From the NCBI GenBank assembly GCA_016933955.1, contig JAFGTT010000038.1, positions 1-64,000 on the forward strand: 64,000 bases of DNA. The letters run 5' to 3'. The notes beneath the pieces were generated by a model. The model saw only the letters and a program-made list of their open reading frames with translations, was not told the origin of the DNA and ran no database searches. Shown here piece after piece: positions 1-64,000 of this stretch. The position numbers were made by a program, and so were the translations under genes. The DNA is from Candidatus Zixiibacteriota bacterium. GTDB lineage: Bacteria > Zixibacteria > MSB-5A5 > GN15 > PGXB01. Numbering within the stretch: position 1 is the stretch's first letter; each line of letters opens with the position of its first letter.

Positions 1-199
1 GAGAGATCAATATTGTCAAGTGGGGAAAATCAATATTTTTTGATGTTTCGGTAAAAAAAGCAGTTTTGATGACAAGTGCTGTCAGTGAGTTGGGGGAAAA
101 GGAATTAATTTTATTGACTGTATTGATCAAATGTTCGGCAGGCTATGGATGGCAAAAAAACCGGAATTGAAAACCATCTATGCTAAGGGGTACAAGAAT

Positions 200-230
200 A
201 ATGCGGCCGGGCGGGTAATCCGGCCGCATT
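200..230 (-). terminator. Hairpin, possible terminator of the zinc-ribbon gene
   Basis: A perfect 11-bp inverted repeat (arms 200-210 and 220-230, nine-base loop) lies about 40 bp past the end of the minus-strand gene that stops at 269. The tract after the stem on the minus strand is only modestly T-rich, so it is a weak rather than a classic intrinsic terminator. Confidence 0.45.
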
Positions 231-268
231 TATCAAAAATGGGAGACCTGATCAGGTTGGATAGGAGT

Positions 269-529
269 CTATAAAACCGTTGCCTTCTGTCCCATCCAGG
301 CGGGAAGAGCCGGCATCAGATTATCGACAATCTCGATCGCCTCCTCTTCACTGATGTTGTGGTGTTCGATACGAAACCTGATCATATTTTCGCGAATGAT
401 TTTGCGCGGTTTGAGATGACCGCGTTCATCAACGCATTCGGAACAAAATTCACTTGAAAAGTTACCCCGGGGATAATCGTTTTTACTGCGCATAAGCCGG
501 GCACATGCCTGGCAAATCGAGGTCGGCAT
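269..529 (-). CDS. Small zinc-ribbon protein (Zn_ribbon_2-like)
   Basis: An 86-residue protein with an N-terminal CxxC pair (residues about 6-9) and a second CxxC (about 29-32), followed by a charged helical tail. This resembles the putative zinc-ribbon family Zn_ribbon_2, whose members are short and of unknown role. The reading frame is open further upstream, but the ATG at 529 is preferred because a GGAGGG ribosome site sits just upstream and the upstream residues look unlike a protein. It is the last gene of the minus-strand series and is separated from gerW by a terminator, so it is probably transcribed alone. Zinc binding is inferred from the cysteines; no function is known. Confidence 0.7.
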   Translation of the reverse strand: MPTSICQACARLMRSKNDYPRGNFSSEFCSECVDERGHLKPRKIIRENMIRFRIEHHNISEEEAIEIVDNLMPALPAWMGQKATVL

Positions 530-627
530 GAGTGGATCCCTCCAAAGGATGTCTTTTCTTAAGAAAGTCGGAAATATCGGCCAATAATTAACGGATGAGG
601 CAAAAAAACAGTGTGCGATTATAGAGC

Positions 628-659
628 AAAAAAAGAGCCGGGGAAAACCATCCCCGGCT
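628..659 (-). terminator. Intrinsic terminator after the GerW-family gene
   Basis: The stem AGCCGGGGA/TCCCCGGCT (arms 636-644 and 651-659) is followed on the minus strand by seven T residues (628-634). It sits 29 bp past the stop at 688 and should end the nth-DUF2953-gerW transcript. Confidence 0.85.
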
Positions 660-687
660 GTCAAATGATGTCATTGGCAGGTACGGA

Positions 688-1110
688 TCAATACCCGGGA
701 TTCTCGTCACCCGGGTTTCCCTCCGGCGATGATTCGGCCGGTTTGTCCTTTTTCATTTTATCGCGGACATCCCTGATTTTGCCGATTAACTCCGGGACCG
801 CCTCGACCAGGGCATCGAGTTTACCCGGTTTGGCCGAGAGCAGGGAGATTTTGTGTTCATCCATAATAATGAACGCGGCCGGCTCGATTTTGGCCGCTCC
901 GCCGCCGCCGCCGCCGAATCCGGCGCCTTTTTCTTTGGCTTCACCCTGGCCGCCGCCGGCCCCGAACCCGACCGAGATTTTAACCACGGGAATGACGGTT
1001 TTGTCTTTGACCGTAATCGGGTTTCCGACCACCGTCTGCGATCGGGCGATATCCTTGAGTTCCCCGACAATATCCTTGAGGATTTCGGAGACCTTGTTGT
1101 CATTAGCCAT
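688..1110 (-). CDS. GerW/YtfJ-family protein
   Basis: A 140-residue protein matching the GerW (Spore_YtfJ) family. It has an N-terminal helix, the conserved segment around VGNPITV (about residues 28-34), a glycine-rich stretch with a run of six Gly (about 65-75), then a short alpha/beta tail and a charged, Pro/Gly-rich C-terminus. In Bacillus the homologue YtfJ is needed for normal spore germination, but the family is widespread in non-spore-formers where its role is unknown. Its start overlaps the end of the upstream DUF2953 gene by 8 bp. The same pairing, ytfI (DUF2953) next to ytfJ, exists in Bacillus, which supports a shared function. No signal peptide is visible. Confidence 0.88.
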   Translation of the reverse strand: MANDNKVSEILKDIVGELKDIARSQTVVGNPITVKDKTVIPVVKISVGFGAGGGQGEAKEKGAGFGGGGGGAAKIEPAAFIIMDEHKISLLSAKPGKLDALVEAVPELIGKIRDVRDKMKKDKPAESSPEGNPGDENPGY

Positions 1111-1708
1111 AACTTTCTCCTTTTCTTCTTATTATATACCATTGCGGAATTTTTTTATTGAGTTTCTCGAATAGAATTCGACCGGCAAAGCGGATAATAT
1201 GACACAGGCGCAGGGCAATATTGCCTCGGCCGTAAAAATCGAAATCCTCGCGGTCGAAATCGGGATTGAAGGTAACATGATTCATCAATCGGGGAAATAT
1301 CCCTTTGGCCGCCCAGTAGAAAGCACAAGTCCGTCCGGTGTTATAAGGGTCGCTGAAACCGCCGTCAACCCGGAGATCGAGAGAGTCAATTCGGATTTTA
1401 TTCAGCAGGGATCTAAAATATTCGAGATAGGCGACTCTGAAATCAGACGGTTTGAGTTTGAATCTGAATTTACGTTTCTTTTTCTTCTCAGGCCGGGTCG
1501 GCCGTTTCATATCGAACCGATAGAGGGGGATTTTTGCAATAGTGACCGTTCCTTGCTTCGTTGTGAGATCAAGTATCACCCCCAGCAGGGTGTAACTGAC
1601 CCACAGCTTTTTAGCCGCATGTTCGAGACTGAACCGGATCCTGATCGAGGAAACCAGGGCCAGGAACATCAGGATGATTATAAGTAACAGGATATACCAG
1701 ATAATCAT
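1103..1708 (-). CDS. DUF2953 membrane-anchored protein (YtfI-like)
   Basis: A 201-residue protein with one strongly hydrophobic N-terminal helix (residues 2-20) and a mainly basic soluble region that includes a KKKKRK patch (about 76-81). The architecture and the gerW neighbour match DUF2953 (Bacillus YtfI). The C-terminal half carries the conserved W-A-A-K and FNPDF-like segment (about 133-150). It is translationally coupled to gerW by an 8-bp overlap. The function is unknown; one anchored membrane protein with the bulk on one face of the inner membrane is inferred. Confidence 0.8.
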   Translation of the reverse strand: MIIWYILLLIIILMFLALVSSIRIRFSLEHAAKKLWVSYTLLGVILDLTTKQGTVTIAKIPLYRFDMKRPTRPEKKKKRKFRFKLKPSDFRVAYLEYFRSLLNKIRIDSLDLRVDGGFSDPYNTGRTCAFYWAAKGIFPRLMNHVTFNPDFDREDFDFYGRGNIALRLCHIIRFAGRILFEKLNKKIPQWYIIRRKGESYG

Positions 1709-1755
1709 AACTACTCTATTATACTGTATCGGCGCGCAACAGGTTTAAAAAAGCT

Positions 1756-2394
1756 TTAAATTTCATGGGCCGAAGGGCAATATTCGGCCAGAATGCAATT
1801 ATCGCAATCAGGGCGTCTGGCCCGGCATACGGCGCGGCCGTGGTCGATCAGGAGTTGGGCAATAATAATCCAGTCTTTCTCAGGGATGATAGTCATCAGA
1901 TCCCGTTCGATTTTGATCGGGTCCTTATGTGTGGTGAATCCCAGACGCTGTGAGAGGCGGGCCACATGGGTATCGACCACGATTCCCTCGGCCTTATTGA
2001 AGGCGGCGCCCAGGATAACCGAGGCGGTTTTGCGCCCGACCCCGGCCAGTTGAACCAGTTGATCCATGGTCTCCGGCATCCGGCCGTTATGGCTTTCAAT
2101 CAGGGCCTTTGCCGATTCCTTGATCGATCTGGCCTTATTGCGGAAAAACCCGGTGGACCGGATATCCTGTTCGATTTCTTTTATATCTGCGCGGGCGAAA
2201 TCCTCGGGAGTTTTGTATTTCTTGAATAAATCCCGGGTGACAATATTGACGCGCTCGTCGGTACACTGGGCGGAAAGAATAGTCGCAACCAGAAGCTGAT
2301 GAGGTGTTTTGAAATCCAGAGTACAGCGGGCGTCGGGATAAGCCTTTTTCAGTCTGGCAATGATTTTTTTAGTGCGATCGGGATTTTCTTTCAT
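1756..2394 (-). CDS. nth: Endonuclease III (DNA glycosylase/AP lyase)
   Basis: About 212 residues, the normal length for Nth. It removes oxidised pyrimidines and cleaves the abasic site during base excision repair. The helix-hairpin-helix LAGVGRKTA holds the catalytic Lys, VDTHVARL holds the catalytic Asp, and the C-terminal cysteines follow the C-x6-C-x2-C-x5-C spacing of the [4Fe-4S] cluster loop. The ATG at 2394 lies just past the prmC stop. An in-frame GTG at 2406 that overlaps prmC is a possible alternative start. The gene follows prmC directly and is probably co-transcribed with it. Confidence 0.95.
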   Translation of the reverse strand: MKENPDRTKKIIARLKKAYPDARCTLDFKTPHQLLVATILSAQCTDERVNIVTRDLFKKYKTPEDFARADIKEIEQDIRSTGFFRNKARSIKESAKALIESHNGRMPETMDQLVQLAGVGRKTASVILGAAFNKAEGIVVDTHVARLSQRLGFTTHKDPIKIERDLMTIIPEKDWIIIAQLLIDHGRAVCRARRPDCDNCILAEYCPSAHEI

Positions 2395-2398
2395 AATT

Positions 2399-3259
2399 TC
2401 AAACACTCAAAATAACCACCCGGTCGATGTCGTTAAGGTCTTTTATAATCGAAAGCGATCGATAGCGGGAATCATCGGCAGTCAGTTTCGCGATTTTTTT
2501 GCCCTGATCATAGCCGATCTCAAACATCAGCCGACCGTTCGGGTTTAGATGATCGGGGGCTTTGTCAATCAGCCTTTTAATCAGGTCGAGTCCTTCCGGA
2601 CCCGAGACAAGGGCCTGCCGGGGGTCAGCCAGCACTTCCGGAGGGAGGGTATCGTATTCTTTCTCGGCGATATAAGGCGGGTTGGAAAGAATCAGATCGT
2701 ATTTCTCATCGGTCAGGATACCGGAGAAAAGATCCGAGACAGCGAATTTTATGCGGCTGTCCAGGGCGTGGATGGCCGCGTTCTTGCGAGCCATCATCAG
2801 CGCGGCACGGGAGATATCGACGGCCGTGACATATGCCCCGGCGAGTTCAGCGGTGATAGTAACCGCAATAACTCCCGAACCGGTGCCGAGATCGAGGATT
2901 TCGGCAGTTTCCATAGCTTCGTTGTTGACATAGCCGATTGCCAGTTGACAGAGAAGTTCGGTTTCCGGGGTGGGAATCATGACATCATCGCTGACCAGGA
3001 ATTTCCGACCATAGAAATAGGCCTCTCCAAGAATGTATTGCAGGGGGCGACGGGTGGTTCGCTGATCGACAATCCGATTGAATTTTTCCAGAACGGTATT
3101 GTCGATCAACCGCTCACCATGCAGATAGATATCTATCCGTTCGACATCAAGCAGAGTTTCCAGAATAATTTCAATTTCGACGGCGGCCGACTCGATTCCG
3201 GCCTGCCGCAATTTTTCTTCGGCTGTTTTCAATATTTTATGAATTTCCTGCTGATTCAT
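2399..3259 (-). CDS. prmC: Peptide chain release factor N5-glutamine methyltransferase
   Basis: A 286-residue PrmC (HemK). It methylates the Gln of the GGQ motif in release factors, and prfA lies in the same gene block. The N-terminal helical domain is followed by the conserved QYI-G segment (about 74-78), the SAM motif DLGTGSG (123-129) and the catalytic NPPY (193-196). The start at 3259 lacks a clear ribosome site. Its stop is immediately followed by, or overlaps, the nth start. Between prmC and the upstream small Tat ORF there are 51 bp. Confidence 0.95.
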   Translation of the reverse strand: MNQQEIHKILKTAEEKLRQAGIESAAVEIEIILETLLDVERIDIYLHGERLIDNTVLEKFNRIVDQRTTRRPLQYILGEAYFYGRKFLVSDDVMIPTPETELLCQLAIGYVNNEAMETAEILDLGTGSGVIAVTITAELAGAYVTAVDISRAALMMARKNAAIHALDSRIKFAVSDLFSGILTDEKYDLILSNPPYIAEKEYDTLPPEVLADPRQALVSGPEGLDLIKRLIDKAPDHLNPNGRLMFEIGYDQGKKIAKLTADDSRYRSLSIIKDLNDIDRVVILSV

Positions 3260-3310
3260 AACGGGTAACGGTAATTATTTCGGGATATATTGTCCTGCAT
3301 CACCGAGACT

Positions 3311-3535
3311 TTATGGATAGTCCGGCAGGGAATAAATGCCCTGTTCCATTATCGGTTGTAATTCCGGGGGCGAGGCGCACCCGGAACGGGCATGACCATG
3401 AAGGTGATACCGTTTTGGGATTGAGCGGCGGACGATTTGGGTTTGTCCTGATATTGAACGCCATGGGAAATATGTCAAAATCGCTAAACCGCCCAGGGTG
3501 ATAGTTGATTTTTTGATGAATTCCCTTCTCAGCAT
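3311..3535 (-). CDS. Small Tat-signal ORF coupled to tldE
   Basis: A 74-residue ORF that starts MLRREFIKKS, followed by a short hydrophobic stretch. This looks like a twin-arginine export signal (RRxFIK plus h-region to about residue 22). The remaining 50 residues are basic, then His/Cys- and Pro-containing, with no recognisable domain. The ATG at 3535 overlaps the tldE stop by 7 bp and is preceded by a GAGGAG-type ribosome site, so it is probably translated. It could be the remnant of a larger exported protein, since TldD-like proteins with Tat signals exist, or a genuine small peptide linked to the TldD/TldE peptidase. The sequence alone does not decide between these. Confidence 0.5.
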   Translation of the reverse strand: MLRREFIKKSTITLGGLAILTYFPWRSISGQTQIVRRSIPKRYHLHGHARSGCASPPELQPIMEQGIYSLPDYP

Positions 3536-4884
3536 TTATTGTTCTCCTCTTCCTCGGCGGCCAGATTAAAGTCGTTGATTTTCATTCCCGGGACTTTCAT
3601 CAGGACTGAAAACTGCGGGTAGATTATCCGATCAGCGGTGATAGCTTCAATATTGGAAAAGGCCTCGAGGATGGACTGGTTGGTTCGCATATTCTTCACC
3701 GGTGATTTGATGGAACCATTTTCGATTAGAAAGGTTCCATCGAGGGTGGTGCCGGTAACCATAGTTTTCATCGGATTGAGGAAGTTAAGATACCAGAAAT
3801 GAGTGATCAGGATACCTTTGTCGGTAGATTTGATCATTTCCTCAATTGAGCTTTTTCCGGGCGCGACCACCATGGTTTTCGGGTACGGTCCGAAGGTATT
3901 GGTGGGGGAGAGAGCATGTCCGGTGGAAGATGTATTCATCAAAGCGGCATAGTATGAATTATAGACTACCCCGCGGGCCAGGCCATTCTCGATCAGGGGG
4001 ACCTTCTTCCGGGCGACGCCTTCATAATCGAAAGGTCGGAAATTGAAATCGGGATCGCGGTTATCTTCATAGACGGTGAAATTATCACCGGTTATTTTTT
4101 CGTCGATTTTACCGGCCATGAAAGAGCGGCGCTGATAAAGAGTCTTACATCCAAATCCCATGAAAGCAAGAAGCAGGAGGAGTTGACCGACGGCGGCCGG
4201 TTCGAGGATGACAGCGTACTGCCCATCAGGCAGGGAGATCGGATCCCGTGATGTGGCGGCTTTCTGCAGGGCGTTTTTGGCCAGTCTGTCGATATTGATT
4301 TGGGAAGCATCGGCCGCAAAAGCCTGGGCCCAGCCGGAGTTATTATGTTCGCCGGAAGCGGTCAGGGACAGCTCGGCATGATTCCCGGCAAAATAACGCT
4401 CCATCCCGAGGCTGTTGGCCACGGCCAGGCGGTTTTCCTCGATACGGTATGCTCCTGAGATTTTCAGGCCGGCCTTGTGACAGATGCGGGATATTTTCTC
4501 GATTGCCATGGAACGCTCTACCGGTCCGCACCGGGCGGTGCCGGGCACCAGGTAATCTTCCTTGAGAATATCGCTTTCCGGTTTCGGGAAAGAGACAAAC
4601 TGCTCATCGGGCTCCATGAAAGATAAAATCGTTTCGCAGTTCTGTATGGTGCGCCGAATACCATCATCAGACAAGTCACCACCGGCGGCGACGCCGATTT
4701 TTTTGTTTTTAACAGCCCGGATGTACAGGGTGGTTTCCTCGGTGTCGATATTGTCGCTGATCTTTGATTCTGCGAAACGAGTCAGCGACAGGCGCTCGCT
4801 TTCCAGAACAGCCTCGGTCATATCGCCGGTGGAAAGGGCCAGGGCCTTTTTGAGTATTTCTTGAGATTTGCTTTTATCGATCAC
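3529..4884 (-). CDS. tldE: TldE/PmbA-family subunit of the TldD-TldE peptidase
   Basis: About 451 residues, the usual PmbA/TldE length. TldE pairs with TldD to form a metallopeptidase that trims unfolded peptides and some modified peptides; TldE itself lacks the metal site. No HExxxH is visible here, as expected. The frame is open further upstream inside tldD, but the GTG at 4884 is preferred. It lies 4 bp after the tldD stop with a GGAG site in the last tldD codons, and the residues upstream are Pro-rich and unlike the family. It overlaps the small Tat ORF at its 3' end, so three genes are coupled. Confidence 0.9.
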   Translation of the reverse strand: MIDKSKSQEILKKALALSTGDMTEAVLESERLSLTRFAESKISDNIDTEETTLYIRAVKNKKIGVAAGGDLSDDGIRRTIQNCETILSFMEPDEQFVSFPKPESDILKEDYLVPGTARCGPVERSMAIEKISRICHKAGLKISGAYRIEENRLAVANSLGMERYFAGNHAELSLTASGEHNNSGWAQAFAADASQINIDRLAKNALQKAATSRDPISLPDGQYAVILEPAAVGQLLLLLAFMGFGCKTLYQRRSFMAGKIDEKITGDNFTVYEDNRDPDFNFRPFDYEGVARKKVPLIENGLARGVVYNSYYAALMNTSSTGHALSPTNTFGPYPKTMVVAPGKSSIEEMIKSTDKGILITHFWYLNFLNPMKTMVTGTTLDGTFLIENGSIKSPVKNMRTNQSILEAFSNIEAITADRIIYPQFSVLMKVPGMKINDFNLAAEEEENNKC

Positions 4885-4888
4885 GGCA

Positions 4889-6340
4889 TTATTCTCCAAT
4901 CTGAATCCGGTCAAATCTGGCCGGGGCGGCACCCTGGGCGGTTCGGGCATTCTGCCCGGGTTGACCTTTGCCGCAGTTGGGTGTCCCCCAGACGCGGTAG
5001 GAATTGCGGTCGGCGATGGCGGAACATCGATTCCAAAAGTCCGTAGTGCAACCCGAGTAGGTTGGATTCTTGACCGGGCGGGTCAGTTTTCCGCCCTCGA
5101 TTAACCAGCCGATTTCACAACCAAATTGAAAATATTTTCGTTCATCGTCGATTGACCACGATTCCACCGTATCCATATAAATACCGTCATCGACTTCCGA
5201 AATGATCTGATCGAATGACTTATTGCCGGGTTCGAGAAGGATGTTGCAGATGCGGACGATGGGGATATTGCGCCAGCTGTTAGCCCGCATGGCCGCTGTG
5301 GACGATTTACCGATCCGGGCGGCGGTTTCGCGTGAGGACAGGTAATTGACCAGAAGGCCGTTTCTTATCAGATCAGTTGAGTAACTGGGAACGCCTTCAT
5401 CATCGTAACCGCAGGAAGCCAGCGCATGCGGGACGGTACCGTCGGTGCGAACAGTAACAATATCCGAGGCGAATTGCAGGTTTCCGAGTTTATCCGGGGT
5501 GGCAAAGGAAGTCCCGGAGAAATTTCTCTCGGCTCCGAAAACCCGATCCAGTTCGAGAGCATGACCGATCGATTCGTGTATCTGAAGCGAAACCTGGTCA
5601 CCGGACAAAACCAGAGTGGTTTCTTTAACCGGGCATTCCTCGGCCGTGGTTAGCATTTTAATTTCCTCGGCCAGACGGGGAATAGCCTCTTTGAGATTCA
5701 ATTCCTCCAGCAGTTCATAACCTTTCGATTCATATTGTCCCGAAGAAGTGGGGAAAGAGCGCTCATAGCGTTCACGATGTGAAGGAGTCATGCCGAGCGA
5801 TAGCCCGCCTCCGGTCTGAATAATGAATTGCTGGATATCGGCTCCGTCGGTCGAGGTGAAGTATTTCTCTCTCTTGCGGAAAGAGGCGAAGCAGGTGCGG
5901 GAGTCCATCCCCGGGCCGGATATGGCCATGGCGCTGTCAATCTCCCGCAGGAAATTTATTTTCTCCTCGAGAGAGAGGCTGAAAGGATCGATTTCGTATG
6001 GGGAAATATAGCGCCCGATAGCCGGCTCAAGCGGGGCCAGTACGACCCGGGCCTCATTAACCAGGGCCGAGGCCTGGGCAATCTCGGACGCCATTTCGGC
6101 TTTTCTCCTGATATTGTCTTCTGAAAGATCATCGGTTGAGGCAAATCCCCAGGCTCCGTTATGAATCACCCGGATACCGAGGCCTTCGGTGACGGTGCGC
6201 TCAATCGGTTCGACCGTTCCGGAGGATATGGAAATATTTTCATCCTCAATCCGTTCAAAACGAACATCGGCGTATTCAACGTCCAGCTGGCGGCATTTGT
6301 TAAGCGCCAGGCGGGCCAGTTTTTCTCTATTGATGCTCAT
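4889..6340 (-). CDS. tldD: TldD-family metallopeptidase
   Basis: A 483-residue TldD, the catalytic subunit of the TldD-TldE heterodimer. The zinc motif HESIGH (HExxxH) lies in the middle of the chain, within IHESIGHALELDR. The C-terminal conserved stretch CEIGWLIEGGKLTRPVKNPT with its Cys is intact. It has no signal peptide and is probably cytoplasmic. It is the first gene of the tldD-tldE-small ORF-prmC-nth series. In known cases the complex degrades the antitoxin CcdA and matures microcin B17; the substrate here is unknown, but the coupled small ORF is an obvious candidate. Confidence 0.95.
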   Translation of the reverse strand: MSINREKLARLALNKCRQLDVEYADVRFERIEDENISISSGTVEPIERTVTEGLGIRVIHNGAWGFASTDDLSEDNIRRKAEMASEIAQASALVNEARVVLAPLEPAIGRYISPYEIDPFSLSLEEKINFLREIDSAMAISGPGMDSRTCFASFRKREKYFTSTDGADIQQFIIQTGGGLSLGMTPSHRERYERSFPTSSGQYESKGYELLEELNLKEAIPRLAEEIKMLTTAEECPVKETTLVLSGDQVSLQIHESIGHALELDRVFGAERNFSGTSFATPDKLGNLQFASDIVTVRTDGTVPHALASCGYDDEGVPSYSTDLIRNGLLVNYLSSRETAARIGKSSTAAMRANSWRNIPIVRICNILLEPGNKSFDQIISEVDDGIYMDTVESWSIDDERKYFQFGCEIGWLIEGGKLTRPVKNPTYSGCTTDFWNRCSAIADRNSYRVWGTPNCGKGQPGQNARTAQGAAPARFDRIQIGE

Positions 6341-6503
6341 ATGTTATCGATCCAGTTTGAATTCCTTTGATAATTCCACCGGTTATATACTAAATCATAC
6401 TTGTAAGGGAAAGAATATTTTCGTAATATTGTAAACTCATTAAATGTGAATTAGTTGAGGAGTTTCAATTTTTGTCATAAGTCAGACCGGGAGTATTGGA
6501 ATA

Positions 6504-7307
6504 GTGCGGCGGCCCATTTTTTTATGGATATTGACAGTAATTATTACTTTATCATCGGTTGTTTATCAGCGGATGACCGGTCCGACATACTCGATTCGCG
6601 GCAAAACGGATATATCCGGGAGGGAAATATCTTATCGTCTTCTGACAACTCATGAAACGATCTCCGATGCTGTCATGGAAATGACAGTCGGGGATATGGA
6701 TGTCAGTGGCCGGGTGCGCTGGAAAAGATTTAAAAGCTATGATGAATGGACGACCGACAGCCTGAACCGCCGGGACGATAAACTGGTTCTTGCCATTCCA
6801 AAACAACCGGCGGCGGGAAAAGTCATTTATGATGTCAGTTTGACGGGACCTGACGGTATCGAGCGTAAATTAACCGATGAGTCGGTTATCATAAGGTTCA
6901 AGGGAGTCGTCCCGCCTTATGTTCTATGGCCCCATGTAGTGTTCATGTTTATCGGTATGCTGGTATCGAACCGGGCCGGTCTGGAAGCTGTAGTCGGAGG
7001 TAAAGGAGTTTTTTCTTACGGGTTGATTACCACTATTTTGATGGTGCTGGGGGGATTGATTTTCGGACCGATTGTCCAGAAATATGCTTTCGGGGCTTTC
7101 TGGACGGGATGGCCGCACGGCCATGATTTGACCGATAATAAAACCTTCGTGGCCATAATCTTCTGGCTGATTGCTCTCTGGCGAAGCCGGGGCGGCAGGA
7201 GTGGCCGGGGATGGATTATTACGGCCTCACTGGTGACGCTATTGATATATCTTATTCCGCACAGCGTCCTGGGATCGGAAATCGATTATACAAAGATGGA
7301 GAATTGA
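6504..7307 (+). CDS. Membrane protein of unknown function
   Basis: A 267-residue protein that I do not recognise. It has an N-terminal transmembrane helix (about 5-22), an extracytoplasmic beta-rich region (about 30-135), then four hydrophobic helices near 140-155, 170-192, 215-228 and 240-255. A conserved-looking GHDLTDNKT segment lies between helices (about 206-214), and the chain ends PHSVLGSE-type. The layout, one anchored beta domain plus a helical bundle, suggests a domain presented on the outer face of the inner membrane. It starts at GTG with a GGGAG site upstream. It is the only plus-strand gene in the first 21 kb and interrupts the prfA-prmC block. Confidence 0.75.
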   Translation: MRRPIFLWILTVIITLSSVVYQRMTGPTYSIRGKTDISGREISYRLLTTHETISDAVMEMTVGDMDVSGRVRWKRFKSYDEWTTDSLNRRDDKLVLAIPKQPAAGKVIYDVSLTGPDGIERKLTDESVIIRFKGVVPPYVLWPHVVFMFIGMLVSNRAGLEAVVGGKGVFSYGLITTILMVLGGLIFGPIVQKYAFGAFWTGWPHGHDLTDNKTFVAIIFWLIALWRSRGGRSGRGWIITASLVTLLIYLIPHSVLGSEIDYTKMEN

Positions 7308-7338
7308 ATTACCGCCGCGTCTTTGAGATAGAAGTTGA

Positions 7339-8424
7339 TCAGCCGGTTTTCTTTTGCGGTTTTTCGGATTCCAGCCGGGATTGACGGTCATGTTTTTCCA
7401 GGGCAGTAACGATTTCGTCAAGATGACCATCAAGAATGTCATTGAGACGGTGCAGAGTCAAACCGATGCGATGATCGGTCACGCGTGACTGGGGGAAATT
7501 GTAGGTGCGGATTTTGGCCGAACGATCGCCGGTTCCGACCATTGATTTCCGTTCCCGGGCGATTTCCTCGTTTTGCTCTTCGATAATCTTATCCAGCAGG
7601 CGGGCGCGTAACACCTGGAGTGCGCGGGCCTTGTTTTTGTGCTGGGATTTTTCATCCTGGCAGGTAACCACCAGCCCGGTGGGCAGGTGGGTTATGCGCA
7701 CGGCCGAATCGGTGGTGTTGACCGACTGGCCGCCCGGCCCGGAGGAACGGTAGACGTCGATTTTAAGATCGTTCTCATTTATTTTGAGATCAACCTCTTC
7801 GGCCTCGAGTAAGACCGCCACAGTGGCGGCGGAAGTGTGGATCCGACCCTGGGATTCGGTCAAAGGGACGCGCTGAACCCGGTGAACACCGGATTCGTAT
7901 TTAAGGCGGCCATAGGCTCCCTCGCCTTTGATAATGAAGATAATTTCCTTGACACCGCCCAGTTCAATCGGATTGGATGAGAGAACATCGACCTTCCATC
8001 CTTTCTCTTCGGCATAGCGGGTGTACATCCGGTACAGATCGCTGGCGAATATGGCGGCCTCATTGCCGCCGGTCCCGGCCCGGATTTCGATAATGACGTT
8101 TTTAATATCGCGGGGGTCTTTGGGGCTTAGCAGCAGATTCAGTTTTTCCTCAAGTCCCTCGAGTCTGGAATCGGAAGCCGCCAATTCCTCCTCGGCCATA
8201 GACATCATCTCGGAATCATCGGAAGTATCCAGGATTTCCCTGGCATCATCGATATTGCGGCGGCATTGGCGGTAAAGCCGCCCCGTTTCCAGAATTTCCT
8301 CAACCTGACGCCGCTCGCGAGATAATTCCCGCAGGCGGTTCTGGTTGGAGAGGACTTCCGGTTTCATCAGGTCCCGATTGATTTCCTCGAGGCGTTTTTC
8401 ATATTTTTCTATAATCTCAAGCAT
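7339..8424 (-). CDS. prfA: Peptide chain release factor 1
   Basis: A 361-residue RF1. It reads UAA and UAG and triggers peptide release. The GGQ motif is at 231-233, within [10 protein letters not shown]. The stop-codon-reading loop is PLT (187-189) inside [14 protein letters not shown]; the usual RF1 motif is PAT or PxT, so Leu at the middle position is a mild variant. PrmC, which methylates the GGQ Gln, is encoded 4 kb further along the same strand. The gene lies downstream of rpmE and the YqhQ homologue, an order also common in other phyla. Confidence 0.97.
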
Positions 8425-8474
8425 AATAATTCACCGTGAATAAAAATGGTGGATAAGGATAACGAGTGGGACCG

Positions 8475-9440
8475 CTAAAGGCAAGTTCTTTTAACGGTGA
8501 TTTTCGACTCAGTGATACCGAGGGCGGTCTCCAGGGCGACAATCGCGACTTCCATCTGTTCCGGGGAGGGTTCTTTGGTGGTGATACGCTGGAGCCAGAG
8601 TCCGGGCTGGATGAGGGTGCGGGTCAGGGCGTTATCGCGGGTTTTCCCGGAGAGTTTAAGTAATTCGTAAGAACCGCCGGCTACCAGCGGCAAGAGGCTG
8701 AAATGGATGGCAAAACGGGTTAGAAGAGCCGGGGGGTAACCGGTGATAACCGCGAAGACAGTATCGGATATGGAGTAAACCAGGATGGCGAAAAGGGCTA
8801 CGATCAGGATAAAGCTGGTGCCGCACCGGGGGTGGTGGGTGGTATATTTGCCGACACTTTCCGGGGTCAGTTCATCGCCGTTTTCGTAGGCGAAAATCGA
8901 TTTATGCTCGGCGCCGTGATACTGGAAGACTTTCTTGAATTCGCCAAAGAGAGAAATGAACCATACATACAGAAGGAACAGAATGACGCGAATAATTCCG
9001 GCGACAAGATTGAATGAGAGGGCATCCTTCTCGACATGCAGAAGGGAGGAGATCAAAAGGGGGGTGAAAAAGAATATCAGGATACCCAGGCCGAGGGCAA
9101 TCACGACGGTGCCGAATATGGTAAAATTACTCATCTGTCTTTCGCGGGGATTATACTCCTGGCCCTTTTCCTCGGCTTCCTTCTTTTCCATTTCCTTAAC
9201 CGCCACATCGGCCGAGAAATTTAGGGTTTTGATGCCCATCACCAGCATTTCGAAAAAAGTGATAACGCCACGAATAACAAGCAGGCCCAGGAATTTATGT
9301 CTTTTGGCAAGCGAAATATATTTTTCGGTTTTGACCAGGATTTCACCGGAGGGAATGCGGACGGCGGTCGAGATTTTGTCGGTGGAGCGCATCATGACTC
9401 CCTCAATTACCGCTTGTCCGCCGACAGATAAGTCAGGCAT
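8475..9440 (-). CDS. YqhQ-like DUF1385 membrane protein
   Basis: About 321 residues. The N-terminal VGGQAVIEGVMMRS is the signature of the DUF1385/YqhQ family. Several hydrophobic helices follow, and the central GAEHK and HPRCGTSF segments are the other conserved family blocks. The family function is unsettled; it is nearly always encoded next to prfA and rpmE, as here. The ATG at 9440 is preferred to an upstream TTG because a GAGG site precedes it and family members start at MPxLSVGGQA. Confidence 0.9.
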   Translation of the reverse strand: MPDLSVGGQAVIEGVMMRSTDKISTAVRIPSGEILVKTEKYISLAKRHKFLGLLVIRGVITFFEMLVMGIKTLNFSADVAVKEMEKKEAEEKGQEYNPRERQMSNFTIFGTVVIALGLGILIFFFTPLLISSLLHVEKDALSFNLVAGIIRVILFLLYVWFISLFGEFKKVFQYHGAEHKSIFAYENGDELTPESVGKYTTHHPRCGTSFILIVALFAILVYSISDTVFAVITGYPPALLTRFAIHFSLLPLVAGGSYELLKLSGKTRDNALTRTLIQPGLWLQRITTKEPSPEQMEVAIVALETALGITESKITVKRTCL

Positions 9441-9550
9441 CCGGACCTCGTTCAATATCAATTAAAATCTATCACGGAAGACCTATCTTCCAAGAGCAAG
9501 AATAATCCACCCCGATAAAACATCGGAGCGTCAACGACAATTAATACGGC

Positions 9551-9787
9551 TTATTTGCCGGATTCTTTGGTTTTGTTCTGGTCTTTTTTATCCAGCCCGT
9601 ATTTCCGGCGGAAACGCTCGATTCTTCCCGCGGTATCAACCAGTTTCTGGCGGCCGGTGAAATAGGGATGGCAGTTGGAACAGATTTCCACCTTGATATC
9701 CTTGGCAGTCGACCGCGTCTTAATCACATTTCCGCAGTGGCACGTGATGGTCGTGTCGTAATAGTTCGGGTGAATTTTCGGTTTCAT
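9551..9787 (-). CDS. rpmE: Large-subunit ribosomal protein L31
   Basis: A 78-residue L31 of the zinc-binding (C+) type. CHCG near residue 16 and CSNCHP near residue 36 supply the four metal ligands, and [14 protein letters not shown] is the conserved tail. It has a Lys-rich extension of about ten residues at the C-terminus. It leads the rpmE-yqhQ-prfA series. Confidence 0.97.
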
Positions 9788-9886
9788 TTCATATCCTTAA
9801 AAGCATTTCAAATATCTCTCATAAATCAGCCTATTAATATACGTGACCGAATGAAAAACGCAAGTCAAATATTAATACGCTCGACT

Positions 9887-10734
9887 TTAATAATTATCGT
9901 CAGCCGGAGAATCTTTTTTGCGGAAGACGTATATTTTTTCTGAAGAATTAATCTCCCGGGGGGATTTTTTATAATCGCCGAAAACTTCGGTCAGAATCAG
10001 CCCCTGTTCGGAGGCATATGATTCCAGTTCGGACTGAGTATAGGCTTTTTCAGAAACTCCGAAGAGCGTGTTATGGCGGGTGACGGTATCGACGGCAAAA
10101 TCACGAATTAACTTAACCTGTTCATTCTCAAAGAAATACTGCTCACGATGGATGATGGCCGGATGGTCGAAATAGAAAGGTTGTTTTTCCTGATACCATT
10201 GGGTATAGCTGGCCATGTCTTCCCGGGAGAAGGTTGGCAGGTGGATAATGAAGACGCCACCGTCTTTGAGACTTGCGGCTGTCCGGGCGAAGATGACCCG
10301 GCATTCTTCGGGGGAGAAATGTCCCATCTGGCCACAGATTAGAAAAACGAGGTCAAATTCGTTTTTATATTCGATTCGGAGAATATCTGCGCAGAGAAAT
10401 TCGGCATCGATTTTATCATCGGCAACCCGGGTGCGAGCGAGGTCGATGGGATAACGGCCGATATCGATCCCGGTCACCTTATGTCCGCGGGCGGCCAGGC
10501 GCCGAGAGTATGGCGGCCGCCGCCGCAGGCGAGGTCGAGGACGCAGTTATTTTGATCGGTCAAAAAACTGTCAAGAAATTCGATTTCTTCGCCGGTTGGA
10601 ATACCCCAGTCATGGACAATCTGGTAAAAGCGGCGGGAAAAACCATAATCTTCCCACGGTAAATCCATTTCAAAGGGAACCGGTTCCTTGAGAATCAAGT
10701 CGTAGTCGAAGTATTTTGTATTTGCCGTCCGCAT
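9887..10734 (-). pseudogene. SAM-dependent methyltransferase, frameshifted
   Basis: Two adjacent frames make one class I methyltransferase. The first (start 10734) ends shortly after motif I, VLDLACGGGRHT. The second frame supplies the natural continuation LAARGHKVTGIDIGRYPIDLAR and runs to 9887. The frames join between about 10493 and 10505, where the loss of one base (or gain of two) in a GC-rich stretch explains the break. Restored, the protein would have about 280 residues with an uninterrupted Rossmann fold, so the damage is recent or a sequencing error. The second half also contains the post-motif residues FLICGQMGHFS. The substrate is unknown. Confidence 0.8.
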
Positions 10735-10854
10735 ATCCTTTTTTAGAATCGGAAGCCGGGCAAAGTCTTAAAATATCCAACCGGGATGTAGATTCGGATA
10801 GCGAATAATATTGTTGAAAAGGTGATCAGAAAGGGGGAAGGCGGCTATGGGCTA

Positions 10855-11460
10855 TTACCTATTGATAATTAAGTTCGAGGCGATTTTGCCGCCAAGCGAA
10901 TAGGCTTCATCGAGTTTTTTCTCGTCGTCTGAAACCATACCAATATTCCATCCTGAACCGGCATAAGTTATTGTCCCGCAGTTTTCGACTTCGACCCATT
11001 GGAAAAAACCGGCAATGACCTTACGGGCATATTCGAATTCCTGACGCTCGCCGCCAACCAGGACCATAGCTCCGACTCGTTTACGGCTGATGATCCTTTT
11101 AAAATGATGTCCGCTTTTGCCATCGAAATCCGGCGGGCGAAGGCAGTTACAACGATCAATAAAGAGCTTGGCTTGGGCCGAGACGGTGTCGAAATAGATC
11201 GGCGAGCCGAACAGAATAATATCGCAATCAAGCAGTTGTTCATAAACCTGGTATATCTCATCATGGAAAAAGCAGTATTCCGGTTCGGGACTTTTGCCGC
11301 ATGATTGGCAGGGGAGATACTGGTAGTTGTTAAGTCGGATAATTTCATTGGAAACCGGTTGAACGGAGCCGTTAATGATGCCATCGGCAATTCGTTCGAG
11401 CAGTATTTCGGTCGAACCGCTTTTAATCGGACTGCCGATCAGAGTCAGAATATTGATCAT
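10855..11460 (-). CDS. Iron-sulfur flavoprotein / NADPH-dependent FMN reductase family
   Basis: A 201-residue flavodoxin-fold protein. The N-terminal GSPIKSGSTEILLE is the FMN phosphate loop (residues 8-22). CQSCGKSPEPEYC (about 51-63) gives the compact cysteine motif of iron-sulfur flavoproteins. FGSPIYFDTVSAQAK (about 84-98) is the second FMN-contacting loop. It probably carries electrons between a cytosolic donor and an unknown acceptor. Its start lies 38 bp inside the ABC-F gene, so the two are translationally coupled and it is the last gene of that operon. Confidence 0.88.
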   Translation of the reverse strand: MINILTLIGSPIKSGSTEILLERIADGIINGSVQPVSNEIIRLNNYQYLPCQSCGKSPEPEYCFFHDEIYQVYEQLLDCDIILFGSPIYFDTVSAQAKLFIDRCNCLRPPDFDGKSGHHFKRIISRKRVGAMVLVGGERQEFEYARKVIAGFFQWVEVENCGTITYAGSGWNIGMVSDDEKKLDEAYSLGGKIASNLIINR

Positions 11461-13339
11461 TTAGTTTCTCCAGCTCCTCGAGATTATTATAGAGTTTTAT
11501 CAGGGTTTCTTCAATCTCGGATTTTTGTCGGGAGACCTCGGCCAGTTTCTGCCAATCCGATTTGGGAATATTATACAGGATATCTTTTTCCAGTTTTTCG
11601 AGGGTCTTCTCATGGTCTTGGATTTTGGACATGGTGGAACGAAGTTCCTTTTTGAGCCGTCCTTTGGTCTGGGAAATTTTTTTAAAATCGGCATATTGTC
11701 GCAGGCGTTCGGGGTCGGTCGTTTTTTTGACGGTGATTTCCTTTTCGGCTTTTTTTTTACCCCGGTAATAACTGTAATTACCGTTAAAGATTCTGATCCG
11801 ACCGCTTTCAATAGCGGCAATACGGTCGGCCACCTGATCGAGGAAATAGCGATCATGGCTGACAATAAGCAGAGTGCCGTCGAAATCGCGCAGAGCCTCC
11901 TCAAGGGCCAAGCGGGAATCGATATCGAGGTGATTGGTGGGTTCGTCGAGAATCAGGAAATTAGTCGGTTTGAAAAGAAGTTTGGCAAGGGCCAGTTTAG
12001 TTTTTTCGCCGCCGGAAAGGACGGAAATTTTTTTAAAAACATCCTCACCGGAAAATCCAAACCGGGCCAAGTAATAGCGCAGGGCTCCCGCCTCGGCGGT
12101 CGGTTCGACCATCCAGATTTCATCGAGAACGGTATTACTTTCATCAAGGTCGGCCAGTTCCTGGTCGAAATAGGCCGGATCGACTTTCTGCCCGATTTTA
12201 ATCGAGCCTTCCAGCGGTTCCAGTTCCCCCAGAATAGATTTGAGAAAAGTTGTTTTGCCGGTTCCGTTGGCACCGATCAGGGCCAGCCGGTCGGAGCGGT
12301 AAAGATTTAAATCGACCTCGCGTATAACAGCATGATTGCCATAGCCGAATGAAGCCGAATCGACCGCCAGAACCAGGTTAAAGGACCGCTGGCCCGAGGC
12401 GACCGAGAACGACGGAGCAATATATTCCGACTGGGGTAATTCGATGCGTTTGATCCGGGAGAGATATTTTTGCCGCGATTGGGCCTGTTTGGTTTTCTGG
12501 CCGGCCATATTGCGGCGGATGAAATCCTCGATCCGCTTAATTTCCTCCTGCTGGTGGCGGTACTGATGGTGCAATTGATCGATCCGTTCGCGCCGTTCGA
12601 TAAGGTATTTATCGAATCCGTTGAAATACTGATTGATTTTTCGGGCGGAAATCTCCCAAACCTTTTCAATCGTATTGGAGAGGAAGGTGCGGTCGTGGGA
12701 AACGATTATATAGGCCCGGTCAAGGTTTTTCAGATATTCCTCAAGCCAGATGGTGGAGTCTAAATCGAGATGGTTGGTCGGCTCATCAAGCAAAAGCAGA
12801 TTGCTCTGTCCGGCCAGAACCCGGGCCAAAGCGGCGCGGTTTTTTTCGCCGCCGGAGAAATCGCTGAGACGGTTGTGGAAGCGGTTTTCGGGGAAGCCGA
12901 GCCCGACCAAAACTATTTTAATTTCGGCCTCCAGTTTATAACCGCCGGCGACCTCGAAACGATGCTGAAGCTCGCCAAGTTTTTCGAGAAGGTCATTGTC
13001 ATCAGGAGAATCGCTTAGACGGCGGCTGAGACTCTCGATTTCAGCGCGCATGGCGATCAAATCGGCACGGGCATCACAGACAAAATCGAACAGGGTTTTA
13101 TCCCGGTGCGATTCGAACTCCTGTTCGACATAGGCAATACGGCAATGTTTGGCGCGGGTAATCTGGCCGCTGTCGGGGCGCATACGCCCAGCCATGATTT
13201 CAAAAAGAGTGGTTTTACCGATTCCGTTGGGTCCGACCAGGCCAATCCGGTCGGTTTCGTTGACGGAGAAAGAGAGATCGTTAAACAGCAGGCGGTCTTC
13301 GAACTGCCTGGAAATATTTTCACCGGCGATCAGGGTCAT
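11423..13339 (-). CDS. ABC-F family ATPase
   Basis: A 638-residue soluble protein with two ABC cassettes and no membrane helices. Walker A sites are GPNGIGKTT (about 37-45) and GANGTGKTT in the second half. Signature motifs are FSGGEKNRAALA and LSGGEKTKLALA, and both Walker B sites read LLDEPTNHLD or ILDEPTNHLD. A basic inter-domain linker (about 240-300) and a C-terminal coiled coil (about 555-630) resemble the Uup/YheS branch. ABC-F proteins act on the ribosome or its DNA/tRNA context, not in transport. Its start overlaps the BatA gene by 4 bp. Confidence 0.93.
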   Translation of the reverse strand: MTLIAGENISRQFEDRLLFNDLSFSVNETDRIGLVGPNGIGKTTLFEIMAGRMRPDSGQITRAKHCRIAYVEQEFESHRDKTLFDFVCDARADLIAMRAEIESLSRRLSDSPDDNDLLEKLGELQHRFEVAGGYKLEAEIKIVLVGLGFPENRFHNRLSDFSGGEKNRAALARVLAGQSNLLLLDEPTNHLDLDSTIWLEEYLKNLDRAYIIVSHDRTFLSNTIEKVWEISARKINQYFNGFDKYLIERRERIDQLHHQYRHQQEEIKRIEDFIRRNMAGQKTKQAQSRQKYLSRIKRIELPQSEYIAPSFSVASGQRSFNLVLAVDSASFGYGNHAVIREVDLNLYRSDRLALIGANGTGKTTFLKSILGELEPLEGSIKIGQKVDPAYFDQELADLDESNTVLDEIWMVEPTAEAGALRYYLARFGFSGEDVFKKISVLSGGEKTKLALAKLLFKPTNFLILDEPTNHLDIDSRLALEEALRDFDGTLLIVSHDRYFLDQVADRIAAIESGRIRIFNGNYSYYRGKKKAEKEITVKKTTDPERLRQYADFKKISQTKGRLKKELRSTMSKIQDHEKTLEKLEKDILYNIPKSDWQKLAEVSRQKSEIEETLIKLYNNLEELEKLNDQYSDSDRQSD

Positions 13340-15417
13340 TGTTCTTCGGGATCGGGTTTACTCTCTCGCGCAAAAACCATTTCCACTGCCATGATCAAAA
13401 TGGCCGCCCAGAGGAAGATTTTCCAGAGTTCTCGTCCAAACCGGGCTTCCGATATCAGGGCGGCTGATGATTTATTATAAGGAATCGTGCGTGATTTTTC
13501 AATTCCCAGGGCGGTTTCGAACCGGGCCATATCAGCCGCGGCCAGATCGCCTTCGGCTGATGTCAGGTTGACCGGGAAAATATCCACCAATTTGTCACCA
13601 CTGCGGAGCTGATAAATACCGGGTTGATCAATCGGCCGGCAATCGTAAACCACCTGACCGGGTTGTTCGGTTCCGGCGATTTCATAGGATCGGCCGTCCG
13701 GCGTGACCATGGTTACTGTTCCGTAGATTGTTCGGCGCGAGGAAATCGACCGCATGACGTTTTCACCCACGAAATTATCGATTTCGAATTCGCCGACATC
13801 ACCGGACAGATATACCATCGTACGAATGACAAAGGGAACAAAGAAAGAGTGGGAGGCAATATCAGTATAACGCGGGATAATTGGCGCGGTCATCATGATG
13901 ATTTTGCCGAGGCCATAACCGGATTCGATAAGAGCCGGGAGTCCCCCGGAAAAATAAGCCAGATCCCGGTTGGGCCCGTTATCCTCGAATTGCGGCAGAG
14001 CAAAAAACCGGAAAACGGGCAGGGAATCTTTCCGGAAATTATCGAAGGCCTTAAAGATGGGGTGAGTGTAATCGAAACGTTCCAGAGTATAGTAACCGGT
14101 TCCACTGAAGGAAGCCGGAGGAGGCTGTAAATATTTAACCCCCATTTTGTTTCCGAAATTCTGATTAAAAGCAGCCGGGTGCATGGCAGCCCCGGCGATT
14201 ATAAATAAGCCGCCGCCATTGTCAACATAAGTGAGAAGCCGCGAGCTTTCCACCGCGGCCAGCCGATCGACCCCGGCCAGGACAATAACATTATAATCAC
14301 GCAGTTTCAGGGATGCCAGTTGGGAGGGGTCGGTCATTTTAACCGACCAGTACCGGGCCAGTTTTTCCGAAGGCACGAGAGCCAGTTTCAGAAGTTCACC
14401 GCTGTTGTCCCCATCGACTATCAGGACATTGAATTGCTCGGGCAATTGGAAACTGAAATAGAATTTATTATCAGGCAGAAAACCATCGTCGGACAACTCC
14501 ACCCAGCCATAATGGAAGGATGGTTTCTGGACGGTGCTTTTGAAGGCGATGGTTTCTTTGGCCTTTTCATTGAGTTTCAATTCCGACTGCACTACCCGGA
14601 GATTATCGAGAAAAAGCGAGGCTAAGACCTCAGATTTGGAGAAATTGTCATAATTTTTGACGGGGGCGCGAACGGTGAAATCCGAGCCCACTTCGATCAA
14701 CTGCCCCCCCAGATCAACACCGATGATACCGCAATTACCATCGGTTTCAAGAGGTAAATCGACAAAATAGACGGTCATCCCGGAGGCGGCGGTATCGGCT
14801 GTTTCCGGCAGAGAGCTGGCCTGGCGGTCGGTAATCAGGTACAATTCCTTATTCAGGTTATGAGCGCTATTCAGGAGTCTGGCGGCCTGGTTATAAGCTT
14901 GGCCAAGAATCCCGGTGTCGTATCCGGGTTCGGTTTCGTTCAGGATTTTCTCCGCGATATCGCGGCTGAAAAATCTTTCCCCGGCCGGGAAATAAGTTTG
15001 TCGGTCGAACGGAATCAGGAGGAGCTCATCGGCCTCCCCGAAATTTCCGAGAATATCGGCGGCGGCGCGCTTGGCCAAATCATACAGGCGGCCGTCTTTG
15101 ACTTGCCGTTGCATCGAGGCTGATTTATCCAGAAGAATGACAGCTGAAACGCCGGCATGAGACCCGACATAACCTCCCTTGGAAGCCGGGCGGGCGAAGG
15201 CCAGGACGGCGGTCAGGATAATCAGCATCCTGAGTAAAAGCAGTAGAATCTGCCTGATTTTGAGACGGCGGACCTGGCGTTTCTGCATTTCTTTGAGATG
15301 ACGAAGTGAGGAGAACTCCACCACCTTGACTTTTCTTTTCGAAAAGAGATGAATCAGAAGCGGGATCAAGGCCGCGGCCGCGGCGATCAAGACAGCAGAA
15401 TTCAGGAAGTTGAACAT
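13336..15417 (-). CDS. BatA-type VWA-domain membrane protein
   Basis: A 693-residue protein. The N-terminus FLNSAVLIAAAAALIPLLIHLF and the basic KRKVKVVEFSSLRHLKEM segment are the BatA (aerotolerance N-terminal) signature, with a second helix near 58-77. A von Willebrand A fold begins at VSAVILLDKSASM (about 90-102), whose DxSxS metal site is present as DKSAS. A glutamine-amidotransferase-like middle (about 340-440) follows, and one transmembrane helix lies near the C-terminus (about 665-680). Such proteins usually work with a MoxR ATPase, but none is encoded here. It is preceded by 18 bp and followed by a 4-bp overlap, so it is clearly operonic. Confidence 0.87.
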   Translation of the reverse strand: MFNFLNSAVLIAAAAALIPLLIHLFSKRKVKVVEFSSLRHLKEMQKRQVRRLKIRQILLLLLRMLIILTAVLAFARPASKGGYVGSHAGVSAVILLDKSASMQRQVKDGRLYDLAKRAAADILGNFGEADELLLIPFDRQTYFPAGERFFSRDIAEKILNETEPGYDTGILGQAYNQAARLLNSAHNLNKELYLITDRQASSLPETADTAASGMTVYFVDLPLETDGNCGIIGVDLGGQLIEVGSDFTVRAPVKNYDNFSKSEVLASLFLDNLRVVQSELKLNEKAKETIAFKSTVQKPSFHYGWVELSDDGFLPDNKFYFSFQLPEQFNVLIVDGDNSGELLKLALVPSEKLARYWSVKMTDPSQLASLKLRDYNVIVLAGVDRLAAVESSRLLTYVDNGGGLFIIAGAAMHPAAFNQNFGNKMGVKYLQPPPASFSGTGYYTLERFDYTHPIFKAFDNFRKDSLPVFRFFALPQFEDNGPNRDLAYFSGGLPALIESGYGLGKIIMMTAPIIPRYTDIASHSFFVPFVIRTMVYLSGDVGEFEIDNFVGENVMRSISSRRTIYGTVTMVTPDGRSYEIAGTEQPGQVVYDCRPIDQPGIYQLRSGDKLVDIFPVNLTSAEGDLAAADMARFETALGIEKSRTIPYNKSSAALISEARFGRELWKIFLWAAILIMAVEMVFARESKPDPEEQ

Positions 15418-15435
15418 GTGAATAGTATACGCAAG

Positions 15436-17358
15436 TTATTTTTTGTAAGGTTGTTCGAGATAATGTTGACAGAGATCGCGGTGGTACGAAGCCACACCCG
15501 GCCCCAGACCTTCACGATAGTATTCCATGGCCCGATCGCGGTCATTCATCAGGTCGTACAGGCGGCCAAGGTAAAGAGCGATTCGCCCGAGATAAAATGT
15601 TCGCTGTTCGGTAAACCGGGCCACCTCGAGATATTGCCGCGCCTCATCGTACCTTCGCAAACCCATCAGGGCCATCCCAACCCGGAGTTTCATGGCCGGA
15701 TCCTGCGGCACTTTTTGCATCAAGTCGGTGGCCGACAGCAAAGCTTCCTTATAGTTTTCTTCAACTTTAGCGGAGTCGCGGTATTTACCGGGAGTATCAT
15801 AAAGTTCTCCGAGAAAAAGTAAATACTCAATTTTCCCGGCCACGGTTTCTTCTTGAATCAACCCCTTCCGTGCAAGATCCAGAGCCAGGGCAGTATCACC
15901 CTTAATCAGGCGAATCATGGCCATTTGAAGAAGGGCGGTGGAGTAGGTGCTGTCGGAGGCCAGGACGGTATCCATTAATGTCCAAGCATGATCATATTCA
16001 CCATTGATCATGGCCAGATTGCCCAAGATCAGATAGTACACCGTTTTGGCCGAGTCGATTTTAAGAAGTCGGCGATAAGCTTCTTCGGCCCGGTAATAAT
16101 GGCCGTACTGATAACAGGTCGTAGCCAGTTTACGCCAGGTGTCGAGTGAATCAAAGGAATTTTCGTCATATTGAGTCATGACTTCCAGGTATTCCAGTTG
16201 CAGGTCGCTTCGGAAAAGAGCATTGGCTTTGCCGGCATAAAGATCAAACAGGTTTCGATTCAAATGCAAAGTATCCAGGTAATGAAGCCATTCGGCTTCC
16301 AGTGAATCAATGGGAAGGCCGTAAATTTCGGTTATATTTCGCATCAGGGTGAGATCATCGGATTTTTCGTACAGCTTCCGAACGCTGCCGATTCCCCTGC
16401 TGTCGGCCAGGAATTTGACAAATGAGGCCGCGATGATTTCAGCCCGGTCCGGATCGGCATTATAATATCCGCTCGTGGTCAGAAGCTGTTCCGGTATGGG
16501 GAAGTCGCCGGCCTTTTTGATTTTTTTCATCTTATAGGTGACGAAATCGAAATACCCGGCCAAACCCTCGACCAGAAACGGCGGGGCATATCCCCAGAGA
16601 TGCATCAGAAGAACCATGTTGGGAAGGATGGCATCGACCGAAGAGAAGGACAGGTTATGGATGGCGTATATATTCGATCGTCCGGGGTCGATGGCATAAC
16701 CGAAGCGCTTATCCCAGTGAATTGTCGGCACGGCGCAGGGGGCGATATGGAGATCGATCTTACCGGGTGCATTGATATCGAGCGCATGACGGAACTGGGT
16801 GATATCGGCCTCGAGATAGTTTTTTATATTATTCCAGAAGTGATCGGCCAGCGAGCCAGGGACATAGTAGATATTGAAATGCGAGGACGGATCCATTTTA
16901 AAATCGCCATCGCGGCCTGGATCATAAGGGCAAAGGACAGTGTCGATATCGACATGGTGACGGGGGCTGATAAGGAGTTGATAGACCGATCCGTTTTTGC
17001 CGGGGATATTGTCCATGCGGGCCGGAAGATTAAATTCTATCCGATAACGCTCGCCCAGATTGAATGGATCGCGGCCGATTGTCACCAGATGGCCGGTGAA
17101 AGTCACCGATTGGGAGTCGGCCGTTTCAATATTGAGATCGAGGGTCATATTGACCAGGGAGGTATAAAGCCGGCGGCCAATCACGGCCTGAACGGTATCG
17201 CGGGTGATTTCGAAGTATTTGTCGAGAGCCGCCGGTTTCTGGCGGACAATGAGCTCGAATTCAACCCCGTTGGGCGCGGCGGTTGCAATTGCAGATGACA
17301 GGCCAGTTGAGCCGACAAATAAAATTATTGAAGCCAGGCAGTATAATATTTTCTTCAT
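15436..17358 (-). CDS. Exported TPR protein with degenerate peptidase-MA-like domain
   Basis: A 640-residue protein with a signal peptide (residues 1-27), a beta-rich region, a region that looks like the peptidase MA (gluzincin) fold, and C-terminal TPR repeats (about 390-635). Where active relatives have HExxH followed by a Glu helix, this protein reads MHLWGY and then PPFLVEGLAGYF. One His (253) and the distal Glu (264) remain, but the catalytic Glu and second His are gone, so it is probably not an active peptidase. It lies between comB and the BatA-like gene, with 36 and 18 bp gaps. Confidence 0.78.
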   Translation of the reverse strand: MKKILYCLASIILFVGSTGLSSAIATAAPNGVEFELIVRQKPAALDKYFEITRDTVQAVIGRRLYTSLVNMTLDLNIETADSQSVTFTGHLVTIGRDPFNLGERYRIEFNLPARMDNIPGKNGSVYQLLISPRHHVDIDTVLCPYDPGRDGDFKMDPSSHFNIYYVPGSLADHFWNNIKNYLEADITQFRHALDINAPGKIDLHIAPCAVPTIHWDKRFGYAIDPGRSNIYAIHNLSFSSVDAILPNMVLLMHLWGYAPPFLVEGLAGYFDFVTYKMKKIKKAGDFPIPEQLLTTSGYYNADPDRAEIIAASFVKFLADSRGIGSVRKLYEKSDDLTLMRNITEIYGLPIDSLEAEWLHYLDTLHLNRNLFDLYAGKANALFRSDLQLEYLEVMTQYDENSFDSLDTWRKLATTCYQYGHYYRAEEAYRRLLKIDSAKTVYYLILGNLAMINGEYDHAWTLMDTVLASDSTYSTALLQMAMIRLIKGDTALALDLARKGLIQEETVAGKIEYLLFLGELYDTPGKYRDSAKVEENYKEALLSATDLMQKVPQDPAMKLRVGMALMGLRRYDEARQYLEVARFTEQRTFYLGRIALYLGRLYDLMNDRDRAMEYYREGLGPGVASYHRDLCQHYLEQPYKK

Positions 17359-17394
17359 AATTCCTTTTACAGCCGGTCCCGTGTCAGGATGAAA

Positions 17395-18123
17395 TTAACT
17401 TTCATCCAGGACGATTCTTCTATCTTTCAGGACCGGCAGAACCGCGATGGAATCGGCCTCGGTTGCCAGCCTTACATCGTCATCAAAACCGATCTGCTTT
17501 AAATAACGGCCATGCTCGCCGTGGGCGATAGTCTGTTTCAGCCGGTCTTTATTAGAACGATAGAGAAGCAGAGCCAGCGAGGCCGCATCATTCAACTCCA
17601 TATCCAGATTTTCGCCGATCAAAAGGCGTTCAATCAACATCCCGCCGCAGAGAGTATCCTCAATCGAGAAATCGCCTTCCTCGCCGGCACAGATTATTGC
17701 CACATCCTGTCCGGCCTCGGCCACTTTTCGGGCCACTCTGGATATATTCACCAGGCCGGCAGTGATAATCAGTTTGGAGGCGTTGGCCCGGGCATAACCC
17801 TGAGTGCCATTTGAGGTGGTCAGAATAACCACTTTGCCTTTGACCCGCTCTTCGGTATATTCCAGGGGTGAATTGCCGAGATCGAAATTGTCGATCTTTA
17901 TGCCTTTCCGTTCCCCGCCAAGGATGGTATCCTCGACACCCAGTTTGGAGCGCAATTCGGCGGCTTCACCGGGGCGCTCCACCGGAATAACGGCTCTTGC
18001 CCCGGCCCGGAGAGATTGACAGATGGTGGTCGAAGCCCGAAGGACGTCGATCATCACCAGCGTTTTTCCGGCCAGACGTTCCTCACTGACCGATCCGGGA
18101 ATGAGAAATAATTCGGTACGCAT
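17395..18123 (-). CDS. comB: ComB-family 2-phosphosulfolactate phosphatase homologue
   Basis: A 242-residue protein of the ComB family. Conserved segments include VMIDVLRASTTI (about 23-34), ILGGERKG, FDLGNSPLEYT (about 79-89) and TTSNGTQG (about 102-109). In methanogens ComB removes phosphate from 2-phosphosulfolactate on the way to coenzyme M. Many bacteria carry comB without the rest of that pathway, as appears here, so the true substrate is uncertain. It abuts gcvT with no intergenic bases. Confidence 0.88.
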   Translation of the reverse strand: MRTELFLIPGSVSEERLAGKTLVMIDVLRASTTICQSLRAGARAVIPVERPGEAAELRSKLGVEDTILGGERKGIKIDNFDLGNSPLEYTEERVKGKVVILTTSNGTQGYARANASKLIITAGLVNISRVARKVAEAGQDVAIICAGEEGDFSIEDTLCGGMLIERLLIGENLDMELNDAASLALLLYRSNKDRLKQTIAHGEHGRYLKQIGFDDDVRLATEADSIAVLPVLKDRRIVLDES

Positions 18124-19239
18124 TTACCTGTGGGAACCCTCCTTGTAAAACGGCGGTTTGACCACCACCGCCGGAAATAGCTTATCCCGGATTTTTATAT
18201 TGACCTGACTTCCGATTTTGGTCAGATCCAGGGGTAAGTAGCCAAGGGCAATCGGTTTTTGCAGGCTGGGGGAGAAGATACCCGAAGTCACCTGGCCGAC
18301 TGCTTTGCCTTCATGAACCAGATCATAACCGTGGCGCGGAAAGATTTTTCCGTCCATTTCGAGACAGATAAGCCGCCGTTTCGGTTTTTCTTCTTTTTGC
18401 CGGGCGATAATATCGCGGCCGATGAAGTCGCCCTTATCGAGGGTGATAATCCAGGCCAGGCCGGCCTCGATAGGAGATGTGGTCCGGTCTATATCGTTAC
18501 CGTAAAGAGCCATTTTCATTTCCAGACGAAGCGAATCGCGAGCGCCCAGACCGATCAATTTCATATCATATTGTTTTCCGGCCCGGATGGCCATAGCCCA
18601 GATATCATCGGCGATTTTGCCCGGAATATAAATTTCCATGCCGTCTTCGCCGGTGTATCCGGTTCGTGACAGCAAAACCCGGTGCGCGCCCATTTCTACC
18701 ATCGCGGAGTGATAGTAGGAGAGGTTTTCGAAATCATAATCGGACATTTCCGCAACGACTTTGTGGGCATTGGGACCCTGGATGGCCAGCAGTCCGTAGT
18801 CATCGGAACGGTTCACCAGCGACACATCGCCTTCAAGATGAGATTCGAGCCAGTCGAAATCCTTGTCCAGGTTGGCGGCGTTGACAACCAGCATGAAGCG
18901 ATCCTCGAGACGATAAACCAGCAGGTCATCGACAATTCCGCCATCATCATAGCACATGCATGAATACTGAATCTCCCCGATGGATAGTCGGGAGACATCA
19001 TTAACGGTCATCTTTTGCAAAAAGGCAAGGGCATCCGGCCCGGAGATGTCGAATTCTCCCATGTGAGAGATATCGAACATGCCGACATTGTTTCTGACCG
19101 CGAGATGTTCTTCGGTCATGCCGGTGTACTGGACAGGCATGATATAACCGGCAAAGGGAACCATTTTGGCCCCGGCTTCCATGTGGTAACGATAGAAGGG
19201 GGTCTTTTTTGGTTCGGATTCGGATTTATTTTCTGTCAT
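18124..19239 (-). CDS. gcvT: Aminomethyltransferase (glycine cleavage T protein)
   Basis: About 371 residues, typical for GcvT. It transfers the aminomethyl carbon from the lipoyl H protein to tetrahydrofolate and releases ammonia. Conserved features are the N-terminal GAKMVPFAGYIMPVQY, MFDISHMGEFDI (about 54-65), and the folate-site region SRTGYTGEDGMEIY. The ATG at 19239 has an AAGG site upstream. No glycine riboswitch-like leader is visible because the gene follows aconitase by about 20 bp. gcvH and gcvP are not in the window. Confidence 0.95.
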   Translation of the reverse strand: MTENKSESEPKKTPFYRYHMEAGAKMVPFAGYIMPVQYTGMTEEHLAVRNNVGMFDISHMGEFDISGPDALAFLQKMTVNDVSRLSIGEIQYSCMCYDDGGIVDDLLVYRLEDRFMLVVNAANLDKDFDWLESHLEGDVSLVNRSDDYGLLAIQGPNAHKVVAEMSDYDFENLSYYHSAMVEMGAHRVLLSRTGYTGEDGMEIYIPGKIADDIWAMAIRAGKQYDMKLIGLGARDSLRLEMKMALYGNDIDRTTSPIEAGLAWIITLDKGDFIGRDIIARQKEEKPKRRLICLEMDGKIFPRHGYDLVHEGKAVGQVTSGIFSPSLQKPIALGYLPLDLTKIGSQVNIKIRDKLFPAVVVKPPFYKEGSHR

Positions 19240-19262
19240 CAATTATACCTTCAGCTAATTAT

Positions 19263-21191
19263 TTATTTGCCACCGGCCCTGGTGTAATTGAGCAGGCCGC
19301 CGGCATTGATAATCTTCCGCTGGCGCGGGTTCAAATCAATTTTCAAATAGTAGGTTTCATTTTTGGATTTATTGACAATCTCAAGTTTGTCGGAGTTGCT
19401 GACGTTATCTTTGAACCGGGGCACCTCGAGCGTATCACCCTGGCAGATTTTATCATAATCGGCCGGATCGGCGAAGGTGACGGGAAGAATTCCGAAATTA
19501 ATCAGGTTGGCCAGGTGGATACGGGCGAAAGATTTGACCGCCACCAGCTTGATCCCGAGGTACATGGGTGCCAACGCGGCATGTTCGCGGGAAGAACCCT
19601 GACCGTAATTTTCGCCGCCGATAATAAAACCGCCGCCTTTTTCCTTGGCCCGTTGGGCGAAATCGGGATCGATCACATGATAGACGAATTCCGAAATCTT
19701 GGGAATATTGGAACGAAGGGGCAGGATTTTAGCCCCGGCCGGCATGATATGATCGGTGGTGATGTTGTCTTCGACTTTCAATATCACTTCACCGGTATAG
19801 GTTTCAGGCAGGGCGATATTCAGAGGTAGTTCGGCGATATTGGGACCGCGGATAATTGTGACTTTAGCCGGAGTCTTTGAGGGCGGGATAATCCCCGAGT
19901 CGTCGATTTTGATTGTCTTGGGTAGAGTTATCCGGGGATATTTGCCCAATTTTCTGGGATCGGTGATAGCCCCGGTGAGCGCCGCGGCAACACATGTTTC
20001 CGGACTGGCCAGATAGGCTTTGGCGCTTTTAGTCCCGGTCCGGCCAAGGAAATTGCGGTTGAAAGATCGAACCGAGACTCCCTCGGTGGACGGAGCCTGA
20101 CCCATTCCGATGCACGGTCCGCATCCCGATTCGAGAATTCGGGCCCCGGAGGCAATAATATCGGTCAGCGCGCCGCTGGCGGCGATAGCCTCGAAAACCT
20201 GTTTGGAACCGGGTGAAACAGTCATCGACACATTGGGATGGACCTTTTTCCCCTTGAGCAGTTTGGCTACGATAGTCAGATCGGCCAGGGAGGAATTCGT
20301 GCAACTACCAACACATACCTGGCAGACACCGATATTTTTCAGTTTGGCAACCGGGGTGACATTATCGGGCATATGCGGCTGAGCAATCAGAGGTTGCAGT
20401 CTGGCAAGATCGATTTTAATTATGCGGGAATAGGTGGCATCCGGATCAGCCTCCAGTTTACGGAAATCTTTGCCGCGTTTTTGCCATTTCAGGAATTGCC
20501 CGGTTTTTTCATCGGAGGGGAAAAGGGAGGTGGTGGCGCCCAATTCAGCCCCCATATTGGTGATAGTGGCTCGTTCGGGAACGGACATCCCGGCCACACC
20601 GGGACCGCCATACTCGATAATTTTGCCGACGCCGCCTTTGACCGTTAAAATTCTCAGAACTTCAAGGATAACATCTTTGGCGGTCACAAACGGTTTGAGT
20701 TTTCCGGTCAGATAAACATTGATTATTTCCGGCATTTTCAAGTAAAAAGGGCCGCCGCCCATCGCCACCGCAACATCAAGTCCCCCGGCTCCCATGGCAA
20801 TCATTCCGATACCGCCTCCGGTTGGGGTGTGAGAATCGGAACCGAGCAGGGTCTTGCCGGGGACCCCGAACCTTTCCAGGTGTACCTGGTGGCAGATACC
20901 ATTACCAGGGCGGGAGAAATAGATGCCATATTTGGAGGCTACGGACTGGAGGTACTGGTGATCATCGGCGTTCTCGAAACTGGCCTGAAGCATATTATGG
21001 TCGACATAGGACACCGACACTTCGGTTTTGACCTTATTCATACCCAACGCTTCGAACTGCAGGTAGGCCATGGTCCCCGTAGCATCCTGAGTCAGAGTCT
21101 GGTCGATTTTTATGGCAATATCTTCGCCGGGAGCCATCTTTCCGGAGACAAGATGTTCGGCAAGGATCTTTTCCGCTAAGGATTTACCCAT
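19263..21191 (-). CDS. Aconitate hydratase (single-chain, short type)
   Basis: A 642-residue aconitase, shorter than the 750-900 residues of AcnA/AcnB, and matching the 'putative aconitase' subgroup found in many phyla. It isomerises citrate to isocitrate. The [4Fe-4S] ligands are in VGSCTNSS and ESGCGPCIGMGQ. DSHTPTGGGIGM is the substrate loop near residue 117, and the C-terminal swivel domain contains GGENYGQGSSREHAAL. It has a strong AAAGGAG site before the ATG. It heads the long minus-strand series gcvT-comB-TPR-batA-abcF-flavoprotein. Confidence 0.94.
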   Translation of the reverse strand: MGKSLAEKILAEHLVSGKMAPGEDIAIKIDQTLTQDATGTMAYLQFEALGMNKVKTEVSVSYVDHNMLQASFENADDHQYLQSVASKYGIYFSRPGNGICHQVHLERFGVPGKTLLGSDSHTPTGGGIGMIAMGAGGLDVAVAMGGGPFYLKMPEIINVYLTGKLKPFVTAKDVILEVLRILTVKGGVGKIIEYGGPGVAGMSVPERATITNMGAELGATTSLFPSDEKTGQFLKWQKRGKDFRKLEADPDATYSRIIKIDLARLQPLIAQPHMPDNVTPVAKLKNIGVCQVCVGSCTNSSLADLTIVAKLLKGKKVHPNVSMTVSPGSKQVFEAIAASGALTDIIASGARILESGCGPCIGMGQAPSTEGVSVRSFNRNFLGRTGTKSAKAYLASPETCVAAALTGAITDPRKLGKYPRITLPKTIKIDDSGIIPPSKTPAKVTIIRGPNIAELPLNIALPETYTGEVILKVEDNITTDHIMPAGAKILPLRSNIPKISEFVYHVIDPDFAQRAKEKGGGFIIGGENYGQGSSREHAALAPMYLGIKLVAVKSFARIHLANLINFGILPVTFADPADYDKICQGDTLEVPRFKDNVSNSDKLEIVNKSKNETYYLKIDLNPRQRKIINAGGLLNYTRAGGK

Positions 21192-21410
21192 TACATTACT
21201 CCTTTTTTACTCGATTTCTCCAAATTTACATAAGAAACAGCACCCCGGGTAAAAGTCAATACAATATTTGGGATAATGGATTGGGGGCTACCGGATATGA
21301 CGAGAACGGTAATTTTTGGGATTAGGCAGAATGAAATTTCTGGTTTTTTTGGGGAAATTCATGTTTTTATGTATTAAAATCGGACCAAGGTAATCTAAGA
21401 GGTGAATAGG

Positions 21411-22286
21411 ATGGACATACTTGAAGTGAAGACACCTGCGAAAATAAATTTATTTCTGCGTGTATTAGGTCGGCGAGCCGATCAATACCATAATATTTAC
21501 TCCTGGTTTCAGGCCGTAAGTCTTTATGATATATTGACATTTGAAAACACGTCGATCCCCGGCATAAAGTTGAAAACGATCGGCGAATACGGCGACCGAA
21601 TTCCGGTTGATGATGGAAACCTGATTATCAGAACGGCTCGATTTATTTTTAGGGAATATCGTCTTGGGAGCGGCTTGAAGATTAATCTGACCAAAAATAT
21701 TCCCGTGGCCGCCGGAATGGGCGGCGGATCATCGGATTCAGCGGCGACCATTTTCGCCATTAATCAGATGTATGATTTAGACTTAAGTGTGTCGGATATG
21801 AAATCGTTGGGGGCGAAATTTGGCTCGGATATTCCCTTTTTCTTTTCAGGAGGTCAGGCCGAAGTGACCGGAAGGGGAGAGATTATAGATGAAATCAAGC
21901 TACCGCTCGATTATGCCATCGTGTTGGTAATTCCAAATATAGCAATATCGACGACCGCCAGTTACGCGGGTCTTAAAATGGCCTTGACAGGCCGCAGGGA
22001 TGATGTTAAGTTGCCTGAGCCAAAGGGTTTTTCGGATCTGGTGCACTTGATCCGCGGGGTTGGGAATGATTTTGAGGAAAATCATTTTCAGAATTACCCG
22101 GTACTTAACAAAATCCGTGCTGTTTTGACAGACTGTGGTTCCATTTTGACCCGTATGAGCGGTTCCGGTCCGACTGTTTTCGGGCTGTTTGAGAAAATGC
22201 CCGAAAAGGAAGACCTGAATCGATTGCAGAAGGATGACTGGAAGATATATCCGGTTTTTCCGACAGCCTGGCCGGTTGCAGGATAG
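21411..22286 (+). CDS. ispE: 4-diphosphocytidyl-2-C-methyl-D-erythritol kinase
   Basis: About 291 residues of the GHMP kinase family. It phosphorylates CDP-methylerythritol in the non-mevalonate isoprenoid pathway. TPAKINLFLRVLGRR at the N-terminus, the ATP loop PVAAGMGGGSSDSAA (about 102-116) and the C-terminal RMSGSGPTVFG are diagnostic. The ATG at 21411 is preferred over the GTG at 21402 because an AGAGG site is correctly spaced for it. spoVG follows after 33 bp. Confidence 0.95.
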   Translation: MDILEVKTPAKINLFLRVLGRRADQYHNIYSWFQAVSLYDILTFENTSIPGIKLKTIGEYGDRIPVDDGNLIIRTARFIFREYRLGSGLKINLTKNIPVAAGMGGGSSDSAATIFAINQMYDLDLSVSDMKSLGAKFGSDIPFFFSGGQAEVTGRGEIIDEIKLPLDYAIVLVIPNIAISTTASYAGLKMALTGRRDDVKLPEPKGFSDLVHLIRGVGNDFEENHFQNYPVLNKIRAVLTDCGSILTRMSGSGPTVFGLFEKMPEKEDLNRLQKDDWKIYPVFPTAWPVAG

Positions 22287-22319
22287 ATATTACAAAGACC
22301 TTTGCCGGGAGGATCGAAC

Positions 22320-22595
22320 GTGGAAATCACAGAGATTCGGATTATTTTGAGGGATGAGGATAAGCTTAAGGCATTTGCCAATGTGACGTTTGACAACGTT
22401 TTCGTGGTTCGCGGCCTGAAGATTATATCCGGCAACCGGGGGTTGTTTATCTCAATGCCCAGCCGCCGGAGGCCGGACGGTTCTCATCAGGATGTGGCGC
22501 ATCCGGTTAACAATGAGACCCGGCAACTGCTGGAGCAGCGAATTCTGGCCGCCTACGAGTCCGAAGTCAAGAACAACAACGTATTGAATTATTAG
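22320..22595 (+). CDS. spoVG: SpoVG-family RNA/DNA-binding regulator
   Basis: A 91-residue SpoVG. It begins VEITEIRI from a GTG at 22320 that has a GGAGG site. The conserved core is FISMPSRRRPDG, followed by DVAHPVN and the C-terminal helix. SpoVG binds nucleic acids and acts as a global regulator in several phyla; despite its name it is not limited to spore formers. It sits between ispE and tRNA-Gln, upstream of prs, an order close to the ispE-spoVG-glmU-prs layout of other bacteria. Confidence 0.95.
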   Translation: MEITEIRIILRDEDKLKAFANVTFDNVFVVRGLKIISGNRGLFISMPSRRRPDGSHQDVAHPVNNETRQLLEQRILAAYESEVKNNNVLNY

Positions 22596-22600
22596 TGCCC

Positions 22601-22675
22601 TGGGGCGTCGTCAAGCGGTAAGACACAAGCCTTTGGAGCTTGCATTCCCAGGTTCGAATCCTGGCGCCCCAGCCA
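22601..22675 (+). tRNA. tRNA-Gln (anticodon UUG)
   Basis: A 75-base cloverleaf. The acceptor arm TGGGGCG (22601-22607) pairs with CGCCCCA (22665-22671), followed by G and an encoded CCA. The anticodon stem CAAGC/GCTTG encloses the loop CTTTGGA with anticodon TTG. The T-arm contains the usual GGTTCGAATCC. It begins 5 bp after the spoVG stop. Confidence 0.97.
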
Positions 22676-22771
22676 TAAGTGATTATGGCGACGGGTGCCT
22701 TCTTCCCGAAATATCGAAAAGCTGCCAATTCAAGGCTGAGCCGGCCGGTTCATAATTATCCAAATAATCGT

Positions 22772-22800
22772 TTGCCAAATTGAAGCTTTATTATTATACT
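22772..22800 (+). promoter_or_regulatory. Sigma-70-type promoter for prs-rplY
   Basis: TTGCCA (22772-22777) and TATACT (22795-22800) are separated by exactly 17 bp and lie 27 bp upstream of the prs start. This is among the best promoter matches in the window. Confidence 0.65.
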
Positions 22801-22826
22801 GTTAAACTAAGAAATTTCAGGGATTT

Positions 22827-23774
22827 ATGATGGCGGAATTAAAACTTATTACCGGTAATGCCAACCGACCGCTGGCGGAGAAAATCGCCAAGTATATCGG
22901 GGTAGATTTAGCCGCATGTGAGGTGAAAAGATTTTCTGACGGCGAAGTGTTTGTCCAGATAAACGACAACATTCGCGGGGCGGATGTATTTATTATTCAA
23001 TCGACCAATCCTCCGGCCGAGAACCTGGTGGAGTTATTGATGTTGATTGAGGCTTCGCGCCGGGCTTCCGCGGCCAGAATAACAGCCGTGATACCGTATT
23101 TCGGATATGCCCGTCAGGATCGTAAAGATCGTCCGCGGGTTTCGATAGCGGCCAAGTTGATGGCCAACCTGATAACCACGGCGGGCGCCAACCGGATAAT
23201 AACCATGGACCTGCATGCTTCGCAAATTCAGGGGTTTTTCGATATTCCGCACGACCATCTGTATTCGACCCGGGTTTTTCGGGATGTGGTTATGGCTTTT
23301 AATCGCGAGCCTGTGGTGGTGGTATCACCCGATGTGGGTTCGATAAAGATGGCGCGGGCTTTCGCCAAACATTGTAAGGCCGACCTGGCCATAATTGATA
23401 AGCGACGGCCGGCACCGAATTTTTCGGAAATCGTCAATATTATCGGTAATGTGGAAGGCAAGAATATAATCATCCGCGATGATATGGTTGATACGGCGGG
23501 TACCATGACGCAGGCGGCGAATGCGATTGCGGAAAAGGGAGCCCTGGAGATTATGGCCATCTGCACGCATGCCGTATTATCGGGGAGCGCCATTGAACGG
23601 ATCAATGATTCAGCCATTCAGAAAATTTATATATCCGATTCATTGAATCTTGAGAATAAGCAGTTATCCGAAAAGTTTGAGGTTTTGACCTGCGCCAATT
23701 TGTTCGGCGAGGCAATAATGAGGATTTCCGGGGAAAAATCGGTATCCTCTTTGTTTAATGATTTTCCCGATTGA
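22827..23774 (+). CDS. prs: Ribose-phosphate pyrophosphokinase
   Basis: A 315-residue PRPP synthase. It makes PRPP from ribose 5-phosphate and ATP for nucleotide, His and Trp synthesis. Conserved blocks are KRFSDGEVFVQI, YFGYARQDRKDRPR (catalytic loop region), DLHASQIQGFF and the PRPP-binding loop DDMVDTAGTM. An alternative start one codon later is possible. It is followed by rplY, as in many bacteria. Confidence 0.97.
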   Translation: MMAELKLITGNANRPLAEKIAKYIGVDLAACEVKRFSDGEVFVQINDNIRGADVFIIQSTNPPAENLVELLMLIEASRRASAARITAVIPYFGYARQDRKDRPRVSIAAKLMANLITTAGANRIITMDLHASQIQGFFDIPHDHLYSTRVFRDVVMAFNREPVVVVSPDVGSIKMARAFAKHCKADLAIIDKRRPAPNFSEIVNIIGNVEGKNIIIRDDMVDTAGTMTQAANAIAEKGALEIMAICTHAVLSGSAIERINDSAIQKIYISDSLNLENKQLSEKFEVLTCANLFGEAIMRISGEKSVSSLFNDFPD

Positions 23775-23808
23775 ATACGTAAATAATTTATTGGAGGTTG
23801 AAATAGAA

Positions 23809-24489
23809 ATGGATGAAATCAGACTATCCGCCGAAAAAAGAATCGGAACCGGTAAAGGTACTTCGCGGCAGTTGCGAATGAAAGGATTTATCCCCGGCGT
23901 TCTCTATGGTCCTGAAGTGGAACCGTTTTCACTCTCTCTGAACAACAAAGAACTGGCCGCTTTAATGCGGACCGGCAACAGCTCCAGAAAACTGATTGAT
24001 TTGCTGGTCAACGGTGAGAACGACAGCCGTAAGGTGATTATCAGAGATCTTCAACGCGACCCGGTTTCGGGGGATTTTAAACATGTCGACCTGTACCAGG
24101 TTTCGATGAAGAAAAAACTGACAGTGCCGGTCCGAATCCATCTGATCGGAACACCCGAGGGTGTCAAACTGGGCGGAATTTTGCAACACATTATTCGGGA
24201 AATCGAAGTGGAGTGTCTGCCGACCGATATTCCCGATCGGATTGATCTTGACGTGTCGAGTTTAATGATCGGCGACGTAATTCATGTCAGTGAATTGTCG
24301 CTGGAGAAAGTTGAAATTCTGGATAATCCCAAAAGAACTATCGTGACGGTGGTTCCTCCGACAGTCATTAAGACGGCCGCGGAAACCGCTGCCGAAGCCG
24401 GAGTGGTCGAGGGCGAAGAAGTAGCCGAGGGCGAAGGTGAGGGCACTGCCGAAGGCGAAGAGAAGAAAGAAGACGAAGGGAAAGAATAA
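23809..24489 (+). CDS. rplY: Ribosomal protein L25 / Ctc family
   Basis: A 226-residue L25 of the long Ctc type: an N-terminal 5S rRNA-binding domain (about 1-92), a TL5-like beta domain (about 93-180), and an acidic tail rich in Glu and Gly (about 195-226). The core motifs are RQLRMKGFIPGVLYG and VIIRDLQRDPVSGDFKHVDLYQV. The ATG at 23809 is preferred to the longer frame because a GGAGG site lies upstream and family members begin at this point. It follows prs closely and ends at a strong terminator. Confidence 0.94.
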   Translation: MDEIRLSAEKRIGTGKGTSRQLRMKGFIPGVLYGPEVEPFSLSLNNKELAALMRTGNSSRKLIDLLVNGENDSRKVIIRDLQRDPVSGDFKHVDLYQVSMKKKLTVPVRIHLIGTPEGVKLGGILQHIIREIEVECLPTDIPDRIDLDVSSLMIGDVIHVSELSLEKVEILDNPKRTIVTVVPPTVIKTAAETAAEAGVVEGEEVAEGEGEGTAEGEEKKEDEGKE

Positions 24490-24515
24490 ATTATTTTCTT
24501 TTAATTATGAGTCAG

Positions 24516-24546
24516 AGGCCGCCCGGATATGGGGCGGCCTTTTTTT
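24516..24546 (+). terminator. Intrinsic terminator after rplY
   Basis: A perfect stem AGGCCGCCC/GGGCGGCCT (24516-24524, 24532-24540) is followed by six or more T residues. It separates the prs-rplY transcript from the converging pgsA gene. Confidence 0.92.
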
Positions 24547-24551
24547 GGGGC

Positions 24552-25235
24552 CTAACCGATTATGCCGCCCAGAAAATCGGTATATAGCCGGTAGAGGAAA
24601 ATCATGGTTGTTATTATAACGGCGACGGCCCGGAGCCGGATATAGAGTGGTTTATCCTTAAAGATCCGATCAGCGCCGGTTCGGATAAAATAGTAAAATC
24701 GGCGAATATAAATGATAGTCGATAAGATTAGCAGGATTATGGTAATATAACCAAACATCCCGATCCCGAAATCAAACCTGATAATATAAGTCATAAGCAG
24801 GATTGCCAGGGCCGCGAAATAGTACTTACCGGTCAGAGTTGAGGGCGGGATCCGCCCGCCTCGGTGACTCAGGATGGCGCCTCCCGACAGAATCAGCAAA
24901 TCGCGAAGGATTATGACGGAAGCCAGCCACCAAGAAAAATCACGGGAAAGAATCAGCATAATAATAATCGTGATAGCCATGAACTTGTCGGCGAGAGGAT
25001 CCAGAATCAGGCCGAGCGGCGTGATCTGGTTTAAATGTCGGGCCAGGTAACCATCGAGAAAATCGGTGATGGCGGCAATGGTGATCAGGATAAAGCATAT
25101 CAGGGTCGCCTGTCCGGTCCCGGCCATGATCAGCCAGGCAATCGGCAGGGTCAGGGCGATTCTGGAGAGAGTTAACAGATTAGGGGGCAGAAATAACTGC
25201 CTTAAGGATATTTCTGTTCGGGTTTGGTGATCCAT
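24552..25235 (-). CDS. pgsA: CDP-diacylglycerol-glycerol-3-phosphate 3-phosphatidyltransferase
   Basis: About 227 residues with five or six membrane helices. The CDP-alcohol phosphotransferase motif D-G-x2-A-R-x8-G-x3-D-x3-D is complete in DFLDGYLARHLNQITPLGL followed by ILDPLADK. The PgsA-type substrate choice (phosphatidylglycerol phosphate synthesis) is inferred from overall resemblance. The ATG at 25235 is chosen over an upstream TTG at 25271; neither has a clear ribosome site, so the start is uncertain. Confidence 0.88.
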   Translation of the reverse strand: MDHQTRTEISLRQLFLPPNLLTLSRIALTLPIAWLIMAGTGQATLICFILITIAAITDFLDGYLARHLNQITPLGLILDPLADKFMAITIIIMLILSRDFSWWLASVIILRDLLILSGGAILSHRGGRIPPSTLTGKYYFAALAILLMTYIIRFDFGIGMFGYITIILLILSTIIYIRRFYYFIRTGADRIFKDKPLYIRLRAVAVIITTMIFLYRLYTDFLGGIIG

Positions 25236-25325
25236 ATATCTGAGGATAGTTTTTTTGTGGGTAAGCGTCAATCTTAAATGATATTGTTCGATATTCCGCC
25301 GACCGGCGGATAATGAAACCGGCTA

Positions 25326-25535
25326 TCAGGTACATCCGGCACCATTGCCATAGCCGCAGATCGGACACCTGATGATATTTCCGGGTTCGCGTTGCAGTGA
25401 GGCGAACCCGCAGTTGGGGCAAAGCTGGCCTTCCGAGATATAGACAACAGTATTTTTACCAGGAGATATGGGGCAGGATGCTCCCGTTGATTCGGGATCG
25501 TCTTTTTCAGGCCGGGAGCGTTTTTTTTTACTCAT
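25326..25535 (-). CDS. Small zinc-ribbon protein
   Basis: A protein of about 69 residues with a basic N-terminus (SKKKRSRPEK) and a C-terminal zinc ribbon, CPNCG and CPICG about 15 residues apart, ending GAGCT. The ribbon resembles those at the end of some B12-dependent ribonucleotide reductases, but no reductase is encoded here. The start is uncertain, and an upstream ATG at 25559 would add eight residues. It lies between the HD-GYP gene and pgsA on the same strand. Confidence 0.6.
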   Translation of the reverse strand: MSKKKRSRPEKDDPESTGASCPISPGKNTVVYISEGQLCPNCGFASLQREPGNIIRCPICGYGNGAGCT

Positions 25536-25630
25536 AGGAGTGGTTCCAATAACAATCATTATTCGGTCAATACGATTAGAAATAAGACAGGAGATGGTTT
25601 AAGGCAATCTTTATTTATTGGAATTGTAAA

Positions 25631-27472
25631 TCAGACCAGGCTCTCGACGCGATTTGGCGTGAAACGGCACTGCGCCCATATTTTATACATCTCGTCGGCA
25701 TCGGTCTGGCGGTTGATGATATGATCGATCTCGCCGATAGTAATTAATTCAATCAGGGTTTCCAGGACGACCGGATCGAAGGATCCGATCATTTCTTTCT
25801 CCATGATGCCGATGGCTTTTGAGGCATCGAAGGCCTTACGATAAGGCCGGGCCGAAGTCAAAGCATCGAAAACGTCGGCCACACATATAACTCTGGCGCC
25901 GATCGGGATATTATCACCGGAAAGGCCCGACGGATATCCTTCGCCATTGAATTTTTCATGATGATGGCGGATAAGGGGAATGACCTCCCAAGGCAATTTA
26001 ATGCCGGCCAGGATCCGTATTCCGGTATCGGGATGTTTTTTGATTTCATCGAATTCCGCCGGTGTCAGTCGCCCCGGTTTCTTAAGGATTTCATCGGGAA
26101 CCTGCAATTTTCCGATATCATGCAACAGCCCGGCGGCGACAATCGATTTGGTTTCATGATCGGAGAGGCCGAGTTTTCGGGCTATGAAAAGAGCGAGGTT
26201 GGCGACACGGTCGGAATGCCCTTTGGTATAAGGGTCTTTTTGGTCGACCTGGGAAGCCATAGCCTCAAAGACTTTCAAATATAAGTCTTCAACCGAGCAA
26301 ATCAATTTACGGGTTTTTTCAAGGCGGCCGGTTACATTGAGTTGATGGAACAGCTGGAAGGCCTGTTCCAGAATCTGGAGAGCCTGCATATGCTGCTCGG
26401 TCATCTGGCAGAGGCTGCCGATTTCAAACAGGATTTCAGCTTCTAAAAACTGCAGGCCGAGTTCCTCACACAGGTCGCGGGCTTCATTGAACCGGGCCAG
26501 AGCCTCATTGTAATTCTCCTCGAACAGGGCTATTTTCCCGGCCAGTTTGATGGTTTCGACAAGCTGACTATTCTTGAGACCTTTATTGCGAATCAACTGA
26601 TGAGCGGACAGGCAGTATTTTCGGGCCTCGGGGATATTCTTTATTTTGAGAAGCAAGTCGGTCAGGTTGATGTTCAGGATTAAAATGAGCGATTCATCTT
26701 TAATACTATCGGCAATCCGCAGGGCGGCGACATAGTTTTGATGGGCCTGTTCATAATCATCCTGCTCCATCAGAGTGATCCCGATGTTATTGAATGTATA
26801 CGCCGATTTGCGGACTTCCCCCTCGGATTCATAGGTAGTCCGGGCGGTTTTGTAGCATTCCAGAGCCGCCTGCCATTCGCCCTTAATATTTTTGATTGTC
26901 CCGAGGTTATTGGACAGATCGGCATGGAGGAGATTCAGCTGATTATTGAGGGCGATACCGATCCCTTCTTCATAGGCGGCCTCGGCATCATCGAATTCTC
27001 CCAGCTCAATATAAATAGCACCCAGGTTGCGGAGGCTTTTACAAATTCCCAGGGGATCGTTCAAACGGCGGTTGCCCGCCAGAGCGCGGTGGACATAACC
27101 GAGAGCCCGATCCAGCTCGCCGGTTTTAGCGAGAAGCTGGCCGATTTCCAGGAAAACTTCGACCCTCCGGGGGGCCAGATTTTTATCCTGGCAATATTCC
27201 AAAAGTTGCTGGTACTGGGCGACCGCTTCGGCGTATCGACCCAGCCGGGAAAGGACCTTGCCTTTCTCATGATGCAAGTCATAACGCAGTTCCGGTGAAA
27301 AAGCGGGGAGTCCTTTGGTCAGCCAGAGTTGTTCCAGATTATCCAAATGCATCAGAGCTCGCTCGTAGTCGAAGCTATCGCTTGCCTTGCGAGCGAGCTC
27401 AAGGAATTCGTAAAGAGTCTCAACCCACTTGATGCCGGAGTATTCAGATGGCGGGCCGGCTATTTGTTTCAT
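25631..27472 (-). CDS. TPR-HD-GYP protein, likely cyclic-di-GMP phosphodiesterase
   Basis: A 613-residue protein with no signal peptide. About 400 residues of TPR repeats are followed by an HD-GYP domain (about 415-580). The domain holds HSDRV, the metal pair HDIGK, the HHHEKFNGEGYPSGL block with the GYP signature, and DVFDALTSARPYR. HD-GYP domains hydrolyse c-di-GMP; all expected residues are present, so activity is likely. The TPR region probably senses a partner protein. It follows another TPR gene by 26 bp, and a PilZ protein, a typical c-di-GMP receptor, is encoded 9 kb away. Confidence 0.9.
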   Translation of the reverse strand: MKQIAGPPSEYSGIKWVETLYEFLELARKASDSFDYERALMHLDNLEQLWLTKGLPAFSPELRYDLHHEKGKVLSRLGRYAEAVAQYQQLLEYCQDKNLAPRRVEVFLEIGQLLAKTGELDRALGYVHRALAGNRRLNDPLGICKSLRNLGAIYIELGEFDDAEAAYEEGIGIALNNQLNLLHADLSNNLGTIKNIKGEWQAALECYKTARTTYESEGEVRKSAYTFNNIGITLMEQDDYEQAHQNYVAALRIADSIKDESLILILNINLTDLLLKIKNIPEARKYCLSAHQLIRNKGLKNSQLVETIKLAGKIALFEENYNEALARFNEARDLCEELGLQFLEAEILFEIGSLCQMTEQHMQALQILEQAFQLFHQLNVTGRLEKTRKLICSVEDLYLKVFEAMASQVDQKDPYTKGHSDRVANLALFIARKLGLSDHETKSIVAAGLLHDIGKLQVPDEILKKPGRLTPAEFDEIKKHPDTGIRILAGIKLPWEVIPLIRHHHEKFNGEGYPSGLSGDNIPIGARVICVADVFDALTSARPYRKAFDASKAIGIMEKEMIGSFDPVVLETLIELITIGEIDHIINRQTDADEMYKIWAQCRFTPNRVESLV

Positions 27473-27498
27473 TCCGCGGCATTCCCTTCAGGCGGTAT

Positions 27499-28533
27499 TC
27501 ATGCAGCTCTTATCATATTTTTCGCCGAAGCCTCCAAACTCTTTAGCTTTTCGACAGCTTTTTTCAGTTGATTACCGCCGGTTTTTTTAAGCAAGGTGAT
27601 GGCGGCTTCAAGCGAAGAACGGGCCGCACTGGCTTCACCGGTTTCGATTTCCAGGCAGCCAAGCTCATATAGGAGTTCCGCTTCGTGCTGCAACAGGTTA
27701 TTGGAACGGGTGAGCTTCAGGGCCCGGTCGATAATAGTGCGCGCCTGACGCTGATCCCCGGACTGGCGGTAAACCATGGCCTTGATAATGGCCAGATCGG
27801 CGGCCAGCTGGGGAGATTTAAGCGTATCAAGTAACTCCTCCGCCGCTGAAATTAGCGAGCGTGCGGCGACGATATCGCCGGTTTTTAATTGCAGTTTTGC
27901 CATATTCTGGTAGCAAATTTCAACCAGGTTGGTATCGTTGTTCTCCAGAGCCATAGTCATAGCTTCCTCGAAAGCCTTTTTAGTCTCGGGGAATTGTCCG
28001 AGCTCCAGGTATGCCAGGCCGATATTATGCAAAGCGTAAGCCTGGCGCAATCGGTTACCGGCTTTGCGGAAGTCTGACAGGCACAAATTGAAGATTTTAA
28101 TCGATTCCTTCTGCATACCCTGGATTGATGCCAGGGCCCCCTGGGTGTTCAGGATAGTTGCCCGAAGCTGGAAATCACCAGATTTGGTGGCAAGATCGAC
28201 AGCCTGATCGCACAACAATTCGCAATCACCGAATTGACCCATCTGGAATTTCATATTTGCAAGATTCCTGATTGATTCGGCCGCTCCGCGATAGTCCGCC
28301 TCATAAAGGTAGATTGTCGCGGCCTGCCGGAATGCATCATCTGCCCTGTCCCATTGGCCGGTCTGCATGAACGCTCGACCTAATTCCTTGGAAATCATGG
28401 CCCCAACCATTCTGTCCTGATCGGCTTCATTGAGTTTGAGCGCATCTCTAAGGAGCTGGAATACGACCGTCGTATTTCCCTGCTTCATCCAGCCTTTGGC
28501 CAGATCGAGTAGCTGTTTTGCATCCTGTTTCAT
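27499..28533 (-). CDS. TPR-repeat protein
   Basis: About 344 residues made almost entirely of TPR helices, with repeats from about 30 to 330 and no signal peptide or other domain. The repeats are related in style to those of the next gene (for example ELGQFPETKKAFEEA-like units). Its small size and position suggest a partner or regulator of the TPR-HD-GYP protein. The start at 28533 is preferred because an AGGTG site precedes that ATG. Confidence 0.8.
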   Translation of the reverse strand: MKQDAKQLLDLAKGWMKQGNTTVVFQLLRDALKLNEADQDRMVGAMISKELGRAFMQTGQWDRADDAFRQAATIYLYEADYRGAAESIRNLANMKFQMGQFGDCELLCDQAVDLATKSGDFQLRATILNTQGALASIQGMQKESIKIFNLCLSDFRKAGNRLRQAYALHNIGLAYLELGQFPETKKAFEEAMTMALENNDTNLVEICYQNMAKLQLKTGDIVAARSLISAAEELLDTLKSPQLAADLAIIKAMVYRQSGDQRQARTIIDRALKLTRSNNLLQHEAELLYELGCLEIETGEASAARSSLEAAITLLKKTGGNQLKKAVEKLKSLEASAKNMIRAA

Positions 28534-28602
28534 GCGTTCACCTATTACCATTATTCTCTAATTTTTGCCTTTACTGGGCCGTTAATATCCAAAGCTCCTC
28601 GT

Positions 28603-29136
28603 TCATTCATCGGTTATCAGGGCATAGGCGGAAAAATGACTGACAAAGGCTGTGACCGTCATATCGAGAGGATTAATATGGCAGTCAATGATATCCCAAT
28701 TGCCGCTATGGGGATTGTACCACGCCATTTTAATGGTGGTTTCGTCCAGGCCGGAAAGATCGGCGTCACGATAACTCATGGTCACCCTGACCGGAACATT
28801 GAAGATCAGCCCGTTGGTTCCGAAATCATTGGCAAACACCGCCAGATCGGGAATGTCAATGGAAATCAAGGTGTCATTCGGCAGTGCCTTGGGTGGGAAA
28901 TCCAGTTCCACATCGAGCAGTGTCACAACTCCGCCTTCGGCGGCGTTCAGAACAGTGTCGATATGTGCCACGGCATCAGTAACTTTCAATGCCGACAGAT
29001 TGCGTTTCAGAAGCGTTGTGGTGGCCGGATCATCGTTGGCGGTCGGCATTTTCGAACAGCCGATCGTCGAGAACAGGGCCATCAGAACCAGAGCCGTCAA
29101 GGCCATGATGCTTCTGTAATCCTTCATTTTAACCAT
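28603..29136 (-). CDS. Putative lipoprotein with ZU5-like domain
   Basis: A 177-residue protein. A hydrophobic N-terminus leads to STIGC, with the Cys at residue 27. This is an imperfect lipobox, so lipidation is likely but not certain. The mature part starts with a short linker, then a beta-rich ZU5-like region: ELDFPPKAL and VTMSYRDADLSGLDETTIKMAWYNP-type strands, ending FVSHFSAYAL. Such domains occur in many FCB cell-surface proteins. A GGGAG site precedes the ATG at 29136. It is the first gene downstream of the sigma-54-like element and the activator gene. Confidence 0.75.
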   Translation of the reverse strand: MVKMKDYRSIMALTALVLMALFSTIGCSKMPTANDDPATTTLLKRNLSALKVTDAVAHIDTVLNAAEGGVVTLLDVELDFPPKALPNDTLISIDIPDLAVFANDFGTNGLIFNVPVRVTMSYRDADLSGLDETTIKMAWYNPHSGNWDIIDCHINPLDMTVTAFVSHFSAYALITDE

Positions 29137-29184
29137 TTCGTTCTCCCTTCCGTTAACCCTTTTAGTGCTTCGTAAAAGGATATA

Positions 29185-29200
29185 GACAAAATTTGTGCCG
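29185..29200 (-). promoter_or_regulatory. Possible sigma-54 (-24/-12) promoter for the lipoprotein gene
   Basis: On the minus strand CGGCACAAATTTTGTC matches the -24/-12 consensus TGGCACG-N4-TTGC well at -24 (GGCAC) and less well at -12 (TTGT in place of TTGC). It lies about 50 bp upstream of the lipoprotein ATG and just downstream of a gene for a sigma-54 activator. The match is not perfect, so this is a proposal. Confidence 0.4.
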
Positions 29201-29297
29201 AAATGGGATTTTGTTGTTTATGTCTCTATCTATCAAAAGATTATGGTCCTGTCGACAGCGATCGAAAGACCCATTTAAAAGCGGGCCGATGGGTTGT

Positions 29298-29316
29298 CTG
29301 GTTCAAAACAAACCAG
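29298..29316. promoter_or_regulatory. Palindrome 1, candidate activator-binding site
   Basis: CTGGTTCAAAACAAACCAG is an imperfect 19-bp palindrome with 6-bp arms. It matches the second palindrome at 29389-29407 in 16 of 19 bases. Its centre is about 110 bp upstream of the sigma-54-like element, the usual range for an enhancer site. Confidence 0.5.
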
Positions 29317-29388
29317 CCCAATTTTTATACCGAGCTGTTGAATTGTGGTTAAGCTTTTGTGAGGTATGGCATTGTCTCTAAATACGAA

Positions 29389-29407
29389 CTGGTTCAAAAT
29401 GAACCGG
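29389..29407. promoter_or_regulatory. Palindrome 2, candidate activator-binding site
   Basis: CTGGTTCAAAATGAACCGG is the second copy of the 19-bp palindrome, with its centre 91 bp from the first. It also forms a hairpin eight bp past the activator stop and is followed on the plus strand by a T-run. A terminator role is therefore an alternative, but on the minus strand, where the activator is encoded, no T-run follows. Confidence 0.45.
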
Positions 29408-29414
29408 TTTTTTA

Positions 29415-30788
29415 TCAATGGCGGCGATCTTTTTGTAACTTATTCTCTTCCATAATCCTCCGAAGCCGGGCGCGGGATATGTGGAGAATCCGAGCGGCCT
29501 CGGAACGATTCCAGGATACCATATTAAGGATTTCGCCCACGATCTGTTTTTCGATGGATTTCAGGGCAAGGCCGGTTTCCGGAATTTCCACTCTGATAAA
29601 TTTTCGCTCCCGGGCGGTGATACGACCGTTGATAATAGCCTCGCCGATTTGCCGGGCGCCGATTTTAGGCGAAAGAGTCAGGAGGACGGAACGTTCAATC
29701 ACATTTCGTAATTCTCTGACATTACCGGGCCAGTGGTGTTCGACCAGTTTGTCAATGGCACCTTTTTCGAGAACCAGAGTTTTTTTATTATAAAGAGACC
29801 GATAAAATTCGAAATTATTCTTGGCCAGATCGGGAATATCCTCCTTACGTTCCCGAAGGGGAGGAAGATGGATGGCGATCAGGTTCAGGCGGAAAAGCAG
29901 GTCCTCGCGGAAGCGGCCGTCACCCACAGCCCGTTCAAGATCGATATTGGTGGCCGCCAGAACCCTGACATTGATTTCGGTTTCTCTTACGGTGCCGAGG
30001 GGTCGGAGTTTTCGGCTTTCGAGAATCTTAAGTAACTTGGCCTGGGCCGAGGGGGTAAGGTTACCGATCTCATCAAGAAAGATGGTCCCGTTATCGGCGA
30101 ATTCAAAAAGGCCCTTTTTATCGTTCCGGGCATCGGTGAAAGCACCCTTTTTATGGCCGAACAATTCCGATTCAAATAATTCATCGGGGATGGCCGAGCA
30201 ATTGACCTCAATAAAATGGTTATTGCGGCGGATACCGCTATAATGCATCACCTTGGCCAGTAAATCTTTGCCGGTTCCGGTTTCGCCGAAAATAATGGCA
30301 TTGGGATAATCGACATCACGGAGGTTATCAATCATTTCCTTGGTAGCCATAATTCGGGGCGAGTGACCGATAATAGCGGAAATATCATATTTATTTGCAA
30401 CAACAGTACTTACTGCTGGTGATGTTTCTTCCTTTTTTAGCAGACTTTCCAGGTGATCCCGATATTGCTGGTGGGAGAGAATTTCAGAAACGCCCATCCG
30501 CGCCAACCGCAGAGTTTGATCGTCGGAAATGGAATCGGCGATACCGATTATTTTCAATTTATCGAATGATTCGGAAAGCTCCTCGTAGAATGATTCCTGC
30601 CGGAATTCTTCCTTTTCCAGGTCGATATAGGCTGTTGCCTCGGCAGTCTGACAGGGAGGAATACCGGGTTTATCGCAAACTGACAACCCAGCCACCGGGG
30701 AATTCATTCCTGCCCGAATTTCATCCCATCGGGGAGAATTCAATTTGTTCCCGAAGAGGATGATACTGGTTTGATATATTGCGGCCAT
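29415..30788 (-). CDS. Sigma-54-dependent transcriptional activator with degenerate receiver domain
   Basis: A 457-residue activator. Residues 1-120 look like a receiver fold but lack the acidic pair after strand 1 and the Lys of strand 5, so phosphorylation control is doubtful. The AAA+ domain has Walker A GETGTGKD (168-175), the sigma-54 contact loop GAFTDA (215-220, a known variant of GAFTGA), Walker B TIFLDEIG and the FREDLLFRLN arginine-finger region. A Fis-type helix-turn-helix is at the C-terminus (SRARLRRIMEENKL). It lies directly upstream of the palindromes, the -24/-12-like element and the lipoprotein-TPR-HD-GYP genes. Confidence 0.93.
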   Translation of the reverse strand: MAAIYQTSIILFGNKLNSPRWDEIRAGMNSPVAGLSVCDKPGIPPCQTAEATAYIDLEKEEFRQESFYEELSESFDKLKIIGIADSISDDQTLRLARMGVSEILSHQQYRDHLESLLKKEETSPAVSTVVANKYDISAIIGHSPRIMATKEMIDNLRDVDYPNAIIFGETGTGKDLLAKVMHYSGIRRNNHFIEVNCSAIPDELFESELFGHKKGAFTDARNDKKGLFEFADNGTIFLDEIGNLTPSAQAKLLKILESRKLRPLGTVRETEINVRVLAATNIDLERAVGDGRFREDLLFRLNLIAIHLPPLRERKEDIPDLAKNNFEFYRSLYNKKTLVLEKGAIDKLVEHHWPGNVRELRNVIERSVLLTLSPKIGARQIGEAIINGRITARERKFIRVEIPETGLALKSIEKQIVGEILNMVSWNRSEAARILHISRARLRRIMEENKLQKDRRH

Positions 30789-30995
30789 ATCCTGTTTATC
30801 GGCAAATACTTGAATCTGTTAAGAAACGGTTTTGACGTTGTTCCCGTCGATTTTGATATTTTCCGACTTCAAGACCGGACATATAAATATCGAGTGAATA
30901 ACGGATTACAGGAAACAGGGCAGATTTTTGTTGATTGCCGGGGAAGAATTGCCAATTGTCGGTGTATAAGTTACAAATCATTTAAGGAGGATTAA

Positions 30996-32360
30996 GTGAG
31001 AGGATTTTTAATTTCGGGAGTGGTTGGTTTAGCAACCATTATCGGTTGTGGGTGGGCTGTGGCCGGGGATCTTTCAGTCACGGTTTATAACAGTAATTTG
31101 GGTGTGGTCCATGAAACCCGGGCGCTTGATTTTATCAAGGGGATGGGAATGGTTTCATTTGTCGACGTGCCCTCGCAGATCGATCCGACTTCGGTTGGAT
31201 TCGAGATGGTTGAGAAAAACAAGGCGGCGGTGATTCTGGAGCAGAATTTTTCTTATGATCTGGCGTCACCGGATAAAATATATGCCAAATATATCGACCG
31301 GAAGATTGACCTGATGGATGAAAACGGCCAGATGTACAGCGGAGAATTGCTATCCACCAACCGGGAATCATCGGTTCTCAGGGGTGAGGGAGGCCAGATT
31401 CAAATCGTCCGGATGGAAAAGGTGGTCAATGCTAACCTGCCTGGTTTGCCTGAAGGGCTGGTGACTCGGCCGACGCTGTTCTGGAAATACAATTCGGATT
31501 TTACCGGAAAAGCCGATTGCCGGGTCAGTTATCAGACCGCCGGTCTGAACTGGTCGGCGGAGTATGTGGGGATACTGGATGAAAAGGAAAAAGATTTGGC
31601 TTTTTCGGGTTGGGCCTCGATCACCAATAATTCCGGCGCGGCCTACCGTGATGCCACTCTAAAGCTGATTGCCGGGGATATTAATAGGGCAACGCCTCAG
31701 GTACGAGGTGGGCGATATCTACCGCAGGCCGAGGATATGATGCTGGCCAAGGGCTCGGCCGGTTTTGAAGAAAAACAATTTTTCGAGTATCATCTCTATA
31801 CTCTTCCGCGGAAGGCGACTATTGCGGATAATGAGATAAAGCAGATTTCTCTGTTCGATCCGACGGCTTCGAGGGTAACCAAGAAATATTATTATCAACC
31901 GGATGTTAATGATAAAAATGTCAAGGTTTCGGTGGAATTCGTCAATTCGATCCAGGCCGGTCTGGGGATGCCGCTTCCGGAAGGGAGAGTCCGTCTTTTC
32001 AAAGCCGACAGCGATGGTTCCATGATACTGCTGGGCGAGGACCGAATCGACCATACGCCCAAAGACGAGGAAGTGAAATTGACGGTTGGCAATGCTTTCG
32101 ATATTTCGGCTGAGACCAAGATACTCAACATGCAACAAGTCTCCCAACGGGTGGAAGAATATTCTTATGAAATAGAGTTGCGCAATCATAAGGATGAGAA
32201 CGTCACTATCCAGGTCGAGAAGAAATTTTACGGTGATTGGGAGATGATCAAGACGAATTATGAGTATAAGAAAAAGGACGCTGTGACGATTGAATTCGAG
32301 GTCCCGGTATTGGCCAACGGAAAGGCGGTTATCGACTTTCTGGTGAGGATCAGGAGTTAG
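30996..32360 (+). CDS. DUF4139-family exported protein
   Basis: A 454-residue protein with a signal peptide (residues 1-24), an N-terminal beta region that matches the DUF4140/DUF4139 opening (SVTVYNSNLGVVHETR), and a long beta-rich core with TAGLNWSAEYVG and WASITNNSGAAYRDATLKL, the typical DUF4139 block. The family function is unknown; members are secreted or envelope proteins. The GTG start has an AAGGAGG site 5 bp away. It stands apart from its neighbours in the divergent gap after the activator gene. Confidence 0.85.
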   Translation: MRGFLISGVVGLATIIGCGWAVAGDLSVTVYNSNLGVVHETRALDFIKGMGMVSFVDVPSQIDPTSVGFEMVEKNKAAVILEQNFSYDLASPDKIYAKYIDRKIDLMDENGQMYSGELLSTNRESSVLRGEGGQIQIVRMEKVVNANLPGLPEGLVTRPTLFWKYNSDFTGKADCRVSYQTAGLNWSAEYVGILDEKEKDLAFSGWASITNNSGAAYRDATLKLIAGDINRATPQVRGGRYLPQAEDMMLAKGSAGFEEKQFFEYHLYTLPRKATIADNEIKQISLFDPTASRVTKKYYYQPDVNDKNVKVSVEFVNSIQAGLGMPLPEGRVRLFKADSDGSMILLGEDRIDHTPKDEEVKLTVGNAFDISAETKILNMQQVSQRVEEYSYEIELRNHKDENVTIQVEKKFYGDWEMIKTNYEYKKKDAVTIEFEVPVLANGKAVIDFLVRIRS

Positions 32361-32375
32361 AACGATTTTATGTGG

Positions 32376-32404
32376 TTGACAGGGCGTACAAAAGATATTA
32401 AATT
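32376..32404 (+). promoter_or_regulatory. Sigma-70-type promoter for the TPR gene at 32454
   Basis: TTGACA (32376-32381) and TAAATT (32399-32404) are 17 bp apart and lie 49 bp upstream of the start codon. This sits just after the DUF4139 stop, so the TPR gene can be transcribed separately. Confidence 0.55.
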
Positions 32405-32453
32405 CGCCATTTAAATTGGATGAGACGAGGCGAACTGGAGTTAGGAGGATTAA

Positions 32454-33839
32454 ATGCAACGGATTAAATTGATAATTATTTTTGTTCTGATTGCCGTGCT
32501 GGCCGTACCGGTTTTTGCGGAGCGCCGGAAGAAGGAAATTAAAAACGCCGGGGCGTTGCTTTCATCGGCCAAAATTGCCATGCGCGGGAATCCCCCCCGA
32601 CTTGAGGAAGCCATGGGGTATCTTAATGAGGTCCTGGAAAACGAAGGTCCGCTTCCGGAAGCTTATTTTTATAAAGGCAGTATTTATGGGGAATATGTCA
32701 GCCGGGAATACGATCTCGCCAGGAAAAACGACCTGATTGATTCCATGATGACCAGTTATGATTCAGTTTACATCAGTTGCGATGACAAAGAGACGGATAA
32801 AAAGCTGAAGAAGAATTGTAAGGAATATCATGATATTCTGGATTCGGTCAAATCCGCTTTATGGATCGAAAATTTCAACAGCGCTATAACTGTCCTGGGT
32901 CATCTTGACAAGGAATATCTTCCGACCTACCGCAATGCAACCGATTCCGTGATCGAAGCGGAAGCTAAGAAAATCGTTGATGCCGCGGTTGACAGCAGTC
33001 TGCTTTATTTCAAGGCGGCGATGATGGTGGACCCCAGTGAGTACCGGGCTTTTGAGGGTACAGGTATAGTTTATGACCGTCTGAAGATGCTTGATTCTTC
33101 CGCGGCCTGGTTTATCAAGGCCCATAATATCGTTCCCGATTCTCTTAATATAATTCAGAATATTGCCTATGCCTTTATTATGCAGAATGACTGGGATAAT
33201 GCCATCTTGTGGTTCCGGAAGCTGCTGGAAAAGGTTCCCGATGATGTCGGGACGATGACCAATGTGGCCATTTGTTTCAATAATAAACAGTTGTATGATT
33301 CGGCCTTTGCCTACAATATGATGGTCGTCAAGGCGGATTCCACCGATGCCGATGCCTTTATCGATATCGGTCAGTATTACCTGCTGAAATCGCAGAGGAT
33401 TTCAGATTCCGTCAAGGAGTACCAGACCAATGGGGATCAAAAGAGTGCGGAGAAATTCATAGTTGAGCGCGATCGGCTGTTCGATTCCTGCGCGACCTAC
33501 TTCAAGAAAGGTGTCGAGTTGAATCCGGAAAATATCACCGGTCTGGAAAATTACGGAATTATCAGCATGATTACCGGGGATTATAATGCTTCGGAGATGG
33601 TTTTCACCAAGTTGACGGAACTGGAGCCAAACCGGAAGGAACACTGGATCGATTTGGGTGATACCTACGTTCAGTTGCAGAAATTCGATGAGGCCATAGC
33701 CCCATTCGAGAAGGCTTCAGAGCTGGATCCAAGTGATGTGCGTTTGTGGGAAATTCTAGCCGACCTGTATGAATCATCGGGCCAGACCCAGAAGGCCAAA
33801 GCCGCCAAAAGCAAGGCCGAAGAATTGAAAAATATGTAA
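32454..33839 (+). CDS. Exported TPR-repeat protein
   Basis: A 461-residue protein with a signal peptide (MQRIKLIIIFVLIAVLAVPVFA) and TPR units spread over the chain. The clearest are at the C-terminus: NRKEHWIDLGDTYVQLQKF followed by DEAIAPFEKASELDPSDVRLWEILADLYES. It ends in an Ala/Lys-rich helix. It is related in style to the TPR gene at 59080 but is not adjacent to envelope transport genes. A GGAGG site precedes the ATG, and a strong terminator follows. Confidence 0.83.
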   Translation: MQRIKLIIIFVLIAVLAVPVFAERRKKEIKNAGALLSSAKIAMRGNPPRLEEAMGYLNEVLENEGPLPEAYFYKGSIYGEYVSREYDLARKNDLIDSMMTSYDSVYISCDDKETDKKLKKNCKEYHDILDSVKSALWIENFNSAITVLGHLDKEYLPTYRNATDSVIEAEAKKIVDAAVDSSLLYFKAAMMVDPSEYRAFEGTGIVYDRLKMLDSSAAWFIKAHNIVPDSLNIIQNIAYAFIMQNDWDNAILWFRKLLEKVPDDVGTMTNVAICFNNKQLYDSAFAYNMMVVKADSTDADAFIDIGQYYLLKSQRISDSVKEYQTNGDQKSAEKFIVERDRLFDSCATYFKKGVELNPENITGLENYGIISMITGDYNASEMVFTKLTELEPNRKEHWIDLGDTYVQLQKFDEAIAPFEKASELDPSDVRLWEILADLYESSGQTQKAKAAKSKAEELKNM

Positions 33840-33860
33840 CCTGTCAATCGGCAGGAGTAA

Positions 33861-33892
33861 GGCAGGCCGCCAGGATGGCCTGCCTTTTTTTT
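33861..33892 (+). terminator. Intrinsic terminator between the TPR gene and priA
   Basis: GGCAGGCC (33861-33868) pairs with GGCCTGCC (33877-33884), followed by eight T residues. The T-run ends only three bases before the proposed priA ATG. Confidence 0.93.
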
Positions 33893-33895
33893 CAG

Positions 33896-36292
33896 ATGAA
33901 AAACCGACTGGTAAATATAGCTATCCCCAACATGCCGCCGCGGCTGTTTACCTATAGTCTACCCGAAGGCTGGACGATTTCTCTTCGGCCGGGGCAACGC
34001 TGTCTGGTTCCGCTGGGACGCCGCCGGGTGGCCGGATATTATGTCGAATCGACCGGAATCGAACCGAAGGCACGGTTGAAACCGATCATCGACGTCATAG
34101 ATCATGAGACGCTCTTCAATTCCGAGCTATGGAAATTCCTACAATGGATGAGTGAGTATTATTTTGCCAATCCGGGTGATGTTCTCAATGCCTCCCTGCC
34201 GCCGGACTTACGCAAAATTCGTAAGCCGCATTACCGGGTAACGGATATTTTCGAACAGGTCGCCGGGGAATCCGGACTTGAGGCAGGATGGCGACGTCGG
34301 CTTGGAGCCAAAGGTATTCTCGGCGCCGGGGATATAAAGGCCATGGAAGCCGGATGGCCGGGTTTGCTTGACAGGCTGGTGACCACCGGAGCCCTTAAAG
34401 CAGATTGGTCGGGGATTGCGGGGATTAAAGGCGAAATTATACTGGGGTACAAGCTCGCACCACTGGATGGCGAAGGGAATAAGGATTATGATCGTTTGGC
34501 GTCTCTTGCCCCGGAGGCCGATCTCTTAAGCCGGGAGGCGATTCTTGAAAGCGGCGTCAGCCAATATCGTTTTCGCAAAATGGTTGAACAAAATACTCTG
34601 ATGCCGGTTTACGGCTTGCCGGGATTGTTCGACTATTTTCGACCGCGTCCGGAGATTAACACGATCACTCCTAATAATGAGCAGGCCGAAGCGATAAAAA
34701 AGATTATGGCTTGTATGGGGCGGTTCGAACCATTTTTATTATACGGCATAACCGGATCGGGCAAAACTCTGGTTTACTGCCACCTGGCCCGGGAGGTTCT
34801 CGAACGCGGAGGGACGGTTCTGGTGCTGGTTCCGGAAATCGCCCTGGCCGGAACCCTTCTGACCTATTTCAAAGCTTTTTTCGGCGATTCGGTGGCGCTT
34901 TTGCATTCGGCCCTGAAATCCAGAGAACGAGTTTTGGTCTGGCAGAATATTCGTAACGGCCATTTCCGGATAGTTATCGGGGCTCGTTCAGCCATTTTTT
35001 CACCAATGGAGAACCTTGGAATGATCGTGGTGGATGAGGAACATGATGAATCATACAAGCAGGATGATCCCTCGCCGCGTTTCCAAGCCCGCGATGCGGC
35101 CGTGATGCGGGCCAAGATGGCCGGAATTCCGATTATTTTGGGTTCGGCGTCACCCTCGGTGGAGTCTTTTTACAATGCCGAGTCGGGCCGGTATCGTCTT
35201 CTCAAACTGACGCGCCGACCGGAACAGGCGGCGGTTCCACTGGTTCGGGTTGTTGATTTGAAAAAAGAGCGATATTCGACGGGGGATCTTTTTTTTACGC
35301 CGATTCTTAAAGACAAAATCCGCCGATCTCTGGACGAAAAAAACCAGATTATTCTTTATCTTAACCGGCGCGGTTTTTCCCCTCGGATTAAGTGCCTGGA
35401 CTGCGGTTTTACTCCGGAATGCCCGCACTGCAATATCAGTCTTACCTATCACCGTTCGGGCAATCGGCTGGTGTGTCATTTCTGCGGCTTTATAAACAGC
35501 AATTATAATAAATGTGCATCCTGCGGTGGGGATAATTTCCTTCATCTGGGGACGGGGACGCAAAAAATCGAAGATAAGCTGGGCGAATTATTTCCCGAGG
35601 CGGCCATAGTTCGGCTGGACTCGGATTCGGCGGCCGGTCGGGACAGGGTCCATGTGATCCTGTCGGAATTTGCCTCGAGGAAACACGATATATTACTGGG
35701 AACTCAGATGGTGACCAAGGGAATTGATTTCCCCGATGTTTCTCTGGTCGGAGTCCTTATGGCAGATATCGGGTTGGATATGCCCGATTTTCGGGCCTCG
35801 GAAAAACTGTTTGCCAAGCTGATCCAGGTTTCGGGGCGGTCCGGCCGGGGGATTATTCCGGGGGAAGTGGTCATCCAGACTTTTAATCCTGAGACGGACC
35901 TGATCGATGATGCGGCGCGGCAGGATTATGACTCCTTTTACGCCCGGGAGATATTGTCGCGGAAGCAGTTGCAGTATCCGCCATTTGCGCATCTGATAAA
36001 TTTCCGGTTGTCGTCAAAAAATGAAAAGTCACTGGAGAAATCGGCCCTGGATTTCCGGCAACGCCTGGAAATGAAAGTGAAAGAGAATGATTTGTCGGGA
36101 CAAATTCTCGGTCCGGCTCCCAGCCCGTTGTACCGGTTGCGGGGGATGTACCGCCGCCATCTGTTTCTGAAAACCAGACAGATACTCAAGGCGATCAGAA
36201 TCATCGGAGAGTGGGAATATCACGAGTCTAATTTTGGTCTGATTTCGAGTGCCAGGCCGGTGGTCGATATCGATCCCTATGATATGATGTGA
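33896..36292 (+). CDS. priA: Primosomal protein N' (replication restart helicase)
   Basis: About 798 residues of PriA, the superfamily 2 helicase that reloads the replisome at collapsed forks. The 3'-DNA-binding domain is N-terminal, Walker A is GITGSGKT (about 280-287), and Walker B is the DEEH box in VVDEEHDESYKQ. All eight zinc-binding Cys are present between CLDCGF and CASCGG. The ATG at 33896 lies three bases after the terminator T-run and has no ribosome site, so translation may start on a very short or leaderless message, or at 33932. Confidence 0.95.
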   Translation: MKNRLVNIAIPNMPPRLFTYSLPEGWTISLRPGQRCLVPLGRRRVAGYYVESTGIEPKARLKPIIDVIDHETLFNSELWKFLQWMSEYYFANPGDVLNASLPPDLRKIRKPHYRVTDIFEQVAGESGLEAGWRRRLGAKGILGAGDIKAMEAGWPGLLDRLVTTGALKADWSGIAGIKGEIILGYKLAPLDGEGNKDYDRLASLAPEADLLSREAILESGVSQYRFRKMVEQNTLMPVYGLPGLFDYFRPRPEINTITPNNEQAEAIKKIMACMGRFEPFLLYGITGSGKTLVYCHLAREVLERGGTVLVLVPEIALAGTLLTYFKAFFGDSVALLHSALKSRERVLVWQNIRNGHFRIVIGARSAIFSPMENLGMIVVDEEHDESYKQDDPSPRFQARDAAVMRAKMAGIPIILGSASPSVESFYNAESGRYRLLKLTRRPEQAAVPLVRVVDLKKERYSTGDLFFTPILKDKIRRSLDEKNQIILYLNRRGFSPRIKCLDCGFTPECPHCNISLTYHRSGNRLVCHFCGFINSNYNKCASCGGDNFLHLGTGTQKIEDKLGELFPEAAIVRLDSDSAAGRDRVHVILSEFASRKHDILLGTQMVTKGIDFPDVSLVGVLMADIGLDMPDFRASEKLFAKLIQVSGRSGRGIIPGEVVIQTFNPETDLIDDAARQDYDSFYAREILSRKQLQYPPFAHLINFRLSSKNEKSLEKSALDFRQRLEMKVKENDLSGQILGPAPSPLYRLRGMYRRHLFLKTRQILKAIRIIGEWEYHESNFGLISSARPVVDIDPYDMM

Positions 36293-36379
36293 GGGCTTTT
36301 TAAGGCGGAGCGATCACAGGTCCTGAACCTGCCGTGTCAGGCCCAGAATCCGGATCGGATTACACGAATGCAAAAACCA

Positions 36380-36748
36380 TTATGGTCCGACAACGGCCAG
36401 TTTGTGCACCCTGAATAGGGAACTGCGCATCAGTTTGTCGATTCTTTTCAATTCGCTTCGAGCAATAGTGGAAAACCGGAAACCCATGTCGAAATAATTG
36501 CCGTCATCACTCTGTCGGTTCCAGACACAGGTGGCATCGAATGTGACATAAGGACTGCCATCAATCTCTTTTGGCATAACCAGTCGTAATTGCTCGACAG
36601 TACCTACCGAGATTTCTTTTTCGCCTACCAGTTTCAAACCCTGTTTAGAAATATCGGCCAGGCAACCGATGAGCAGGTCGGTTTTCCGATCAAGAACGGC
36701 GAAATAGGTTTTGGTCGGTTTTCTTTCGTGTCTTCGCCTTTCATTCAT
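36380..36748 (-). CDS. PilZ-domain protein
   Basis: A 122-residue protein that is a single PilZ domain. The c-di-GMP-binding RxxxR element is at the N-terminus (RRRHERKP, residues 4-11), and the second motif DxSxxG appears as DISKQG (about 33-38). It is likely a cytoplasmic c-di-GMP receptor. It is monocistronic as far as visible. It may respond to the HD-GYP enzyme encoded 9 kb to the left, but nothing in the sequence links the two directly. Confidence 0.88.
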   Translation of the reverse strand: MNERRRHERKPTKTYFAVLDRKTDLLIGCLADISKQGLKLVGEKEISVGTVEQLRLVMPKEIDGSPYVTFDATCVWNRQSDDGNYFDMGFRFSTIARSELKRIDKLMRSSLFRVHKLAVVGP

Positions 36749-37035
36749 ATCGCTTCTCCTTCCAATTCAGACATCAGTCTATCGTGATCGAAATTAGTTT
36801 CAATTATCTGACTTCGGAAGGTGCGAGAGCACCGTTCATGAAGCTATATTCCGGTTATCGACCTCTGATACGATAATCTTGAAGAAAATCAAAAACCCGT
36901 AACCAGTTTAGATATAACGGCGGCGGGATGAGAATATGGCATTTATTTTTCTATATTATTGTTCGGCTATTGATTGCTACTATATGAAGAACCGTACGAT
37001 AGAGGATTAAAAGACTCCCCTATAGAAAACTGTAT
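36749..37035. other. Intergenic stretch upstream of the PilZ gene
   Basis: This AT-rich stretch separates the PilZ gene from the converging terminator of the protease gene. It should carry the PilZ promoter, but I find no well-spaced match. No repeat or RNA structure stands out. Confidence 0.4.
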
Positions 37036-37065
37036 AAAAAAAGACAGCCCCGGTGAGGCTGTCTT
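37036..37065 (-). terminator. Intrinsic terminator after the secreted protease gene
   Basis: AAGACAGCC (37041-37049) pairs with GGCTGTCTT (37057-37065). On the minus strand the stem is followed by seven T residues. It lies 45 bp past the stop at 37110. Confidence 0.9.
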
Positions 37066-37109
37066 GAGAGTATTGATTTCTTGGCCGGATATTCCCGCTG
37101 ACTCAATGC

Positions 37110-40034
37110 CTATGGACAAACCGGTTCCGAACCTTCCAAATATAAATAATGGACCAGGTAAGTGACATCAAGAATATTAATCGCTCCGTTTCCGTCGGCG
37201 TCACCCGCCTCGATTGGATCCGGTGCGGGTCCATCCTGGTAAAGGTATTTAATCAGGAAGGTGACATCAAGGATATTGACCAATCCGTTTCCGCTGGCGT
37301 CGCCGCAGACATAAGTCGGTTCGGCGGTGACATGAAGCTGGGCCGGAATATTCCAGGGATTATCCGGTTGATCGGGATCATTACTGGAAATGATAATATT
37401 CAGATTATACAGACCGGTATCTAATTCAGCGGTAGCGAATTCGCACGGGATGGTATCAGCCATGTTATATTCGAGAACGCCGGCCGTTTTGCCCATGGTC
37501 AGCCACTGGTAAGGAAGAAAGAATTTGACGGTCAGACTATCATGAAGATACTCGGAAAGATAGGCTACTTCAAGGCCATCAGTGCCATCAGCACTCTCTA
37601 TTCCCACGGCACAGGATGAAACATCGAATCCGGAAGCAATAGACAGATACTGATAAATAATTGTCCCGTCATTATATAAAACTACCTCGGCAGTAATAAC
37701 ATCGCCTGTGGCCGCGTTATATTCGGGGTAGTCAACAAACTGGATCACACAGCGACTGCCATCATTATGGATGAGAACCTGGGCGCCGGGATTGGCATCA
37801 TCGGTTGGATCGAGATCATCCCACAGCCAAGCCATGATATTATTCGGGGTGGTGGCGGTGGGCAGAGGGGTTCGCTGGCGCAGTTTCATACTGGTGGTGT
37901 CGAAGCCAATAATCCCGTTGGAGCCGACATACAATTGAGTATAGACGTTGCCATAAAAATTAAAGGCGAAACCGATATCGAACGGACCGGCATAGCTGTC
38001 ATCGTCCAGAAGGTCGGCCATATCCTCCCCGCTTCCGGTAATATCGATCCAGTCGAAAACCGGGCCCTCGGGTTCATCGGAATCAATCCAGTAGTAACCG
38101 TACTCATCAGGGCCGCCGGCATCCTTATCGACCACATACCCGCAGAGCGAAGGGGAGTCACCTTTTGGTTCATAATAGGTATAAAATTCTTCTGAATAAT
38201 CCCGACGGGCGGGAGCCAAACCGTTTTCCGATTCAAGCCGGGCTATCAGACCGCTGTTTTTAGCCGTCGATTCGGTCTTAATACTGTAGTTGAGAATCCC
38301 CAGGCCGCTATTGGTAATCACCAGAGTATCCTGAGTCGATTGATCCAGTTCCAGGGTTATATCGAAAGAGGCCGGAGTTACAGAAATGGCGGGAATGTAT
38401 TCGACCATAAAGCTGTAAATATCGGTAGTATCAACTCGACCTTCTGAATCTTTGGCGAATATATAATAATAGATCGAGGTTCCCTGAGGTTGAGTCGGGA
38501 TGAAACCATGATATTCGTCGCCGGCACCGGTTGACTCAAGCAAATCAGTGGACCAGACGGAATTGATTTCGTAGAAAAGAAGGAGAGAATCGGCAACCAG
38601 ATCGGCATTGGATTTGATAGTGCAGATTACTCCGTAGTCGTTCAAAGTGTCAATGGTATTGGATAAAGGATCATGGGTGATGGTAACACTGGCATAGGGA
38701 TCGAAACCATCAAGAGTCGTAGCCCCGGTATTATCGGGATCGAGCCAGTCTTTGAGACGGTTTGAGGATGACCCGCCGCCGTCCCATGACATGGCGAATT
38801 TACCATACCAGTCCGGAGTTATACTGGTGCATGAAGCATAACCGCCGTGAAGCTGTCCGACCACGCGGTGGTTCTGATCGAACAGGGGTGAACCGGAGGA
38901 ACCGCCTTCGGTCGTCCCGTCTTCCCAGTTACCGATCCGCCAGTGGGTGGTTCCGGAAGTCTGGAGATAATTAGCCGATGTGACAGGATCGTAATCGAAA
39001 GAGATCTTTTTAATATCACCGCTGGGGTGGTGGATGCCGGTCGAGGAAGTCGAGGCAACATCGATATTGGACCATCCGGCGAAATAAACACCATAAAATT
39101 CCGGCGGCTGTTCAGTCAATTCCAGCAGGGCAAAGTCGGACGTGGTATAGGTGGCCCTGAGGGTCGAACCCTGGACGGTCATATAGGTCGGCCCATTGGC
39201 ATTGGTGCATCCGGGACTTTCATAATTAAACATGAAAATCCAGGTGGTTTCACCGCCGAGACAGTGATTGGCAGTCAGGAAATAGGGGGTTTCATCCTGA
39301 CGGATATTGTTGACCAGGGATCCGGAACATATCCGCGAACCGCCTGCAGTCAGGATCATGGCCACGGCGCGTTTTTCATCCTGCCACGGTTCTCCCTCGG
39401 GACAGTTAATGTTATTATTGCATGACCCCGATTCGCCATAGCCTTTATCGGCCGAGGTTCGACCAAATCCGAAAACATCGCGATAACCATGTATGACACT
39501 CGAGATGGTCAATTCACCCTTGCCGCGAACATCGACCGGTTCATAATATTCAACCACGCAGGCTTCGCCGGGGGTGGGAGAAGTGGCAAACTGCCCGTGG
39601 TCTTTATTGTTGGCCGAGGTGAAGGCTCCCAGGACGGCGGTCCGGTCTTCGTTGTACACAAAGAGCCGGGCTCCATCGGGAAGACGGTATCGGCTGTAAA
39701 TCAAATTGATGGAATATGCTCCGGGGGAAACGATTTGAATTCTCCAAATATGGCTGCCATCCTCGAGTTCAGTCCAGAAACCGGAATTATCAAGATTAAA
39801 ATCGACCTCAAATGGTTTGCCGAAACGGAATGGTATCCCCAGCTTGGCTTCCTCGGCATCTTCGGCCAGCATCGCCTGGATATCGAAAGCCGGCATTTCC
39901 ATCTCCGGCGGTTCGGTGATAATGGCTTTGCCGAAACTTACCGGAGTACCTCCGGCGCTGATCTGGGCACTTGCGGAGGAACCCAGAATCAGAATGATGA
40001 TGGCCGCAAGAATAGTCACCTGTAACGGTTTCAT
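37110..40034 (-). CDS. Secreted lysyl-endopeptidase-like serine protease with dockerin
   Basis: About 974 residues. It has a signal peptide, a prodomain-like region, then a trypsin-fold (S1, PA clan) catalytic domain with His in LTANHC (H257), Asp in TSDFALLEL (D300) and Ser in GGSSGSPLF (S380). This pattern resembles bacterial lysyl endopeptidases. A beta-sandwich with ASPF-like repeats and a second beta domain with GSNGIIGF follow. The C-terminus is a duplicated dockerin: two Ca-loop motifs of the form CGDASGNGLVNILDVTFLI and [18 protein letters not shown]. The ATG at 40034 has an AGAGG site. The longer upstream frame is less likely. Confidence 0.9.
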   Translation of the reverse strand: MKPLQVTILAAIIILILGSSASAQISAGGTPVSFGKAIITEPPEMEMPAFDIQAMLAEDAEEAKLGIPFRFGKPFEVDFNLDNSGFWTELEDGSHIWRIQIVSPGAYSINLIYSRYRLPDGARLFVYNEDRTAVLGAFTSANNKDHGQFATSPTPGEACVVEYYEPVDVRGKGELTISSVIHGYRDVFGFGRTSADKGYGESGSCNNNINCPEGEPWQDEKRAVAMILTAGGSRICSGSLVNNIRQDETPYFLTANHCLGGETTWIFMFNYESPGCTNANGPTYMTVQGSTLRATYTTSDFALLELTEQPPEFYGVYFAGWSNIDVASTSSTGIHHPSGDIKKISFDYDPVTSANYLQTSGTTHWRIGNWEDGTTEGGSSGSPLFDQNHRVVGQLHGGYASCTSITPDWYGKFAMSWDGGGSSSNRLKDWLDPDNTGATTLDGFDPYASVTITHDPLSNTIDTLNDYGVICTIKSNADLVADSLLLFYEINSVWSTDLLESTGAGDEYHGFIPTQPQGTSIYYYIFAKDSEGRVDTTDIYSFMVEYIPAISVTPASFDITLELDQSTQDTLVITNSGLGILNYSIKTESTAKNSGLIARLESENGLAPARRDYSEEFYTYYEPKGDSPSLCGYVVDKDAGGPDEYGYYWIDSDEPEGPVFDWIDITGSGEDMADLLDDDSYAGPFDIGFAFNFYGNVYTQLYVGSNGIIGFDTTSMKLRQRTPLPTATTPNNIMAWLWDDLDPTDDANPGAQVLIHNDGSRCVIQFVDYPEYNAATGDVITAEVVLYNDGTIIYQYLSIASGFDVSSCAVGIESADGTDGLEVAYLSEYLHDSLTVKFFLPYQWLTMGKTAGVLEYNMADTIPCEFATAELDTGLYNLNIIISSNDPDQPDNPWNIPAQLHVTAEPTYVCGDASGNGLVNILDVTFLIKYLYQDGPAPDPIEAGDADGNGAINILDVTYLVHYLYLEGSEPVCP

Positions 40035-40370
40035 AACTGCCTCTCGTTTTTTCTTCCCATGTTTATCGCCTGTCAACGGGGATTATGTTCCGGTGTCGGA
40101 AGATTTTCCCGTGAGGTTAAGCCAATATAAAATCAATCAATTTTATTATGATGTTGAATGACTCAAATTTTAATACTTTAGTATTGTGGTCAGTTTATGT
40201 CAGTATCATCTTTAATATAGACTAAAAAAAAATCCCTGCAATCGATTTCTTAACATAAATTCGAAATCATGAATACAGAGCGGACGTTTTAAAACCTCTG
40301 TGTCGGCAAAACAGGAACTAGTCAAGGCAATTTTGGCGTAACTGAGTGAAATGTTTGCGGTTTTATAGGC
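40035..40370. other. Divergent intergenic region, protease / ccm
   Basis: This gap of about 340 bases lies between divergent genes and carries the promoter for ccmA at its right edge. The left side has the protease ribosome site. A small TAATACTTTAGTATT hairpin is visible near 40172 but has no clear role. No open frame of interest was found. Confidence 0.4.
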
Positions 40371-40400
40371 TTGACTTGACACGATCGCAGGCGTTATTCT
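40371..40400 (+). promoter_or_regulatory. Promoter for the ccm operon, possibly leaderless
   Basis: TTGACT (40371-40376) and TATTCT (40395-40400) are separated by 18 bp. A transcript starting about 7 bp after the -10 would begin roughly six bases before the ccmA ATG at 40413. There is no ribosome site before that ATG, so a leaderless message is plausible. Confidence 0.5.
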
Positions 40401-40412
40401 GTTGATTAATAT

Positions 40413-41030
40413 ATGCTCAGACTTAATGTGGAAAATGTGGGGCGATGGTTCGGGCGCCGCATGGTATTCGAGAATATCAATTTTACTCTGCAACCCGGAG
40501 AATCGCTGGCGGTGGTTGGCCCGAACGGGTCAGGGAAAACGACTCTTATTAAGATTATAACGGGATTGGGACTGCCAACCAAAGGCCGGGTGATTTTTTC
40601 AGATAATGGCTGTAAGCTGGATTTCGATATGTATCGTCCGAAATTATCTCTGGTGGCTCCATATCTGGCGTTATACGATTCCCTGACAGCCGTCGAAAAT
40701 CTGCGTTTTCTGTCCCGCGTCAATGGTCAAAAGGTTACAAATACTGAGATCGAAACGGTTCTGAAAAAAGTTGGTCTGGAAGGACGGGGCGGTGATATGG
40801 TCGAGGCATATTCGACCGGGATGAAACAGCGTCTTAAATACGCCGCGGCCATTATCAAGCGGCCAAAAGTATTATTACTCGATGAACCGAGCGCCAATCT
40901 TGATGAAGCCGGTAGGGGAATCATTCGTGGATTGATCGATTTATACCGGGAGAATGTCATTTTGATACTGGCCACCAATGAGAAGGAGGAGTATTCGCTT
41001 GCCGGACAACTCTGTCAACTGGGCGGCTAA
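40413..41030 (+). CDS. ccmA: Cytochrome c biogenesis ABC ATPase CcmA
   Basis: A 205-residue ATPase of the Ccm haem-handling machinery; it powers release of holo-CcmE together with CcmB and CcmC. Walker A is GPNGSGKTT (about 37-45), the signature is STGMKQRLKYA and Walker B is VLLLDEPSANLD. The gene order ccmA-B-C-D-E-F identifies it. No ribosome site precedes the ATG. Its 3' end overlaps ccmB by 32 bp. Confidence 0.93.
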   Translation: MLRLNVENVGRWFGRRMVFENINFTLQPGESLAVVGPNGSGKTTLIKIITGLGLPTKGRVIFSDNGCKLDFDMYRPKLSLVAPYLALYDSLTAVENLRFLSRVNGQKVTNTEIETVLKKVGLEGRGGDMVEAYSTGMKQRLKYAAAIIKRPKVLLLDEPSANLDEAGRGIIRGLIDLYRENVILILATNEKEEYSLAGQLCQLGG

Positions 41031-41682
41031 GATATTGGCGGTCACGCGTAAGGATCTGGTTTCGGAATTTCGGACCCGGTATGCCGTCAACGCCGTGGTG
41101 ATGTTCGCGCTGGTGACACTGACGGTGATATCCATGTCGCTGGGGATGATGGTACCGTCGACCGAACTGCTGGCGGCCCTGTTCTGGATTATTCTCTTTT
41201 TCGCCGCCATGTCCGGTCTGGCGCAAGTGTTCATTCGGGAGGAAGAAACCGGGACGGCAATGATTCTGAAATTATCGTCGCCCGGATTGACTATTTTTTT
41301 CGGCAAGCTGTTGTTCAATCTGCTTCTCCTGACAACGCTGGCAATATTGATCGTTCCGCTGTTTATAATTCTGTTCCATAGTTCACCGAATAACTGGGCA
41401 GTATTTTTAACGGGATTGGCTTTAGGCGTAGCCGGTCTGGCCGGGGCGACTACCATCATTGCGGCCATAGTTGCCAGGGCATCGATCAAGGGTGCCTTGT
41501 TTACGGTGTTGTCGTTTCCGGTGCTGGCGCCGCTTTTGATAGCGGTGATCGAGATCAGCAAGGTCGGTCTGGCGGGCGGTGGTTTTGGCGATATCTCCGC
41601 GCCACTGCAACTTCTGGTTGCCTATAATGTGGTTATGATAACGGTTTCGATGATGTTGTTTGATTTTGTCTGGCGACAGTAA
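40999..41682 (+). CDS. ccmB: Haem exporter membrane protein CcmB
   Basis: About 227 residues with six membrane helices. It forms the ABC transporter membrane part with CcmA and CcmC. FIREEETGTAMILKLSSP and the SPG/SS-like helix boundary match CcmB. The TTG at 40999 is preferred because an AAGGAGGAG site lies seven bases upstream; an ATG at 40978 would add seven residues. It overlaps ccmA by 32 bp. Confidence 0.92.
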   Translation: MPDNSVNWAAKILAVTRKDLVSEFRTRYAVNAVVMFALVTLTVISMSLGMMVPSTELLAALFWIILFFAAMSGLAQVFIREEETGTAMILKLSSPGLTIFFGKLLFNLLLLTTLAILIVPLFIILFHSSPNNWAVFLTGLALGVAGLAGATTIIAAIVARASIKGALFTVLSFPVLAPLLIAVIEISKVGLAGGGFGDISAPLQLLVAYNVVMITVSMMLFDFVWRQ

Positions 41683-41762
41683 AGATGTCAAAGAGGATTA
41701 AAATTGTAGATTATTTTAGTTACTTTATGGCCGTTTCAATACGTAAGATTGCTTAAGATATT

Positions 41763-42440
41763 ATGTGGTGGAAAATACTTTTACTGCCGGTTATGGGCGC
41801 CGTGATAATCGCCGCTTTTATGACTCCGTCGCCGATGAATCCCGGGAGTGCGGTCGGCGCGACGGATGTTTATCGGATTTTTTATTTTCATGTTCCTCAG
41901 GCCTGGGTGGCTTCGCTGGCCTTTATCATATCCATGTTTTTTTCCATAAGATATCTCAAAAATCACCGAATGGATGATGATTTGAGGGCGGTAACGGCGG
42001 CCCGACTGGGCCTGATTTTCTGCATTCTGGCGACTGTTACAGGTTCGATCTTCGCACGGATGACCTGGGGTGAATTCTGGAACTGGTCGGAAATCAGGGA
42101 AGTTTCGATTTTTATTCTTCTGATTATTTACGGCGCCTATTTTGCCCTTCGGTCGGCTTTGCCCAATCCCGAGACACGGGCGGCGCTCTCGGCGGTTATG
42201 TCGATTCTGTTTGCGGTGTCGGCGCTGTTTTTAATATTTATCCTGCCCCGTATTTATGCCGTTTTTTCGCAACACCCGTCCGATTCGATTGTGGATAAAA
42301 CCGGGCAGATAACCATGGGCGCGTCGGTCGCGATTATTTTTGGATTGTCGCTTTTTTCATTTACGATGCTGTTTTTATGGATGTACGGCCTGTCGGTCAG
42401 GACCGCCCGGCTGGCAGAAAAAAGTCTATCGGGGAGTTAA
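41763..42440 (+). CDS. ccmC: Haem-handling membrane protein CcmC
   Basis: A 225-residue membrane protein with six helices. CcmC places haem on CcmE. The periplasmic WWD-type loop reads WGEFWNWSEIREVS. The usual form is WGxxWxWDxRxTS, so the Asp is Ser here. The haem-axial histidines are at FHVPQAW (about 41-47) and near FSQHPS. The gene is 80 bp after ccmB and abuts ccmD. The changed WWD residue is worth noting. Confidence 0.9.
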   Translation: MWWKILLLPVMGAVIIAAFMTPSPMNPGSAVGATDVYRIFYFHVPQAWVASLAFIISMFFSIRYLKNHRMDDDLRAVTAARLGLIFCILATVTGSIFARMTWGEFWNWSEIREVSIFILLIIYGAYFALRSALPNPETRAALSAVMSILFAVSALFLIFILPRIYAVFSQHPSDSIVDKTGQITMGASVAIIFGLSLFSFTMLFLWMYGLSVRTARLAEKSLSGS

Positions 42441-42441
42441 A

Positions 42442-42558
42442 ATGGATGTGAACTTTATCGTAATGCTTGTTGTTCTCATAATCTGGCTGGGGATATTCTT
42501 ATATATGTTTTCGCTGGATAAGAAGTTGAGAAAACTGGAAAAGAAGAATGAAAGCTAA
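42442..42558 (+). CDS. ccmD: CcmD-like small membrane protein
   Basis: A 38-residue peptide with one transmembrane helix (VMLVVLIIWLGIFLYMF) and a Lys-rich cytoplasmic tail. Its size and position between ccmC and ccmE, with an overlap of 11 bp into ccmE, identify it as CcmD, the small subunit that helps release holo-CcmE. A GGGGAG site lies ahead of the ATG. Confidence 0.85.
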   Translation: MDVNFIVMLVVLIIWLGIFLYMFSLDKKLRKLEKKNES

Positions 42559-42946
42559 ATATATTATCGGATCGATAATCATAGTTGTTTTCGTTATTTG
42601 GGGAGCCTCGGCTTTCCTGAAAACCACAATTAAATATGTCACTTTTGCCGAAGCCCGGGAAGCCACACGAACAGTTCAGGTGGCGGGCCGGATAGATTTC
42701 AATGATGTTCATTTTGATGCCGAAAAAAATCGGCTGGAATTTTCCATAATCGAACTCAAGAACGACAGTGAAAAAATCCCGGAGCGGATGAAAGTCGTTT
42801 ACGGCGGTATAGTCCCGGGGAATTTCGACCAGGCCACTTCGGTTCTTGTCATAGGAAAACCGGGGAATGGTGTTTTCGAGGCCGAGAAGCTTTTGGTGAA
42901 GTGCCCATCGAAATACCAGGGGCTGGCGGAACAATCACAGGGATAG
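42548..42946 (+). CDS. ccmE: Haem chaperone CcmE, Cys (CxxxY) type
   Basis: A 132-residue protein with one N-terminal membrane helix (about 4-22) and an OB-fold domain. In classical CcmE a His in LLAKHDENY binds haem covalently. Here the equivalent segment is LLVKCPSKYQ, so Cys119 replaces His and Tyr123 is kept. This CxxxY form is known from archaea and from Desulfovibrio, where the Ccm system lacks CcmG and CcmH. The fold and operon position leave little doubt about identity. Overlap with ccmD is 11 bp. Confidence 0.93.
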   Translation: MKAKYIIGSIIIVVFVIWGASAFLKTTIKYVTFAEAREATRTVQVAGRIDFNDVHFDAEKNRLEFSIIELKNDSEKIPERMKVVYGGIVPGNFDQATSVLVIGKPGNGVFEAEKLLVKCPSKYQGLAEQSQG

Positions 42947-42952
42947 AAATAT

Positions 42953-45292
42953 ATGGACTCTGGACTTCCGGGCAATCTGGCAATTTTCCTGTCATTCGGT
43001 ATGGCCCTTCTTTCGGGAACGGCCTTTTTAATTACCTCTATCGGCAGGAAGAATCTTTATAATCTGGCCACCAGGGCCTATTACCTTCAGATTGTCATGG
43101 TGGCGGCGGCCTCGACATATTTATTTTATCTTTTCTTCAGCCATGATTTCAATATAGAGTATGTTTTCAGTTATTCCTCGACCGATCTGCCGTTTTTTTA
43201 CCTGGTGTCGGCCTTCTGGGGCGGGCAGGAAGGAACCTATCTTCTATGGCTTCTATTCAGTTCGCTGTTCGGTCTGATCATAATTCACGGTGGGGGGCGG
43301 TATCGTTTGTCGGGAATGGTGGTGTATACTTTCGTCAATTTATTTTTGATGATTATGCTGATCACATTATCGCCGTTCGAACCGCTAAAATTCGCGGCTT
43401 CAGAGGGAGCCGGGTTAAATCCGTTGTTACAGGATCCCTGGATGGTTATTCATCCGCCGGTGATGTTTATGGCTTTCGCCATGGCGGGGGTGCCGTTTGC
43501 GCTGGCCGTGACAGCCATGATGCGCCGTGATTACACCGACTGGCTGAGGCTGGTCTTTCCGTATGTAGTTTTAACCTCGCTGGCTTTGGCCATTGCCAAT
43601 GTCTTAGGCGGTTACTGGGCCTATAAAACTCTTGGCTGGGGTGGTTACTGGGCCTGGGACCCGGTTGAAAATACTTCCCTGATTCCCTGGTTGATTTCGC
43701 TGGCGCTGGTTCACGGTATGTTGATCGAAAAGAGAATCGGGGCGATGAGAAGATCGAATCTTCTCCTATCGGTCTTTATTTTTCTCCTGGTGGTTTACGG
43801 CACTTTTTTAACCCGTTCAGGAGTGCTGGCCGATTTTTCGGTCCATTCATTTGTCGATCTGGGGGTTAACGCTGTCCTGATTGCCTTCGTGACCCTTTTC
43901 CTGATCGGAACTATTATTATATTTCTAAGGGCCAACCGCGGAGAGATTATCGGGAGGCCGATGAATTACAATATTTATTCACGAGATTTTATTCTTCTGG
44001 CGGGGATGGTTCTGCTTCTGGCCTTTGGTCTGATCGTATTATTCTGGTCTTCTTTGCCGTTTTTGACCAGGTATATTTCGGAAGCACCAACGGCCGCCGA
44101 ACCGGCGACCTATAATACCTTTGCCTTTCCGCTGGCGATTGTCTTCAGCCTGTTTATGACCCTGGGCCCGTTTATAAATATGGCCGGCCGAAAGGGGGAG
44201 GATCTAAAATTGAGGGTGACGATTGCCGGAGCGTTTGGCCTGCTTGTTGGCGGGATAATATTTTTGACCGAAATGTCCAATCTGACGATATCCCTGATGG
44301 CTCTGATATATGTTTTCACCATAATGATTTATCTGAATGGGGACTGGTCCGGCAAAATCATCGCGGCCATGGTCATTGGAGTGGTGGCGGTCGCAGTCGC
44401 CGTATTGCTGGATGTCACCGATTTTTCCTATTTATTTTTTATCGGGGCCGCTGCCACTGCGGCGGCTTCCCAGATTATCGCAATATGGAAATATATCCCG
44501 GATCGAATCGGTCATCTGGGCGGGCATCTGACGCATTTCGGGTATGGCTTGATGATTCTCGGAATTCTGGCATCGTCGGCTTTTTCTTCCAGCGAAAGGA
44601 TTACCCTGCCAAGGGAATGGTGTTCCACGGCCATGGGTTATGATATTATCTATCATGGGATGCGGGGAAGTATTATGGAGCCAAACAATGAGATATTGCT
44701 GACCCTGGAAAAGGATGGTCGACGGATTGAGGCCTTTCCTCATTATTTCTATACCCGGCGGATGGACGGGATTATGAAACGCCCACATATCGAAAAAAGG
44801 CTGTTTTCCGACTTGTATCTGTCTCCACAGGAGGTTCAGGAAACCGAAAGTGGGCATGGGCTGATACTGAGTAAAGGGGAAACCCGGGTCCTGGACAGTA
44901 TTTCGATAACTTTTTTAGGTTTTAAAATTGGGTCGCACGCGTCACAGTCGGCCATGTCGGTCGGAGCCAGGTTGCAGGTAGAATACAATGGGACGATAGA
45001 TACGGTGACGCCGCTCCTGGTCAGTGATCCATCGGGTGGGACGGGGTCAATGAAATCGGAACCGGTTCGATTGGCATCGGGATTGGATTATGATATCTTT
45101 CTGGATCGGATTTATGCCGACAATGGAATGGCGGCTTTTTCAATACCGGGTTTGATCGAAACCGCCCCACCGGATCGGCTGATTCTCGATATCTCTCGAA
45201 AACCGTTGATCAATTTGCTCTGGATCGGCACTCTTATGGTCTTCGCGGGCATATTCTTATCTTTTTGGCGCCGCCTTTACAACCAATCTTAA
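42953..45292 (+). CDS. ccmF: Cytochrome c haem lyase subunit CcmF
   Basis: A 779-residue multi-pass protein, the haem lyase of the system. The WWD domain reads GWGGYWAWDPVENTSLIPWL (about 222-241). Conserved FLTRSGVLADFSVHSFV follows (about 281-297). A large periplasmic loop lies at about 540-745 before a final helix. It normally works with CcmH. No ccmG, ccmH or ccmI follows; the next gene is unrelated, so CcmF may act with a distant or missing partner. Confidence 0.95.
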   Translation: MDSGLPGNLAIFLSFGMALLSGTAFLITSIGRKNLYNLATRAYYLQIVMVAAASTYLFYLFFSHDFNIEYVFSYSSTDLPFFYLVSAFWGGQEGTYLLWLLFSSLFGLIIIHGGGRYRLSGMVVYTFVNLFLMIMLITLSPFEPLKFAASEGAGLNPLLQDPWMVIHPPVMFMAFAMAGVPFALAVTAMMRRDYTDWLRLVFPYVVLTSLALAIANVLGGYWAYKTLGWGGYWAWDPVENTSLIPWLISLALVHGMLIEKRIGAMRRSNLLLSVFIFLLVVYGTFLTRSGVLADFSVHSFVDLGVNAVLIAFVTLFLIGTIIIFLRANRGEIIGRPMNYNIYSRDFILLAGMVLLLAFGLIVLFWSSLPFLTRYISEAPTAAEPATYNTFAFPLAIVFSLFMTLGPFINMAGRKGEDLKLRVTIAGAFGLLVGGIIFLTEMSNLTISLMALIYVFTIMIYLNGDWSGKIIAAMVIGVVAVAVAVLLDVTDFSYLFFIGAAATAAASQIIAIWKYIPDRIGHLGGHLTHFGYGLMILGILASSAFSSSERITLPREWCSTAMGYDIIYHGMRGSIMEPNNEILLTLEKDGRRIEAFPHYFYTRRMDGIMKRPHIEKRLFSDLYLSPQEVQETESGHGLILSKGETRVLDSISITFLGFKIGSHASQSAMSVGARLQVEYNGTIDTVTPLLVSDPSGGTGSMKSEPVRLASGLDYDIFLDRIYADNGMAAFSIPGLIETAPPDRLILDISRKPLINLLWIGTLMVFAGIFLSFWRRLYNQS

Positions 45293-45520
45293 GCGGTGAT
45301 TTCCACGGCTGTTGCGATGGGGGGAGAATGGATTGTCTGAGTCTATGATCGGCAACTATCTGACGTTAATATTCTAACATAAATCTATCGTTTTATACTG
45401 TTGAAGTGAGATATCCTTTTTTTACTCCGGGAGTTCGGCATATGGGATATTAATGACAAAACCGTGACAATTGTATCAACCGCAGAATAGTGAGAAAAAA
45501 TCTAAAAAAATTAAATTTTT
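45293..45520. other. Intergenic stretch after ccmF
   Basis: About 230 bases with no convincing gene. AT-rich runs near 45497-45522 form an UP-element-like block in front of the promoter described next. A minus-strand open frame at 45450-45686 exists but has poor composition. Confidence 0.4.
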
Positions 45521-45551
45521 TTGAGATCAATTTAATAATTCGGCGTATAAT
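45521..45551 (+). promoter_or_regulatory. Promoter with upstream A/T tracts
   Basis: TTGAGA (45521-45526) and TATAAT (45546-45551) are 19 bp apart, with A/T tracts just upstream (about 45497-45522). A perfect TATAAT box suggests a strong promoter. A terminator follows only about 30-60 bp after it and lies before the next gene at 45744. Confidence 0.5.
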
Positions 45552-45582
45552 ATAGTGCCTTACACATAGTCCCTCCCAGAAG

Positions 45583-45612
45583 GATGTCGCCGGTAACGGC
45601 GGCATCTTTTTT
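45583..45612 (+). terminator. Hairpin with T-run between promoter and first STAS-like gene
   Basis: GATGTCGCCG (45583-45592) pairs with CGGCGGCATC (45597-45606) with one G-T pair and a GTAA loop, followed by six T residues. Because a promoter lies about 30 bp upstream and the next start is at 45744, it may act as an attenuator or end a short RNA. Confidence 0.75.
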
Positions 45613-45743
45613 ATTTGTGGAGCGGCAGAAAGTGTTTGACTTTTTGCCGATATATCATTTATTAGAGCATCGCTAGTCGATACCATTTTCGCCCTTATAG
45701 TACGCGTGGTTTTCCGCTATATCCAGTATTGATCGGAGTTATA

Positions 45744-46133
45744 ATGAATATTAGTATGAATTTTACAATCGAGGCGGATCCGGATCGGAAAATAATAAGG
45801 GAGAAGATATATGGTATCTGGAAAGAAGAGACGGCCAATGACTATTATCGGGAATTTATGGAAACAGCCAAACCTCTATTAAAAGGCCCCTGGGCGAAGT
45901 TGATAGATTTGCGTAACTGGAAGTCATCATATCCCGAAATCATTGAAATTATCGGACAGCATTTAAAATGGTGCCGGGAGAACGGGATGGTTTACTCGGT
46001 TAACGTCATTGATAATCCGGTGACCTTGAGCCAGTTAAAGCGGATGTTCGGAATCGGGGGCACCGAAGAAATCAGCCGGGTGTTTCGAACTGTCGAAGAG
46101 GCCGACCGATTTCTCAAAGAGAATGGTTTTTAG
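45744..46133 (+). CDS. SpoIIAA/STAS-like small protein, copy 1
   Basis: A 129-residue protein resembling the SpoIIAA-like (STAS-related) fold, with the usual pattern of short strands and helices around KLIDLRNWKSSYPEI (about 57-71). It is a paralogue of the next gene; the blocks WKSSYPEII, WC-ENG and IDNPVT are shared. The role is unknown. Members of this fold often act as protein-binding regulators. The ATG at 45744 is chosen because a CGGAG site precedes it. Confidence 0.7.
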   Translation: MNISMNFTIEADPDRKIIREKIYGIWKEETANDYYREFMETAKPLLKGPWAKLIDLRNWKSSYPEIIEIIGQHLKWCRENGMVYSVNVIDNPVTLSQLKRMFGIGGTEEISRVFRTVEEADRFLKENGF

Positions 46134-46222
46134 AAAACGTTAAAAGAATTCAACCACTGCCGGAAACAGAAAGTATTGCCGCCAGACGGACAATTCGGAA
46201 CAAATACATCAGGAGTTGCAGC

Positions 46223-46612
46223 ATGAGCCTAAGTATGTATTACAATATTGAGATTGATGAGCAGCGCAAGATTGTCATTTCAAAGATATATAGCATCTGG
46301 AAGGAGGAAACGGCCCGCAGTTATCATGAGGATTATATGCAGGCAGTCCAGCCGCTTTTGAGGGAAAAATGGTCGAAATTAACCAATCTGGCCAACTGGA
46401 AGTCATCGTATCCGGAAATAATCCAGATAATCGGTGAGCATATGCGCTGGTGTCATGAAAACGGCGCCGTATATTCGATCTATGCCATTGATAATCCGGT
46501 TACGACCCGCCAACTCAAACAGATGATTGAGCAGGCTGGCGCCGATGAATCCGCCAAGCTTTTTCGGTCTTATGATGAGGCCGACCGATTTTTGAAAGAA
46601 AAGGGTTTTTAA
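46223..46612 (+). CDS. SpoIIAA/STAS-like small protein, copy 2
   Basis: A 129-residue protein, the tandem partner of the gene at 45744, of equal length and roughly half identical by eye. Shared blocks are IYSIWKEETA, NWKSSYPEI, IIGEHMRWC-ENG, IDNPVT-RQLK, and a C-terminal EADRFLKE-GF. Divergent positions cluster near the N-terminus and the 105-115 loop. It probably arose by local duplication. The gap between copies is 89 bp. Confidence 0.7.
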   Translation: MSLSMYYNIEIDEQRKIVISKIYSIWKEETARSYHEDYMQAVQPLLREKWSKLTNLANWKSSYPEIIQIIGEHMRWCHENGAVYSIYAIDNPVTTRQLKQMIEQAGADESAKLFRSYDEADRFLKEKGF

Positions 46613-46632
46613 TCAATATATTACCCGCCGGT

Positions 46633-46659
46633 AAAAAAGCCGGCTTTTTGGGGCCGGCT
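46633..46659 (-). terminator. Terminator between STAS-like genes and S9 peptidase
   Basis: AGCCGGC (46638-46644) pairs with GCCGGCT (46653-46659). Six T residues follow on the minus strand, so it ends the S9 peptidase transcript; on the plus strand a short T-rich stretch may also end the paired small genes. Confidence 0.8.
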
Positions 46660-46681
46660 ATTTGATTTCTCGGGGCTGATA

Positions 46682-48703
46682 TTATTTCAGATATTTGTTA
46701 AACCATTTCAGTATCCATTCCAGCCGGGCAATTCTTCGATCGGGTCGTCCATGACGGGACAGGCCGTGGGGTTCTTCGGGAAAACGAACCATCTCAACCG
46801 TCTTTTTCATGATTTTCAGGGTGGCGAAAAGCTGTTCGGCTTGCTCGATACCGCATCTCAAATCCTGCTCGGAATGGATTATCAGAAGCGGAGTCTTTAT
46901 ATTCCCGGCATAGGTCAGCGGGGAGCATTTCCGATAATTTTCGAAATTGGTCCAGGGATCGCCATCGAATTCCTTTCTCAGATTATAACCGATGTCAGAG
47001 GAACCATAGAAGGATTCGAGATTGACCACCGAACGCTGGGTCACGGCGGCGCGGAAACGATTGGTATGACCGACAATCCAGTTAGTCATGTAACCGCCGT
47101 AGGAACCGCCGGTAACGCCGATTTTTCGGGGGTTGATATAAGGCAATTTTTCCAGGTAATCGGCGGCCGAAAGACAGTCGCGGTAATCGATCTCACCCCA
47201 GCCTCCGGAAATGGCATCGGCGAAAGTCTCGCCGCGTCCGGTGCCGCCCCTCGGATTGGTATAAAAGACGATATATCCTCTGGAAGCCAGCCACAGCATT
47301 TCATGGAAAAAAGTGAAGCCGTACTGGGTTCGAGGGCCTCCATGAATCTCCAAAATAGCCGGGTATTTTTTCCTGCGGTTAAATGCCGGAGGGGTGACCA
47401 GCCAGCCCTGGAGTTCGATACCATCATGACTTTTAAACCAGATTTCACGGGTTTTGGGGAAGTCGATTTCGGAAAAAAGCCTTTTGTTGAGGGTTATCAG
47501 TTTTTGTGATTTTCGGTCAGCATCATAGACTGGTTTCAGGAGATGAAGGTCACCCGGAGTGGTCAGGTCGCCATAAACAGCGGCGACAGTTCGTCCTTTT
47601 TGACCAAGATCAAAGCATTTGATATGGCATGGTTTCCTGGTGATACGGGTCGGTCGTCCGCCGCGAAAGGGGATATAGAAAAGGTGAGTTGAGCCGGTAT
47701 CGGACGAAGCGAAATAAATACGTTTGCCATCCGGTGACCAGAACAGCGGCTGTATTCCTAGGCCTTCACCCATGTCACTGATAGTGGTATCATAGACACT
47801 CCGGTCGAAATTACGCATGAGGTCACGTGCGGCCGGGCGGCCTGTAACACCGACGGTCCAAATATGAAGATTTTCCACCCCCCAGCCATCGTCCGGGTTA
47901 TCATGACCGATATAAGCGATTCGCTTACTATCAGGTGAGAAAACCGGGGCAGTGATCGGTCCGGCCGGGGTTTTGATTTTCTTTTCTTTCCCTCCTTTGA
48001 GCGGCATAATAAAGAGGTCATTCAACAGGGAATCAACATCAGGATTTTTGGAACGGTTGGATACGAAGGTCACCATCTTACCATCGGGTGAGACCGCCGG
48101 AGCATAATCATCATAGCGGCTGTCTCCGGTCAATTGTGTTTTATGACCTGACTCAATCTCGACTTTCCAGATATGATAGCGGTCTTTGGGCAGAAAGCCC
48201 GAGGCGTCGAGACGGTAGAAAATACGGGTGATATGACGATAGAGCGGAGTCTCTCTTTTCTTTTTGTCATCCTTTTCGGTGTGAGAATCGTTATACCGGA
48301 AGACAAAAACCAGTTCGCGTCCATCGGGCGTCCAGACCAGACTGGAGAAAGAGCCATCCTCTTCAATAATTTTCCGTTCCGCGCCACCCTCGGTCGGGAT
48401 AATATAAATTCCGCTTTTTTTGTTTCGGGTGGATATAAAAGCAAGGTGCCGTCCATCGGGCGACCAAAGCGGGCTTTGATCATTAACCTCACCATGAGTA
48501 TATTGCCGGGTGCGACCGGTTTTACAGTCTGCGACATAAATATGAGAGAAGTATTTCCGGTGGTCCTCGGATATGGTCTCGACCGTATAGGCCACCCGGC
48601 TTTCATCGGGTGACAGAACGGCCCATGTCATTAATTCCAGCCGGTAGAGATCTTCAGCCACGAGTCGTCGTTTTTTTATTTTGGGGGATTTTATTCTTGA
48701 CAT
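46682..48703 (-). CDS. S9-family serine peptidase (acylaminoacyl-peptidase/DPP-like)
   Basis: A 673-residue S9 peptidase. The N-terminal beta-propeller contains repeated SPDG(K/R)-type blades (about 30-380). The C-terminal alpha/beta-hydrolase domain has the nucleophile in GGSYGGYMTNW (Ser), Asp in HSEQDLRCGIEQAEQ and His in EEPHGLSRHGRP. It cleaves short peptides, often from the N-terminus. There is no signal peptide, so it is probably cytoplasmic. The ATG at 48703 has a GAGG site; the GTG two codons upstream is an alternative. Confidence 0.93.
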   Translation of the reverse strand: MSRIKSPKIKKRRLVAEDLYRLELMTWAVLSPDESRVAYTVETISEDHRKYFSHIYVADCKTGRTRQYTHGEVNDQSPLWSPDGRHLAFISTRNKKSGIYIIPTEGGAERKIIEEDGSFSSLVWTPDGRELVFVFRYNDSHTEKDDKKKRETPLYRHITRIFYRLDASGFLPKDRYHIWKVEIESGHKTQLTGDSRYDDYAPAVSPDGKMVTFVSNRSKNPDVDSLLNDLFIMPLKGGKEKKIKTPAGPITAPVFSPDSKRIAYIGHDNPDDGWGVENLHIWTVGVTGRPAARDLMRNFDRSVYDTTISDMGEGLGIQPLFWSPDGKRIYFASSDTGSTHLFYIPFRGGRPTRITRKPCHIKCFDLGQKGRTVAAVYGDLTTPGDLHLLKPVYDADRKSQKLITLNKRLFSEIDFPKTREIWFKSHDGIELQGWLVTPPAFNRRKKYPAILEIHGGPRTQYGFTFFHEMLWLASRGYIVFYTNPRGGTGRGETFADAISGGWGEIDYRDCLSAADYLEKLPYINPRKIGVTGGSYGGYMTNWIVGHTNRFRAAVTQRSVVNLESFYGSSDIGYNLRKEFDGDPWTNFENYRKCSPLTYAGNIKTPLLIIHSEQDLRCGIEQAEQLFATLKIMKKTVEMVRFPEEPHGLSRHGRPDRRIARLEWILKWFNKYLK

Positions 48704-48919
48704 GGTCACCTCGGATTTTTGGGTTTTATTTCGTTACATAAATAACCATACGAATTTCAATATCACGCAGCAACTAACTTCTGTCGAACCCCTTTGCTTG
48801 ATGAAAGAAATTAAAGGGGTTACACCCAAAAGGCATTTTGCCGTCAATCCCTATAATTTCAAATCTCAAAAATTAAGCCTCCAGTTTATAAGATACTGCC
48901 TGTCGGTTCCTATAATTTC

Positions 48920-48947
48920 TTGACACTTTTTGATTTATAATTATATT
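48920..48947 (+). promoter_or_regulatory. Sigma-70-type promoter for the C10 peptidase gene
   Basis: TTGACA (48920-48925) and TATATT (48942-48947) are 16 bp apart, about 48 bp upstream of the ATG at 48995. A perfect -35 and near-consensus -10 suggest strong expression. Confidence 0.6.
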
Positions 48948-48994
48948 TGGACAAAGACATTACCTCACGTTTGGCCTCGAGAACCGCATAAGAG

Positions 48995-51124
48995 ATGAGG
49001 ATGATCATGCTCACATCGTTCTTTCATAAAACCCGGCTATTTATCCGGGCCGCACTAATCATGACATTATTGACCGGAACAGTCTTCGGCACCATGGCCA
49101 CCAAAGAGGAGATGGATCTGGTTTGCGGCAACTGGCTGACCCATATCACGATGATGCAGGGCGATTGGGCCGGTGCGGCCGATCCGCAAAGAATATCGGA
49201 AGAAGAAATCCGGCAGGATGGAATGCTTTTGGGACGATGTTTCAAATTCGAACCGGAGGGCTGGGCGGTTATTCCCGTGTTAAAAGAAATGCCGCCGATT
49301 ATGGCGTACTCGGATGAAAACGGGATCGACTGGAATGATGCCGACGGGGTTCCGGTCCTGTTGCGGGAGGTTCTGGCCAATCGGATCGGAATGTACATCG
49401 AGCGTTACGGGAGTATCGAGGCCGCTCAGATGGATAGAGATGAAATGATGTTCGGACCGGAACATGGAATCGAGTGGGCGAGATATCTTAAAAGTGAAAA
49501 GGAGTTTCAGGATGATCTGAAGGGAAACAAACCGGCTCCGATGGATGAGTTGGGGCCGCTTCTGACCACCAAGTGGCATCAGGATTATCCTTATAATCAG
49601 TTATGCCCGTACGGCGACGGCGGGCGAACGGTGGTGGGTTGTGTGGCCACGGCCGCGGCTCAGATTCTGGCGTACCACCGGTGGCCGCCGGAGGGAACCG
49701 GAACACACGGATATTTTTGGTACGGGGATAATTCCTGTGAAGGAAGCAGTGCCTCCCAGATTATTACGGCGGACTACACCGATCCCTATGACTGGGACAA
49801 TATTGTCGACCAGTGTACCGGTGGTTGCACCCTCGATCAAATAAACGCCCTGACCGAGTTGTGTTTTGAGGTCGGGGTGGCTTTCAATATGGATTACGGC
49901 GTGTGCGGTTCCGGGGCTTACACGGCCGATGTTCAGCAGGTTTTCCCGGATCATTTTCGATATCTCAATCAAATCGAGAAGCATGATCGCTATGCCTATA
50001 ATTTGTTGAACTGGTCGAACCTGATGCAAAGCGAAATCGAGGCCGGGCGGCCAATGCAGTACCGGATCAGCAGTCATTCGATTGTCTGCGACGGCTGGAG
50101 AATGTACGGTGAGACCCACCAGGTGCATATGAATTACGGCTGGGGCGGCAGCAACAATTACTGGTACGCCATCGATGATCTGTATTGCAACTGGGACGGC
50201 TGCAGTCCCTCGGTTGAGTATGCTATGACCAATATTGTACCGGATCGCGGGGTGTATTTTTCAGCCGATACAACCTGGGGGCAGTATCCCCTTGAGGTGG
50301 AGTTTTTCGGCGAAAGCGAGCTAACGGTGGATAGCTGGAGTTGGAATTTCGGCGATGGGGGAACATCTGAGGTGCAATCGCCCAAACATCTTTTCACCCA
50401 GCCGGGGCGCTATGATGTTACACTACAAGTCAACGCCGGCGGCGAGATTCGCAGTTATGCCACCACCAAGTACATTACCGTCCTGGCCGATACCATGATG
50501 GCGATGAGTATCAAAGGGGATCCGGGGCAGTCGGTGGAGGTGGTTGTCAACGCCGCCAATACGGTGCCTCTGCGCGGAATTAAGATGCCCGTGCAGTACA
50601 GTGGACTGCTGGGGATTACATATGACTCTTTCAATACTATCGGTTGCCGGACGGAGTATTTCGACTATGCCAAAAGAATCAGTCTTGATCCAGTCAACAA
50701 AACCTGTATGTTTTCTCTCTACAACATCGAGAGTACAACCGCCGACCTGGAGGCCGGAAACGGCCCAATCCTGAAAATATATTTTACCATTCCGGCCGGA
50801 AGCAGTCTGGATCAGACCACGGAGGTAAGATTCGAGGGATACTCCTCTTATGAACCGCTTTTTTATGGTCCGATTTTAAACTACTGTCCCCTGCTTGAAT
50901 CGGCCACGATATCGCTTGATTATCTCTGCGGAGACGCCGATTTCAATGAGGCCGTTAATATCCTGGATGTGACCTATATGGTTACGTATCTTTACCGGAG
51001 CGGTCCGGAACCGATTCCATCGGCGGCCGGTGATGTTAACGGCAGTGGAGCTACGAATATTCTGGATGTGACCTACATGATAAGTTATCTTTATAAAAAT
51101 GGCCCGGGCCCGATTTGTCCCTGA
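48995..51124 (+). CDS. Secreted C10-family cysteine peptidase with PKD, cohesin-like and dockerin domains
   Basis: A 709-residue exported protein. Signal peptide residues 1-33; a pro-region; then a streptopain-like (C10) catalytic domain with Cys216 in VVGCVATAAAQ, His361 in SSHSIVCDGW and the NYGWGG block (380-385). A PKD domain (about 420-497) has the usual WNFGDGGTSEV signature. Residues about 501-640 look like a cohesin-type beta domain (GDPGQSVEVVV, then RGIKMPVQYS). The last about 65 residues are a duplicated dockerin. It is the first of three dockerin genes in a row. Confidence 0.87.
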   Translation: MRMIMLTSFFHKTRLFIRAALIMTLLTGTVFGTMATKEEMDLVCGNWLTHITMMQGDWAGAADPQRISEEEIRQDGMLLGRCFKFEPEGWAVIPVLKEMPPIMAYSDENGIDWNDADGVPVLLREVLANRIGMYIERYGSIEAAQMDRDEMMFGPEHGIEWARYLKSEKEFQDDLKGNKPAPMDELGPLLTTKWHQDYPYNQLCPYGDGGRTVVGCVATAAAQILAYHRWPPEGTGTHGYFWYGDNSCEGSSASQIITADYTDPYDWDNIVDQCTGGCTLDQINALTELCFEVGVAFNMDYGVCGSGAYTADVQQVFPDHFRYLNQIEKHDRYAYNLLNWSNLMQSEIEAGRPMQYRISSHSIVCDGWRMYGETHQVHMNYGWGGSNNYWYAIDDLYCNWDGCSPSVEYAMTNIVPDRGVYFSADTTWGQYPLEVEFFGESELTVDSWSWNFGDGGTSEVQSPKHLFTQPGRYDVTLQVNAGGEIRSYATTKYITVLADTMMAMSIKGDPGQSVEVVVNAANTVPLRGIKMPVQYSGLLGITYDSFNTIGCRTEYFDYAKRISLDPVNKTCMFSLYNIESTTADLEAGNGPILKIYFTIPAGSSLDQTTEVRFEGYSSYEPLFYGPILNYCPLLESATISLDYLCGDADFNEAVNILDVTYMVTYLYRSGPEPIPSAAGDVNGSGATNILDVTYMISYLYKNGPGPICP

Positions 51125-51152
51125 CGATATTGGCCCATCTTTTTGAAAAAAC

Positions 51153-51194
51153 GGTCCTGTTGATTTATGAAATAGATTGACAGGGCCTTTTTTT
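51153..51194 (+). terminator. Terminator after the C10 peptidase gene
   Basis: GGTCCTGT (51153-51160) pairs with ACAGGGCC (51180-51187) with one G-T pair and a 19-base loop, followed by seven T residues. It lies 29 bp after the stop. Confidence 0.75.
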
Positions 51195-51317
51195 CAACCA
51201 ATATTATAATAAATAAGTCATAAATGCGGGGTGTTTCATTTTACCGCTTTTACTACTGTTTATATAATGCCCTAAGTGGAGATAATTCCAAAACTCTATA
51301 ACCGGGAGGAAATCGGT

Positions 51318-53582
51318 ATGAAAACTCTTGGATTATCGGCAGGTCTTTTTTTGGTACTTATTTATCTGACAATCTGTGGATTGGCATTCGCCGAGAGAAC
51401 GGTCGTATTAACCAATCAAGAGGCGATCCATTCGATAATAATCTCCGAAAAACCGGAACGGGCGTCAATAAAAATGGAAGAGATCAAAGTCGATCCGATC
51501 GGTTTCAATCCAAAGGATACCCGAGACACCTCGATCTACTACCGGTTACATCCGGCTCTGGCTTATGACAATGCGGAAAACCTGATTCAGGGATTTGAAT
51601 ATTATCCGGATTTGGCACCGCCGAGTGTTCTTTACTGGCGGGGACGGATCGATGACGACAGCGACTGGGCCTCGACGGCCTATCTGGATCTGTACGGATC
51701 CACCTATCCGACGATTGATTACTGGGGATCCGGGACCCAGTTTTACGGGGCTTATGTCGCTCCGTTCGCGTTCCAGAACGGCGGGGCCTTTATGCTGATG
51801 AGTTTCCCGGGACCGGTTAATGGAGGGAGCTGGGAGGGTTGGTGGGCCAGTTATGCCTCGCAGGGATGGCACAGTATTAAAATGATTGAACTGGCCGCCG
51901 ATGACGGGGCTCAATCATGGAACTGGGGTTTCATGTCGGCGGTGGCCAGCCGCGATTACCCTGGTTATGATTTGTTTGATGCGCCGCATATTTTCTATCA
52001 GACCGATGCTCTCGGTTACAGCATGATCAGTTATTACTCCGCGGCCGACAGCTGTCGGACAACCTCGGCGGCGATTGACCATGTCACTTCGAAAACATAT
52101 GCTGTTTATGACCGCTATGACGATACCGATGAGCAGTATAAATTGTTTATCCGGCAGGATTATTTCGCCAACTGGGATTCGACCACGACCGCCCTGGAGA
52201 AATCCTTTACCGATCCCGATCAGCATATTATTTACCCCGTGGTAGCCGCCAACAACGACAATCTGGTGATATTGGCCGCAACTTACAACGAAAGCACACC
52301 GGGTGATTATGATATCATCTGCTGGTATACCGATGATGGCGATCTCGATCATCTGACCAACAGCAGTTATGTGGCCGGATCGGTTGACGGTGAAAATTAC
52401 CCCGAGCTGGACTATGTCGGGGGGACGACTTTCGTTTGTACTTTTATCAGGGATAAGATTCTGTACGGCAGTCAAACCGATAACGGGGGCGCCGACTGGA
52501 GTACGCCCGAACCGATCAGCGAAACCGGGCACGAGGTGGTCGAGGATTATCGAAGTGCCGATATCGGTGAGAATGGTGTTCGAGTCGTTTACTCCTATAG
52601 TCTGATTGGCGACGATAATGTTTATCTGCAAATGGTTCGTTTCGATTCAATCGATTACGATGGTGATGGGATTTATTTCTATGATGATAACTGCCCGCTG
52701 ATGAGCAATACGGCCCAGACCGACACGGACGGTGACGGTTGCGGTGACGTTTGCGATAACTGTCCGTCACTGGCGAACCCAAATCAACTCGATGAGGATA
52801 GCGACGGGGTCGGAGATGACTGTGACAATTGCCCGGCGCTGGCCAACTCCCTGCAAACCGATACCGATGGCGACGAGGTCGGCGATGAATGCGACAACTG
52901 CCCGACTGTGGCCAATGTCTCACAAGATGATGCCGATGGCGATACGATCGGGGATGAGTGCGACAATTGCCCGGCGGCGGCCAATCTCGATCAGCTTGAC
53001 GGGGACGGTGATGGGATGGGCGACGTATGTGATTTATGCACCGATAGTGATGGTGATGGCTATGGAGATCCCGGTTATCCGGGCAATACCTGTACGGTCG
53101 ATAATTGTCCCGATATTTACAACGATGATCAGGCTGACGGCGATGGTGACGGGGTGGGTGATGTCTGTGATAATTGCCTCTCGATTGCCAATGCCGATCA
53201 GCTCGATGCCGATGATGACGGTCTGGGTGACCCCTGTGATGACTGTACCGATATCGATGGCGACGGATATGGCGACCCGGAATATCCGGCCAATACCTGT
53301 CCGGACGATAACTGCCCGCGGGTGGCCAACCCGGATCAGACCGACAGTAATTTCGACGGAATCGGCGATGCCTGTGATTATATCTGCGGCGACGCCGATG
53401 GAAGCGGGGCGGTTAATATCCTGGATGCCACCTACTTAATAAACTACCTTTACCGCTCCGGCCCGCCGCCGACACCACTTGATGAGGCGGGTGATATGAA
53501 TGGGAGCGGCAGTATAAACATCCTGGATGTTACCTACCTGATAAATTACCTTTATCGCGGGGGACCGGCGCCGGTGTGCTGA
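51318..53582 (+). CDS. Secreted thrombospondin-3-repeat protein with dockerin
   Basis: About 754 residues. Signal peptide ([16 protein letters not shown] and on), a beta-rich domain of about 400 residues that I do not recognise, then about ten thrombospondin type-3 units such as [15 protein letters not shown] (about 470-690). It ends with a duplicated dockerin ([19 protein letters not shown] and [18 protein letters not shown]). The repeats bind Ca2+. The N-terminal domain probably sets its function. The ATG at 51318 has a GGGAGG site. A tandem DNA repeat follows the stop. Confidence 0.88.
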
Positions 53583-53623
53583 TAATAATAAGAGCTGATA
53601 ATAATAAGAGCTGATAATTAAGA
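53578..53623. repeat. Short tandem repeat at the end of the thrombospondin-3 gene
   Basis: A 16-base unit (GCTGATAATAATAAGA) occurs twice perfectly (53578-53593, 53594-53609) and a third time with two bases missing (53610-53623). It contains the stop codon of the gene and adds extra stops in the duplicates, so it looks like slippage at the gene end. Confidence 0.85.
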
Positions 53624-53849
53624 GAAGAATGTTCTGAAACCGGGAGCGCCATTTTTCCGTATTTATTTTTGACTGAGATGCGGACTATTACGTCTATCAG
53701 GGGATCAGCGGTTTAAGATAATGCTTTAATTTTGAAACCTGTGGACAGAAGAGATCCGATCTCAGGAGTATAGAAATTTGATTTGCCTGCGGATCGTAAC
53801 AGGGTGGGTTGATGACGGCTATGGCTAATTTTATGGGGTGAGGAGGCTT

Positions 53850-55643
53850 ATGAATCGGCGACGAGTATTGCGGGAGGGGCGGATATTAATAATGATCCTG
53901 ATCGGTTTTATTGTATTTGGAACCGGGCGAGCGGCTGTTTTTTCCAAATCCGGGATTTTTATCGGGGGAAATTGCAGGAATATCGTTGCCGATCTTAATA
54001 ATGACGGTCACAATGATATTATTGCCGGGGCCGTTTACTTGTTCGACGACACCGGATTTATCTATTATGATTCCCTGTCGGTCGGGATGGGAAGCAATGA
54101 GCTGGGGGATCTGGATAATGATGGCGATCTGGATTTTGTTCAGACCGACAGCGATCATGTTTATATATATTTTAATGATGGAACCGGTCATTTCATATCC
54201 GATTCGGCCTATGATGTCCGTCCGGGGGCAGTCTATGCCGGGCGGGTTCGGGATCTGGATAATGATGGTTATCTTGATATCGTTGTCAATGGCCATGGTT
54301 TCGATTACCCGGCCGATATACTCTGGAATCAGGGTAACCGCACCTTTTTTGATCAGGCCATCAAACCGAATGGAATTTCCAAGGATGTCGATGTCGGCGA
54401 TTTCGACAATGACGGCGATTATGATCTTCTATGGTCCAATAACGATAATGCTTCAGCCGTATATGTCAACAAAGGCGGCCGTGATTTTTCGGGGCGGGTA
54501 CTCCTGAGGGATACATATGTTTCGGGATCGCCCTGGAGCACTTTCACCGATCTCAATAATGACGGTTTTCTGGATATTCTTCTGATGGAGTACCTGAGTA
54601 GTTCCACTTATCGTTATCTTAACACCACGACCGGGGATTTTACACTTCTGGATGATCCGTTGGGAGTGCCGGGTGATTTCGGGTATTTTAGATCGATTGA
54701 TATTGACTGCGATGGTGACGATGATGTGGCGCCGAAATATCTAAACAACGGGACCGGTTTTCTCGCTTCCGCAGGCGAATCCTGGCCGTACTGGCGCGGG
54801 CTGGGTGATCTTGATAATGACGGACTTCCTGATCAGGCCGGATGTGACGGATATATATATTACAATATCCTTGATACGATCATCAATCTGGCCCCGACAA
54901 CGCCGGGCGGGCTTTATGCCGCCGCCGATTCCGGTTCGGTGACTTTTCACTGGAATCCCGCTTCGGATGATCATACCCCGGTGGCTTTGCTCAAGTATAA
55001 CCTTCGGGTCGGAACGGTTCCCGATGGCCAGGATATTATGTCAGGGATGACGCCGGGCTGGTGTCCCAATGCGGAGCATAATACAAGTTGGACGATCACA
55101 ATCGATATGACGCCTTATTGCGTGATATACTGGTCGGTTCAGAGTCAGGATGGCAGTTATCAACGATCCGAATGGGCGGCTGAGACGGTTGCCCGGTATG
55201 ACAGCGATGGAGATCAGTTCGGTTATGCCTGTGATAATTGCCCTGAGACTTATAATCCCGATCAGGGGGATGTCGATGATGACGGGACCGGCGATGTCTG
55301 CGATAACTGCCAGCTGGTTTACAATCCGGCTCAGATTGACAGCGATTTCGATCTGGTTGGTGATTCCTGTGACAATTGCCCGGACATTCCCAATCTGGAT
55401 CAGACCGATACCGATCAAGACGGCATCGGCGATGCCTGTGAATTTGTCTGCGGCGACGCCGACGGTGGCGGGTCAGTCAATCTACTTGATGTGGCCTTCA
55501 TAATAAATTATCTTTATCGGGGCGGATCGGCTCCGGAACCGGTGCAGGCGGCCGATGCCGATGGCGGTGGAACAGTTAATATTCTCGATGCGACGTTTTT
55601 AATTAATTATTTGTATCGTGCCGGACCGGCGCCGATTTGTTAA
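53850..55643 (+). CDS. Secreted FG-GAP/VCBS, fibronectin-III and thrombospondin-3 protein with dockerin
   Basis: About 597 residues. A signal peptide is followed by an FG-GAP/VCBS beta-propeller of seven Ca-binding units such as [10 protein letters not shown] and [11 protein letters not shown] (residues 35-340), then a fibronectin III-like stretch ([21 protein letters not shown] onwards), three thrombospondin-3 units, and a duplicated dockerin ([17 protein letters not shown] and [17 protein letters not shown]). It is a typical surface or secreted adhesion-type protein. The ATG at 53850 has an AGGAGG site just upstream; an in-frame GTG at 53838 is an alternative. Confidence 0.88.
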
Positions 55644-55729
55644 TGTGACCAAAATCGGCAGCTTGGTGATGCCGATTGCCTGGATAAAAATATTACTCTC
55701 GGAATTTTATCTCATTATATTGCCCCATC

Positions 55730-57238
55730 ATGGCGAATATTGTCGGGCAGTTGGGAAAAAATATCTCCACCAGCTGGGCTTCGCTCGGGGTCCGGGCAAT
55801 TCTTGTTTTTCTGGTCAATCCATATATCATTCACACTCTCGGCAATGATCGCTATGGGGTCTGGGTATTGGCGGTTTCCATAATAAACTACATGACGATT
55901 CTGGACCTGGGGCTGAAACAGGCGCTGATTCGTTTTATATCGAAATTCCTGGGTCTGGGTGAATATGACAAAATCAATGCCCTGCTTAACACCGGGTTTA
56001 TCATCTATTCGCTGGTCAGCCTGGCAGTAATCGGTCTGACCCTGATTTTATCTTTTTTCGCGCTCGACTGGTTTAAAATCCCATCCGATCTTGTCTGGCA
56101 GGGCCGGGTAGTTTTATTTCTGGTGGGTATCAATACGGCTCTCAATTTCGGCCTGTTGTGCTGGGGCGATTCGCACGGGGCCTTCCATCGTTTTGATATT
56201 ACCTATGGTTTAATGATAGCCGAGGATATCCTGCGCACGGGGGCGATTATAATCCTGTTTAAATCGGGGTATGGATTGATTCCCTTTGCCCTCTGTTATG
56301 TTGTTTTCGGCTTTTTAAAAATGATTGCCGGAGCCGTGATTTTGCGCCGGATACGCCCGGAAATCCGTATAAATCCGCGGCTGGCCAACCGGGAGACATT
56401 CCGGACTCTGGTCAATTATGGTTTTATTTCTTTTCTAATATCGATTGCCTGGCTTTTAATTGCCAATACCGATAATGTTTTGATCGGGTATTTTCTCGAT
56501 GCCTCGTCGGTGACGATGTATGCCATTGCGGCGGGATTCATCGTTTACCTGAGATCATTTGTCCTGGCAGTCAGTTTTCCTCTTCGGCCCATGATCAGTC
56601 ATTATGAAGCTTTGAATAAAAAGGATAATATTCGCTTTATATACACGCGGGGCACCAAATATCTCTATTTTGCCACTTTTATGGTAGCCGGCGGGTTGAT
56701 GGTTTTCGGGGGACCGATGATCAAACTCTGGATGGGGCCGGGATATGACCAATCGGCAATGATTCTCCGGATATTAATTCTTCCGGCGGCGGCTTTTCTG
56801 CCTCAGTCTATCGCGAATTCCATAATGTATGGGGTTGAGAAACATAAATACCTGCTGTACGTCATAATTGCCGAAGGGATTTTTAATCTGGTGCTGAGTA
56901 TTATTTTGGTCAGGTATTATGAACTTGCCGGTGTTGCCTATGGTACGGCAATTCCGCAGGTTATTATCTATGTCATTGCAGTTCCGGTGATGATCAAGAT
57001 GATTCTGGATATTAATCTGGCGGCCTTTTATCGAAATATGCTGAAAGCCTCCTTGACGGCCCTGGCGGTTTCTTTCCTGATATCAAGATTTTTGTGTTTT
57101 CTGAAGCCGCCGGAAAACTGGGCAGTATTCTTTGCAGAAATCGCCGCGGTCGGGATGGCCGGTGTACTTGCGGCCGGACTCATTTTCGATCGGGAGGAAA
57201 TCAGGACAATTATATCGCGTCTGAGCGGTAAGGCATAG
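55730..57238 (+). CDS. Polysaccharide flippase (Wzx/MATE-like)
   Basis: A 502-residue membrane protein with about 14 helices, matching the polysaccharide biosynthesis/flippase superfamily. An N-terminal LGKNISTSWASLGVRAILVF helix starts the fold. It probably moves lipid-linked sugar units across the inner membrane. No glycosyltransferase or other export gene is adjacent, which is unusual for this family. The start lacks a clear ribosome site. Confidence 0.88.
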   Translation: MANIVGQLGKNISTSWASLGVRAILVFLVNPYIIHTLGNDRYGVWVLAVSIINYMTILDLGLKQALIRFISKFLGLGEYDKINALLNTGFIIYSLVSLAVIGLTLILSFFALDWFKIPSDLVWQGRVVLFLVGINTALNFGLLCWGDSHGAFHRFDITYGLMIAEDILRTGAIIILFKSGYGLIPFALCYVVFGFLKMIAGAVILRRIRPEIRINPRLANRETFRTLVNYGFISFLISIAWLLIANTDNVLIGYFLDASSVTMYAIAAGFIVYLRSFVLAVSFPLRPMISHYEALNKKDNIRFIYTRGTKYLYFATFMVAGGLMVFGGPMIKLWMGPGYDQSAMILRILILPAAAFLPQSIANSIMYGVEKHKYLLYVIIAEGIFNLVLSIILVRYYELAGVAYGTAIPQVIIYVIAVPVMIKMILDINLAAFYRNMLKASLTALAVSFLISRFLCFLKPPENWAVFFAEIAAVGMAGVLAAGLIFDREEIRTIISRLSGKA

Positions 57239-57377
57239 GAAACTTTATCCGTATTTGACATAATTTTGTATCAATATTATGGAGATCGAAATCCGCATGA
57301 TTCCGACTCCTGGTGCAAGGGATGAAAAATTGTCCGGGGCAATTGACACCGGCGATAAAGGGGTTTATAATCAGGTA

Positions 57378-58502
57378 ATGATTTACCGGGCGACGCTGAT
57401 TTTCATGATTGTTGTGCTGACCTGGGGAGGACCTTATGGTCAGGCTTTCGAATTGCTGGGGGTGGAAATACCTGTCCCTGACCGGGCCTTTGAACCGATT
57501 GAAGGGGAAAACATTCCCGCCAGCCGCTATCCCCTGGAATATAACCTTCATTTTTTCCTTAATGAATCGGGTCGCGTGGATTCATTCCAGTACTGGCCCG
57601 ATTCCCGGCCGGTTTATATCGAGAATATTCGCGGCTCGTTAGAGAATCTTGAATTTCATCCAGCCATAAGAGACGGGAAAACAATCCCGTTTATCGTTCC
57701 GGCCAGTATCACTTTTGAAACCAAATATGGTCGTCCCGGGGTCCGTTTTCAATTCCCCGTTGATGAAACCGAGTGCCGGAAGGATAGATTTCTGCTCGAC
57801 TCGATGATGTTTCTCAACGATTATCGTATGCCGGGATTAGCGGGTTTCCCGTCGTATTATTGTCGTTTCTCTAATGGGAGGGATACCGGGATGTATCCCT
57901 ACGTCGTTTATCGTGTAGACCTGGATACGGCGGGAGATCTGGTTGATTATGAAAAGATCTTTATCGGCAAACCCGATTTTACCGCCGCAACCGACAAAGC
58001 GCTACTTTATGCCAGATTCACACCGACCGTTGCCGGAGAAATTAAAATCCCTTCTAAAATATACCTGACCATCCGCTTTTTCCCGTCCATCCTGTATCCT
58101 ACCAGGGAGTGGCTGCCCCCTGAATCCAGCGGCGACAGGTCACTGCCGGAGCTTTTCCGCCTGGAAACGGCGGCGTATCTCGATTCCATCATCAATCCCC
58201 CCTTTCCCATAAATATCCAGGGTGGTCAATATCATAATACCGAATTGATTCAATTCAGCGATACGGTCGATGTGACGGTCGGGATAAGAAATAACGGACG
58301 GGTGAAATCCGTTGTTTTTGAAAAGTTTTTAATGGACCCACTGGAGAATCAGCTTTATGATGTCGTGAGGAAATTACGTTTTACTCCGGCCGTGGATACT
58401 CTTGGAAACCGGGTAGATTATCTGGGAAAGATGAAAATTATCGTTGATGGCAGTAAAAAAATACGAATCGGTCTTGGCTGGTTCGGTTTCGGGATGATTT
58501 AG
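57378..58502 (+). CDS. Exported protein with TonB-C-like repeats
   Basis: About 374 residues. A signal peptide starts MIYRATLIFMIVVLTW, followed by three regions that resemble TonB C-terminal domains: strands ending in F-P-A or F-T-P-x followed by I-P and a final beta strand (for example LEFHPAIRDGKTIPF, ARFTPTVAGEIKIPS, LRFTPAVDTLGNR). No membrane anchor or Pro-rich stalk is present, so a classical TonB role is unlikely. The start at 57378 is preferred for the signal peptide; a longer frame from 57279 exists but lacks one. Confidence 0.6.
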   Translation: MIYRATLIFMIVVLTWGGPYGQAFELLGVEIPVPDRAFEPIEGENIPASRYPLEYNLHFFLNESGRVDSFQYWPDSRPVYIENIRGSLENLEFHPAIRDGKTIPFIVPASITFETKYGRPGVRFQFPVDETECRKDRFLLDSMMFLNDYRMPGLAGFPSYYCRFSNGRDTGMYPYVVYRVDLDTAGDLVDYEKIFIGKPDFTAATDKALLYARFTPTVAGEIKIPSKIYLTIRFFPSILYPTREWLPPESSGDRSLPELFRLETAAYLDSIINPPFPINIQGGQYHNTELIQFSDTVDVTVGIRNNGRVKSVVFEKFLMDPLENQLYDVVRKLRFTPAVDTLGNRVDYLGKMKIIVDGSKKIRIGLGWFGFGMI

Positions 58503-58782
58503 TCGCTGTTTGTAATGACTTGCGGGGCAGAAAATTGGAAAATTCTCAGAGAGGAGGCAGGGGGGGGTAGCGCAATAACTGCGGGTGTCCGGGAGGAAAG
58601 CGATTTCGATGGTTGGGAGCAGTATGTAAGGTGTTGTCCGGCAGGAGATAATCAAAGCCTCTCGATGATTGTCGGGGCGGCATGCTAATTGATAGGAATC
58701 ACGGATATAGGGCAGATATTGAAGGGCGTTATTGGCGGGAAGAAAACCGGGGAGTGGATTGTATAAGTTGCAGGAGATATAA
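58503..58782. other. Intergenic stretch before the small membrane protein gene
   Basis: About 280 bases without a supported gene. A short G-run near 58559-58567 is the only unusual feature; no promoter or terminator is convincing. Confidence 0.35.
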
Positions 58783-58986
58783 ATGGATAAAATGCGCCCA
58801 CAAAAAATTGTGAATTTGTTATCGGCAGTCCTTGTATTAGTGGCGGGGTTTTATATAGTTATTTTTATGCCGGTCGGGTTGTCGCCGATAGCCAGAGTTA
58901 TAATCGGTCTTTTACTGATTGTTTATTTTATGTTTCGGATCAGATATTATCAGAGGAAATACAATCAGTCGGACAGGGAGATTTGA
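58783..58986 (+). CDS. Small two-helix membrane protein
   Basis: A 67-residue protein with two hydrophobic helices (about 9-28 and 35-51) and a charged C-terminal tail rich in Arg, Lys and Tyr. An AGGAG site precedes the ATG. Unknown; it lies upstream of the TPR/ExbB/ExbD series, but a promoter in between means it need not belong to it. Confidence 0.65.
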   Translation: MDKMRPQKIVNLLSAVLVLVAGFYIVIFMPVGLSPIARVIIGLLLIVYFMFRIRYYQRKYNQSDREI

Positions 58987-59013
58987 GAGACTGTATCGAA
59001 GGAAACAAAAGGC

Positions 59014-59041
59014 TTGACAAAACAGTGATTTACCGTAATTT
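59014..59041 (+). promoter_or_regulatory. Sigma-70-type promoter for the TPR/ExbBD operon
   Basis: TTGACA (59014-59019) and TAATTT (59036-59041) are 16 bp apart, 39 bp upstream of the TTG start at 59080. Confidence 0.55.
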
Positions 59042-59079
59042 ACTTGATTAAATTTTTGGCTCTAAGTGAGGTGTTAAGT

Positions 59080-61032
59080 TTGAAGGTTCAAAGCACAAAT
59101 ACGATCCAAAAATTGAGGTTTTTGATCGTTCTGGCGGCGGTTATGATTCCGTTCACCCTGTTTTCCCAGGATATCAAACAGGAGATAATCAAGGCTCTTG
59201 AATCGGGAGATACTACCGGGGCGATCGGACTCCTTGAAAATGATATTAAGCTTGATCCCAGTTATGAATATAATTACCTGACTCTGGGTAATATATACTT
59301 CAATCAGGGCAAGTATAAGCAGGCCGAGGAGCAATTTCAGATTTCGGTGGATAAAAAACGGAATTTCTATGAGGGTCTTTATGCCCTGTCCCTGGTACAA
59401 ATGAAACTGAACAAGCTGAAAGACGCCGAGGAGAATCTCAAGCGGGGTTTGAAGAAGGCCAAGGATATGAAGGCCGATTTTCATAACGGAATGGGTCTGC
59501 TTTATATGGCGCAGGGGAAGTACAATGATGCCGACGCCGAATTTCGGAAAGCGATTATTTTAGACTCCAAGAAGGCTGAGTATCATGTCAACCTGGGCGA
59601 TGACAATTACATGATGGGAGTATATTCCCTGGCCATTAATGAATACGAACAGGCGCTGGAGCTGGATACGGCCGGGATGGATGTTTATTTTCACTGGGCC
59701 GAGGCCTGCCTGGAACTCAAGGATTATTCCTGTGCGCTGGAGAAATTGAACATAGTTCTACAGAAAGATTCGACTCATGCACCGGCCTGGATGAAAGCCG
59801 GAGGCATATACTACAAGGCGGCGCGTTCGTCCCGGACAGTGGTGGAGGCCATGGATCATTATAAAGCGGCCATCGGCGCTTATAAGAAGTTTTTCGAAAT
59901 ATCGAGCGCCGCTCCCGACAGCTCGAATGGCCGGGCCTTTTACGAATCGGGTATGGCATATTTGATGATTGGTGGTTATCCCGAGGCGATATCGAATTTC
60001 AAAACCATTCTGGCCATCCCGGTGGAACCCAAAGACATCTATTTTTATATGGGCCGAGCCTATCAGGGCAATGAGCAGTACGATTCGGCCCTGGTTTATT
60101 TCAACAAGCATATAGAGTGGGTCAAAAAGCAGGGTGAGGACTATCGAACCGGAGTCAAGGATGATGAGTTGTATCGCCGGATCGGTGAATGCTATCAGGC
60201 CCAGAAAGATTATTATAACACCATTACTTATTTCAAAAAATCTCTTGAGTACGATTCCACCCAGGATCGTCTGTTGTATGGAGTTGCGGTGGCTTATAAC
60301 TATCTTCAGGACTACCGGAACGCCCTGATATATTATATGAAACGGATTGATCTGGGCGCGGACGACAAATACTGGTCGCTTTATTATAACGCCGCCATGT
60401 CGGCTCTTTATCTCCTGGATAAAGGCGGCGCGGCCATGGCTGAGGAAGAAGAAGATCTGGGGCTTGATGAAGGACGGCCTACCGAGCCGGCCAATGATCC
60501 TCTGGCGGATGTTGATCTTGCCCGGTTGGCGGTGCAATATCTCGAAAAGGTGGCGGTTGAATATTGGGATAAGGTGACTGAAAATCCGGATAATATGCCG
60601 ACTGCGATGAAGGCCCTGAGTATGTTGGGAACGACCTACCTGTTTCAGTTGAAGGACTGTGCCAACGGTGTCAAGCATCTGGAACGGGTTCTTGAAATCG
60701 ATCCGAATAACTGCGAAGCCTTGAGATCATTGGGTTATGCATATTTCGGCGGGATATGTCCCAATAATTACAGCCGGGCCCTGACCTATTTAAAGAAGGC
60801 CCTTGATTGTTCGAGTGCGGCCAAAGGTTCCCTGTGCGCCGACGTGGATGTTCTGTTATGGATTGCCCAGACTTATGAATTCCGGGCTATCGAGAAGGCC
60901 GAAGCCAAGCAGAAAGAGGAGTCCAAGCAGGATTACAAGGCGGCTCACGATGGTTACCTGGAGACTCTCAAGTGCGATCCCGGTAATAAAGAGGCAGTTG
61001 AAGGCGAAAGACGGACCAAGTTTTCATATTAG
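59080..61032 (+). CDS. Exported TPR-repeat protein
   Basis: About 650 residues. The TTG at 59080 is preferred because a GAGGTG site lies six bases upstream. The N-terminus KVQSTNTIQKLRFLIVLAAV with a following PFTLFSQ is a signal peptide. TPR units fill the rest, with an acidic insertion near 463-480 (EEEEDLGLDEGR). TPR proteins upstream of ExbB/ExbD genes are common in FCB-related phyla and may help link the motor to outer-membrane cargo. It shares an operon with the following genes. Confidence 0.82.
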   Translation: MKVQSTNTIQKLRFLIVLAAVMIPFTLFSQDIKQEIIKALESGDTTGAIGLLENDIKLDPSYEYNYLTLGNIYFNQGKYKQAEEQFQISVDKKRNFYEGLYALSLVQMKLNKLKDAEENLKRGLKKAKDMKADFHNGMGLLYMAQGKYNDADAEFRKAIILDSKKAEYHVNLGDDNYMMGVYSLAINEYEQALELDTAGMDVYFHWAEACLELKDYSCALEKLNIVLQKDSTHAPAWMKAGGIYYKAARSSRTVVEAMDHYKAAIGAYKKFFEISSAAPDSSNGRAFYESGMAYLMIGGYPEAISNFKTILAIPVEPKDIYFYMGRAYQGNEQYDSALVYFNKHIEWVKKQGEDYRTGVKDDELYRRIGECYQAQKDYYNTITYFKKSLEYDSTQDRLLYGVAVAYNYLQDYRNALIYYMKRIDLGADDKYWSLYYNAAMSALYLLDKGGAAMAEEEEDLGLDEGRPTEPANDPLADVDLARLAVQYLEKVAVEYWDKVTENPDNMPTAMKALSMLGTTYLFQLKDCANGVKHLERVLEIDPNNCEALRSLGYAYFGGICPNNYSRALTYLKKALDCSSAAKGSLCADVDVLLWIAQTYEFRAIEKAEAKQKEESKQDYKAAHDGYLETLKCDPGNKEAVEGERRTKFSY

Positions 61033-61078
61033 TTATAGATTGCTTGTAATGTAATTGATTGAATTATCAGGAGATAAT

Positions 61079-62014
61079 ATGGCCGAAAAGAATGAAGGCG
61101 GGGCGAAACAGGAGCAGGAATTCGACCCGGAGAAAAGATTCAAGTATGTCGGCTTCGAGGTTTATCCAGGCAAAATAAAGGATTTGTTCAAATCCGAGGC
61201 CGAGAAGGATAAACTTGTTGCGGAAGTGCGTGAAAAAAGAAAAGGCGGACTAAAACTCCGCGAAAAGACCACGTTCGATATTCCGCGCCTGGCCGGATAC
61301 GAGAAGGTAATTTTAACGATTACCTCGCTGATGCTGGTCGTTTCTCTGTTTCTCCCGTGGTTTTCGGGGTATAATGAAGTGGTTGTGCAGAATCAGCCCA
61401 TGGCGGCCGCACCGGCGGCGACCCCGGCCGATTCGCTGGCAATGGTGATACCGGAGGATTCCCTGACCATGCTTGGCGGTGACAGCGCCACAGTCCCGGC
61501 GGCCGGAACGGCGGAAGTTACAGAATCGCCAACAACCGTGCTGGAAAAAGACGAGCGGGGCTTCTCCTCGATCACGTCGTCACGGAAGAGAGTGGAAATC
61601 CGCAAAGAACATAAGGAGGCAACAGCTCTGGGAGCGCTCGGTTATCTCGGGGAGGTTCTGTCCTCGGGATTTATTCTGAAGATTACCGGAATCCTGTTTT
61701 TACTGTACCTGTTGTTTTGTGTTTTTGGCGCCATTTTCACCCTCTATATTCTTTATGGAATTAAGGGTGATCTTGACACCAAAGCTATCAGGCTTAAACG
61801 GGGGATGCGGTTTGGGTGGATTCCGGTGGGCATCTGGGCATTATGTCTGCTCCTGTCTTTTGGAGGGGCATCCTATTCATTCCCAACCGCCAATATTATG
61901 GTTCAGATCGGCGACAGTTATGGTGTCGGAACATATCTTGGTATTCTGGGTTACGGCTTTTATCTTTCTCTGGCCTGTTTTATAATGAATGCCGTGAAAG
62001 CCATGGAAATTTAG
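61079..62014 (+). CDS. Membrane protein of unknown function in exbB operon
   Basis: About 311 residues. A charged cytoplasmic N-terminus (about 1-80), a membrane helix (about 85-105), a long Ala/Pro/Thr-rich periplasmic stretch (about 110-180), and two or three further helices (about 200-300). It has no domain that I recognise. A CAGGAG site precedes the ATG at 61079. It lies between the TPR gene and exbB, 46 bp and 43 bp from them, so it is probably part of the same envelope complex. Confidence 0.75.
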   Translation: MAEKNEGGAKQEQEFDPEKRFKYVGFEVYPGKIKDLFKSEAEKDKLVAEVREKRKGGLKLREKTTFDIPRLAGYEKVILTITSLMLVVSLFLPWFSGYNEVVVQNQPMAAAPAATPADSLAMVIPEDSLTMLGGDSATVPAAGTAEVTESPTTVLEKDERGFSSITSSRKRVEIRKEHKEATALGALGYLGEVLSSGFILKITGILFLLYLLFCVFGAIFTLYILYGIKGDLDTKAIRLKRGMRFGWIPVGIWALCLLLSFGGASYSFPTANIMVQIGDSYGVGTYLGILGYGFYLSLACFIMNAVKAMEI

Positions 62015-62057
62015 GAAGAAAAACAAATATTAAACTATTTTTGGAGGATTAATAGAC

Positions 62058-62816
62058 GTGAAACAGACATTATTCGTAACACTCAACTTTCTGATCTCGT
62101 TTACGATCGGTTATGTCGTCTGGGGCGTTATCCTTAAAGCCCAGCCGGCGGGGACAATCGCCCATTCGGTACATCAGGGCGGACCTCTGGTGGTTGTATT
62201 GTTTACCATTCTTCTTATGCTCATTGCTTTTGTGGTTGAAAGGTTTCTATCCCTTTATCGGGTTGCGAAGGGTAAGAGCTCGGTCCAGGTTTTCTTTAAG
62301 AAGCTGGTAACGATGCTTCACAGTGACGATTACGACGGTGCCCTGGCCGCCTGTGACAAACAGCGCGGAACGACCGCCAATGTTTTACGGGCCGGGATCG
62401 AGAAGTTCCGTTCGATCAAAGACGACGGATCCATCGAACCCGAAAAGAAAATCGCTTTAACCCAGGGTGCTATTGATGAGGCCAACGCTCTCGAGGGGCC
62501 GCTCCTGGAAAGAAACCTGATTGCTCTTTCGACCATCGCTTCGATTGCCACCATGGTCGGTCTTCTGGGAACGACAATCGGTATGATTCGCGCCTTTGCC
62601 GCGACCGGTAATGTCGAGGGCGGTGTGATCGATGCCCAGTCACTGGCGACCGGTATTTCGGAAGCGCTGGTGAATACGGCCGGCGGTCTGGTTTCCGGTA
62701 TTCTCGGAATCTTTTTCTATAATTTCTTTGTTAATAAGGTGGACGCCTTTAACTATACGACCGATGAAGCTACCTTCGAGGTAATACAGATATTAAAGGA
62801 CAAGGTGGGTAAGTAA
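62058..62816 (+). CDS. exbB: MotA/TolQ/ExbB proton-channel protein
   Basis: A 252-residue ExbB/TolQ homologue with an N-terminal helix, a cytoplasmic loop and two C-terminal helices. The conserved TIASIATMVGLLGTTIGMIRAF and SEALVNTAGGLVSGILG regions carry the channel-lining residues. It forms the stator with ExbD and energises TonB-dependent transport or another envelope task. The GTG at 62058 follows a GGAGG site. It overlaps none of its neighbours; exbD starts four bp later. Confidence 0.93.
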   Translation: MKQTLFVTLNFLISFTIGYVVWGVILKAQPAGTIAHSVHQGGPLVVVLFTILLMLIAFVVERFLSLYRVAKGKSSVQVFFKKLVTMLHSDDYDGALAACDKQRGTTANVLRAGIEKFRSIKDDGSIEPEKKIALTQGAIDEANALEGPLLERNLIALSTIASIATMVGLLGTTIGMIRAFAATGNVEGGVIDAQSLATGISEALVNTAGGLVSGILGIFFYNFFVNKVDAFNYTTDEATFEVIQILKDKVGK

Positions 62817-62819
62817 CTC

Positions 62820-63314
62820 ATGGCTATAAAGAAAAAAAGGCGTATCGGCGTCGTGCTCGATATGACGCCTATGGTGGATATTACCATCCTCCTGCTCATT
62901 TTCTATATGACGACCACGAGTTTCAAACCGCCCGAGGCAAAATCGGTAACTCTGCCGCAATCGCATTCGCAAATCGAGCTACCGGACAAGGACATTATTA
63001 ATATCACGGTGACCAAAAAGGACTCCATTTTTGTCGATTTCCTTCAGAAGGAGGATGTGATTATTGACGGAGTCGAACGGACGACGACCGTAAGGAAAGT
63101 GGCCGAGGCCGATCTTTATAATGTGGCCTCGCTGATCCAGCGGGCGCGCGCCGTTAATTTTCGAGCCTTACTTGTTATCAAAGCCGACCGCGACGCCAGT
63201 TACGGGGTGATGGATAAGATTATGGAATCGATGCGGGAAAACGAACTGACCCGGTTTCTGATTATTACCGATAACGAGGCCGAGACAATCGCCAAAGAAG
63301 AGGCGGGTACATAA
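62820..63314 (+). CDS. exbD: ExbD/TolR biopolymer transport protein, copy 1
   Basis: A 164-residue ExbD-type protein. One N-terminal helix contains the essential Asp in DMTPMVDITILLLIFYM; a periplasmic domain follows. It differs from copy 2 in the periplasmic part. Two ExbD subunits in one operon are common in FCB-type bacteria and probably form a heteromeric motor with ExbB. Confidence 0.92.
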   Translation: MAIKKKRRIGVVLDMTPMVDITILLLIFYMTTTSFKPPEAKSVTLPQSHSQIELPDKDIINITVTKKDSIFVDFLQKEDVIIDGVERTTTVRKVAEADLYNVASLIQRARAVNFRALLVIKADRDASYGVMDKIMESMRENELTRFLIITDNEAETIAKEEAGT

Positions 63315-63341
63315 TGACGCCGATTGAAAGGAGTGATATAG

Positions 63342-63989
63342 ATGGCCGGTGGTGCTGTTGCAGAATCAAGTAGATCGCATAAAGGCAAGGGTGGTCGTCG
63401 CAAGAAACGTCGTATTCATGTAAGAATCGATATGACCCCGATGGTCGATATCGTTATGTTGCTTTTGATATTTTACATGGTGACGACGGTTTTCTCGATG
63501 CCGCAGGCGATGGAAATTAACCTGCCGACTGAAAAGGAGACGGATACAATCGAAGTGGCCGAATCGAGACTGCTGACGATAAGGATTGATCAGGAAGACC
63601 GATTTTTCTGGAATATCGGCGATCCGGCTAAAAACACGCCGCAACTTATGCCATCCGTTCTCCCGGCGGGGGATACTCTTGGCTACCTGGTTTCGGCTGA
63701 TTCCCTGCGAAACCTGCTGGTGAACCTGAATCATGATATTCCGAAATTGAATACGCTGATTCTGATAAATAATGAGGCCCGTTATAATTCCATGGTTGAT
63801 ATTCTCGATGAGATTGACCTTCTGGAAAGGTCATGGAATGCCCAGATCGCCAAGGGCCTCGGTAAAAAAGTCGAGGAGCTGAGCCCGGAAGAAAAGTTCT
63901 CCTACCGCTATGCCATGGGCAAGTGGGAAGATACCGATGATCGTATCGTTCAGTATGCCCTCAATGTTGCGCAGGGAGGGGGTGAATAA
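63342..63989 (+). CDS. exbD: ExbD/TolR biopolymer transport protein, copy 2
   Basis: A 215-residue ExbD-type protein with an unusually long basic N-terminus (HKGKGGRRKKRR, about 11-22), the helix with Asp in DMTPMVDIVMLLLIFYMVT, and a larger periplasmic domain than copy 1. The extra C-terminal part (about 160-215) has no counterpart in copy 1. It follows copy 1 by 27 bp. Confidence 0.9.
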   Translation: MAGGAVAESSRSHKGKGGRRKKRRIHVRIDMTPMVDIVMLLLIFYMVTTVFSMPQAMEINLPTEKETDTIEVAESRLLTIRIDQEDRFFWNIGDPAKNTPQLMPSVLPAGDTLGYLVSADSLRNLLVNLNHDIPKLNTLILINNEARYNSMVDILDEIDLLERSWNAQIAKGLGKKVEELSPEEKFSYRYAMGKWEDTDDRIVQYALNVAQGGGE

Positions 63990-63991
63990 CA

Positions 63992-64000
63992 ATGGCTCGA
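63992..64000 (+). CDS. Start of next gene, cut by the window edge
   Basis: An ATG at 63992 follows exbD copy 2 by two bases, with a GGAGGGGG site upstream. Only MAR is visible. In this gene order a TonB-type gene would be expected next, but nothing seen here proves it. Confidence 0.5.

Follow-up and report, generated by a model that had tools for sequence, protein, structure and literature searches.

The window, a 64,000-nucleotide stretch of a Candidatus Zixiibacteriota genome, carries on its minus strand a run of genes in the order DUF1385, prfA, tldD, tldE, a 74-aa open reading frame (ORF), prmC and the endonuclease III gene. Pfam searches identified tldD (4889–6340, minus strand), which encodes the zinc peptidase subunit with an HExxxH motif and no Tat signal, and tldE (pmbA; 3529–4884, minus strand), which encodes the non-catalytic partner without HExxxH. 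Compared with the known TldD/TldE (PmbA) metallopeptidase, family M103, these neighbours form a complete pair, with HExxxH in TldD only. The tldE ORF as listed covers 3529–4950 (minus strand), its start at 4950 being 22 codons longer than a GTG at 4884; this GTG is probably the true start, since in relatives a start codon is found at the corresponding position. Downstream, prmC (2399–3259, minus strand; Pfam) is a conserved neighbour, and prfA (7339–8424, minus strand) flanks the cluster on its upstream side in several relatives too. A 267-aa ORF on the opposite strand (6504–7307), between prfA and tldD, has no Pfam match.

The 74-aa ORF (3311–3535, minus strand), hereafter the micro-protein gene, has homologues at the equivalent place in relatives and begins inside the stop codon region of tldE. 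The two genes share the 7-nt overlap ATGCTGA (3529–3535, minus strand), whose ATG starts the micro-protein and whose TGA ends tldE, and this arrangement, far more regular than chance would give, is kept in 18/18 genomes of the two nearest families, f1 and f2, counting the window's own. A Shine-Dalgarno-like GAGGAG (3544–3549, minus strand) stands 8 nt 5' of the ATG. Purine-rich stretches are also present upstream of the micro-protein gene in relatives. The preliminary description of this DNA had reported a 74-residue ORF with a ribosome site and a 7-bp overlap with the stop of tldE, as well as the TldD/TldE identity of the adjoining genes, and all of this is confirmed here, the gene identities by Pfam.

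The twin-arginine-like N-terminus noted in that description was also borne out. The micro-protein begins with MLRREFIKKS, followed by a hydrophobic stretch, and residues 1–25, MLRREFIKKSTITLGGLAILTYFPW (3461–3535, minus strand), constitute a Tat-type signal region, judged from a near-threshold match to the NCBIfam model TIGR01409, an RRxF motif and a predicted helix. The window member itself scores 16.0 bits against TIGR01409, 0.7 bits short of the cut-off of 16.7, and 19 of the 31 aligned family members match this model at E<=1. Pfam detects a Tat signal in 11/31 members and nothing else convincing; the 74-aa micro-protein has no Pfam match. RRxF occurs in all 54 micro-proteins collected, which are 62–91 aa long, a count that is partly built in, since in most families outside f1 and f2 the ORFs were found via the twin-arginine pattern. 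A tatC gene is present in the window's genome. Judged by eye, the Cys of the window micro-protein is not part of a usual lipobox, because it lies about 28 residues past the hydrophobic stretch and has RSG directly before it.

To define the distribution of this gene, 60 relatives were searched with the 74-aa protein, and 19, the window's own genome included, gave a match. One of these (L019) was dropped as partial and containing a stop, leaving 18 good full-length homologues at the equivalent place. Phylum-level and class-level searches covered 132 genomes. Window-type tldE was defined by a TldE score of at least 363.9 bits, complete paralogues scoring at most 300 bits in a bimodal distribution; one genome (G024) was counted as window-type although its TldE is in two pieces of 265 and 195 bits. 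By hand count, 55/132 genomes carry a window-type tldE. A 56th candidate, G092, has only the N-terminus of TldE, at a contig end. A short Tat-signal ORF follows the window-type tldE in 52 of the 55 genomes, across 13 families. As for the other three, the contig stops before the expected position in G102 and G110, and in G066 the micro-protein gene is apart from tldE and directly before prmC, window-type tldE and tldD both being kept. The one genome seen against strict co-occurrence is G065 (52% complete), because it has the micro-protein and no window-type TldE was found in it. With G066 and G065 included, the family comprises 54 micro-proteins from 14 families; for G131, the counted string begins inside the ORF, and an upstream ATG would add a few residues. 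At the level of sequence, these data establish a micro-protein family and its linkage to tldE.

By tblastn, prmC was confirmed as the next gene after the micro-protein in 41 genomes (17 loci, 23 of a further 26 loci, and the window), the misses among the 26 being G102, G110 and G066; loci of the remaining genomes were read up to 87 nt beyond the micro-protein. In f6, prmC rather than tldE is the constant neighbour of the micro-protein. In three genomes of f17, tldE and the micro-protein share a contig from which tldD is absent, tldD being on a different one. In f15, f16 and f17, tldE and the micro-protein are separated by a gene of about 200 aa in all 11 genomes that have the micro-protein, and three of these genes that were scanned resemble the outer-membrane beta-barrel family PF13505 (E 6e-6, 8e-5 and 0.02), below the Pfam cut-off. 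Inspection by eye of 80 TldE-like loci, in named genomes, showed the micro-protein after window-type Zixiibacteriota tldE and revealed no convincing one after paralogous or non-Zixiibacteriota tldE, some of these loci (e.g., L154, L155 and L179) ending too early to tell. Among the candidates rejected as spurious, the Planctomycetota ORF that follows a tldE-like gene (L213) continues into a short repeat and has no G-x4-G-C, and the f4 profile matches in G072 and G075 have no Tat signal, with no TldE match in either genome.

Beyond the signal, conservation centres on a tail motif, YHLHGHARSGCASPPE (residues 43–58; 3362–3409, minus strand), in which G-x4-G-C is present in 45/54 members. A Cys occurs after residue 29 in 54/54 micro-proteins, and the residues invariant in the 18 good sequences include R3, R4, F6, G47, H48, S51, G52, C53, P57 and E58. 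A tail hidden Markov model (HMM) trained on f1 and f2 tails only was applied to the tails of other families, 35 in all. Of these, 17 outscored every one of their 100 shuffled versions, 7 exceeded the best of all 3,500 shuffles, and 3 received no score. The model mostly failed to recognise the tails of f9, f15 and f16 and some of those of f19, so that these are placed in the family by gene position, Tat signal and Cys; in f15, f16 and some f19 members the motif itself drifts. Pairwise NG86 dN/dS values for ten pairs were 0.10, 0.13, 0.14, 0.14, 0.15, 0.16, 0.19, 0.33, 0.40 and 0.48, the exact ratios being rough because some dS values are near saturation; judged from these coding sequences, the micro-protein gene is under purifying selection. 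AlphaFold2, run with 33 sequences, predicted a helix at residues 3–22 (mean pLDDT 93–94 over residues 1–20), an extended middle part and a second, short helix (57–69), with a pTM of 0.30. As modelled, the micro-protein is without a globular domain of its own.

The peptidase genes were compared across the same bacteria. HExxxH is present in TldD at 41/41 loci and in TldE at 0/40, some genomes appearing under two locus ids. The N-termini of 37 TldD and 39 TldE loci of the window type, some genomes being included twice, were scanned for RRx[FL], and no convincing Tat signal was found on either subunit. Matches near three TldD and three TldE N-termini (L047, L049 and L142, from two f5 genomes) were not counted as Tat signals because they lie upstream of the likely start and have no hydrophobic stretch. 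The window's genome encodes three TldD/E pairs, one of them with a Tat signal at the TldD start. This Tat-type pair, with the Tat motif on TldD and an adjoining partner without RRx[FL], was seen in 16/16 loci, the window genome's own included; the set comprises 16 of 20 matches, four at 35–38% identity being left out. From a signal on TldD and an adjoining signal-less partner, we infer that these bacteria are likely to have an exported TldD/E whose partner hitchhikes. Cys content, taken as a rough compartment sign, gave a mixed outcome. For TldE it is 0.42% in the window type (25 loci), 0.45% in the Tat-pair partner (16 loci) and 0.84% in the C12 type (14 loci); for TldD it is 1.35% in the window type (23 loci), 0.79% in the Tat type and 1.81% in the C12 type, so window-type TldD looks partly cytoplasmic.

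Among small proteins already described, the closest in design are those of formate_TAT (TIGR02811), small Tat proteins encoded beside formate dehydrogenase genes, with the C-terminal motif Y[HRK]x[TS]xH[IV]xx[YF]Y. Both groups are under about 90 aa and combine a Tat signal with a short conserved C-terminal motif in a gene beside that of an enzyme, and TIGR02811 is matched by 2/31 micro-proteins at E<=1 (best 2.8e-4). However, that C-terminal motif is present in 0/54 micro-proteins, and the genes that flank them in the window and at the other loci tested are tldE and prmC, in most cases together with tldD, rather than formate dehydrogenase genes. A dedicated Tat micro-protein partner of TldD/E is not mentioned in the TldD/E passages of PMC5810440 and PMC10885120 that were consulted. 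Likewise, the gene is undescribed in the titles and abstract openings among the matches listed for literature on TldD with Tat, TldD with TldE, and Tat hitchhikers, a literature set with few subscription journals.

Conservation of the ORF in relatives, with the same overlap throughout f1 and f2, dN/dS of 0.10–0.48, a steady length and a G-x4-G-C tail, together with purifying selection and Tat-type features, lends good sequence-level support to the predicted exported peptide linked to TldD/E that the preliminary description had suggested as a possibility, and suggests that the micro-protein is either an exported partner of TldD/E or one of its substrates. The same description had alternatively considered a truncated remnant of a larger Tat protein. 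As a recent event this is rejected, because 54 peptides from 14 families have stayed short (62–91 aa), 13 of these families also keeping the position after tldE. Nor does a broken fragment of a longer homologue fit: six longer matches, translated out of many longer ORFs, were all [NiFe] hydrogenase small subunits, and the match of the tail to these is not significant. A more specific version, in which the micro-protein is a truncated remnant or relative of the N-terminus of such a subunit (a Tat signal, then the GxxCxGC loop), draws on the same six matches, on the equal GxxxxGC spacing after a Tat signal, on weak NCBIfam matches of some members to hydrogenase small subunits, and on the PDB search, where the micro-protein profile ranks a NiFeSe hydrogenase small subunit first (E 6.7e-6, positions 1–64), a second hydrogenase has E 3.5e-4 and a chain without the signal matches positions 37–64 at E 2.7. 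Yet FdhA, another Tat enzyme, also matches (positions 1–66, E 0.0084). With a tail-only profile there was no PDB match at E<=10, and a tail-only search of 19,926 segments returned just one hydrogenase, at E 3.1. Moreover, the micro-protein has neither the CxxC nor the remaining protein, GxxCxGC, with the CxxC of the proximal cluster, being found in 0/54 members. Other weak profile matches, with E up to 0.01, involved the signal part only, lay in longer ORFs or contained stops (eight regions examined). We therefore do not claim homology to hydrogenase small subunits, the similarity being suggestive with the signal and not significant for the tail alone, and given the conserved length and place we consider such an origin highly improbable. 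That the ORF is spurious or decaying is a negligible prospect: small size and the missing Pfam match are all that favour it, whereas its length, position and motif are conserved and dN/dS stays below 0.5 in 10/10 pairs. Both readings are close to excluded.

Two further explanations merit more weight. TldD/E is described as a heterodimer that takes up unfolded N-termini, about 15 residues long at the least, through a narrow channel and trims them (PMC5810440), and its substrates include the modified precursor of microcin B17 (PMC5810440, PMC10885120). About 60% of bacterial genomes have TldD/E, for which functions beyond the few known ones are believed to exist, and the TldD/E of known RiPPs are often encoded outside the RiPP cluster (PMC10885120). 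The micro-protein might accordingly be a substrate, either as an unexported precursor that is trimmed or destroyed, export and trimming competing, or as a Cys-modified, RiPP-like peptide that is processed. Its predicted lack of fold, its universally kept Cys and the gene overlap with tldE in f1 and f2 are consistent with this. However, a Tat precursor free in the cytoplasm as a substrate would lose its signal before export, TldD/E trimming from the N-terminus; a sequence-independent protease has no need of a conserved tail motif; and Pfam recognised no modification enzyme among the window genes scanned at 269–9461, the ORF at 6504–7307 being without a match. We regard a substrate role as rather unlikely. 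It is, in equal measure, rather unlikely that the micro-protein is an exported envelope peptide with a role of its own, for example in redox or metal binding through the Cys or in binding an outer-membrane protein, and merely co-transcribed with tldE. The intervening gene of f15–f17, beta-barrel-like in the three scanned, and the f6 micro-protein, which keeps with prmC and in G065 occurs with no window-type TldE found, both argue for it. Set against this are the succession of window-type tldE and micro-protein in 52/55 genomes, the retention of both in G066 though separated, and the start codon maintained inside the tldE stop in f1 and f2.

The reading that we tentatively favour, as possible rather than probable, is that the micro-protein serves this TldD/E pair as a third subunit or as a separate escort that bears the Tat signal. 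Tat is known for folded cargo, and a tail without a fold therefore suggests a partner. The escort is also the most economical account, because an export signal stands on a foldless peptide, the adjacent TldD/E is signal-less, and another pair in these bacteria has a fused signal. In its favour, too, are the succession of window-type tldE and micro-protein in 52/55 genomes, the overlap in f1 and f2, the tails from other families recognised by the f1 and f2 HMM, the tatC gene, and a window-type TldE that is as poor in Cys as the Tat-pair partner. The mechanism would begin in the cytoplasm, with the tail (G-x4-G-C) docking on the assembled TldD/E heterodimer; the Tat signal would then carry the enzyme across the membrane as a hitchhiker, so that a pair whose large subunits have no signal would gain one from the micro-protein, its third subunit or detachable export ticket. 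Both the binding of the escort and a periplasmic location of TldD/E are thus predictions from sequence. More speculatively, until export takes place the tail Cys may touch the zinc site of TldD or hold it in check; the full combination, an export ticket for cytoplasm-assembled TldD/E whose tail Cys acts as a cysteine-switch safety catch on the TldD zinc and is released after export, is quite improbable. Hitchhiker export by Tat has been reported for HybOC and PaoABC, where, as proposed here, subunits that have no signal could travel with a partner that has one (PMC4273604). There, however, the signal is on an enzyme subunit (PMC4273604), whereas here it is on a 74-aa protein with no predicted fold, and this difference between enzyme-subunit escorts and a micro-protein counts against the escort. 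So do the higher Cys content of window-type TldD than of Tat-type TldD, the separate tldD contigs in three f17 genomes, G065 with no window-type TldE found, the tail drift in f15, f16 and some f19 members, and the tails of f9, f15 and f16 that the HMM mostly failed to recognise. The co-occurrence could also stem partly from inheritance of one ancestral gene block. A conserved partner gene with an export signal, which accompanies tldE in 13 families within a single phylum, points to the envelope, and if the micro-protein does bring TldD/E through the membrane, few Tat escorts would be as small.

The peptide, a Tat-signal micro-protein that has 74 residues in the window, remains in the tldE cluster at three loci of family f17 (L119, L159 and L160), while tldD there lies on a different contig from tldE; the two genes are likewise on different contigs in genome G066. 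A gene of approximately 200 codons occupies the position between tldE and the peptide gene at loci L050, L051, L057, L119, L121-L126 and L128, which belong to families f15-f17, and the three products scanned were outer-membrane beta-barrel-like.

A further TldD/E pair, in which TldD carries a Tat signal and its partner has none, was identified at L135:4793-7715 (G000:C27), and this arrangement was found in all 16 checked loci of the L135 type. Loci L238-L243 encode [NiFe] hydrogenase small subunits, in which an N-terminal Tat signal is followed by a GxxCxGC-like loop, with spacing resembling that of the peptide.

Within the window, a 267-residue ORF with hydrophobic stretches (6504-7307, forward strand) returned no match in a Pfam scan; several relatives have homologues of it close to tldD or prmC. 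Overlapping Spore_YtfJ (PF09579) and DUF2953 genes, assigned by Pfam, a pair known from spore-forming Firmicutes, are present in this Zixiibacteriota genome (688-1110 and 1103-1708, reverse strand).

Follow-up and report, generated by a model that had tools for sequence, protein, structure and literature searches.

A Zixibacteria C10 peptidase with a predicted cohesin-fold domain and a dockerin in one chain, and a candidate proteolytic counterpart of the cellulosome

The window analysed here, a 64,000-nucleotide stretch of contig JAFGTT010000038.1 from a Candidatus Zixiibacteriota genome, encodes a 709-residue protein that combines a predicted C10 cysteine peptidase with a PKD domain, a domain predicted to adopt the cohesin fold, and a dockerin. 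The last three form a tail that recurs within the source genome and across the phylum, mostly on proteases, a recurrence that hints at a cellulosome-like system for digesting protein. The original prediction for this gene placed a cohesin and a dockerin in a single chain, and both were located in its open reading frame, which has the following features.

48995..51124, + strand: whole open reading frame, 709 aa, with hydrophobic leader, C10 peptidase, PKD, cohesin and dockerin (ORF list, Pfam)
48995..49099, + strand: putative signal peptide, approximate, residues 1-35 (hydrophobic stretch FIRAALIMTLLTGTVFG, by eye)
49241..49342, + strand: weak Inhibitor_I69-like propeptide segment, residues 83-116 (Pfam E 0.046, under the curated cut-off)
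49574..50167, + strand: predicted Peptidase_C10 (streptopain-type) catalytic domain, residues 194-391 (Pfam 8e-49)
50309..50482, + strand: PKD domain, residues 439-496 (Pfam PKD_4 1.7e-12)
50474..50917, + strand: predicted cohesin domain, residues 494-641 (AlphaFold2, Foldseek, VIA-align, profile A3)
50930..51091, + strand: predicted type I dockerin with two F-hand repeats, residues 646-699 (Pfam Dockerin_1 4.1e-7; genome search 3.6e-8)

The protein is assigned to the C10 peptidases, with predicted proteolytic activity, by its domain match and by a catalytic Cys-His pair (Cys216 and His361) that is invariant in an alignment of eight orthologs. Seven orthologs (L020-L026, of which L025 and L026 are incomplete where contig ends cut them) show 43-52% identity and have the peptidase, PKD and cohesin-like domain in common; no relatives were found in the viral contigs searched. 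The dockerin is complete, with two F-hand segments and two predicted helices, and both halves show the D1, N/D3, N9, D12 pattern, as predicted for a type I dockerin (PF00404), a duplicated calcium-binding F-hand segment of ~22 residues. The cysteine peptidase and C-terminal dockerin of the original prediction are both borne out by these matches. Other C10 proteins are built differently downstream of the catalytic part: in a Zixibacteria ortholog (L027:4881-7088) TSP3-type repeats and an Ig-like segment replace the PKD and cohesin while the dockerin is kept, and in C10 peptidases of other bacteria (L029-L033) FG-GAP or other repeats and a T9SS-type sorting domain replace the dockerin.

The domain preceding the dockerin scores below the Pfam Cohesin cut-off of 24.1 bits, both in the whole protein (residues 506-616, E 0.099, 13.3 bits) and when excised (PF00963, E 0.004, 17.8 bits), and it is therefore described here as a divergent domain with the cohesin fold, belonging to a wider family. 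An AlphaFold2 model built from eight sequences (the window domain and those of L020-L026) has a pLDDT of 88.7 and a pTM of 0.82, and predicts the cohesin jelly-roll fold. The best 50 matches listed by Foldseek against the PDB are cohesins (best E 7e-10), as are all 50 rows listed by VIA-align, which re-scores Foldseek's own candidates. The top VIA-align match is the Acetivibrio cellulolyticus ScaB cohesin (Z 17.9, 2.1 Å, 138 residues aligned), and the non-cellulosomal cohesins of Archaeoglobus fulgidus and Clostridium perfringens are also among the matches. A PKD or other Ig-like sandwich, the outcome that was to count against the original prediction, was rejected, with no non-cohesin among the best 50 of either structural list and the PKD present just upstream as a domain of its own. 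The cohesin had been placed at residues ~501-640, a few residues from the boundaries found here (494-641).

Identity between this domain and solved cohesins is ~10-16%, and the low value may mean that dockerin-binding residues have been lost. Searched as a single sequence against PDB sequences, the domain gave no match, and a profile of the eight sequences gave a C. cellulolyticus cohesin as its sole match (E 0.57); since both searches are weak, the case for a cohesin rests on the structure prediction and on a profile of the wider family. The profile of the eight orthologous domains recovers proteins of the same genome that also score above the Pfam Cohesin cut-off. Profile A3, which joins window-type domains with the genome's other cohesin-like domains, finds a cohesin as its best PDB match (2.7e-7); its matches are nearly all cohesins or scaffoldins, and all those better than E 0.1 are. 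Because some members of A3 are already Pfam cohesins, the link has two steps, from the window domain to the family and from the family to solved cohesins. Pro39 of the domain, on a strand of the predicted binding sheet, is kept in 40/40 sequences, a conservation that may be structural rather than related to binding. No CBM family scores above its Pfam cut-off in the domain.

Three further dockerin proteins are encoded in the window.

51276..53582, + strand: downstream neighbour with TSP3-type repeats (by eye) and a C-terminal dockerin (5.4e-13)
53838..55643, + strand: next neighbour with FG-GAP-type and TSP3-type repeats (by eye) and a C-terminal dockerin (9.8e-13)
37113..40082, - strand: fourth dockerin protein of the window (dockerin 4.6e-10 at 37143-37304)

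Elsewhere in the window, two adjoining similar reading frames of 129-134 aa (45729-46612) with the common core W-K-S-S-Y-P-E-I-I-x-I-I-G are a tandem duplication.

The wider set of dockerin proteins expected from the window extends through the source genome (3.38 Mb, with closest relatives among genome contigs mostly in Candidatus Zixiibacteriota). Profile searches give 80 dockerin matches at E <= 0.01 and ~72 reading frames with dockerin repeats, against 13 cohesin domains in 12 proteins with profile A3 (E <= 2.4e-9); Pfam contributes another one or two (C7, C22:52079), so that the proposed genome count yields 13-15 cohesins and ~72 dockerin proteins. In 53/72 of these, no more than 15 residues separate the dockerin from the C-terminus. 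At least 20 are peptidases by their Pfam matches, from families S8 (6), C25 (4), C1 (3), M14 (3) and M28 (2), with single C10, M1, M6, M12-like, C39-like and trypsin-like members. FG-GAP, TSP3, PAD_porph, CotH and others make up the non-peptidase families, with no glycoside hydrolase among the Pfam families listed. Over half of the dockerin proteins have no recognisable enzyme, and the enzymes recognised by domain match are mainly peptidases. With profile A3 the largest number of cohesins in one protein is two (C4), though weaker cohesins may escape it, and no large multi-cohesin scaffoldin was found in the source genome. The set, as far as the searches recognise its members, departs from a cellulosome in two respects, having neither a scaffoldin with several cohesins nor dockerin proteins that are chiefly plant-cell-wall enzymes. 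Proteins with cohesin-like domains on C22 (L093) and C7 (L050) carry, after these domains, an odd internal dockerin-like sequence, GDINLNGxxYEIxDxVxFTNYF, which recurs in several proteins and to which the dockerin model gives no score. A 202-aa frame (C12:68101-68448, L114) has a leader and one cohesin-like domain, without dockerin or sorting domain.

The source genome also shows the features expected of a T9SS-anchored cohesin system, as judged from profile matches: ~50 T9SS sorting domains, the translocon gene SprA (2.4e-162), and cohesin proteins that carry a sorting domain (C4, with two cohesins, C30, C38:133157, C15, C22 and C28). When the lists of this genome were compared by eye, dockerin and sorting domain co-occurred only in C28, a 979-aa protein (L051:648-3584) ordered cohesin, dockerin, T9SS sorting domain.

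The PKD-cohesin-dockerin tail is present on four proteins of the source genome (288-298 residues): the window C10 protein, subtilases (S8) on C1 and C9, and the FG-GAP protein of C32. A 955-aa chain on C8 (L078:1471-4335, - strand) has a cohesin flanked by two dockerins. The number of proteins in this genome with both a cohesin and a dockerin (6-7) is by our own estimate about that of random mixing among secreted proteins; what counts as evidence is the conserved order and length, and not this number by itself. An AlphaFold model of the whole tail has a pTM of 0.66, with residues 195-210 poorly predicted, and a structure search with it returned mainly the cohesin part and then some unrelated Ig-like chains, and was uninformative on domain placement.

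Across the phylum, the window-type domain (profile A2) is found in 56/60 sampled genomes, and the wider cohesin family and dockerins in 57/60 each. A dockerin-like sequence directly follows the cohesin in all 29 loci examined, usually after 4-10 residues where the dockerin motif is regular; some of these loci have a divergent dockerin form that a simple motif misses. Among 33 phylum tail carriers scanned with Pfam, all have the PKD, 11 have C10 and 11 S8 peptidase domains, three C1, three trypsin-like and two FG-GAP, and the tail therefore belongs mainly to peptidases. Cohesins and dockerins are missing from the same three genomes (Fisher 2.9e-5, kinship ignored), which belong to no more than two families and may just have shed the entire secreted set. 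Per-genome counts of the two modules, with up to the best 88 dockerins counted, correlate weakly, with a Spearman coefficient of 0.34 over all 60 genomes and 0.22 (p 0.09) over the 57 in which both modules occur.

The dockerins of the source genome have a common signature, with Ile-Leu at positions 10-11 in 109/132 half-repeats (72 proteins) and Ile at position 17 in 104/132. Signatures in four other genomes, taken from the best-scoring dockerins of each, are Val-Ser, Leu/Ile-Gly, Val-Ser after Lys, and Ile-Ala, each common within its genome, and the tail dockerins of these genomes largely match the local form. Identity at eight dockerin positions is 0.74 within and 0.38 between genomes (0/2000 shuffles). 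Such genome-specific signatures would fit one receptor specificity per organism; they could instead reflect recent spread of the module.

Taken with the architecture of the window protein, these observations lead us to a reading that we hold with slightly better than even confidence: the protein would be a secreted peptidase that is both cargo and a chain extender or branch point in a mainly proteolytic, T9SS-based surface analogue of the cellulosome. Its dockerin would plug into the cohesin of another protein, and its cohesin would serve as the socket for one of the ~72 other dockerin proteins. T9SS-exported cohesin proteins, with a leader, one or two cohesins and a sorting domain, would form the base of the chain, and proteins with both modules would lengthen or branch an assembly on the cell surface. 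The window dockerin starts ~four residues past the last cohesin strand. In known cohesins, the last strand lies on the sheet opposite the dockerin-binding 8-3-6-5 sheet; with the strand so placed, binding in cis looks unlikely and trans pairing is preferred. We infer binding, trans over cis pairing, surface location, polymerisation and the proteolytic role. In favour of the reading are the predicted cohesin fold, the same ~288-aa tail on four unlike proteins, the dockerin directly after the cohesin in 29/29 loci and the PKD on 33/33 carriers scanned, the absence of both modules from the same three of 60 genomes, and a dockerin signature shared within the genome, as expected with a common receptor. 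The T9SS sorting domains, SprA, the proteins joining a cohesin with a sorting domain, and the dominance of peptidases among recognisable enzymes of the dockerin proteins point the same way. Against such an assembly count the sub-threshold Pfam score of the cohesin, its low identity, the lack of a large scaffoldin and the weak correlation of module counts. A farther-reaching version, to which we give little credence, holds that Zixibacteria have a proteolytic counterpart of the cellulosome that dispenses with a large scaffoldin, in which T9SS-exported single-cohesin proteins are the sockets and peptidases with cohesin and dockerin extend the chain by themselves; in its strongest form, dockerin proteins, having no T9SS signal themselves, would be carried across the outer membrane by pairing with a cohesin protein equipped with such a signal.

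Several of the same observations bear on other functions for the tail. A serious though less probable one is that the cohesin-fold domain is a spacer that stiffens or presents the dockerin, like the X modules of clostridial X-dockerin dyads, with the dockerin alone binding. The fixed order and length of the tail, the short linker, usually of 4-10 residues, that is conserved from cohesin to dockerin, the PKD, itself a spacer domain, and the low identity to binding cohesins all favour this. The domain is nevertheless a cohesin by predicted fold, with no better X-module or other sandwich match among the matches listed, and conservation is strong on the strand of the predicted binding sheet (Pro39, 40/40), though this may be structural. 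That the domain binds a carbohydrate or other ligand at the surface, as carbohydrate-binding modules with a related beta-sandwich do, is very improbable: cohesins and several CBM families have the same jelly-roll architecture, but the structural matches listed for the domain consist of cohesins throughout and no CBM family reaches the Pfam cut-off in it.

The near-exclusive occurrence of dockerins and T9SS sorting domains (only C28 has both), the dockerin at or near the C-terminus in most of the ~72 proteins, and the C10 relatives L029-L033, where a T9SS-type sorting domain takes the terminal place of the dockerin, would fit a different role, which we regard as improbable, for the tail or the dockerin alone: an outer-surface sorting or retention tag that replaces the T9SS sorting domain and builds no multi-enzyme assembly. 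This would leave the cohesin in the same chain unexplained, and dockerins elsewhere are binding modules rather than sorting signals. If the tag acts through cohesin binding, it is compatible with the cargo-and-extender reading.

Related arrangements have been described in other lineages. ScaO/ScaP scaffoldins of A. cellulolyticus and Pseudobacteroides cellulosolvens have a peptidase, a cohesin and a dockerin in one chain, and an S8-like domain of A. mesophilus carries a C-terminal Coh1-Doc1 unit (PMC3413522, PMC5590126, PMC11557425). The window protein has the same three modules; those proteins belong to Firmicutes cellulosomes with large scaffoldins and have FN3 or PPC modules, whereas here the modules are PKD and C10 and the tail is found on several proteins per genome, phylum-wide, without a large scaffoldin. 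The view that cohesin-dockerin pairing around proteases in this lineage is not well described thus holds for Zixibacteria, as no paper joining Zixibacteria with dockerins was found within the literature searched; it does not hold for peptidase cohesin-dockerin chains as such, which are on record in clostridia (PMC5590126, PMC11557425). In the Cloacimonadota, a cellulosome-like system has been proposed for Ca. Stygibacter, with S8/C25 peptidases bearing C-terminal dockerins and a 3,755-aa scaffoldin with tandem cohesins, CBM domains and a T9SS-type C-terminal domain (PMC8542988). Secreted dockerin peptidases are common to both systems, as is a T9SS-type C-terminal domain on a cohesin protein, in contrast to the one big scaffoldin there and the single or double cohesins, and peptidases bearing their own cohesin, here.

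Non-cellulosomal cohesin and dockerin modules are reported from A. fulgidus (Peer 2009, Bayer 1999, as relayed in PMC9012536). They likewise lie outside cellulose degradation, and one is a structural match of the window domain (2xdh, Z 16.1, 1.8 Å); they are archaeal and, as far as that account goes, not part of large module sets, unlike the tens of dockerins per genome found here. Numerous proteins with dockerins and cohesins occur in ANME archaea, and large scaffoldins are reportedly lacking in those archaea that have such modules. The cohesins of C. perfringens glycoside hydrolases (2vo8, 2jh2, 2w1n; Z 14.3-14.9) are also non-cellulosomal and part of secreted hydrolases, though not of peptidases, and are 8-9% identical to the window domain. 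Peptidase-dockerin proteins with a T9SS-anchored scaffoldin have thus already been proposed, for Cloacimonadota (PMC8542988); what is new is a phylum-wide, peptidase-borne PKD-cohesin-dockerin tail, paired with T9SS-tagged single cohesins.

If the predicted binding is real, an entire uncultured phylum would employ a plug-and-socket assembly chiefly for the degradation of protein rather than cellulose, and the assembly could extend by chaining the enzymes themselves, without a long scaffold. The system would also make it possible to test, on a concrete example, how dozens of secreted proteins that lack a T9SS signal might reach, or stay on, the surface of a diderm cell.
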